The notes under the pieces are model-generated. The model ran no database searches. It saw only the letters and a list, made by a program, of their open reading frames with translations, and had not been told where the DNA came from. This document shows positions 1 to 39,746 of a stretch of 39,746 nucleotides of DNA, piece after piece; positions within the stretch are counted from its first letter, which is position 1, and the number at the start of each line of letters is the position of its first letter. Origin of the DNA: Gammaproteobacteria bacterium (GTDB lineage Bacteria > Pseudomonadota > Gammaproteobacteria > Methylococcales > Methylomonadaceae); contig JAJRUF010000095.1 of NCBI GenBank assembly GCA_024277935.1, positions 1 to 39,746 of the forward strand. The letters run 5' to 3'. The position numbers were made by a program, and so were the translations under genes.

Positions 1-74
1 AAAAAAACTGAAAAATAAGATCCAAGAACAGATAAAGACAAAAAAAGAGGAGATTATTTTTTTAAAAAATACGA

Positions 75-572
75 ATGAGAATTGTTCGCAAATATAGGGC
101 TGTGAAATTTGGAGTTTTGCAAGAGGCTCAAGGGTTAACGCTTAATTACATTATTCCTGAAAATAAAACAGTATCCATTGTGAGTAATGGGGATATTAAT
201 ATTTATGGTGATATTTTCGTAGCCCAAAAAGCTAAGATTTCATTTCTCTCAAAAAGGGGGAGTATTTCTATTTTTGGTCGTATTAATGCGGACTTGATAG
301 GGTTAAATACAATAACGGGTAGAGCCCACACTGAAAATGCTTCATTTTTTACGAGTTCCTCAGGTATAGACCCTAAATCTGGACTGCTTTTACCTTCACT
401 ATGGTGGAATATACAGCGCCCAGAACCAAGTTATTACACAAGCAGCGGTGCAATCACTACTTCAGGGACAATTACTTTACCAGCAATTATTCCTCTTCCC
501 TCATCCATCTTATTATTTCTTTCAGCATTTCTAGCTTTGTTTATTACCAATAAACCGAACCTAGTTACTTAG
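75..572 (+). CDS. Hypothetical surface/exported protein with PEP-CTERM-like C-terminal sorting tail; probably N-terminally truncated
   Basis: Beta-rich repetitive body; C-terminus IPLPSSILLFLSAFLALFITNK resembles the VPLPxxxxLFxSxLLGL tripartite tail. No N-terminal signal peptide visible. Confidence 0.45.
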   Translation: MRIVRKYRAVKFGVLQEAQGLTLNYIIPENKTVSIVSNGDINIYGDIFVAQKAKISFLSKRGSISIFGRINADLIGLNTITGRAHTENASFFTSSSGIDPKSGLLLPSLWWNIQRPEPSYYTSSGAITTSGTITLPAIIPLPSSILLFLSAFLALFITNKPNLVT

Positions 573-1110
573 AGATTTCAGACAAAAACCAATCCCAATT
601 AAATGACTCACCTGGGTCTGTTTTTCTACCAGGTGATATATCGCTATGTCGGGTAATATGCTCGACTGATAAGTTAGGGTAATATTTAATTAAAGCCTGA
701 CTCACTGAAATTAATTGCTGGTACTGGTTCTCAGTATAGGGCTGGTTTTCTGAACCTTCCAACTCAACCCCAATTGAAAAATCATTACACCTCTCCTTGC
801 CTTGATACACTGATAACCCCGCATGCCATGCTCGTTTATCAAAAGGCACATATTGAACAATTTCCCCCGTACGCTTGATTAACAAGTGAGAAGAAACTCT
901 TAATTGATATATTTCCTTAAAATATGGATGTTCTTCTGGGTTTAGTTGATTACAAAATAATTGATTAATATAATTCCCACCAAATTGTTCAGGTGGAAGA
1001 CTGATACAATGAATCACTAAAAGAGACATAACCTCACCAAAAGGGCGGTCATCATAATTAGGTGAAATAACTCTGGATACTTGTTGAAACCAATGGTTCT
1101 TAATTTTCAT
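565..1110 (-). CDS. ampD: 1,6-anhydro-N-acetylmuramyl-L-alanine amidase AmpD
   Basis: LLVIHCISLPPEQFGG, SSHLLIKRTGEIVQYVPFDKRAWHAG, IGVELEG, HSDISPGRKTDPG motifs. Confidence 0.93.
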   Translation of the reverse strand: MKIKNHWFQQVSRVISPNYDDRPFGEVMSLLVIHCISLPPEQFGGNYINQLFCNQLNPEEHPYFKEIYQLRVSSHLLIKRTGEIVQYVPFDKRAWHAGLSVYQGKERCNDFSIGVELEGSENQPYTENQYQQLISVSQALIKYYPNLSVEHITRHSDISPGRKTDPGESFNWDWFLSEISK

Positions 1111-1131
1111 AAATCAATCAAACTATAAATA

Positions 1132-1992
1132 GTGTCAGTATTTAAACACATGAATAATCAACCCACGACAACTGAAATAAAAAATTTTCTTGCTGAAGAT
1201 ATTGGGAGTGGAGATATAACTGCCAGTATTATTCCAGCATCCAGGCAGGCAAAAGCACGTGTTATAACCAGAGAAACCATGGTGCTATGTGGTCAAGCTT
1301 GGTTTGATAGCGTATTTAAAACCTTAAACCCAAATATCAATATTAACTGGTTTAAAGCTGAAGGTGATATTTGTACTGAAGATACATTATTATGTGAGTT
1401 AAATGGGTCCGCAAGAGATTTATTAACGGGTGAACGAACCGCATTAAATTTATTGCAAACATTATCCGCTACTGCCTCAGTAGCAAAGCAATATGCAGTT
1501 GCAGTTGCAGTTGCAGGGACTCATTGTAAGGTATTGGATACAAGAAAAACAATTCCTGGGCTTAGAAGGGCGCAAAAATATGCTGTCACATGTGGCGGTT
1601 GTGTCAATCATAGAACCGGCTTATATGATGGCGTGTTGATTAAGGAAAATCATATTATGGCGGCAGGTTCAATATCCCAGGCAATTAATGCAGCACGTAC
1701 AGTAACTGATGTTATGGTTGAAGTTGAGGTTGAATCACTAGCTGAATTTCAACAAGCATTAGCCGCCAAGCCAGACCGTATTATGCTGGATAATTTTTCC
1801 AATGCCGATATGAAAGCTGCTGTTGCTTTAAACCATCAAGGTATAGAACTAGAAGCCTCTGGAGATATTACCTTAGAGACTATTAGAGAGGTTGCAGAAA
1901 CCGGTGTTGACTATATTTCTATTGGCGCTTTAACTAAGCATGTTAAAGCCGTAGATTTATCAATGAGAATTTTTATGGAGACAGCAAAATGA
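1132..1992 (+). CDS. nadC: Nicotinate-nucleotide pyrophosphorylase (carboxylating)
   Basis: EDIGSGDITA, LDTRKTIPGLRRAQKYAVTCGGCVNHRTGLYDGVLIKENH, VEVEVES, IMLDNF motifs. Start could be GTG 1132 or ATG 1150. Confidence 0.95.
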   Translation: MSVFKHMNNQPTTTEIKNFLAEDIGSGDITASIIPASRQAKARVITRETMVLCGQAWFDSVFKTLNPNININWFKAEGDICTEDTLLCELNGSARDLLTGERTALNLLQTLSATASVAKQYAVAVAVAGTHCKVLDTRKTIPGLRRAQKYAVTCGGCVNHRTGLYDGVLIKENHIMAAGSISQAINAARTVTDVMVEVEVESLAEFQQALAAKPDRIMLDNFSNADMKAAVALNHQGIELEASGDITLETIREVAETGVDYISIGALTKHVKAVDLSMRIFMETAK

Positions 1993-2465
1993 TTAAAAAT
2001 GCAACTGCAATATGTAAACATATTACTCATGGTGTTTATATTATTAGTGTTGATAATGGCAAACAAAAAAATGCCTTTACCGCGGCATGGGTGATGCAGG
2101 TATCTTTTGACCCTTTATTAATTTGTTTTAGTATTAATCCACAAAATCACTCCTATAAGTTATTACAGGAAGGTGGTATTTGCTGTATTAGTGTTTTAGA
2201 TAATGAGCAATATCCTGCAGCTGAGCATTTTGGCAAATCAGATATTAAAGATAAAATGGCGGACTTTTTATGGCTAGAAACTACAAAAGCACCTGCATTA
2301 GCCGATAGTTTGGCTTATTTTGATTGCCAGGTGGATCATTATTCTGATGCAGGTGACCATAAGCTTGTGGTTTGCCGAGTCGTGGATGCAGCTATTTTAA
2401 ATGATGGCGACCCTATGTTGTATAACGATACAGATGATATGGATAACAGTGACGAGCTTTATTGA
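1989..2465 (+). CDS. Flavin reductase-like domain protein
   Basis: NAFTAAWVMQVSFDPLLICFSINPQNHSYKLLQEGGICCISVL typical of FMN-binding split-barrel flavin reductases; overlaps nadC stop. Confidence 0.8.
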   Translation: MIKNATAICKHITHGVYIISVDNGKQKNAFTAAWVMQVSFDPLLICFSINPQNHSYKLLQEGGICCISVLDNEQYPAAEHFGKSDIKDKMADFLWLETTKAPALADSLAYFDCQVDHYSDAGDHKLVVCRVVDAAILNDGDPMLYNDTDDMDNSDELY

Positions 2466-2535
2466 CTTTAATATGGCTATTATAAAAAAACCTTGATTAC
2501 GCTTTGGTTAAGGGTCTATACTCCGCGCGGTCAAG

Positions 2536-2813
2536 TTTTCGGTTTTTCTCAAAATAACTGAAATTTCATAGTCATCAAACTTTCCATCTCAGTTTTAAAA
2601 CGAGTGCTGAAATCACTAAAATGCTATTTCTAAATGCATTGAAGTTATCATGGTGCTTAAGGTGGCAGATAAAATAATTCGATACCTAACTCTTTCGCCT
2701 TGTTTGTCACTGATTGACACTTCTGATATCGGTCATTATCCAGCACCATAGTCATTGGCAGTTTACTATTACTATCAGAATAAGCATGGGCTATTTTTTC
2801 GAGGAACTCACAA
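2536..2813 (-). pseudogene. Degenerate IS630-family (DDE_3) transposase remnant
   Basis: Minus-strand reading CEFLEKIAHAYSDSNSKLPMTMVLDNDRYQKCQSVTNKAKELGIELFYLPP followed by stops/frameshifts and FKTEMESLMTMKFQLF, matching the C-terminal layout of IS630 transposases. Confidence 0.7.
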
Positions 2814-2898
2814 AAAAAAACTAGTACAACGTACTGAAACTATACGATCTCTCGTTATGATTGCAGTCTTATTTTCCAATTGTGGTTCCTGTTCCTGA

Positions 2899-5508
2899 TT
2901 ATTTTTTCTCCTTGGCTCCTTTGATAAAGTGATCTTTTAAGCGTTTAAATGCAGACCACAAGGTTTTATCCATCACAACTTTATTACCAATTGAAACAAT
3001 AACCCTTGTAAGCTCAGGTATCTTAGTTTTAGTTGATATCATGTAAATTGGCTGTACATAGAGCACTGAATTTTTCATCGGCAAAATAATCATTCTCCCC
3101 CTTTTAACCGTTGAACCGTGCTGATCCCACAAAGTAAATTGTTCAGAAATCTCTGGACTCTGATCAATCAGTGCATCTACTTGCGCCGGTCCATTAACCT
3201 GAATATCTTTATTAAACTTATATATCGAAATATTAGGCAAATAGGCTTCAGTACACCTCTTGTTATCAGCAGTACCCGCAACACCCACCATACTCAAATT
3301 ATCACGATTAATAGGGGTCATAGGGTTAATCATCACAAACTCTTCTCTATTATTACAATGATTAAAATCCATAGTAATAAAGTAAGGCAAAACCAGTTTT
3401 TTATTTACACTCGCAAATTGCCATGTTTCAGCCTGCTCATAAAATAATGCAGGTGTTTTCTGATGGTATTTTGCATAGACTCTCATCTGCATATGATACA
3501 AATCACGAGGATAGCGTAAATGATGTTGCAATTCCTCAGGCATTTTATCCAATTCTAAAAAAACGCCAGGATAGGCTCGACTATAGGCTTGTATAATGGG
3601 GTCTGCGGGGTTAGAAATATAATATTTCACCTTTCCACTATAAGCATCTACAATAATTTTTACTGAGTTACGAATATAGTTAAATTTATGGTTTCCATCG
3701 AGGTAATCATGCTCAGCCGGTTTTGAAACAGGGTAATAATTAGAAAGCGTATAAGCATCTTGAATCCAATAAAACCGATCCTTAGTAATCACTAGATAAG
3801 GGTCTCTATCTAAATGTAAAAAAGGTGATATATGATTAATTCGATCAATGATGTTTCTATGCAACATCACCTTACTTTGTTTACTAATATTTGAAGAGAA
3901 GAACACTTTTTCATCTTTAAGATAAAAAGCTAATAATGCCTTTCTAAAATACGAAGGAACAGGAACACCTGAGTTGTCTTTGTACCCAAGATCTAAACTC
4001 GGATCATTACCTGAAAGCCCTTCTATGTTTAATTTATTAGGTACTACTGCATATTTATAGTTTTCTTGCCCAAAATATATATCAGGGTTTTTAACATTAA
4101 ACCCTTTTGTTGAAGACATATTCAGATCACGTAAATACCAGGTAATCGGTTTCGCTGCATCTTGTGCAGCCGGTGTTACAACCGCACCATACCCATGAGT
4201 GTAACGTAAATGTGTATTCTCCCAGTCTTGAGCAGCAAGGGGTAATTTTTTTATATTCATTTCCCTTGCAGCCAAATTAACTTGTTGAAAATGACCATTT
4301 ATAAAATAACGATCTTCATCAACCTCAACAAACTGATAATAAGGCCTTAATCCCTGTAACTGCATATATACATCAGTTAAAAACTGCCTGTCCCAAACAG
4401 GAATATTTTCAAAATGTTGTCGAGTACTCCATGCCTCAATATCTTTAGTCGCATCCAGATTTACGGAAAAATCAATCGTATTTATATTATTCAGGTCATA
4501 AGCATCCAATGTTGCATCTATATTATTCTGCATAAAGAACTTTTCAGTACTTACGGGGCTGGGCTTAACTATAAACTTGGTCATTAGGTCAGGAATAAAC
4601 GTAGAATGTTGTAAACCTATAACAACTAAAAAAGAAACTAATGAGATGTAAAAAGGCATCTTGACTCGATGCCTTTCAGAAAAAATAAAAATAATGGCTG
4701 AAATTGCTGTCCCTATAAAAGTAACAATAGACATCCATATTAGAGGTAGTTGATACCGTATCTCTATAAAACCGGGACCAAAAAATACCGGCTCATGACT
4801 ATCTACATACAATAAAGAAAACCGATCTAGTAAGAAGCCCCAAACAACAAAAAGAACAATAAAACCAATTAATATCGTTAAATGTATTTTTGCACCTACG
4901 GGAAATTCTTTATTCTGGTTAGGTACAAAAATATGCTCTAACCAATACAAACAACCTACCATTACAAACAAAAGACTTGCCGTTATCACTAATTCCTGCT
5001 GAATTAACATATAAACAGGATAAGAAAACAGGTAAAAACTAACGTCATTACCATAAACAGGATCAGTCACTCCTGCCGTGCTACCAAAAAAGAACAGAAT
5101 GGCAGATTCCCACTGCTCATAAAAGGGTATGGCAATAACAATAGCGAGTACTAGCGATAAAGGAGTATATATTTTGGATGAGCCATCCATAAATACATCG
5201 GCAAAGCGTTGAAAGCGTTGCCGTTTATCAACATCCAACAATACTTCATCGGGTGGGTTTAGACCTAAATAACGCGAAGCTATCCAAAAATGGAAATAGA
5301 AAATGGCAAAAAATACTAGGGTTACGCCACCTGATAAAATAAATCTATAAAGTAACCTTAACCAGTAATACCCTTCTAGTTCTAATGATCTAAACCACCA
5401 TAAATCTACTAATAAATCTAAGAATAGAAAATAGAAAGCAACATATAAAATAATGGCAATAACAAGGGTTGCTGCAGCCAAAGCAGGTAACAGTTTCCAG
5501 TTACGCAT
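2899..5508 (-). CDS. UPF0182 family large membrane protein
   Basis: Seven N-terminal TM segments; LWWFRSLELEGYYW, DRDPYLVITKDRFYWIQDAYTLSNYYPVS, VYAKYHQ, large extracytoplasmic domain. Confidence 0.85.
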   Translation of the reverse strand: MRNWKLLPALAAATLVIAIILYVAFYFLFLDLLVDLWWFRSLELEGYYWLRLLYRFILSGGVTLVFFAIFYFHFWIASRYLGLNPPDEVLLDVDKRQRFQRFADVFMDGSSKIYTPLSLVLAIVIAIPFYEQWESAILFFFGSTAGVTDPVYGNDVSFYLFSYPVYMLIQQELVITASLLFVMVGCLYWLEHIFVPNQNKEFPVGAKIHLTILIGFIVLFVVWGFLLDRFSLLYVDSHEPVFFGPGFIEIRYQLPLIWMSIVTFIGTAISAIIFIFSERHRVKMPFYISLVSFLVVIGLQHSTFIPDLMTKFIVKPSPVSTEKFFMQNNIDATLDAYDLNNINTIDFSVNLDATKDIEAWSTRQHFENIPVWDRQFLTDVYMQLQGLRPYYQFVEVDEDRYFINGHFQQVNLAAREMNIKKLPLAAQDWENTHLRYTHGYGAVVTPAAQDAAKPITWYLRDLNMSSTKGFNVKNPDIYFGQENYKYAVVPNKLNIEGLSGNDPSLDLGYKDNSGVPVPSYFRKALLAFYLKDEKVFFSSNISKQSKVMLHRNIIDRINHISPFLHLDRDPYLVITKDRFYWIQDAYTLSNYYPVSKPAEHDYLDGNHKFNYIRNSVKIIVDAYSGKVKYYISNPADPIIQAYSRAYPGVFLELDKMPEELQHHLRYPRDLYHMQMRVYAKYHQKTPALFYEQAETWQFASVNKKLVLPYFITMDFNHCNNREEFVMINPMTPINRDNLSMVGVAGTADNKRCTEAYLPNISIYKFNKDIQVNGPAQVDALIDQSPEISEQFTLWDQHGSTVKRGRMIILPMKNSVLYVQPIYMISTKTKIPELTRVIVSIGNKVVMDKTLWSAFKRLKDHFIKGAKEKK

Positions 5509-5633
5509 AAATTCCTCTCTCTAAAAATTGATATATTTTGTAGATTTTGCTAGTTTTAAGCATAACCCACTGTATTATATGAGGGTATTATTCCTCCCTC
5601 ACCTCAAACACGATATAAGAAGTATTTTAACAC

Positions 5634-6122
5634 TCAACGCTTACTTTTTGCCTTATATCCTTTCTCTCTAATTGCAATACTTGCAGTAATTTTTGTACAT
5701 AAAGACCCATCAGCCAAATAATAAGCATATTCAAAAATTGGAGTACTCCGTCCCTTTTGCCTTAACTCCATCCGAATTGAAGCTTCTTGCTCTGAGGTCA
5801 TAGCAAAACGTAATTCTAAATCAGTAACTCCTTCATATTTAAAATCAAGGTGTAATGACCGAGTCCATACCGAATAACCTGGAAAAACTTTAATACAAAC
5901 CATAGCTGCTATCGGATCGGCAAGACAAGCTTGAAAGCCTCCAAACATACTTCCGCCTGTATTGGTTGCCACCCAGCTGTGAGGCAATAAAATCTTAAGT
6001 TCTCGCCAACAGGGGGATAACTCCAGCACTTTAGGCCTGATTAACCAAAAGGCTGGATACCATTCAATCCGTTGCTTATCAGTTAAGCAACGAGCATTCC
6101 AAATTAATTTTCGTAAATTCAA
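5634..6122 (-). CDS. DUF4442/PaaI-like hotdog thioesterase family protein
   Basis: Hotdog-like pattern NTGGSMFGGFQACLADPIAAMVC and LHLDFKYEGVTDLELRF. Confidence 0.6.
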   Translation of the reverse strand: MNLRKLIWNARCLTDKQRIEWYPAFWLIRPKVLELSPCWRELKILLPHSWVATNTGGSMFGGFQACLADPIAAMVCIKVFPGYSVWTRSLHLDFKYEGVTDLELRFAMTSEQEASIRMELRQKGRSTPIFEYAYYLADGSLCTKITASIAIREKGYKAKSKR

Positions 6123-8761
6123 AGCAGACTTTTACTAGCAACTTCAAAAACATCCTTTGAAATACCATCAACACTCACAATCCGCTCCAATTCCTTTTTA
6201 ATGAGTGCTTGCCTATTTTTATCAAACCGTTTCCATTGCGTTAAAGCGGCAACCATTCTGGATGCAACTTGGGGGTTAATACTATTTAGTGCAATGACTT
6301 GATCAGCTAAAAATCGGTACCCTTGTCCATTTGCGGCATTAAAATGTAATGGGTTTGCCTGACTAAAAGCACCAATTAATGAACGAACCCTGTTTGGGTT
6401 GGTTAATTCAAAAGCTGGATGTTTCAATAAGGTTTGAACAATAGAAAAAGTATCATCGGCACTACTACTGGCTTGTATAGTAAACCATTTATCAATGACT
6501 AGAGCTTCATTCTTCCACTGCTGATAAAAACTTTCCAGGCATTCAGCCTTGGCCGAGGATTTACTTTCAACAATGACAGATAATGCGGCCATTTGATCTG
6601 TCATATTTTTTGCTGAAGCAAATTGCTGTTCTGCCCGCTTATAGCTTTCTGCTGTTTCCAGTGCTGTCAAATAAGCCAAACAGACATTTTTAATACGCCT
6701 TCTACCTATAGCACCTGCATCAAACTGTCCTGATTCATCTTTATGGTACCGCTGATATAAATCAGTAAACTGATTTTGTAATTTCTCCGCCAAACCTTTT
6801 CTAACAAACTCTCTAGCTTGATGAATGGCATCAACATCAACCACATCCATTTGTCCGGCTAAATAATCTTCTGCAGGTAAACCCAATAATAATGAAAAAT
6901 ATGATAAGTCTTCCCAAGAATATTCTATAACATTGGCATAAGCCTCAACTAATAAAGGGTTAAGTTGTAGCTTTTGGCCTTGTTGAATATCTGCAATTAA
7001 ACCAAAAATAACTTGGCTACACATTTTTTGCCCAGCATCCCAGCGATTAAAAGTATCACCATCATGACTTAATAAAAAAGCCAACTCAGCTAAACTTTGT
7101 TGCTTATTTAGCCGCACTGGAGCAGAAAAGTCTCGCAATAATGAAACAACTGGTTTGCTATCTAACTGCTCAAACACAAAGTCCTGCTGTTCCTGAAGCA
7201 ACTCCAAAACAATTTCATCTGTCTCAAGGCCATCCATACAAATTTTTGCTATTGAGCCATCACTGGCTAGCAGACCCAATTTAACAGGAATATGCAATGG
7301 TTTTTTAGTCTCTTGCCCCGCCGTTGCTACACAACTTTGCTTTAAAGTGAGCGTGAGTGTTTTATCTTGCTCACTATACGCTTCCGTTGCTTCCAAAACA
7401 GGGGTTCCTGCCTGTGAATACCAACGCCTAAATAAACTTAAATCAATATTTGCAGCAGCCTCCATTGCATTAATAAAATCTTCACAGGTGACTGCTTGAC
7501 CATCATGGCGCTGAAAATATAAATCACTGCCTTTTCTAAACTTATCTCCACCCAGTAAGGTATGAATCATACGAACCACTTCTGCACCTTTTTCATACAC
7601 CGTTAGGGTATAAAAATTATTAATTTCTATATACGATTCTGGTCGAATAGGATGAGATAAAGGCCCTGCATCTTCAGCAAACTGCCTGACTCTCAATAAT
7701 TTAACATCTTCAATTCTTTTAACAGCTTGAGAAGTTTGCTCCCCAGTAAATTGCTGATCTCGAAAAACAGTAAAACCTTCTTTTAAACTTAATTGAAACC
7801 AATCCCGACAGGTAATTCTATTACCCGTCCAATTATGAAAATATTCATGTCCTATAACACCCTCAATATGTTCATAATCCGTATCAGTTGCTGTATCAGG
7901 TCTTGCCAACACAAATTTTGTATTAAAAATATTCAGCCCCTTGTTTTCCATTGCCCCCATATTAAAATGACTAACAGCAACAATCATATATAAATCCAGA
8001 TCATACTCACGTCCATAAGTCTGCTCATCCCATTGCATTGCATTCTTAAGAGATTGCATCGCATGCTCACACTTATCTATATCATGCGATTCAACAAAGA
8101 TTTGCAACTTAATTTCACGCCCGGTCATCGTAGTAAATGAGCCTTGAATACATTCCAACTGCCCAGCAACCAAGGCAAATAGATAACAGGGTTTTTTAAA
8201 AGGATCTTCCCAAGTGACCCAATGTCGATTATTTTGTAATTCACCTTCTGCCACTTTATTACCATTTGATAATAAAATAGGATACTTATCTTTATCTCCA
8301 ATCAATGTTGTTTTAAACAGAGTCATAACATCAGGACGATCAAGAAAATAGGTTATTTTTCTAAAACCTTCTGCTTCACATTGAGTACAAAGCATAGTCT
8401 TTGAAAGGTATAAACCTTCAAGTGAGGTATTAGTTTTAGGGTTAATAGTATTTTCAATCGCTAATATAAAGACTGAGTCTTGTGGCATACCCTTTATTGT
8501 TAAAGATTCTGTATTTTGCTGATATTGTGTTTGCGTTAATGCGACACCATCCATCGCGACACTTAGCAATTCCAGATTTTCACCCTGTAAAACTAAAGTT
8601 GCACACTCTACTTTACTATTTGGATTTTTTTGTAGCCTAAGTTTTGAAACAACGCGAGTTCTTGACTCATCTAAAATAACAGTCAGTTCAACACTTTTAA
8701 TTAAGAACTCAGGAACCGTATAGTCTTTTAAGTAGATTGTTTGAGGTTTTGTATCTTGCAT
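6119..8761 (-). CDS. pepN: Aminopeptidase N
   Basis: GAMENKGLNIFN, HEYFHNWTGNRITCRDWFQLSLKEG Zn site, length 880 aa. Confidence 0.97.
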   Translation of the reverse strand: MQDTKPQTIYLKDYTVPEFLIKSVELTVILDESRTRVVSKLRLQKNPNSKVECATLVLQGENLELLSVAMDGVALTQTQYQQNTESLTIKGMPQDSVFILAIENTINPKTNTSLEGLYLSKTMLCTQCEAEGFRKITYFLDRPDVMTLFKTTLIGDKDKYPILLSNGNKVAEGELQNNRHWVTWEDPFKKPCYLFALVAGQLECIQGSFTTMTGREIKLQIFVESHDIDKCEHAMQSLKNAMQWDEQTYGREYDLDLYMIVAVSHFNMGAMENKGLNIFNTKFVLARPDTATDTDYEHIEGVIGHEYFHNWTGNRITCRDWFQLSLKEGFTVFRDQQFTGEQTSQAVKRIEDVKLLRVRQFAEDAGPLSHPIRPESYIEINNFYTLTVYEKGAEVVRMIHTLLGGDKFRKGSDLYFQRHDGQAVTCEDFINAMEAAANIDLSLFRRWYSQAGTPVLEATEAYSEQDKTLTLTLKQSCVATAGQETKKPLHIPVKLGLLASDGSIAKICMDGLETDEIVLELLQEQQDFVFEQLDSKPVVSLLRDFSAPVRLNKQQSLAELAFLLSHDGDTFNRWDAGQKMCSQVIFGLIADIQQGQKLQLNPLLVEAYANVIEYSWEDLSYFSLLLGLPAEDYLAGQMDVVDVDAIHQAREFVRKGLAEKLQNQFTDLYQRYHKDESGQFDAGAIGRRRIKNVCLAYLTALETAESYKRAEQQFASAKNMTDQMAALSVIVESKSSAKAECLESFYQQWKNEALVIDKWFTIQASSSADDTFSIVQTLLKHPAFELTNPNRVRSLIGAFSQANPLHFNAANGQGYRFLADQVIALNSINPQVASRMVAALTQWKRFDKNRQALIKKELERIVSVDGISKDVFEVASKSLL

Positions 8762-8900
8762 ATTTTTAACGTAAATTAATTTTTATAATAAGAATCTATT
8801 TCAAGATGATAGCATAGGACTCAACATCAACTAAAAACACATTGTTTATCTGCTATATTATCTATTAGCTGGTTTTTTAATCCAGGTAGGCCAAAAAAAA

Positions 8901-9368
8901 ATGCATAAACAATACTTACAACAAGCTGTAGATTTAGCCAATCAAAATGTAATCAATCAACAGGGCGGCCCTTATGGTGCAATTATTGTAAAAGACCAGC
9001 AAATTATTGCAGTCAATGGGAACTGTGTCACTATCAACAATGATCCCACAGCACATGCTGAAATCATGGCTATACGCCAGGCTTGTAAAATATTGGATGA
9101 TTTTCAATTAAAAAATTGCACGCTTTACACTAGTTGCGAACCTTGCCCTATGTGTTTAGGGGCTATTTACTGGGCCAGGCTTAAAAAAGTGTATTTTGCT
9201 TGTAACCGCCAAGATGCCGCTAAAGCAGGGTTTGATGATAGTTTTATTTATGATGAAATAAAATTGAATCCACACAAGCGATACATTCCAATGCATCATT
9301 TAAGTATAGAAAATGCAGAAAAGCCTTTTCTCGAATGGACTAGGAAAGTTAAAAAACAAATTTATTAG
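8901..9368 (+). CDS. Nucleoside deaminase (guanine/cytidine deaminase family)
   Basis: PTAHAEIMAIRQAC and SCEPCPMCLGAIYWARL Zn-binding motifs. Confidence 0.9.
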   Translation: MHKQYLQQAVDLANQNVINQQGGPYGAIIVKDQQIIAVNGNCVTINNDPTAHAEIMAIRQACKILDDFQLKNCTLYTSCEPCPMCLGAIYWARLKKVYFACNRQDAAKAGFDDSFIYDEIKLNPHKRYIPMHHLSIENAEKPFLEWTRKVKKQIY

Positions 9369-9489
9369 GTAGCTAGAATAAATAACCCACCCAAATTATA
9401 ACACTGAAGGCTGACAAAAGACCAACAAGGCTATTTTTTACTGGTTGCCTTAGCTTACAAAATTATTTTAATATTTGAACCAATAAGAA

Positions 9490-9546
9490 TTGGAAGTGAG
9501 ACTTTAGTCTCGCTTCATTCGTGCGAGGCTAAAGCCTCACTTCCAA
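9490..9546. repeat. REP-like palindrome (copy 1)
   Basis: TTGGAAGTGAGACTTTAGTCTCGC-ttcattcgt-GCGAGGCTAAAGCCTCACTTCCAA; right arm recurs exactly at 39661-39685. Confidence 0.85.
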
Positions 9547-9572
9547 ATATTAGGCCTTTTATTCTCTCTTAC

Positions 9573-10004
9573 TTACTCTTCCGTTTCAGTTGCTTTTTTT
9601 ACTTTTATTAACCAACCACCTTTAGCCTTACAAGCTCCGCCTTCTCCCAAGGAACTTGCATAAAGGTTTATACGCGCATATTTACCATTAAGCTCTGCAG
9701 GCAACTTAATCCTGACTATGCCATAAGAGTTTCTATTTTCAATATCTAGTTTAAGTTTAAGCTTTCTAACTTCTGCACGAATCGTTGACAGATCAGCTCC
9801 CCTATGTACTGAAAACTGCACAACAGCCCCTGCTTCCACTTCTGGCACAGGGCCACCTTTTACCTGTTCAGCAGGAATAAAATTGCTAAATGTAGGTACA
9901 GTACATTTCTCCTCAAAATTACCTGCATTATAAGCGAATGCAGTACCTGTAAAACACATCGCGCCCAAAATAATACCAGCTTTTAACCTTTTTATTATTT
10001 TCAC
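9573..10004 (-). CDS. Secreted hypothetical protein
   Basis: Signal peptide MKIIKRLKAGIILGAMCFTGTAFA; no recognised domain. Confidence 0.6.
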   Translation of the reverse strand: MKIIKRLKAGIILGAMCFTGTAFAYNAGNFEEKCTVPTFSNFIPAEQVKGGPVPEVEAGAVVQFSVHRGADLSTIRAEVRKLKLKLDIENRNSYGIVRIKLPAELNGKYARINLYASSLGEGGACKAKGGWLIKVKKATETEE

Positions 10005-10309
10005 TATCTGCCCCTCTTTAGATTATTTTTACTCATATAAAATGCAATATTAGCACTCTCTCACCTATGACTTTACTTATTTTTAGAAAGCAATTCAACA
10101 GTCGAGTGAAATTTAATTACACGAAGTATAAACTGACCACAGTTTAATTTTAAATTTATGCCACAATAGTGGTTTAGCCTTACCCCTTTGAAAAAAAAGT
10201 AGTTGAAGGATGTTTTATAGAATAGGGGAGCAAAAATCAAACATGGTTGTATACAATCCATATTGAAAAAATTTGATTTACTTCCTCCTTATAATTTTTT
10301 ATTACTGTG

Positions 10310-10504
10310 CTATTCAGAGTAATCAAAGAAACTAGCTTTTAATTTACCATCTGTTTTTAAAGCCATGCTCACCATTTTGAACTTCAATAATTCTCTATGG
10401 TGCTTTAATTTGTCTTTAGGAATTTTTTTATGACCATGATAGAACTCAAGCCATAAGCTCTTTATTCCAGCCTTTCCCTTACTTTTACTGATAGTTACCT
10501 TCAT
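10310..10504 (-). pseudogene. Truncated, internally deleted copy of the N-terminus of the 16782-17918 integrase
   Basis: MKVTISKSKGKAGIKSLWLEFYHGHKKIPKDKLKHHRE... vs MKITINKRKAKAGTLSLRLEFYHGYTKTPEGKIKHHRE...; 106-bp deletion at a 7-bp repeat, then a +1 indel and premature stop after KASFFDYSE. Confidence 0.9.
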
Positions 10505-10537
10505 TTCTCACCACCTTTACAATACTTTTTGTATTAC

Positions 10538-10554
10538 TGTAAATTTGGTGTAAA
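10538..10554. repeat. Candidate integrase arm-type site, relic copy (TGTAAATTTGGTGTAAA)
   Basis: Identical 17-mer at 12107; related TGTAAATTAGGTGTAAA at 17955. Confidence 0.55.
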
Positions 10555-10572
10555 TGCACTAAAAAACAGAAT

Positions 10573-10887
10573 TTATTCAAACATTTCCAATAATGTGGAG
10601 TGCCATAGTTTGATCTCTATTTCTCCCATTCTTTCTAGTAAACGCCTTTTGTCTACTGAACCCATTTGATCTAACAATAATCGAGAAAGACGGTTATTAA
10701 AAACTATTTCAGGCCTACAGCCTAAAGACTGACCTTTGCTTGTTAAAGGTGCAATGATAACCCTTGGCAAAGCATCATTTAAATCATCAGGTGATACAAC
10801 CAATGCAGGGCGTGTTTTCTTAATCTCTGAGCCAAAAGTAGGATCGAGGTTAACCCAATAAACCTCCCCACACTTTACCATTGCCAT
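10573..10887 (-). CDS. mazF: MazF/PemK-family endoribonuclease toxin
   Basis: CGEVYWVNLDPTFGSEIKKTRPALVVSPDDLN, VIIAPLTSKG, LLDQMGSVDKRRL. Confidence 0.9.
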   Translation of the reverse strand: MAMVKCGEVYWVNLDPTFGSEIKKTRPALVVSPDDLNDALPRVIIAPLTSKGQSLGCRPEIVFNNRLSRLLLDQMGSVDKRRLLERMGEIEIKLWHSTLLEMFE

Positions 10888-11103
10888 TCCTCGGTAATAT
10901 CATCGGGTATAAGCTGTCATTCCATACATCACCCTTTATCTCCTCCTCTTCTTTATAACTATCAAACCAACCTTCTCTTGGTTTCTTTAATGCTTTAATG
11001 CTTTAATAATTAAAGTTTTACCTTCAATTCTTAAATCAACATCATTTTTTAACGAGCCAATAATTCCTTGAGAATTACCTACTTTTCTTAAATGAGTTTC
11101 CAT
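10875..11103 (-). pseudogene. mazE: Decayed MazE-type antitoxin
   Basis: METHLRKVGNSQGI...LKNDVDLRIEGKTLIIKALKH*; downstream frames retain KPREGWFDSYKEEEE and DDITEEWQW*, which end where MazE would. Confidence 0.75.
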
Positions 11104-11359
11104 CATTGCCTCCATTAAAACCAACAAATAATAACTATGTTATAACATAGGTTTTATAAATAAGCTAAACCCCTTATTGCAAATAAGCCTTATTTTGTTT
11201 TTACCTGTCAAGTCTTTTTTGGTTTTTTATGGGGGAGCGAGAAATTACGTTTTTTAAGGGTTTAAATTCACCTCGGCCACTTACTTGACAACCTATACAA
11301 GGTTGCTATAATCAGAAAATATTTTAAATCATAGCAATAACTAAATAATCAACTGGTTT

Positions 11360-11884
11360 ATGTCTTTCAGAATTTTTGCAAGTGGTACAGGCCACTTCCG
11401 CTACATCAAAACTGGAATCGATTTTGGCGATGTTTATAATTTAGAGGATTGCCTAAACCGAATGATGTCGGTAAGTGCTGGAGCCAGATCATTCGTTCAA
11501 GACGAGGTTACTGAAGCCGCTACGCCGGATTCCCCTGTGCAGAAGACGTTGAATGCCATGGGACAGATTGTTGCTCTTGATTTATTGAGGACTGCAGTGA
11601 CCATCACACTTGCTGAAATGAGCCCAATCCATATCCACCTTTCGGCTTTTCAATCAAATTTGTTGATGGATGATGTAGAGGGACGTTCGCTATTACTTTC
11701 ATCGCTTGATGATGCCTCGGTAAGAGACTTTTTACGGGCCATCACCCCAGTGCTGGATGCAACAGGAATGCGAACCTTTGGTGTTTTAACTGCCATTGCC
11801 ACAGTTTTTTCTAATTTTTCAGTGGCCGGAGGACGAGCGCCAGTAGACGGCAGTTATCGACTGAATATCCAACTCTCGCATTAA
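11360..11884 (+). CDS. Orphan hypothetical protein (174 aa), compositionally GC-richer than neighbours
   Basis: Intact ORF; no recognised family. Confidence 0.5.
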   Translation: MSFRIFASGTGHFRYIKTGIDFGDVYNLEDCLNRMMSVSAGARSFVQDEVTEAATPDSPVQKTLNAMGQIVALDLLRTAVTITLAEMSPIHIHLSAFQSNLLMDDVEGRSLLLSSLDDASVRDFLRAITPVLDATGMRTFGVLTAIATVFSNFSVAGGRAPVDGSYRLNIQLSH

Positions 11885-11911
11885 AACAGACACAAAATAG
11901 CTTCACATGTA

Positions 11912-11976
11912 AATGGGGGGAAGTCTTGCAGAACCACATTTTACGTTATTACAAGATTTTACCCCATTCTTTTTTA
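11912..11976 (+). terminator. Candidate rho-independent terminator after the 174-aa ORF
   Basis: Imperfect IR AATGGGGGGAAGTCTTG...CAAGATTTTACCCCATT followed by CTTTTTTAT. Confidence 0.45.
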
Positions 11977-12045
11977 TACAGTGTTTTCCTTTGGGTTTAA
12001 GAGATAAAAACTTCATTTAACTGGCAGAGCTTCTTGATTTTACAA

Positions 12046-12064
12046 GTTACTTTCCTATACAGAA
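12046..12064. repeat. Distal att copy of the element
   Basis: GTTACTTTCCTATACAGAA; complement reads TTC TGT ATA GGA AAG TAA = FCIGK*, the MnmE C-terminus. Confidence 0.8.
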
Positions 12065-12106
12065 AGTACAAAAAGATATAATAACAAATACTTATAATTA
12101 GAATAT

Positions 12107-12126
12107 TGTAAATTTGGTGTAAAAAA
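12107..12126. repeat. Candidate integrase arm-type site, left end
   Basis: TGTAAATTTGGTGTAAAAAA shared with the other end and the relic. Confidence 0.6.
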
Positions 12127-12205
12127 GTTGATTTATTACTAAACTAGCTTTATTTTACTGACTTATGTTATATTGTAGCCCAATTGGGTAAAACTAGGTA
12201 GTGTT

Positions 12206-12463
12206 ATGAAATCAGCAACCATTAGAGCAAGAATAGAACCTGAATTAAAAGCTAATGTAGAAAATATCTTAGTTTCTTTAGGACTTAATACCAGTGATGC
12301 TATTACAATATTTTACAAACAAATTGAACTGCATAATGGCTTACCTTTTAAAGTAGAAATTCCTAATTCAGAAACCAGAAAAGTATTGGATGAATCAGAC
12401 CGTGGGGAAAACCTTATAGAATGCAAAGACGCTCAAGATATGTTTGATAAACTGGGTATCTAA
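12206..12463 (+). CDS. RelB/DinJ-family antitoxin
   Basis: MKSATIRARIEPELKANVENILVSLGLNTSDAITIFYKQIELHNGLPF. Confidence 0.9.
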   Translation: MKSATIRARIEPELKANVENILVSLGLNTSDAITIFYKQIELHNGLPFKVEIPNSETRKVLDESDRGENLIECKDAQDMFDKLGI

Positions 12464-12735
12464 TGCCTTTAATACCTAAAATAACAAAAGGCTTTCAAAA
12501 GGATATGAAGCGAGCCACCAAGCGTGGTAAAGATACTCATAAAATCAAAACAGTCATGCAGTTACTAATTGGCAAGCAAGCCCTAAATAAAAAATACAAA
12601 GACCACTCACTAATAGGTGATTATTCAGGGCATAGAGAGTGCCATATAGAACCAGACTGGCTATTAATCTACAAAATTGATGATGAATATATCAGTTTTG
12701 AGAGAACAGGTACTCATTCAGACCTTTTTAAATAA
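12463..12735 (+). CDS. RelE/YafQ-family toxin
   Basis: FQKDMKRATKRGKD, KYKDHSLIGDYSGHRECHIEPDWLLIYKID; overlaps antitoxin stop. Confidence 0.92.
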   Translation: MPLIPKITKGFQKDMKRATKRGKDTHKIKTVMQLLIGKQALNKKYKDHSLIGDYSGHRECHIEPDWLLIYKIDDEYISFERTGTHSDLFK

Positions 12736-12738
12736 ATA

Positions 12739-12978
12739 CTATAAGCCCGTTAAATAGCGATTAAATAAAGCTCCCCATACTTCAATATCATTTGTTTTTA
12801 TTTCAGGGTTACCTTTTAATAAATCAGCATAATCTAAACTTAAACTGAATACCTTGCAAAAACGGGTCATTTCTGTATTAGGTTCTAAAACTAATAAATC
12901 AACCTCCATTTTAAAGTTCAATATTAGCTCGTGTAGTGGGGCTGGCTTACAGTCATTGACAAACCGCTTAACCAGCAT
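12739..12978 (-). CDS. Hypothetical protein (79 aa), element-encoded
   Basis: Intact ORF adjacent to the following minus-strand gene in the same block. Confidence 0.4.
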   Translation of the reverse strand: MLVKRFVNDCKPAPLHELILNFKMEVDLLVLEPNTEMTRFCKVFSLSLDYADLLKGNPEIKTNDIEVWGALFNRYLTGL

Positions 12979-12980
12979 AA

Positions 12981-13367
12981 TTAAAACCCATAACTATCTA
13001 GTAAGCTATCCTCTTCAGACTGCTTTTGTAATGTAGTTGGGTTGCTTGAACCTATCCTGCCCTGCTTTAGCCTTGTTAGCTCCAACACCTTAAAAGCGGC
13101 TGTTATTTTATCCCTGTGAGGGGCTTCATTATCTACCAATACACTTTCAATGGTTTCTAGTGCAACACTGGTTAAGCTTCTTAATTTATCTTGCTGAGCT
13201 TCAAGGTTAGCATTTAGCAAGCTGTTTAATTCTGCCTTGAAATTAAAATCAGCCTTATATCTGCTTATTGTTTCTGGGGCTAATTTTAGCTGTTCTGCTA
13301 CTTCTTTATTATTTAGCCCCTCTGATAATAGGATAATGGCTTTATGGTGCTGTGGGGTTAATTTCAT
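12981..13367 (-). CDS. TerS-like / phBC6A51-type helix-turn-helix protein
   Basis: LTPQHHKAIILLSEGLNNKEVAEQLKLAPETISRYKADFNFKAELNSLL resembles phage small-terminase HTH. Confidence 0.55.
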   Translation of the reverse strand: MKLTPQHHKAIILLSEGLNNKEVAEQLKLAPETISRYKADFNFKAELNSLLNANLEAQQDKLRSLTSVALETIESVLVDNEAPHRDKITAAFKVLELTRLKQGRIGSSNPTTLQKQSEEDSLLDSYGF

Positions 13368-13436
13368 GATGATTTGTGAGCTTTATTGAGAGTTAATAAG
13401 CCGTTTTTCTGTATGGTGTATTTTTTAGGTTACCTT

Positions 13437-13904
13437 TTAATTATTTTTCTGCTGATTGCTCACCGTTTTAAAATGCTGAGTACATACATTTAGTTCTATA
13501 CCTTGCCAACTAGCTTTCAACTTTGCTGGTTTTGTACACCTTGCCCCTGTTTTAATTAATACTTGGCAATCATGCTCTTTATGCTTTAACTGTTCATATC
13601 GAGCTTCAAGGCTTCTAATTTCAGATTTTAACAATCGGGTTTCACTTTCTAGGCTTACCGCTTTTCTATGTTCATCATCATATTTTTGCACCTGCTTCAA
13701 GCTGGCATTATTAGCTATACTTTTACCGTTCAGAACATTAAACAGGTTTTGCAGAATATCAGGGCTTAAACTGCCTTTTTTGAGACTGCCTTTTAATTGA
13801 ATGACAAAAGGTAAAATAATACTGTTAATTTTAACCGTGGCTTGGGGTGGTTTTCTCTTGTTTTCTGGTAGTGCTTTCCTGCCCCTTGTTTCTTGTTTAG
13901 CCAT
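13437..13904 (-). CDS. Coiled-coil protein with C-terminal C-x8-C..C-x2-H zinc-binding-like motif
   Basis: Basic N-term GRKALPENKRKP; coiled coil; HDCQVLIKTGARCTKPAKLKASWQGIELNVCTQH. Confidence 0.5.
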   Translation of the reverse strand: MAKQETRGRKALPENKRKPPQATVKINSIILPFVIQLKGSLKKGSLSPDILQNLFNVLNGKSIANNASLKQVQKYDDEHRKAVSLESETRLLKSEIRSLEARYEQLKHKEHDCQVLIKTGARCTKPAKLKASWQGIELNVCTQHFKTVSNQQKNN

Positions 13905-13965
13905 ATCAGTTCCAAAATAATAAAAAGGTAACCTTATTATAGTTTATTAAAAGGTTACCTGTAAA

Positions 13966-14889
13966 TTATCTATAAAACTCTCTTGCTTGCTTAACTTTCA
14001 TATCAAGCTCTGTAATTAGCTCTGACTCTTCAGTTAAAATCTTATCATTGCTAAGGTCTAAAATTTTATCTTTAAGTCTTTTTGCCTGCCCCCTATTGTT
14101 TAATTTACCCTCTGCCCTTGACCTGTCTATTATTCTTAAAAATTCCTGTTCTCCTCCATAAGCTTCCAGCCCTTTTAGCATTAACTGCCTTCCCAGTAAT
14201 TTAGCATTATTCATAGTTTCTTTAGTAAAGCTGTGTAATCTGATTTTATTAACTTGCTGGTAATGATTAAACCATCCATCAACCATTTTCATATAAACAC
14301 CTTCATCATATAGATTTTGAGCTGTAAACATTGGCATATCAAGAAGCTCATGAGGTTTTTTCATATATCTAAATTCATACCTTAATACTTGTTTGTTATT
14401 CCATGCTTCAGGCAATTTTAGCCCTCTATGCTTGCCTTCAGCCACCTTATTATAAAACACTAACTGTTTCTTTGAATTACTGTAATAAATACTTTTAGGC
14501 TTTTCTTGTCTTTCTAATCTGGGGCAATCACCCAATAAATCATAATAGGCTTGGTGTTTATGCTTCATTATTAGATTTTCTGCTATATCCACCCTTTTTA
14601 CTCCTGCTTTATTTACATTAATACCCAACTTATCAGAAAGGCTTTCAATGGCTTCTTCTGTCCCTTTTCTTGTGAGAGTCTGGAAATTATCCCCTAAATA
14701 ATACTTGGCTAAACTTCCCTTTAGACTGATACCATAATTATAAATTGAAACTTTGTAATTACCAAGATACCCAAAACATGAAACTTTTGCTGTAGTGAGG
14801 GAATATACTTCACTCACCCTTTCCAGATTGTTAAGAATTGCTGTTGATGTGTGGCTTTGTGGTAGCCATAAATTGACTGTATCTAACAT
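13966..14889 (-). CDS. Phage/plasmid replication initiation protein (GPII/X, Phage_CRI-like)
   Basis: MLDTVNLWLP start, VKRVDIAENLIMKH, KQLVFYNKVAE, VLRYEFRYMKK pattern of this family. Confidence 0.7.
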   Translation of the reverse strand: MLDTVNLWLPQSHTSTAILNNLERVSEVYSLTTAKVSCFGYLGNYKVSIYNYGISLKGSLAKYYLGDNFQTLTRKGTEEAIESLSDKLGINVNKAGVKRVDIAENLIMKHKHQAYYDLLGDCPRLERQEKPKSIYYSNSKKQLVFYNKVAEGKHRGLKLPEAWNNKQVLRYEFRYMKKPHELLDMPMFTAQNLYDEGVYMKMVDGWFNHYQQVNKIRLHSFTKETMNNAKLLGRQLMLKGLEAYGGEQEFLRIIDRSRAEGKLNNRGQAKRLKDKILDLSNDKILTEESELITELDMKVKQAREFYR

Positions 14890-14944
14890 TAGACTGTAAC
14901 CAAAACTGTTACAAAATACACTTACTATAGAAGAATGGATAAAT

Positions 14945-14971
14945 AGCCCTGAAAATCAACCTAACAGGGCT
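14945..14971 (-). terminator. Hairpin (AGCCCTG/CAGGGCT) upstream of rep: terminator or candidate origin hairpin
   Basis: AGCCCTGaaaatcaacctaaCAGGGCT located between the 162-aa ORF and rep. Confidence 0.45.
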
Positions 14972-14987
14972 GTTTATTATTTCTAAA

Positions 14988-15476
14988 TTAAGATGCTTTT
15001 TGATAGTTAAAAAAAGGCATTGCCTGCTGTTTGATTTGCTCTATTTCTTCATCCAACTCACCATCAATAAATTGCTGAAAATATTGCTTCTTTAAGTGTT
15101 TGCCATTCTTGATAAGAAACATATCAATACTGCTTAAATCATTACTCAGTTTGAACAGTAAACAATCATTGCCATAATCACCATATCCATATTCTGAATA
15201 CTCAAGATTTGGAATAAAAATGGAGGATAGATTTTTTGAACCATGAGTTAAGCCTATATCTGATATTCTTTTTGCTTTAGCAGTTACATAATTTTCAGGG
15301 GCAGAACAATAAAAATACATCTGCCCTTTTCTATTAACAAACTGGTTGAGTGGTTTATCATCCAATAAGTTAAAATGCCTTGTGCAATCAAGCCTAGCTG
15401 ATGATTTTATTTTCCACTCTTTCTTAATATCTGCAGGTAATTTTTGAAGTTGATAATAGGCGGTTATATGGCTCAT
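14988..15476 (-). CDS. Hypothetical protein (162 aa), element-encoded
   Basis: Intact ORF between HTH protein and rep; no recognised family. Confidence 0.5.
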   Translation of the reverse strand: MSHITAYYQLQKLPADIKKEWKIKSSARLDCTRHFNLLDDKPLNQFVNRKGQMYFYCSAPENYVTAKAKRISDIGLTHGSKNLSSIFIPNLEYSEYGYGDYGNDCLLFKLSNDLSSIDMFLIKNGKHLKKQYFQQFIDGELDEEIEQIKQQAMPFFNYQKAS

Positions 15477-15832
15477 TTAGAACCCCCTACTAAGTGATTG
15501 ACTGCTTTTTGTTCCAGTTCATCGGCTGAATAGACTTTATTCTTTAAAACCCATTTATCTAGCTCTGAGCGTTTAAAGTAAATCTTTTTCCCAGACGGTT
15601 TGTAATGAGGTATTAAACCCTGTGAAGTCAGTTTATAAAGATGTGAACGGCTGTGGTTTATGTATGAAGCAGTTTCATTAAAATCAAGAGTATCTTTTGT
15701 AGCTGTAAATACTTCGGCTAAAGTTGATTTTAAATCTACTACTTCTTGATGTAATGTTTCTAGTGTTATTGCTTGTGGCATTTTTTGTCCTAATATTGAT
15801 AAGTAAGTAATCAATATAGGGATGAAAGGCAA
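15473..15832 (-). CDS. Excisionase-like helix-turn-helix protein, Bacteroidota-type
   Basis: LDFNETASYINHSRSHLYKLTSQGLIPHYKPSGKKIYFKRSELDKWVLKNK; real start probably internal Met (MPQAITLE). Confidence 0.8.
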   Translation of the reverse strand: MPFIPILITYLSILGQKMPQAITLETLHQEVVDLKSTLAEVFTATKDTLDFNETASYINHSRSHLYKLTSQGLIPHYKPSGKKIYFKRSELDKWVLKNKVYSADELEQKAVNHLVGGSK

Positions 15833-15858
15833 TTATTAGAATTAACAGAATATTACCG

Positions 15859-16779
15859 TTAATGAAGTGATAATATTTCCTTAATAATATTATCAATTAT
15901 CAGTTTAGGATTATCAGTTATTTGCCTAGCCCCTGATTTTAGGCTATCCCCCTTAACACACTTTCCTTTTACTAAAAATATTCCCCCTGCAACTTTCCAA
16001 TTTTGATGTGTAAAAACAATACCCTTATTTTTAATTTCTTGAATAAAGTAACCTAATTGGCTTTGTAGTCCAGTCCATACAATAGAACCTTCACTATTTA
16101 AAAAGGCATTTTCAAAATCTTCTAATGTTATTTCTGCTATTAGCTTATTATCAATTAGGTCTTTATGTAGTGCTGGTATTGTTTTTTTTGGGTTTAGAAC
16201 TTGAAAGCCCTGATTGTTTTCAAATATTTTTTCAGGCTCACCCTTTTCTATTAACTCTTCTAAATATTCTCTAATCCATAACAACGCTTGAACCCTTGCA
16301 GAAAGCCACCATTTTTTATTATTTGGGTTATCAAGGTTTTCAGGTTCTAAACTCACACTACCTAAAGACAATATATCTAAATGCCCTTTAGTTAAAAAAG
16401 AATCAAAATTACCCCTAAGAAGCATTAAATACTGTTTAAATATTTCCTCTGGTAATAGTTCAACCTTAAACAATGGTTCAGAACTTCTAAAAATATGCTC
16501 TTCAATATTTACTGCCATTGATAGACTTTCTCCACATTCAAAGAATCTATCCAGCTCTCTTAATTCCATTTGTGCTAATTTATTTAGGTTAATCGACCTA
16601 ACACAAAAAGCATAAATACCTTTATGGATGCTATCAAAATCATTCTTTGCACATTGTAACCATTGTTTTAAAACCCCATTATCATCTTCACTATAATCAC
16701 CCATCATTGTATTTTTTAAAGTAAAGCGGCTTTCTAAACTTCTATCTCTTGAATTAAATAAAGGCTCTCTATCTGACAT
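15859..16779 (-). CDS. Hypothetical protein (306 aa), element cargo or regulator
   Basis: Intact ORF directly downstream of integrase; C-terminal IVWTGLQSQLGYFIQEIKNKGIV segment; no family confidently recognised. Confidence 0.5.
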   Translation of the reverse strand: MSDREPLFNSRDRSLESRFTLKNTMMGDYSEDDNGVLKQWLQCAKNDFDSIHKGIYAFCVRSINLNKLAQMELRELDRFFECGESLSMAVNIEEHIFRSSEPLFKVELLPEEIFKQYLMLLRGNFDSFLTKGHLDILSLGSVSLEPENLDNPNNKKWWLSARVQALLWIREYLEELIEKGEPEKIFENNQGFQVLNPKKTIPALHKDLIDNKLIAEITLEDFENAFLNSEGSIVWTGLQSQLGYFIQEIKNKGIVFTHQNWKVAGGIFLVKGKCVKGDSLKSGARQITDNPKLIIDNIIKEILSLH

Positions 16780-16781
16780 GA

Positions 16782-17918
16782 CTAAAGCCCTATACTTGGT
16801 ATTTTGTGCATTGCTATCTTTCTTTGTTCATCAATAATATCTGCATAAATCTGGGTAGTTTTTAACTCACTATGCCCCAATAACTTACTAACTGTATAAA
16901 TATCAGTACCCATTGTTAGCTGAAGAACTGCAAAAGTATGCCTAGCACAATGAAAAGTTATATCCTTGGTAATACCTGCTCTCATACACCATTTAGTTAT
17001 TTCTGCATTGTGGTAAGCATCATATTTAAGCTTTTTAAAGACCCTTTGCTCTGGTTCATCTTCTACACCTAATAACTGATAAGCCTGCTCTGAAATATCA
17101 AGATATTGTAAAGTTTCAGTTTTTTTATGGTGAAAAGTGACCCTATAACTATCATTAAAAAGCTGGACTTCTGACCATGCTAATTTTTGAATATCTGACC
17201 ACCTAAGCCCTGTCAAACAACTAAATAGAAAAGCCCTTTTCAAAACTTCATATTTACATTCAGCTTGATTTAAAGCCTTAACTTCATCCAGTGTTAAATA
17301 TTCCCTTTTATTCTGTACTGGCTTAATTGATTTAACTTTGGTGATTGGGTTTTTTACAATAATTTCATCTTTAAAGGCTTGGTTCAAAGCGGCTCTAAAT
17401 TTATTAAAATAGGTGCTTGCTGAATTAGAGCTTAATTTGGTTTTACTTTTTGTGAGTGGGGTGGTTTGGAGGTAGTCCTTAAACCCCTCTACAAATTCAG
17501 GGGTAATCTGTGCAAAGGTCAAATCACCCTTGCCATGAAATGATTTAAGGTGATTTAGCGTGCTGTACCATATAGAATAATTTGATTTACTGCCTGTTTG
17601 TAACTTCTCATTACTCAACTTTTCAAAATAATCAAAGAAACTAGCTTTTAATTTCCCCCCTGATTTAAAGCTATGCTCACCATTTTGAGCTTCAATAATT
17701 CTCTTTGCTCTAATCGCTTCTGCTAATTGTAAGGATTGTTTGTTGTGCTGTTTTTCTGCTGGGGTTTTTGGAGTGGCATAAATAAAGCCATTAAGGTTTT
17801 CATATTCTCTATGGTGCTTTATTTTGCCTTCAGGGGTTTTAGTGTAACCATGATAGAACTCAAGCCTAAGGCTGAGTGTCCCTGCTTTAGCCTTTCTTTT
17901 ATTGATTGTTATCTTCAT
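16782..17918 (-). CDS. Tyrosine recombinase/integrase, SAM-like N-terminal domain, Bacteroidota-type
   Basis: TGLRWSDIQ (R), HHKKTE (K), HCARHTFA (HxxR), LLGHSELKTTQIYADI (H...Y): full catalytic set. Confidence 0.96.
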   Translation of the reverse strand: MKITINKRKAKAGTLSLRLEFYHGYTKTPEGKIKHHREYENLNGFIYATPKTPAEKQHNKQSLQLAEAIRAKRIIEAQNGEHSFKSGGKLKASFFDYFEKLSNEKLQTGSKSNYSIWYSTLNHLKSFHGKGDLTFAQITPEFVEGFKDYLQTTPLTKSKTKLSSNSASTYFNKFRAALNQAFKDEIIVKNPITKVKSIKPVQNKREYLTLDEVKALNQAECKYEVLKRAFLFSCLTGLRWSDIQKLAWSEVQLFNDSYRVTFHHKKTETLQYLDISEQAYQLLGVEDEPEQRVFKKLKYDAYHNAEITKWCMRAGITKDITFHCARHTFAVLQLTMGTDIYTVSKLLGHSELKTTQIYADIIDEQRKIAMHKIPSIGL

Positions 17919-17920
17919 TT

Positions 17921-17974
17921 TTTTACACCATTTTTACACCAAGTTAGGCTTTAGTGTAAATTAGGTGTAAAAAA
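17921..17974. repeat. Candidate integrase arm-type site cluster, right end
   Basis: TTTTACACCA, TTTTTACACCA, GTGTAAATTAGGTGTAAAAAA. Confidence 0.6.
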
Positions 17975-18078
17975 TAGTAAAGAAAAGGATAATTAAAAGA
18001 AGCTATAAACAAGACAATCTATCTAAATCATTGTTTTTGTTTTCTTATTTTATCTTATTTTTGGATGATATTTTTAAG

Positions 18079-18097
18079 GTTACTTCCCTATACAAAA
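18079..18097. repeat. att copy overlapping mnmE 3' end
   Basis: GTTACTTCCCTATACAAAA; complement encodes FCIGK* of MnmE. Confidence 0.8.
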
Positions 18098-19423
18098 CGA
18101 ACTAAAAATACGCCCTAGCAAATCATCCGAACTAAATGTACCGGTAATTTCTGCTAAACTATTTTGGGCTTGTCTTAAATCTTCGGCGACTAATTCACCC
18201 GCCTGATGTTGTAATTGCTCCCGTGCATTTTCTACACTTTTTTGGCCTTGGGTTAAAGCATCAATATGCCTTTTTCTAGCAATAAAAACATCATCTGTTT
18301 CACTATTAAAACCCACTGTTTGTTTAAGGTGATTAATTAATAACGCCATCCCAATACCCTTTTTTACTGAAAGATATATTTGGCTTCCCTGTTCATTTTC
18401 TATTATTTCTGGTTCTATACCTAATAAATCAATTTTGTTATAAACTTTAGTTATATCTAAATCAGTAGGCAGTACTTTCATCACTGAGTCTATCTCAGGA
18501 TCTGTGCTATCAATTAATAATAAAACTTTATCCGCTTGTTTAATTTCTTCATGCGCTCGGCGAATGCCTTCTTTTTCAACTAGATTATCACTTTCTCTTA
18601 ATCCTGCAGTATCAATAATATGAAGGGGCATACCATCAATTTGGATTCTTTCTTTTAGAATATCTCGGGTTGTCCCTGCAATATCTGTCACTATTGCTGC
18701 TTCATGTCCTGCCAATGCATTGAGTAAACTTGATTTTCCTGCATTTGGTTTTCCAGCTAAAACCACTGTCATTCCATCTCTTAATAAACGACCTTGCTGA
18801 GCAGTTTTTAGAATTTTTTGTATTCTTGTCGATAGGTTTATAATTTTATTTTCAACCACTCCATCGGTTAAAAAATCAATTTCTTCATCAACAAAGTCTA
18901 TTGCCGCTTCTACATATATTCTAAGTTCAGTAAGCTCTTCAACTAATTCATTGACTTGTTTAGAAAAAACACCTTGCATAGATTTTTGGGCCGATCGTAC
19001 AGATTGCTCTGTACTACTTTCTATTAAATCTGCAACAGCTTCTGCTTGCGCTAAATCTAGTTTATTATTGAGGAAAGCTCTTTCTGTAAACTCTCCTGGG
19101 TTAGCTAACCTTGCCCCTAGTTTCACCACTCTTTTTAACAGCATACCCAAAACCACGGCTCCACCATGCCCCTGTAGTTCAATAGTATCTTCACCTGTAT
19201 AGGAGGCAGGATTGGGGAAATATAGTAGGATGCCTGAATCTATTATAGAGTCACCTTCATCTCTAAATGAAGTAAAACACGCTTGTCTTGAAACAGGTGT
19301 TTTTTGCGTTATTTTCTGAGCAATTTCAAGAGCTGAAGGTCCTGAAATTCTGATAATACCCACACCTCCATTTCCGGGAGGTGTTGCAATGGCAGCAATG
19401 GTATCTTGTATAATTTGTTGCAC
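18080..19423 (-). CDS. mnmE: tRNA modification GTPase MnmE (TrmE)
   Basis: GKPNAGKSSLLNAL, DIAGTTRD, C-terminal FCIGK. Confidence 0.98.
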   Translation of the reverse strand: MQQIIQDTIAAIATPPGNGGVGIIRISGPSALEIAQKITQKTPVSRQACFTSFRDEGDSIIDSGILLYFPNPASYTGEDTIELQGHGGAVVLGMLLKRVVKLGARLANPGEFTERAFLNNKLDLAQAEAVADLIESSTEQSVRSAQKSMQGVFSKQVNELVEELTELRIYVEAAIDFVDEEIDFLTDGVVENKIINLSTRIQKILKTAQQGRLLRDGMTVVLAGKPNAGKSSLLNALAGHEAAIVTDIAGTTRDILKERIQIDGMPLHIIDTAGLRESDNLVEKEGIRRAHEEIKQADKVLLLIDSTDPEIDSVMKVLPTDLDITKVYNKIDLLGIEPEIIENEQGSQIYLSVKKGIGMALLINHLKQTVGFNSETDDVFIARKRHIDALTQGQKSVENAREQLQHQAGELVAEDLRQAQNSLAEITGTFSSDDLLGRIFSSFCIGK

Positions 19424-19460
19424 TTTTTTAAAATAATTTGTGAAATAATTTAATAAAAAA

Positions 19461-19478
19461 GGGAGCTAAAAAGCTCCC
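19461..19478 (-). terminator. Rho-independent terminator between yidC and mnmE
   Basis: GGGAGCT-AAAA-AGCTCCC flanked by A and T runs. Confidence 0.8.
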
Positions 19479-19499
19479 TTTTTTTAAATGTAATAGTTA

Positions 19500-21203
19500 T
19501 TACTTTTCTGCTTCGATTTGCTTAGTAATATACCACTGTTGAAGGATTGATAGTGTATTGTTACATACCCAGTAAAGTACTAAACCCGAAGGGAAGAACA
19601 AGAAAAAGACGGTAAAAATTATTGGAAACATTTTCATCACTTTCGCTTGTAATGGATCAATCGGTGCAGGATTTAAGCTTTGCTGAATCTTCATGGAAAT
19701 ACCCATAAGAATTGGCAAAATAAAGAAAGGGTCTTGTGCTGATAAATCTTGTACCCATAATATAAAGTCTGCTTGACGTATCTCAACTGTTTCAATCAAT
19801 ACCCAGTATAAAGAAATAAATACCGGTATTTGTACTATGATAGGAAGACACCCCCCCATTGGGTTTACTTTTTCCTTTTTGTACATTGCCATCATTTCTG
19901 TATTAAAACGCTGTCTGTCATCGGCAAATTTTTCTTGCAAGGCTTTAAGACGAGGCTGAATTTTACGCATTTTAGCCATCGAACGATAACTTGCTTGAGA
20001 TAACTTAAAGAACAGTAATTTAATACATAAAGTCACACCCATAATAGCGAAACCCCAGTTACCAACATGATCATGTATTTGGTTAAGTAACCAGTAAATT
20101 GGTTTTCCTACAACTGTTAACCAACCATAATCTACTGTTAGCTCTAGCCCTTTTGCTACCTTTTCCATCATTGGCTGAATTTTTGGTCCAGCAAATAAAT
20201 GTGCAGTAAAAATTTTATCAGTATGTGGTGCAACATCAACTGCTGGAGAATAAGAACCAATAACATAATGAGAATCTTTTAATTTTTTAGTATAAAAGTG
20301 ATTCTCTTGGTCTGCAGCTGGAACCCAAGCTGTTGCAAAATAATGTTGAATCATGGCACTCCAGCCACCAACAGTCGAAATACTTAGGTTTTCGTCTTCC
20401 ATGTCGTTATATTTTATCTTTTGATACTTTTCTTCTTCTGTATAAACTACACCACCGGCATAGGTTCTAATAAAAGTATTACCTTTATCATCTACATAAG
20501 GTATTCTCAAAAGTTGACTATACTGCCTACCCATCCAGTTTTGATTAGAATCATTACTTATTTTTTGGTCAACAGCAATATCGTAACTACCACGCGTAAA
20601 AGTAAAAACCTTAGTGACAACTAAACCTTGATTATTAGTCCATGTTAAAGGAACTGATAAGGTATTTTGTCCTTCAGTTAATTCATATTTTTGTTTTTCT
20701 GCCGTGTAAAAAGCATGATGGTCAGGACCTGCGACAGAACCACTGCTGGCAATTAAACCACTTTGCGCTAGAAAAAGCTTTTCTGTACTACTATCTAATA
20801 AGCGAATAGGAGAAAAATCTTTTTTCGGTGGCTCTAAGCCAACTAAAGCATACATTTTATTAACGACAGTATTTATTTTTTCATGAGGATACTGTAGTAA
20901 ATCTAAATTACGTATTGTCCCACCTTTAGTATCAACCTCAACTGAAAATACATCCGTTTTTATAGTGATAATATTATCAGCATGAATACCTAAAACAGGC
21001 ACTGCTCCTAAGTTTTGACCAGCACTCGAAATAGCTGAGTTATTTTTCCCAGTTCTTGGTAAGTCCTCCCCAGAATCCATAACAACAGGTTGTTCTAATG
21101 TTGCAACTACAGGCTTGGGACCATAGTCTATTTGCCATTGTTCCCAAAGCATATAAGAAACCATTGCAAAAGCAATGACTAGTAGAAATCTAATGTTATC
21201 CAT
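19500..21203 (-). CDS. yidC: Membrane protein insertase YidC
   Basis: MDNIRFLLVIAFAMVSYMLWEQW; conserved C-terminal insertase domain. Confidence 0.98.
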   Translation of the reverse strand: MDNIRFLLVIAFAMVSYMLWEQWQIDYGPKPVVATLEQPVVMDSGEDLPRTGKNNSAISSAGQNLGAVPVLGIHADNIITIKTDVFSVEVDTKGGTIRNLDLLQYPHEKINTVVNKMYALVGLEPPKKDFSPIRLLDSSTEKLFLAQSGLIASSGSVAGPDHHAFYTAEKQKYELTEGQNTLSVPLTWTNNQGLVVTKVFTFTRGSYDIAVDQKISNDSNQNWMGRQYSQLLRIPYVDDKGNTFIRTYAGGVVYTEEEKYQKIKYNDMEDENLSISTVGGWSAMIQHYFATAWVPAADQENHFYTKKLKDSHYVIGSYSPAVDVAPHTDKIFTAHLFAGPKIQPMMEKVAKGLELTVDYGWLTVVGKPIYWLLNQIHDHVGNWGFAIMGVTLCIKLLFFKLSQASYRSMAKMRKIQPRLKALQEKFADDRQRFNTEMMAMYKKEKVNPMGGCLPIIVQIPVFISLYWVLIETVEIRQADFILWVQDLSAQDPFFILPILMGISMKIQQSLNPAPIDPLQAKVMKMFPIIFTVFFLFFPSGLVLYWVCNNTLSILQQWYITKQIEAEK

Positions 21204-21205
21204 TG

Positions 21206-21430
21206 TTATTTACCAATTTTTTTTGGAACTGGGTCGATACCCCCCTCATGAAAGGGGTGGCATTTTAATAATCTTTTTATTGTAAGATAAGAACCTTTGA
21301 CTGCACCATGAAGCTGAATTGCTTCCAGGCCATAACTTGAACAGCTAGGATAAAATCGGCATCTTGGGGGAAGTAAAGGACTTATAAATATTTTATAAAA
21401 CTTTATAAGATTTATGAGTATGAATTGCAT
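21206..21430 (-). CDS. yidD: Membrane protein insertion efficiency factor YidD
   Basis: [39 protein letters not shown]. Confidence 0.97.
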
Positions 21431-21780
21431 CGCTCAGTTAGTTTAAGCCAATGCTTATCTAATGATTTAGTTAATAAAGCAGGAGATGCATTGGCTGCAT
21501 CTCTTCTTGCTAATACCACAATATCAATATTAATTAAATCGTGTTGCTTCAATCTAAAATTTTCCCGAACAGACCTTTTAATTATATTCCTTGTCACTGC
21601 TTTTTTTATATTCTTTTTTGTAATGGCTAGGCCTAATCTAGGGTGATCCAAATTATTTCTGATGACTAATAGGGTAAAAAACTTATCAGTAGACTTTACT
21701 GGTTTCGCAAATACCTTTTTGTAAGCCGCTGGATCTTCTAGTTTTAACTGAGAGGGAAAACTATACTTTTTACCAGCCAA
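21412..21780 (-). CDS. rnpA: Ribonuclease P protein component
   Basis: [29 protein letters not shown]. Confidence 0.95.
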
Positions 21781-21915
21781 TTATACAGTTAGCTCTGCAC
21801 GGCCTTTTGCTCTACGAGCATTTATTACTTTACGACCACCTACAGTGGCCATTCTTGCACGAAAACCATGAGTTCTTGCACGCTTTAATTTACTGGGTTG
21901 ATAAGTTCTTTTCAT
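21781..21915 (-). CDS. rpmH: 50S ribosomal protein L34
   Basis: [44 protein letters not shown] (below ORF track size cutoff). Confidence 0.98.
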
Positions 21916-22151
21916 TTGCCTAAGCCTTAATATAGTGTTTTAACAAAAAACGGGTAAAAAAGACTCGGGATAATAAGACAAATCTATACTATCTGTCAAT
22001 GTAAATTACAAGTAAGCTGTGTTTAATTCTGTAAATAGCTTGTGTATAAGTTATATTTTTTATTAAAATATAATAACTTATCTACACCTTTTTCCTTTGA
22101 TAAGTATAAACTATCTAACTGATTTACCCCTAACCTAATTTAAAATAATCA

Positions 22152-23474
22152 ATGAGCTCAATTTGGAATACTTGTTTATCTAAACTTGAAAATGAAATCC
22201 CTTCTAATGATTTTAGTACCTGGATCAGGCCATTACAGGCAGTTGAAAAAGGTGATTCACTTAAATTATTAGCACCAAATCGCTTTATTATTGATCATGT
22301 AAAACAACATTTCATTAGTAAAATTGAAGATGCTGTCTATGAGTTTTCAAATGGTACCTTAATATTACAATTTGAAATTGGCTCAAAAAAAACCACGGCT
22401 CTTATTCAGCCAAAACCACAGAATAAAACAAATAGACAAGAAAAACCTAAACGTTCTACTTTTTTAAACCAAACATTCACTTTTGATAGTTTTGTGGAGG
22501 GCAAATCCAACCAGTTAGCAAAAGCCGCATCTATTCAGGTTTCTGAAAATATTGGTAAAGCTTATAACCCTTTATTTTTGTATGGTAGCTCTGGCTTAGG
22601 AAAAACGCATTTAATGCATGCTATTGGAAATGCAGCTATCGCTAAAAATCCTTCTGCACATATTGTTTATTTGCACTCTGAAAAGTTCGTACAGGATATG
22701 GTTCAAGCTTTCCAGCACAATACTATTAATGCTTTTAAAGATTACTATCGTAGTATTGATATATTACTTATTGATGACATTCAGTTTTTAGCAGGGAAAG
22801 AACGCTCTCAAGAAGAGTTTTTTCATACTTTTAATAATCTTTTAGATAAAAAACACCAAGTCGTTTTAACCTGTGATAAATACCCAAAAGAAATAGAAGG
22901 TTTGGAAGATCGTTTAAAATCGAGATTCGGTTGGGGCTTACCTGTTGCGATAGAACCACCTGACTTAGAAACTCGGGCGGCAATTCTCATTAATAAAGCT
23001 GCTTTAGTTAATGTTGAGCTGCCTCAGGAGGTCGCTTTTTTTATAGGCAAACGTATTCCATCGAATGTCAGAGACCTTGAAGGAGCACTTAGAAGAGTCG
23101 TGGCTAATGCCCAGTTTACGGGTAAAGAAATTACTGTTGATTTTACTAAAGAAGCTTTGCATGACTTAATTTCACTACAAGACAAATTAGTTAATATTGA
23201 TAATATTCAGAAAAAGGTAGCTGAATATTTCAAAATTCGAGTGGCAGATTTATCTTCAAAAAACCGTCGGCAATCCATTACTCGTCCCAGACAAATTGCC
23301 ATGTGTTTGGCGAGAGAACTGACTAGCCATAGCTTTCCTGAAATTGGAGATGCTTTTGGTGGAAGGGATCACACCACTGTCATGAATGCCTGTAAGCGTG
23401 TTAAAGCTTTAAGAGACAGTGATATTAAAGTTTCTGAAGATTATCAAAATCTATTGAGAACTTTATCACATTAA
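22152..23474 (+). CDS. dnaA: Chromosomal replication initiator DnaA
   Basis: [44 protein letters not shown]. Confidence 0.99.
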
Positions 23475-24015
23475 TTGCGATAAAGCTGTGGATAAACCAG
23501 GTGTAAAATAATGACTGCTTTTTACTCACAACATAAAAACATACCAACAAAGGTCTTTAGCAACAAAGTAAATATTTGATTTATAAAATGTAAATAGGCT
23601 TATCCACAGTTATTAGCCTGTTTAATAGTAATAAGATAATAAAGATATATACTTTTATTATTAAAAAAGTCCTTGTTTGCTTGTTTTTTTCTTTAGGTGG
23701 TAAAAAAACATTTTCTAACAAGGTTTACAAATATAATTTTTTATAAGATCAGTGAAATTTGGCAAGTCTAGAATAAGTGTGGCATGATTTAATTTTAACT
23801 AACTTGTGGATAAACTTGTGTTTACAGTCAGGTTTATATTGTTTGTTAGTTGTAAACAATTTATACAGGCTAATTTAGAAACAAGTTATCCACAACTACC
23901 ATGGCACTAATTAACAAGCTTAAAAATAGTATATATATATGATTTTTAAGGTTAATTGTTGGTTTTCAACAGTTTTATTTTTACTAATAACAGTAATAAG
24001 TTTTAAATAAATATT
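23475..24015. other. Probable oriC (dnaA-dnaN intergenic)
   Basis: Four perfect TTATCCACA boxes: 23487-23495(-), 23600-23608(+), 23805-23813(-), 23886-23894(+), with AT-rich stretches. Confidence 0.8.
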
Positions 24016-25122
24016 ATGTATTTTATTATTAATAGAGAGCAATTACTCTCGCCTTTGCAACAAATCGTGAGTGTTATAGAAAAAAAGCAAACTATGCTTA
24101 TTCTTTCTAATGTACTTATTGCAGTAAATGAAAATAAGTTAGTATTAACTGGAACTGATCTTGAAATTCAGTTGATTGCTAGAGTAAATCTTGATTCATC
24201 AGAGCCAGGAGAAATTACAGTTCCTGCTAGAAAATTATTAGATATTATTAGGTTGTTACCAAGTGATGTTGAAATTAAATTTGAATTAAAATTAAAAGAG
24301 GATAAAGTAAAAATATCTTCAGGGCGAAGTCGATTTTCCTTAACTACATTAGCTGCTGATGAGTATCCTGAATTCTCTGAAGCTGAATTAGATAAGCAGT
24401 TTTTAATTAATGCTGGGCAATTTAAAAAAGCATTAGATAAAACCATTTTTTGTATGGCAAACCAGGATATTCGCTATTACTTAAATGGCTTGTTACTACA
24501 TATTTCAAATAGTAAATTAAAGTTAGTCGCTTCTGATGGTCATCGCTTATCTATCTATGAAGATAATATTGGTACCGCGACGGGCTATGAATCACGTATT
24601 ATTTTACCTAGAAAAGGTGTTTTAGAACTTTCACGATTATTGGATGATGAAGAAGCTGAATTAAATATCCAATTTTCAGAGAGTAATATAAGAATTTATT
24701 TTAATGAAATTACTTTCTCAGCAAAATTAGTTGATTCAAAATACCCAGATTTTAGTAAAGTCTTTGATCAACCTTTTTTCAACCAAATTCATATTCAACG
24801 ACAATTACTAAAAGATGCTTTAACTCGTGTTGCTATTCTTGCTAATGAAAAAATTAAAGGAATTACTTTAAATATATCAGCTGATTTATTAAAACTCAAT
24901 TCACATAATCCTGAACATGATGAAGCCAATGAAGAGATAGTTATTGAATATCAAGGTGAACCTTTAAATATCTCCTTTAATTCGCAGTATATTTTAGATG
25001 CAGTGAGTAATTTAGATTCTGAATTAGCTGTACTTACTATTGCAAGTAATAGTAGTAGTTGTTTTATTGAAGAACCAGACCAACAACTTTATAAATTTAT
25101 TGTTATGCCTATGAAATTATAA
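24016..25122 (+). CDS. dnaN: DNA polymerase III beta sliding clamp
   Basis: Position after dnaA; LVASDGHRLSIYED; C-terminal FIVMPMKL. Confidence 0.98.
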   Translation: MYFIINREQLLSPLQQIVSVIEKKQTMLILSNVLIAVNENKLVLTGTDLEIQLIARVNLDSSEPGEITVPARKLLDIIRLLPSDVEIKFELKLKEDKVKISSGRSRFSLTTLAADEYPEFSEAELDKQFLINAGQFKKALDKTIFCMANQDIRYYLNGLLLHISNSKLKLVASDGHRLSIYEDNIGTATGYESRIILPRKGVLELSRLLDDEEAELNIQFSESNIRIYFNEITFSAKLVDSKYPDFSKVFDQPFFNQIHIQRQLLKDALTRVAILANEKIKGITLNISADLLKLNSHNPEHDEANEEIVIEYQGEPLNISFNSQYILDAVSNLDSELAVLTIASNSSSCFIEEPDQQLYKFIVMPMKL

Positions 25123-25142
25123 GTTTCTAGTTTTATCAAAAT

Positions 25143-28674
<3,532 letters not shown>

Positions 28675-28709
28675 TTAATTTTTTATCTTCAAAATAATAC
28701 TCTATTTGG

Positions 28710-28738
28710 TAGGGCGGGCATTTGACCGCCCTTTTTTA
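28710..28738 (+). terminator. Rho-independent terminator after gyrB
   Basis: AGGGCGG...CCGCCCT followed by TTTTT. Confidence 0.8.
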
Positions 28739-28913
28739 TTTATATGTCTATTACAAATTACAGTTTATAAAACTGTAGAGTGGACTTTAGTCCGCAATAA
28801 CAAATACAAACGGTCTCTATAGCAAATTAAATTTTGCTCTATAAATGAATGGCCTTAATTTATTAAATTAACTTGTGGTAAGTTAATCAGCATTTTTTTT
28901 TAAACAAAATAGT

Positions 28914-29747
28914 ATGAAACAATATTTAGATTTACTGGGTAAAATACTTAATGAAGGTGTGCAAAAAGGTGACAGAACAGGGAGTGGTACTTTGTCTTTT
29001 TTTGGTTATCAGATGCGTTTTGACTTACAACAAGGCTTTCCTTTAGTGACCACTAAGAAAGTTCATTTGAAGTCTATTATTCATGAATTGCTTTGGTTTT
29101 TAAAAGGTGACACTAATATTGCCTATTTAAAGCAAAATGGAGTGAAAATATGGGATGAATGGGCGACTAAAGAGGGGGAGTTAGGGCCTGTCTATGGATA
29201 TCAGTGGCGGTCATGGCCAACACCCGAAGGAAATTATATTGATCAAATAGCAACTATTATTAAACAACTTAAACAAACACCTAATAGTCGGAGAATAATT
29301 GTATCAGCTTGGAATGTAGCGGATTTACCTGATGAAACTATTAGCCCACAAGATAATGTAAAAAACGGGAAAATGGCTCTACCTGCTTGTCATGCCTTTT
29401 TTCAGTTCTATGTAGCAAATGGAAAGCTCTCTTGTCAGCTCTATCAGCGCAGCTGTGACACGTTTTTAGGTTTGCCGTTCAATATAGCCAGTTATGCATT
29501 ATTGACGCATATAGTCGCTCAGCAGGCTGATTTTGAGGTTGGGGATTTTATTTGGACAGGTGGAGATGTACATTTGTATTTAAATCATCTACAACAAGCT
29601 AAATTACAATTAACCAGACAGCCTTATCCCTTGCCTGTGTTAAAAATTAATAGAAAAGCTAAATCAATATTTGATTATCAGTATAAAGATTTTGAAATTG
29701 AAGGCTACCAGGCACATGATCATATTAAAGCTGATATTTCAGTTTAA
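28914..29747 (+). CDS. thyA: Thymidylate synthase
   Basis: [56 protein letters not shown]. Confidence 0.98.
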
Positions 29748-29916
29748 AGTAGATCTGTTATTTTCCAGTAGTAGTGACAACGGGTCTTTTTATACGCTTT
29801 ATAAATTAAGGATAAATAATATACTTGACATATTATCTAACAACCCTTGAAAATGGTGATTTAATACTAGCTAATTTTAGCTAGTCGCGCCTGTATATAT
29901 TTAAGAGGGGAAATAC

Positions 29917-30336
29917 ATGTCTCTATTAGACACTATAAAAAGCATATTTTGTGGAGAAAAACCAAAAGACTCAGCGATAACAGAAAAAGTTGAGGATATC
30001 AAAGAAAAGGTTGAAGAGGTTGTTGAGGATTTAAAAGACAAAGCTGAGGAAGTTTTTGAAGATATTAAAGAAACTATTGAGGAAGCTGTCGATACGGTAG
30101 AAGAAAAAATTGAAGAGGTCGTAGCTGTTGATACTCCCCCTGTTGTTAAATCTGAATCAACAACAAAAGATAATACAGCAATACAACTTCCAGAAGATTC
30201 AGCGTTAAGACGCCATGCAATATCAGCACTGAAAATGGAAATTGAGTCAACTATGCCTGCCCGTCCTACTGATTCAACATTAAAGCGCCATTACGATGCT
30301 ACAGTACAAGCTAAGTTAGCAGAATTAATTGGCTGA
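29917..30336 (+). CDS. Acidic coiled-coil hypothetical protein with a duplicated C-terminal motif
   Basis: Glu/Lys heptad-like stretch; PEDSALRRHA and PTDSTLKRHY repeats. Confidence 0.6.
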   Translation: MSLLDTIKSIFCGEKPKDSAITEKVEDIKEKVEEVVEDLKDKAEEVFEDIKETIEEAVDTVEEKIEEVVAVDTPPVVKSESTTKDNTAIQLPEDSALRRHAISALKMEIESTMPARPTDSTLKRHYDATVQAKLAELIG

Positions 30337-30340
30337 TTAA

Positions 30341-30370
30341 TTGTAGGGCGGAGTTTAGTCCGCCCTACAA
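30341..30370. terminator. Perfect palindrome / terminator-like or REP-like element
   Basis: TTGTAGGGCGGA-gtttag-TCCGCCCTACAA between convergent genes. Confidence 0.65.
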
Positions 30371-30409
30371 AATTTATTGTATTGAGCCGTGATTTGTATA
30401 TCCAATAAT

Positions 30410-31783
30410 TTACAACTCACTCAATAAACGCTTATAAATCCCACCAAAACTACCATTACTCATTAATACAAAGTGAGCCTTTTCTTTAGCTTGTATTTTT
30501 AACTGCTCAATAATGGCTTCTAATGTTGTATATATCTCAATATTTTCAGCGAATTTTTTTAGTTCAGATAAATCCCAATCTAAATTCTCTGGTTGGTAGA
30601 TCATCGCAATATCTGCTTTAGCCAAAGATTCAGCTAACGACTGGGTGTGAACTCCCATTCGCATCGTATTTGATCTTGGTTCAATGATTGCCACAATTTT
30701 TTCAGTGCCGACTTGTTTTCTCAAGCCATCTAAAGTAGTTTGTATGGCAGTTGGGTGGTGAGCAAAATCATCGTAAATAATCACGTCTTTTATCTTAGCG
30801 ATTACTTCCATTCTGCGTTTCACATTTTTAAACTGTTTTAATGCTTTAATGGCGTCTATTGGTAATATGCCAATATGTTTTGCAGCCACAATAGCCGACA
30901 TTGCATTATAAACATTATGCTCACCTGTTAATTTCCAGCTTACAATGCCTTGTTCAGTACCTTCAAATAGCACCTTAAACTCACTACCATCAGTTTTAAT
31001 TAATTGTGCCTGCCATTGGGTTTGTCTGTTAATAGTGGTTCTTGCTACGGGTGTCCAACAACCCATGTCTAATACATCGTCAATATTACTTTCAGTTTCT
31101 GGCGCTATAATTAAACCTTCACTGGGTATGGTTCTCACTAAATGATGAAATTGTTTTTTAATAGCGGCTAAATTATCAAAAATATCAGCATGATCAAATT
31201 CAAGGTTATTTAAAATAGCAGTTCTAGGGCGGTAATGGACAAATTTTGAACGTTTATCAAAGAAAGCTGAATCATACTCATCTGCTTCAATCACAAAAAA
31301 ATCGGATTGACCAAGGCGTGCAGAAATTCCAAAGTTTAGGGGAATACCACCAATTAAAAATCCAGGATTAAAACCTTGATACTCTAATACCCATGCTAGC
31401 ATACTGCTTGTAGTTGTTTTTCCATGAGTCCCTGCTACCCCTAAAACCCATTTATCTTGAAGTACATGTTCAGATAGCCATTGTGGCCCTGATATATACT
31501 TAAGTCCTCGGTTTAATACGGCTTCAACTTCGATATTTCCACGGGATATAGCATTTCCAATAACGACCAAATCAGGTTTGCAATCTAAATTTTCAACCTT
31601 ATAGCCATTCATTAATTGAATGCCTTGTTCTTCCAGTTGTGTACTCATTGGTGGATACACATTTTGATCAGAACCACTGACTTTATAACCCAATTCTCTG
31701 GCAATTAGTGCCAAACCGCCCATAAATGTTCCACATATCCCTAAAATATGGATATGTAACGGTTTTTCTTTAGTATTATTCAT
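30410..31783 (-). CDS. mpl: UDP-N-acetylmuramate:L-alanyl-gamma-D-glutamyl-meso-diaminopimelate ligase
   Basis: HILGICGTFMGGLALIARELGYKVSGSD; GTHGKTTTSSMLAWVLE; IYDDFAHHPTAI. Confidence 0.96.
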   Translation of the reverse strand: MNNTKEKPLHIHILGICGTFMGGLALIARELGYKVSGSDQNVYPPMSTQLEEQGIQLMNGYKVENLDCKPDLVVIGNAISRGNIEVEAVLNRGLKYISGPQWLSEHVLQDKWVLGVAGTHGKTTTSSMLAWVLEYQGFNPGFLIGGIPLNFGISARLGQSDFFVIEADEYDSAFFDKRSKFVHYRPRTAILNNLEFDHADIFDNLAAIKKQFHHLVRTIPSEGLIIAPETESNIDDVLDMGCWTPVARTTINRQTQWQAQLIKTDGSEFKVLFEGTEQGIVSWKLTGEHNVYNAMSAIVAAKHIGILPIDAIKALKQFKNVKRRMEVIAKIKDVIIYDDFAHHPTAIQTTLDGLRKQVGTEKIVAIIEPRSNTMRMGVHTQSLAESLAKADIAMIYQPENLDWDLSELKKFAENIEIYTTLEAIIEQLKIQAKEKAHFVLMSNGSFGGIYKRLLSEL

Positions 31784-31788
31784 CTTAA

Positions 31789-32319
31789 TTATTCTTTTGG
31801 TTTTTTAGGGTCAATTTTTTTATCTTCAGAAGAATCTTCAGCCGCTTTTTCTTCCACTGGTTTATCCTCTACTTTTTTCTTCAGTTCAATTGATTTTTCT
31901 AAAATCTTTACAATATTGACATATTTAGTTTTCTTAGCTTTTTCAATCACAGAAATATTTTGTTTATCCACTGCATTAACATTAGCACCTGCTGTTATCA
32001 GCAATTTAACCAGCTCTTCACTGCCAAAAATAACAGCATCCATTAATGCCGTTGAGCCTAAGTTATCGGCAATATTCACATTAGCCCCATAAGCCAGTAG
32101 GATTCGAGCGACGCGGATATTACCATTAAAGCTAGCGGCCATCATTGCAGTACGGCCAGTGGCTGTTATAGCATTAACATTTACGCCGTCAGAGAGTAGA
32201 GATTCAACTTTTTCTGTTTTACCAAAAATAGCGGCTGAAAATAGCTCATTAATGCCTGCAGAAAATACAGACATAGAAAAAAAAAGTAAAAAAAATAACA
32301 GTAATTTTTTTAAAATCAT
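31789..32319 (-). CDS. Ankyrin-repeat protein, exported
   Basis: N-terminal signal; VNAITATGRTAMMAASFNGNIRVARILLAYGANVNIADNLGSTALMDAV repeats; charged C-tail. Confidence 0.85.
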   Translation of the reverse strand: MILKKLLLFFLLFFSMSVFSAGINELFSAAIFGKTEKVESLLSDGVNVNAITATGRTAMMAASFNGNIRVARILLAYGANVNIADNLGSTALMDAVIFGSEELVKLLITAGANVNAVDKQNISVIEKAKKTKYVNIVKILEKSIELKKKVEDKPVEEKAAEDSSEDKKIDPKKPKE

Positions 32320-32365
32320 CGAATAGGCTTTATTATGTTATTGATAGAATCAAGAATAGTATAAA

Positions 32366-32785
32366 TTGCTTAAAGTATCATACCTCGATTTGTTATATCA
32401 TCTAACTATGAGTGAAAAAAATAAAATAATAATTGAAGTTGTACCACAGTATATTGATGCACAATCATCACCAGAGGCTAATCGCTATATTTTTGCCTAT
32501 ACTATAACCATTACAAATGCAGGTATTATTCCTGCTAAACTATTAACTCGGCACTGGTTAATTACTGATTCAAATGGTAAAAAGCAGGAAGTAAGAGGGA
32601 GTGGGGTTATTGGAGAGCAACCCTATTTAAAACCAGGTGAGTCCTTTCGTTATACCAGTGGTGCAATGATTGAAACACCCGTAGGTGTGATGCAAGGTAA
32701 GTATGTCATGCTTTCGGATAGTGGAGAGCAATTTAAAGCGCCTGTTCCACAATTTACTTTATCCATTCCACGGACACTACATTAA
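32366..32785 (+). CDS. apaG: ApaG protein
   Basis: YIFAYTITITNAGIIPAKLLTRHWLITDSNGKKQEVRGSGVIGEQPYLKPGESFRYTSG; likely start ATG 32408. Confidence 0.95.
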   Translation: MLKVSYLDLLYHLTMSEKNKIIIEVVPQYIDAQSSPEANRYIFAYTITITNAGIIPAKLLTRHWLITDSNGKKQEVRGSGVIGEQPYLKPGESFRYTSGAMIETPVGVMQGKYVMLSDSGEQFKAPVPQFTLSIPRTLH

Positions 32786-32796
32786 TACATTTTAAT

Positions 32797-33627
32797 ATGT
32801 CTATTTACGCAATTGGTGATATACAAGGCTGTTTTGATGATTTGTTAAGATTATTAGAGCATATTAAATTTGATAAAAAAACAGACCAACTCTGGTTTGC
32901 AGGTGATCTTGTTAATCGAGGCCCAAAATCTTTAGAAACACTACGATTTGTTAAGTCTTTAGGTTCATCAGCAGTGACTGTTTTAGGTAATCATGACCTA
33001 CATCTACTGGCAACTGCATTTAAACAACGTACACCTCATAAACATGATTCCCTAACTGCTATTTTACAGGCAGCTGATCGGGATGAGCTGATAACATGGT
33101 TAAGACACCGGCCTTTATTTCACTATAACGATGATTTTTGTTTATTACATGCTGGCTTACCCCCCCAGTGGGATTTTGCAAAAACTAAAGAAATGGCTTT
33201 AAAAGCTGAAAAAGTTATGCAGGGTCATAATCACCTTGATTTTTTTAAAGCAATGTATGGTGACAAGCCTGATAAATGGAGCTCTGATTTAACGGGTATG
33301 AGAAAAATCAGGTTTATTGTTAATTGTTTTACCCGTATGCGATATTGCGATAAAAATGGCCAACTAGATTTTAAATATAGCTGTGCAATTGGAGGCCAAC
33401 CCAAACATTTAATGCCTTGGTTTACCGTGCCAAAACGGCAATCAAAAGATATGCAGATTATCTTTGGGCATTGGTCTACTTTAGGGTACTACCAAGGAAA
33501 CAATTGCTTTGCAATTGATACGGGGTGTCTTTGGGGAGGAGAGTTAACAGCAATAAAACTGGGTAAAAAAGTAAAACGGATGAGTATAGAGTGTCAGCAA
33601 AATTTAGCTAATTTAAAAAAATCATAG
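32797..33627 (+). CDS. apaH: Bis(5'-nucleosyl)-tetraphosphatase, symmetrical
   Basis: YAIGDIQGCFDDL, FAGDLVNRGP, LGNHDLHLLA. Confidence 0.96.
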   Translation: MSIYAIGDIQGCFDDLLRLLEHIKFDKKTDQLWFAGDLVNRGPKSLETLRFVKSLGSSAVTVLGNHDLHLLATAFKQRTPHKHDSLTAILQAADRDELITWLRHRPLFHYNDDFCLLHAGLPPQWDFAKTKEMALKAEKVMQGHNHLDFFKAMYGDKPDKWSSDLTGMRKIRFIVNCFTRMRYCDKNGQLDFKYSCAIGGQPKHLMPWFTVPKRQSKDMQIIFGHWSTLGYYQGNNCFAIDTGCLWGGELTAIKLGKKVKRMSIECQQNLANLKKS

Positions 33628-33631
33628 TCTA

Positions 33632-34705
33632 TTAACTGGGGGGAATTATATCTTTATATTTTTCCTGAATTATCAATATTTCGGGAAGAGAATCCATAAA
33701 TAGTTTTACCAGTTGAGGGTCAAAATGTTCTCCTGACTCTTCCGTGAAAAGATTTAAGATTTTATCTAAAGGCCAAGATTTTTTATAGGGTCTTTCCATT
33801 GATAAGGCATCAAAAACATCAGCTATAGCAACTATTCTGCCTTGAATAGGTATTTTTAATCCCTTTAAAGCTTTTGGATAACCTTTTCCATTCCACTTTT
33901 CATGGTGTGATAAAGCAATTATTCTGGCTATTTTCATTACTCGGGCATTACTTTTACTTAGAATTTCTGCACCAACTTCAGCGTGCATCTGCATTAATTT
34001 AAATTCATCAGCATCCAGTTTGCCAGGTTTTAATAAAATAGTATCTGAAACTCCTATCTTACCAATATCATGCATAGGTGCCGCTTGTTGAATTAAATCA
34101 AGTTCATTTGCTCTAAAACCATATTTTTCTGCAATAATTCTCGAATACCAGCCGACTCTAACGGTGTGGTTAGCGGTATCCATATCTCTATATTCAGCAG
34201 CATAAGCCAAACAGTCGAGGATTTCTGCTTGAGTCTGTTCAATTTTTCTGGTTCTTTCTTGTACTGATTTTTCAAGAGTAATACTATATTTTTCAAACAT
34301 TTTTTGGCTTAAATGCATTTCTAATAAATTAGAAATACGGCAAATGGCTTCATCACTATCAAAAGGTTTTTCCAAAAAATCTCTTGCATTGGATTTTAAA
34401 GCTTTTATGCGAACTTCTTTATCTTTTAAGGCTGTCAGTATTAAAATGGGTGGGTGAATAGTTTTTAAAATACTGGAAAATTCACTCATAACTTGAAAGC
34501 CATCCATAACAGGCATATTTATATCCAATAAAACTAAGTCAAAATCCCTTTCCTTATAGAGCTGAACACCTTCAACTGGCTTACTGGTACCCGTTACATG
34601 AGTAAAACCTTCCAACTCCAGTAAATCTAATAAAATTTCTACATTGAAAGGCTCATCATCAATGATTAGAATAGAGGAGGCTTTAACTTCATGGCCCATT
34701 AACAT
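33632..34705 (-). CDS. Response regulator with HD-GYP phosphodiesterase domain
   Basis: REC domain LLDINMPVMDG; APMHDIGKIGV; HHEKWNGKGYP. Confidence 0.93.
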   Translation of the reverse strand: MLMGHEVKASSILIIDDEPFNVEILLDLLELEGFTHVTGTSKPVEGVQLYKERDFDLVLLDINMPVMDGFQVMSEFSSILKTIHPPILILTALKDKEVRIKALKSNARDFLEKPFDSDEAICRISNLLEMHLSQKMFEKYSITLEKSVQERTRKIEQTQAEILDCLAYAAEYRDMDTANHTVRVGWYSRIIAEKYGFRANELDLIQQAAPMHDIGKIGVSDTILLKPGKLDADEFKLMQMHAEVGAEILSKSNARVMKIARIIALSHHEKWNGKGYPKALKGLKIPIQGRIVAIADVFDALSMERPYKKSWPLDKILNLFTEESGEHFDPQLVKLFMDSLPEILIIQEKYKDIIPPS

Positions 34706-34720
34706 TCGTTTCTTCCTGTA

Positions 34721-35263
34721 TTACCACATTAAATCATCAGGTATTTCATAACCCTGATATTCGTTATCTTCAGTAGCTTCTACGCTATCAGTAAATAAAA
34801 CAATAATTACTTTTTCATCACGTTGTTTAATTTTTTCTGCTACAGGAACAGGAACTACTTCATAATTTGATTTTGACTTAACTATAGCTAATTTTCCAGA
34901 GATTATATGGTTCTTGACTTCATCACTGATATAAATAACCTTAACTTTATTTTGATCAGTAAAATTATATGCCATACCGTCCTTATCTTGAGGTAATTTA
35001 TTTAAATCAATTAATTGATAAATCTGATTGATTATTTGTTTTTTTTCGGCTTCTGCATTACGTTTTTGGTTTAATAATCTATCTTTTTCTAGCTGTTTTT
35101 CTTTAGTTTCCAGCAGTTTCTGTTTAGCTTCATTAACAACTTCAACTTTATTCTTTTGTTGTTTTTTTGTTTGTTTTCTTTTTTCAGCTCTAACTTGTTT
35201 GGCTTTAGTTTCACTGGTTAGGCCCGCTTTTAATAATTGGTCCTGAAGAGATAGGTTTTTCAT
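34721..35263 (-). CDS. DUF2058 family protein (YaiL-like)
   Basis: SLQDQLLKAGLTSETKAKQVRAEKRKQTKKQ; IPDDLMW C-terminus. Confidence 0.85.
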   Translation of the reverse strand: MKNLSLQDQLLKAGLTSETKAKQVRAEKRKQTKKQQKNKVEVVNEAKQKLLETKEKQLEKDRLLNQKRNAEAEKKQIINQIYQLIDLNKLPQDKDGMAYNFTDQNKVKVIYISDEVKNHIISGKLAIVKSKSNYEVVPVPVAEKIKQRDEKVIIVLFTDSVEATEDNEYQGYEIPDDLMW

Positions 35264-35320
35264 GGGTTTATTAATAAATGATTGTTAGTACAAGTTAAGT
35301 TTATCAGTGCTATATGTTAA

Positions 35321-35671
35321 GTGTTTAAAATTATCTTAACAATTAAAGGTGAAACCACAAAGCCAAAAATTAAACCAAGTTCAATGGATAAAGACGGGGA
35401 CTTAGAAAGTGATACCTCCTCTTCAAAAAAGAAAAAAGGCCCAAAACGTAGTAAAAAAGGGAATCTAACAATAGATGAAACCCAAATTATTCAGCCAGAT
35501 GAATTCCAAAGGGTTCACGTTTTAAGGCTACCAGGAGCGAGTTATTCAGGATATTACCTTTCAAACTCACAACGTGTGTTATCGATTGGCAGAATATATA
35601 ACCCCAGAGGGGCTTACGATTGTAGGCCAACCTGTAAGCTTAGGCAGGAGGTAGATCAATGCATGGAGTAG
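35321..35671 (+). CDS. Lysine-rich hypothetical ORF, possibly a gene fragment
   Basis: ORF only; low-complexity N-terminal half; no family recognised. Confidence 0.25.
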   Translation: MFKIILTIKGETTKPKIKPSSMDKDGDLESDTSSSKKKKGPKRSKKGNLTIDETQIIQPDEFQRVHVLRLPGASYSGYYLSNSQRVLSIGRIYNPRGAYDCRPTCKLRQEVDQCME

Positions 35672-35847
35672 CGTAGCGGTGTGCTGAGAGGAGAAATAAA
35701 AAAGTTCTTTTTCCTTAACTTAATGACATTGATCATTACTCCATAAATCTAGCATCTGTAGGAAATAATTCTCTCTACCCTTCTGTTTTTCAGCACGTTA
35801 CAAAAGCTACAATTAAAAACTGGAACATAGAGTCCTATCAAGAAAAA

Positions 35848-36774
35848 TTATGCTTTAGTTAATATTGCTTCAGCTTCAGCATATTTAGCGGCGCAAACTT
35901 CAGTAACTTCTTTTGGTAAATTTGGTCCGGGAGCCGTTTTGTCCCAGTCTAGTGTTTCCAGGTAATCACGAATGTATTGTTTATCAAAACTGGGAGGGCT
36001 GATACCGACTTGGTATTGATCTGCTGGCCAAAATCTTGATGAATCTGGCGTGAGTGCTTCATCAATTAAATATAAAATCCCTTTATCATCTAAACCAAAT
36101 TCAAATTTGGTATCAGCAATAATAATGCCTTTTTCTTTGGCGAATATAGCAGCTTTATTATATAAAGAGATACTGACTTGTTTGATTTTTTCAGCAATTT
36201 CTTTACCTAATAAGGGGATGGTTTGTGCAAAAGAAATATTTTCATCATGATCACCCACTGCCGCTTTGGATGAAGGGGTATAGATTGCTTCAGGTAATTG
36301 CTGTGCTTGTTGTAAGCCTTGGGGTAAGGTGATACCGCAAATTGCCCCTGATTCTTGATAATCTTTCCAGCCAGAACCGATAAGATAGCCTCTTACAATC
36401 GCTTCAACGGGAAGTGGTTTTAAGCGCTTAACAATGATTGCACGGCCTTCAATTTGAGCACGTTCTGCTTCGTTGGGAATAACTTGTTCCAAACTAAGGT
36501 CTGCCAAATGATTAGGAATAACATGTTTGGTTTTTTCAAACCAAAAATTCGATACACTCGTTAATACCCGGCCTTTACCTGGAATAGGGTCAGGAAGAAC
36601 GACATCAAAAGCAGATAAACGGTCTGTTGTTACGATAAGCAAGTGCTTATCACCAACTTTATAAATATCCCGGACTTTACCTCGAGACAATAAGTTTAAA
36701 TTTGAAATTGATGATTCAAACAGGGCGGCAGGAGCAGTCATAAAAGTGCAATAATAAATTAGGAAATGCTTCAT
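35848..36774 (-). CDS. purC: Phosphoribosylaminoimidazole-succinocarboxamide synthase
   Basis: [40 protein letters not shown]; likely start at internal MTAPAAL. Confidence 0.97.
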
Positions 36775-36852
36775 TTTATCATTAAAAATGGGTTTAGACG
36801 AAACGAGCAGTGTTAAAATATACTTTGAAAAAGATTTTATATAGGAAAAAAA

Positions 36853-37641
36853 ATGAGTTGGCTGGGTAAGGTAATAGGTGGAGCATTTGGTTTTTTAATG
36901 GGAGGCCCATTGGGAGCAATTCTGGGGGCTTCAGTCGGGCACCAGTTTGATGAAGGCTTACAAAATATTGATGATGGAGAGGGCTTAAACCCTGGCGATC
37001 AACATCGAGTACAAATGGCTTTTTTTACTGCAACTTTTTCTGTGATGGGGCATATTTCAAAGGCTGATGGGCGTGTGACTTCTGATGAAATTAATTTAGC
37101 TAAACGGGTAATGGACGAGCTGGCATTATCAGGAGATATGAGAAAAACAGCCATCAACCTGTTTGAGCAAGGAAAAGACCCTCACTTCCCACTAGAAGAG
37201 GTACTGAATCAATTTCGTAGGGAGTGTCATAGAAGAACGAACCTTATACAAATGTTTCTGGAACTTCAAATTCAAGCGGCTTATGCAGATGGAAAGTTAG
37301 ATGGAGCTGAAGAGAATGTACTCTTTATAATCTGCGAACAACTGGGTATTTCAAGGTTTGAATATCAGCGAATTAAAATACAGTTTCAAGCGCAACAAAG
37401 GTTTTATGGCAGAAACCAGCAACAGCAGGCAAGTGACCGTCTTGATGATGCCTATGCTGTATTAGGCGTTGATAAATCAGCGACAGATGCTGAAGTTAAA
37501 AAAGCTTATCGCAGATTAATGAGCCAGCATCATCCCGATAAATTAGTGGCAAAAGGGTTGCCAGAAGAAATGATGACAATAGCTAAAGAAAAAACCCAGA
37601 AAATAAGAAAGGCCTATGAAGTGATAAAAGCAAGCAGGTAG
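36853..37641 (+). CDS. djlA: Co-chaperone DjlA (TerB-like + J domain)
   Basis: Gly-rich N-terminal [35 protein letters not shown]. Confidence 0.93.
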
Positions 37642-37678
37642 TTATTCTTGCTAGTTGCCTTATCGCTCACAAGTGATT

Positions 37679-37708
37679 CCTAGAGACAAGATAAACCTTG
37701 TCTCTAGG
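37679..37708. terminator. Perfect inverted repeat between convergent djlA and pilT
   Basis: CCTAGAGACAAG-ataaac-CTTGTCTCTAGG. Confidence 0.65.
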
Positions 37709-37727
37709 ACAGCCTTCTAGCATTTAT

Positions 37728-38777
37728 TTAACGAAATATATCTTTATTAACCGATTTAACCATCGCTACTTTTGATGTCACCATCCCTCTGTCAACAAGC
37801 TCTTTCAAATTTTGATCTAAAGTCTGCATGCCATCTCTTTTACCTGTTTGAATGGCTGAATACATTTGAGCAACCTTAGCCTCTCTAATTAAATTACGAA
37901 TAGCAGGGGTGCCAACCATAATTTCATGGGCAGCGATTCGGCCGCCACCGACTTTCTTAAGTAAGGTTTGAGAGATAACGGCCTGTAATGACTCTGACAA
38001 CATAGATCGAATCATATCTTTTTCAGCCGCTGGGAAGACATCAATAATACGGTCAATTGTTTTAGCTGCTGAGGTAGTATGCAGTGTGCCAAAGACCAAA
38101 TGCCCTGTTTCGGCCGCTGATAAGGCTAAACGAATAGTTTCTAAGTCTCGCATTTCACCAACTAAAATAATGTCAGGATCTTCTCTTAATGCTGAGCGTA
38201 ATGCCGCATTAAAACTTTGGGTATCTCTATGAACTTCACGCTGGTTAATTAAGCATTTTTTACTTTCATGAACAAATTCGATAGGATCTTCAACAGTTAA
38301 AATATGCGCATAATCATTGGTATTAATGTAATCAACCATTGCGGCTAAGGTGGTTGATTTACCTGACCCTGTTGGCCCTGTCACTAAAACTAAACCACGC
38401 GGTTTTTTACACAGCTCCTCAAAAAACTTAGGTGCTTTTAAGATTTCCAGAGACAACACTTCAGAGGGAATAGTTCTAAAAACAGCCGCAGCCCCACGTT
38501 CCTGGTTGAAGGCATTAACACGAAAACGAGCAACGCCAGGTAAATCAAAGGAAAAGTCAGTTTCAAGAAATTCCTCGTAATCCTTACGTTGTTTATCATT
38601 CATAATGTCATAAATAAGTGCGTGAACTTCTTTATGGTCTAAATCAGGAATATTTATTCTACGGATATCCCCATCCACCCGTATCATAGGAGGCAGGCCA
38701 GCAGAAAGATGTAGATCTGATGCTTTGTTTTTAACTGAAAAGGTTAATAATTCAGTGATATCCATAGGTGTCTCCAC
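37728..38777 (-). CDS. pilT: Type IV pilus twitching motility ATPase PilT
   Basis: MDITELLTFSVKNKASDLHLSAGLPPMIRVDGDIRRI; VTGPTGSGKSTTLAAM; AIRNLIREAK. Confidence 0.96.
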   Translation of the reverse strand: METPMDITELLTFSVKNKASDLHLSAGLPPMIRVDGDIRRINIPDLDHKEVHALIYDIMNDKQRKDYEEFLETDFSFDLPGVARFRVNAFNQERGAAAVFRTIPSEVLSLEILKAPKFFEELCKKPRGLVLVTGPTGSGKSTTLAAMVDYINTNDYAHILTVEDPIEFVHESKKCLINQREVHRDTQSFNAALRSALREDPDIILVGEMRDLETIRLALSAAETGHLVFGTLHTTSAAKTIDRIIDVFPAAEKDMIRSMLSESLQAVISQTLLKKVGGGRIAAHEIMVGTPAIRNLIREAKVAQMYSAIQTGKRDGMQTLDQNLKELVDRGMVTSKVAMVKSVNKDIFR

Positions 38778-38877
38778 AACATTTAAATAAAATTATTCTT
38801 ATAAACATAGTTCAACTCTTTGTATTTTTAAAGGACTAGGGTTTAATAGAATGAAATCAAATTTAATTATTCTTTAA

Positions 38878-39555
38878 ATGAGCCAGATAAAACAACATTT
38901 AATAAAAATAAAAGCCAAAATTTACCATGCTGAGATTGCGGCAGAGCGAGAAAAAGGCAGTGTACGGTTGTTGGCCGTCAGTAAAAATAAACCTCTAGCA
39001 AGTATTGTGACTGCGTATCAAGCAGGGCAAAGATTATTTGGAGAAAGCTATTTGCAAGAAGCTTTACAAAAGCAACAAGCGCTAGCCGCTTTTGATATAA
39101 GCTGGCACTTTATTGGCCCAATACAATCCAATAAAACTAAAGCAATAGCAGCAAATTTTAGCTGGGTACACAGTGTAGACCGGTTGAAAATTGCTAAACG
39201 GTTAAGTGAGCAAAGGCCTAAACATTTACCCGCATTAAATATTTGTTTACAAGTTAATATCAGTAATGAAAAAACCAAGGCGGGGGTTATGCTTGAAGAA
39301 TTACCCCGTTTGATTGATGAGGTTGTGGAATTACCTCATATTTGCTTACGAGGTGTTATGGCTATTCCAGAGCCAAACACTGAATTTGAACGCCAATGCC
39401 AACCTTATAGAGAGTTATATAAAACGGTTAAAGCTTTAAATTTAGCCACGCTAGATACCTTTTCATTTGGCATGTCTGGGGATTTAAAAGCGGCTATTGC
39501 TGAAGGCTCAACGATAGTAAGAGTAGGAACTGCTTTATTTGGAGAAAGGTTGTAA
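38878..39555 (+). CDS. yggS: YggS family pyridoxal phosphate homeostasis protein
   Basis: LLAVSKNKPLASI, FGESYLQEA, WHFIGPIQSNKTK, SFGMSGDLKAAIAEGSTIVRVGTALFG. Confidence 0.96.
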   Translation: MSQIKQHLIKIKAKIYHAEIAAEREKGSVRLLAVSKNKPLASIVTAYQAGQRLFGESYLQEALQKQQALAAFDISWHFIGPIQSNKTKAIAANFSWVHSVDRLKIAKRLSEQRPKHLPALNICLQVNISNEKTKAGVMLEELPRLIDEVVELPHICLRGVMAIPEPNTEFERQCQPYRELYKTVKALNLATLDTFSFGMSGDLKAAIAEGSTIVRVGTALFGERL

Positions 39556-39626
39556 AATTAATTTAACAAAAAATTGAGAGTGAAGAGTGATTACTACGTA
39601 GGTAGATAATTATATTTATTCTACCA

Positions 39627-39685
39627 TTTGGAGGTGAGGCTTTAGCCTCGCCTGAACTTTGCGAGGCTAAAGCCTCACTTCCAAA
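39627..39685. repeat. REP-like palindrome (copy 2)
   Basis: TTTGGAGGTGAGGCTTTAGCCTCGC-ctgaacttt-GCGAGGCTAAAGCCTCACTTCCAAA. Confidence 0.85.
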
Positions 39686-39746
39686 AATATTTTAATTCGA
39701 ATTTTTAGGATAATTTTAAACACTTATTTACGTGGCAATGCATTAT

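Follow-up and report, generated by a model that had tools for sequence, protein, structure and literature searches.

A 6.03-kb element (positions 12046 to 18097) lies next to mnmE in the 39,746-nucleotide stretch of DNA analyzed here (the window) and is bounded by direct repeats of the mnmE 3' end. We read this element as an integrative rolling-circle phage satellite of the PICMI/PICI kind, with a probability of roughly one half (0.52). This reading was the best of the explanations tested and is partly supported by gene content, synteny and homology. Since the element carries an integrase of its own, a rolling-circle replication initiator (Rep) and a likely packaging protein, it probably parasitizes other viruses. 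The window is the entire contig C24 of a draft genome (3.28 Mb, 280 contigs, about 91% complete). The host is probably a methanotroph, since an ammonia/methane monooxygenase subunit (PF02461) is encoded in the genome.

From mnmE outward, the minus strand of the element carries int, X, an AlpA-like gene, ORF162, rep, ORF155, the gene for a 128-aa helix-turn-helix (HTH) protein (HTH128) and ORF79 (Table 1). The RelB/DinJ and YafQ pair is located on the plus strand between ORF79 and the distal repeat. All genes of the element are open reading frames, Int and Rep have intact active sites, and neither att copy is missing. The first-pass annotation had described a Rep, a TerS-like HTH protein, an integrase and an excisionase without structural genes; all of these were found, the 307-aa and 128-aa ORFs at the coordinates it had given, and no virion or structural phage family was matched in Pfam and PHROG searches of all genes of the element. 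In Pfam and PHROGs, X, ORF155, ORF162 and ORF79 had no convincing match to any known family. The search of the ORFs for defense genes yielded marginal PADLOC matches alone (E values of 0.005 to 0.007).

Table 1. Features of the element and of the adjoining mnmE region, in window coordinates
Feature	Position	Strand	Basis or remark
att repeat, distal	12046-12064	plus	17 of 19 bases the same as in the mnmE copy
RelB/DinJ antitoxin and YafQ/RelE toxin pair	12206-12735	plus	Cargo; absent from L021 and L029
ORF79, small protein after HTH128	12739-12978	minus	Related protein in L003 (40%), others weakly alike
HTH128, TerS-like, 128 aa	12981-13367	minus	PHROG, profile alignment, predicted model
ORF155, coiled-coil-like	13437-13904	minus	No family; absent from L021
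Sigma70-like promoter (11/12)	13926-13965	minus	Before ORF155; two AGGTWACCT palindromes overlap
Rep, Phage_CRI/G2P rolling-circle initiator, 307 aa	13966-14889	minus	PF05144; predicted catalytic Tyr146
Candidate control/origin region	14890-14987	minus	Upstream of rep; conserved CTATAGTAAGTGTA block and hairpins
ORF162	14988-15476	minus	Conserved; no known family; 4-bp overlap with alpA
AlpA/excisionase-like HTH_17 protein	15473-15832	minus	Pfam, 1.2e-12
X, 306 aa	15859-16779	minus	2 bp after int; no family; 27% to X of L021
int, tyrosine integrase, 378 aa	16782-17918	minus	PF00589, 6.6e-21, plus SAM_5
Inverted TTTTTTACACC/GGTGTAAAA repeats	17919-17974	.	Repeat search
att repeat, mnmE end	18079-18097	plus	Equals mnmE end; codes FCIGK-stop on minus strand
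mnmE	18080-19423	minus	ORF list
yidC-like gene	19500-21203	minus	ORF list

The 307-aa protein had been taken for a GPII/CRI rolling-circle initiator, and this assignment was confirmed. Rep matched Pfam family PF05144 (Phage_CRI) with an E value of 1.9e-17 and 64.2 bits, against a curated cut-off of 21.7, and no other Pfam family was matched at E values up to 1. The published motifs of Rep_trans/Phage_CRI proteins are N' (D), I (RxD), II (T/SxY), III (YxKxxE, with the catalytic Tyr) and IV (LxRxE) (PMC5714925; PMC4797284). All five are kept in Rep and its aligned homologues (nine proteins), in which D3, R99, D101, Y135, Y146, K148, E151, L169, R170 and E172 are invariant. Tyr146 is predicted to be the nucleophile. 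The best Foldseek match of the predicted Rep model (pLDDT of 78) was the staphylococcal initiator RepDE (4cwc; probability of 1.00, E value of 2.3e-5). An HUH or a Rep_trans fold had been expected; the RepDE match agrees with the latter, and the HUH fold was ruled out, as the best match is a Rep_trans protein. TBP folds ranked next after RepDE, which is expected because the topological likeness of Rep and TBP was noted by Carr et al. (PMC4797284). Judged by its sequence and predicted model, Rep has an intact rolling-circle active site of the Rep_trans/CRI type, without an HUH fold. A search of 50,697 phage records with Rep gave no match at E values up to 1e-3, and no relatives of Rep were found in 301 genomes of the same order or in a class sample of 369 genomes.

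The 128-aa protein had been described as resembling small terminases. Single-sequence searches were ambiguous between TerS and LuxR/GerE: the two best PHROG matches of HTH128 were terminase small subunits (1.0e-6 and 2.4e-6), and its HTH matched LuxR/GerE in Pfam (6.4e-6). Transcription factors are not the only group into which the protein falls. A relative in another genome of the same family (L003, 66% identical) had stronger PHROG TerS matches (2.5e-10 and 6.7e-10) and matched phage proteins in five records; among these are three distinct proteins annotated as TerS, each encoded immediately ahead of TerL and portal. In profile alignments with hhalign, the HTH128 family aligned with two phage TerS over residues 10 to 102, comprising the HTH and a helical hairpin (E value of 1.6e-11), which bears out the resemblance. 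In the control, the LuxR profile aligned at residues 2 to 37 only, the HTH. In the predicted HTH128 model (pLDDT of 73), an HTH is followed by a long helical hairpin and a tail. The fold search yielded nothing significant: LuxR HTH domains led and the phage protein 2ao9 ranked 25th, none with an E value better than 0.4. The alternative that HTH128 is a LuxR regulator only is weakened, as LuxR aligns with the HTH alone and TerS with the HTH and hairpin. TerS is favored because of the phage matches of the L003 protein, the TerS-versus-LuxR alignments and the HTH-hairpin-tail model, and HTH128 is, by remote homology, probably a TerS. No TerL gene was found in the element; the TerS-before-TerL order was seen in the phage relatives of HTH128 only.

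Genes like that for HTH128 also end primase-type integrative elements (L016 and L018). In L016 (1747-8261), a final TerS-like HTH gene is followed by the tRNA-Arg and rep helicase genes; L018 (3997-8790) comprises an integrase, a large primase-like protein and the HTH128-like gene at tRNA-Arg, and its HTH protein had no PHROG match. A second relative (59%) is encoded in the same genome as the window, on contig C233 (L015, 321-1534), where the genes of a small basic and a 69-aa protein flank it. It lies near the contig end, and no Rep was seen, as the contig starts there. At L014 (9251-10160), a relative (66%) has a second conserved protein just upstream, with no integrase or Rep seen nearby, and is a remnant inside a secretin/pilus-type gene cluster. 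The class sample yielded two isolated distant matches to HTH128 and nothing more.

The att sequence (GTTACTTYCCTATACARAA) is present in two copies, where 0.10 would be expected by chance. One more copy of the TTTTTTACACC/GGTGTAAAA type was found at 12104-12126, close to the distal end, and a motif resembling the GGTGTAAAA-type repeats occurs at both ends of the Methylophaga element described below. These repeats are likely integrase arm sites. The integrase carries GLRWSD, HCARHT, LGHS and QIYAD motifs and is 75% identical to the Methylophaga (L021) integrase and 52% identical to the Marinilabiliaceae (L029) integrase, both at mnmE. The first-pass annotation did not recognize the combination of such an element with an mnmE-targeting integrase. 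In the literature searched (most subscription papers were outside it), no satellite was found whose initiator is of the CRI or Rep_trans type. As an integration target, mnmE (trmE) is not new: it is an established site, used by SGI1 at the trmE 3' end and by the two relatives above. SGI1 shares this site but differs in being mobilized by IncC plasmids and far larger, and no gene homologous to its backbone was recognized in the window element.

Outside the distal repeat, the window contains a broken N-terminal part of a related integrase (10267-10530), with stretches 77 to 93% identical to int, which is possibly a remnant of an earlier insertion. It is adjoined by a MazF/PemK-type toxin gene (10573-10887). 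Pfam, PHROGs and PADLOC all gave no match for a 174-aa ORF at 11360-11884, likewise outside the repeat. A strong inverted repeat at 9484-9552, with 30-nt arms that are 87% complementary and a 9-nt loop, is of the terminator or repeat-element type.

Conservation between the window and Methylophaga is strong in the 98 bp ahead of rep. A TAAG-containing block recurs upstream of rep in other relatives, with TAAG as its sole invariant part. Clear GTAAC/GTTAC arms occur in the window and in L021, L022 and L023, though not in the L025-L029 group, and a hairpin common to all nine rep-upstream regions was unsupported. The region might be the replication origin, which is a guess. The AGGTWACCT palindrome occurs three times (13926-13934, 13952-13960 and, after ORF155, 13427-13435), against 0.27 expected in the window, and its placement suggests an operator of the ORF155-HTH128-ORF79 operon. 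The conserved start of AlpA is probably the ATG at 15781.

A scan of the genome collection revealed nine loci related to the window element, in Methylophaga and Bacteroidota. The element of Methylophaga sp. NORP33 (L021) has the same core at mnmE, with 5.0 kb between its repeats. It is without ORF155 and the toxin pair and ends with HTH128 and a 75-aa protein. Homology of its rep (6001-6920) extends to residue 307, and the reading frame ends earlier; the gene is either frame disrupted or affected by an assembly error. In Marinilabiliaceae ANBcel2 (L029), int, X, alpA, ORF162, rep and one small gene occupy 4.86 kb at mnmE. The gene order is unchanged in the other Bacteroidota loci, and a distal tRNA gene is present in L022, L024, L025 and L027. 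The AlpA-like gene is conserved in seven of the nine compared loci, the alpA-ORF162-rep block recurs across the relatives, and the overlap of alpA and ORF162 is exactly 4 bp in all eight relatives having both genes. The family thus spans Gammaproteobacteria and Bacteroidota, including one genome assigned to Bacteroides; a more distant int-X-HTH-Rep set was found on a Parabacteroides plasmid.

The gene after rep in L022, L024, L025, L026 and L029 encodes a small GGRxxGTPNK or DUF5681-like protein, which L027 and L028, also of Bacteroidota, are without. For the L025 protein, the closest phage match (2e-8) is encoded in MW202462 immediately ahead of the terminase; the DUF5681-like match of the L024 protein in Bacteroides phages has no terminase gene next to it. 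Homology between this small Bacteroidota protein and HTH128 was rejected (hhalign probability of 0.1). From these comparisons we tentatively propose, with the odds somewhat against it, a cross-phylum family of very small satellites. Its members would share the block of alpA, ORF160 and CRI Rep and replicate by a true rolling circle. Two unrelated TerS-type proteins, one in the gammaproteobacterial and one in the Bacteroidota branch, would have been recruited after rep to redirect tailed-phage packaging.

Among known systems, the element resembles the PICMIs of Vibrionaceae (PMC10803314), which are about 6 kb long and comprise int, a variable neighbor gene, alpA, one ORF and a replication gene, without capsid genes. 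PICMI115 (6,110 bp), for example, contains int, iolg, alpA, up1 and prim; RCR-like replication and packaging of a concatemer have been reported for it (PMC10803314). A PICMI is characterized by int and alpA within about 6 to 7 kb, and the window element carries both in 6.03 kb, with X as the variable gene at the place of iolg. The two differ in that PICMIs are defined by a DUF3987/DUF5906 primase and integration at fis, whereas the window element has a Phage_CRI Rep, lies at mnmE and contains a TerS-like gene. With Gram-negative and SaPI-type PICIs (PMC6092414), it shares int, an AlpA regulator, a replication module, the TerS found in some of them and the lack of virion genes. PICI membership is defined by int, an AlpA or Stl regulator and no virion genes, with terS optional, and the window element has this gene content. 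However, the pri-rep module of PICIs is absent from it, and no interference or capsid-remodeling genes were recognized. The element is also less than half the size of a PICI. With the M13 gpII/CRI and pT181-type RepD/RepDE initiators, Rep shares the PF05144 family, the motifs and the RepDE-like predicted fold, but it lies in a tyrosine-integrase element with no filamentous-phage gene beside it.

In the proposed mechanism, a helper phage would switch on AlpA, and Int with AlpA would excise a circle at the mnmE repeats, leaving mnmE intact. Rep would nick the origin, for which the region just upstream of rep is the candidate, and generate many or concatemeric copies. HTH128 would recognize element DNA and steer the large terminase of the helper to pack it, and the RelB/YafQ pair would stabilize the integrated copy. 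In a Gram-negative PICI, expression of alpA requires the helper phage rather than SOS (PMC6092414); SOS induction alone may therefore be a poor test of the element. No phage or conjugative helper is in sight, because the draft host genome (about 91% complete) contains neither a TerL of the PBSX type, to which that search was limited, nor VirB4/TrbE (PF03135).

Two other explanations remain as rivals. The element could be a self-contained integrating rolling-circle plasmid, with Int and AlpA integrating and excising it, Rep maintaining the circle, HTH128 regulating copy number or the operon, and transfer being passive. The LuxR/GerE-like HTH domain, the palindromes at the promoter before ORF155-HTH128, which point to local regulation, a toxin-antitoxin pair as on plasmids and the related set on the Parabacteroides plasmid are consistent with this. 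However, the alignment of HTH128 with TerS takes in its second, helical half, its phage relatives precede TerL, and TerS-like genes also end primase-type integrative elements such as L016, so we consider the plasmid unlikely. As an integrative mobilizable element (IME), it would use Rep as a relaxase that nicks an oriT for a conjugative mover, with HTH128 as an accessory DNA-binding protein. The Rep_trans fold does include the MOBT relaxases of Tn916 and ICEBs1 (PMC4797284) and of streptococcal IMEs (PMC7563843), and SGI1 uses mnmE/trmE as well. The MOBT/Rep_trans IMEs of Firmicutes (PMC7563843, PMC11389934) further resemble the window element in active site, integrative lifestyle and possession of an integrase. 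Their relaxases, however, consist of a Rep_trans domain fused to an HTH domain (PMC11389934). Rep is without this fusion and has no room for an N-terminal HTH, because the Asp of motif N' is residue 3, and its sole Pfam family is Phage_CRI. The element also has no coupling protein, the draft genome no VirB4/TrbE, and the TerS-like protein, a further difference from these IMEs, would be left unexplained. An IME is accordingly rather improbable.

The remaining explanations are weaker still. RS1 and TLC elements form single-stranded circles that are secreted by a filamentous helper phage, and a CRI Rep could make such circles here. Phage_CRI is the family of filamentous-phage initiators (PMC5714925), but a TerS-like protein would have no use in secretion, the element encodes a tyrosine integrase of its own and has an mnmE repeat instead of XerCD/dif, and the search of the phage records gave no match to Rep; a filamentous-phage satellite is very improbable. 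A decaying island without present mobility might be suggested by the broken integrase just outside the element and the shortened reading frame of the Methylophaga rep. It is contradicted by the open frames, the intact active sites and the two att copies of the window element, and we give it the least credence.

The PICI and PICMI satellites use primase-type replication modules. If the window element is a satellite of this kind, its filamentous-phage-type initiator would broaden the definition of a satellite, and a CRI Rep would offer an easy route to concatemers long enough for a large capsid. With few genes and a length of 4.9 to 6 kb, such elements would be near the minimum for a satellite. 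Since the family spans two phyla and includes a Bacteroides-assigned genome, culturable members that allow direct tests may exist.
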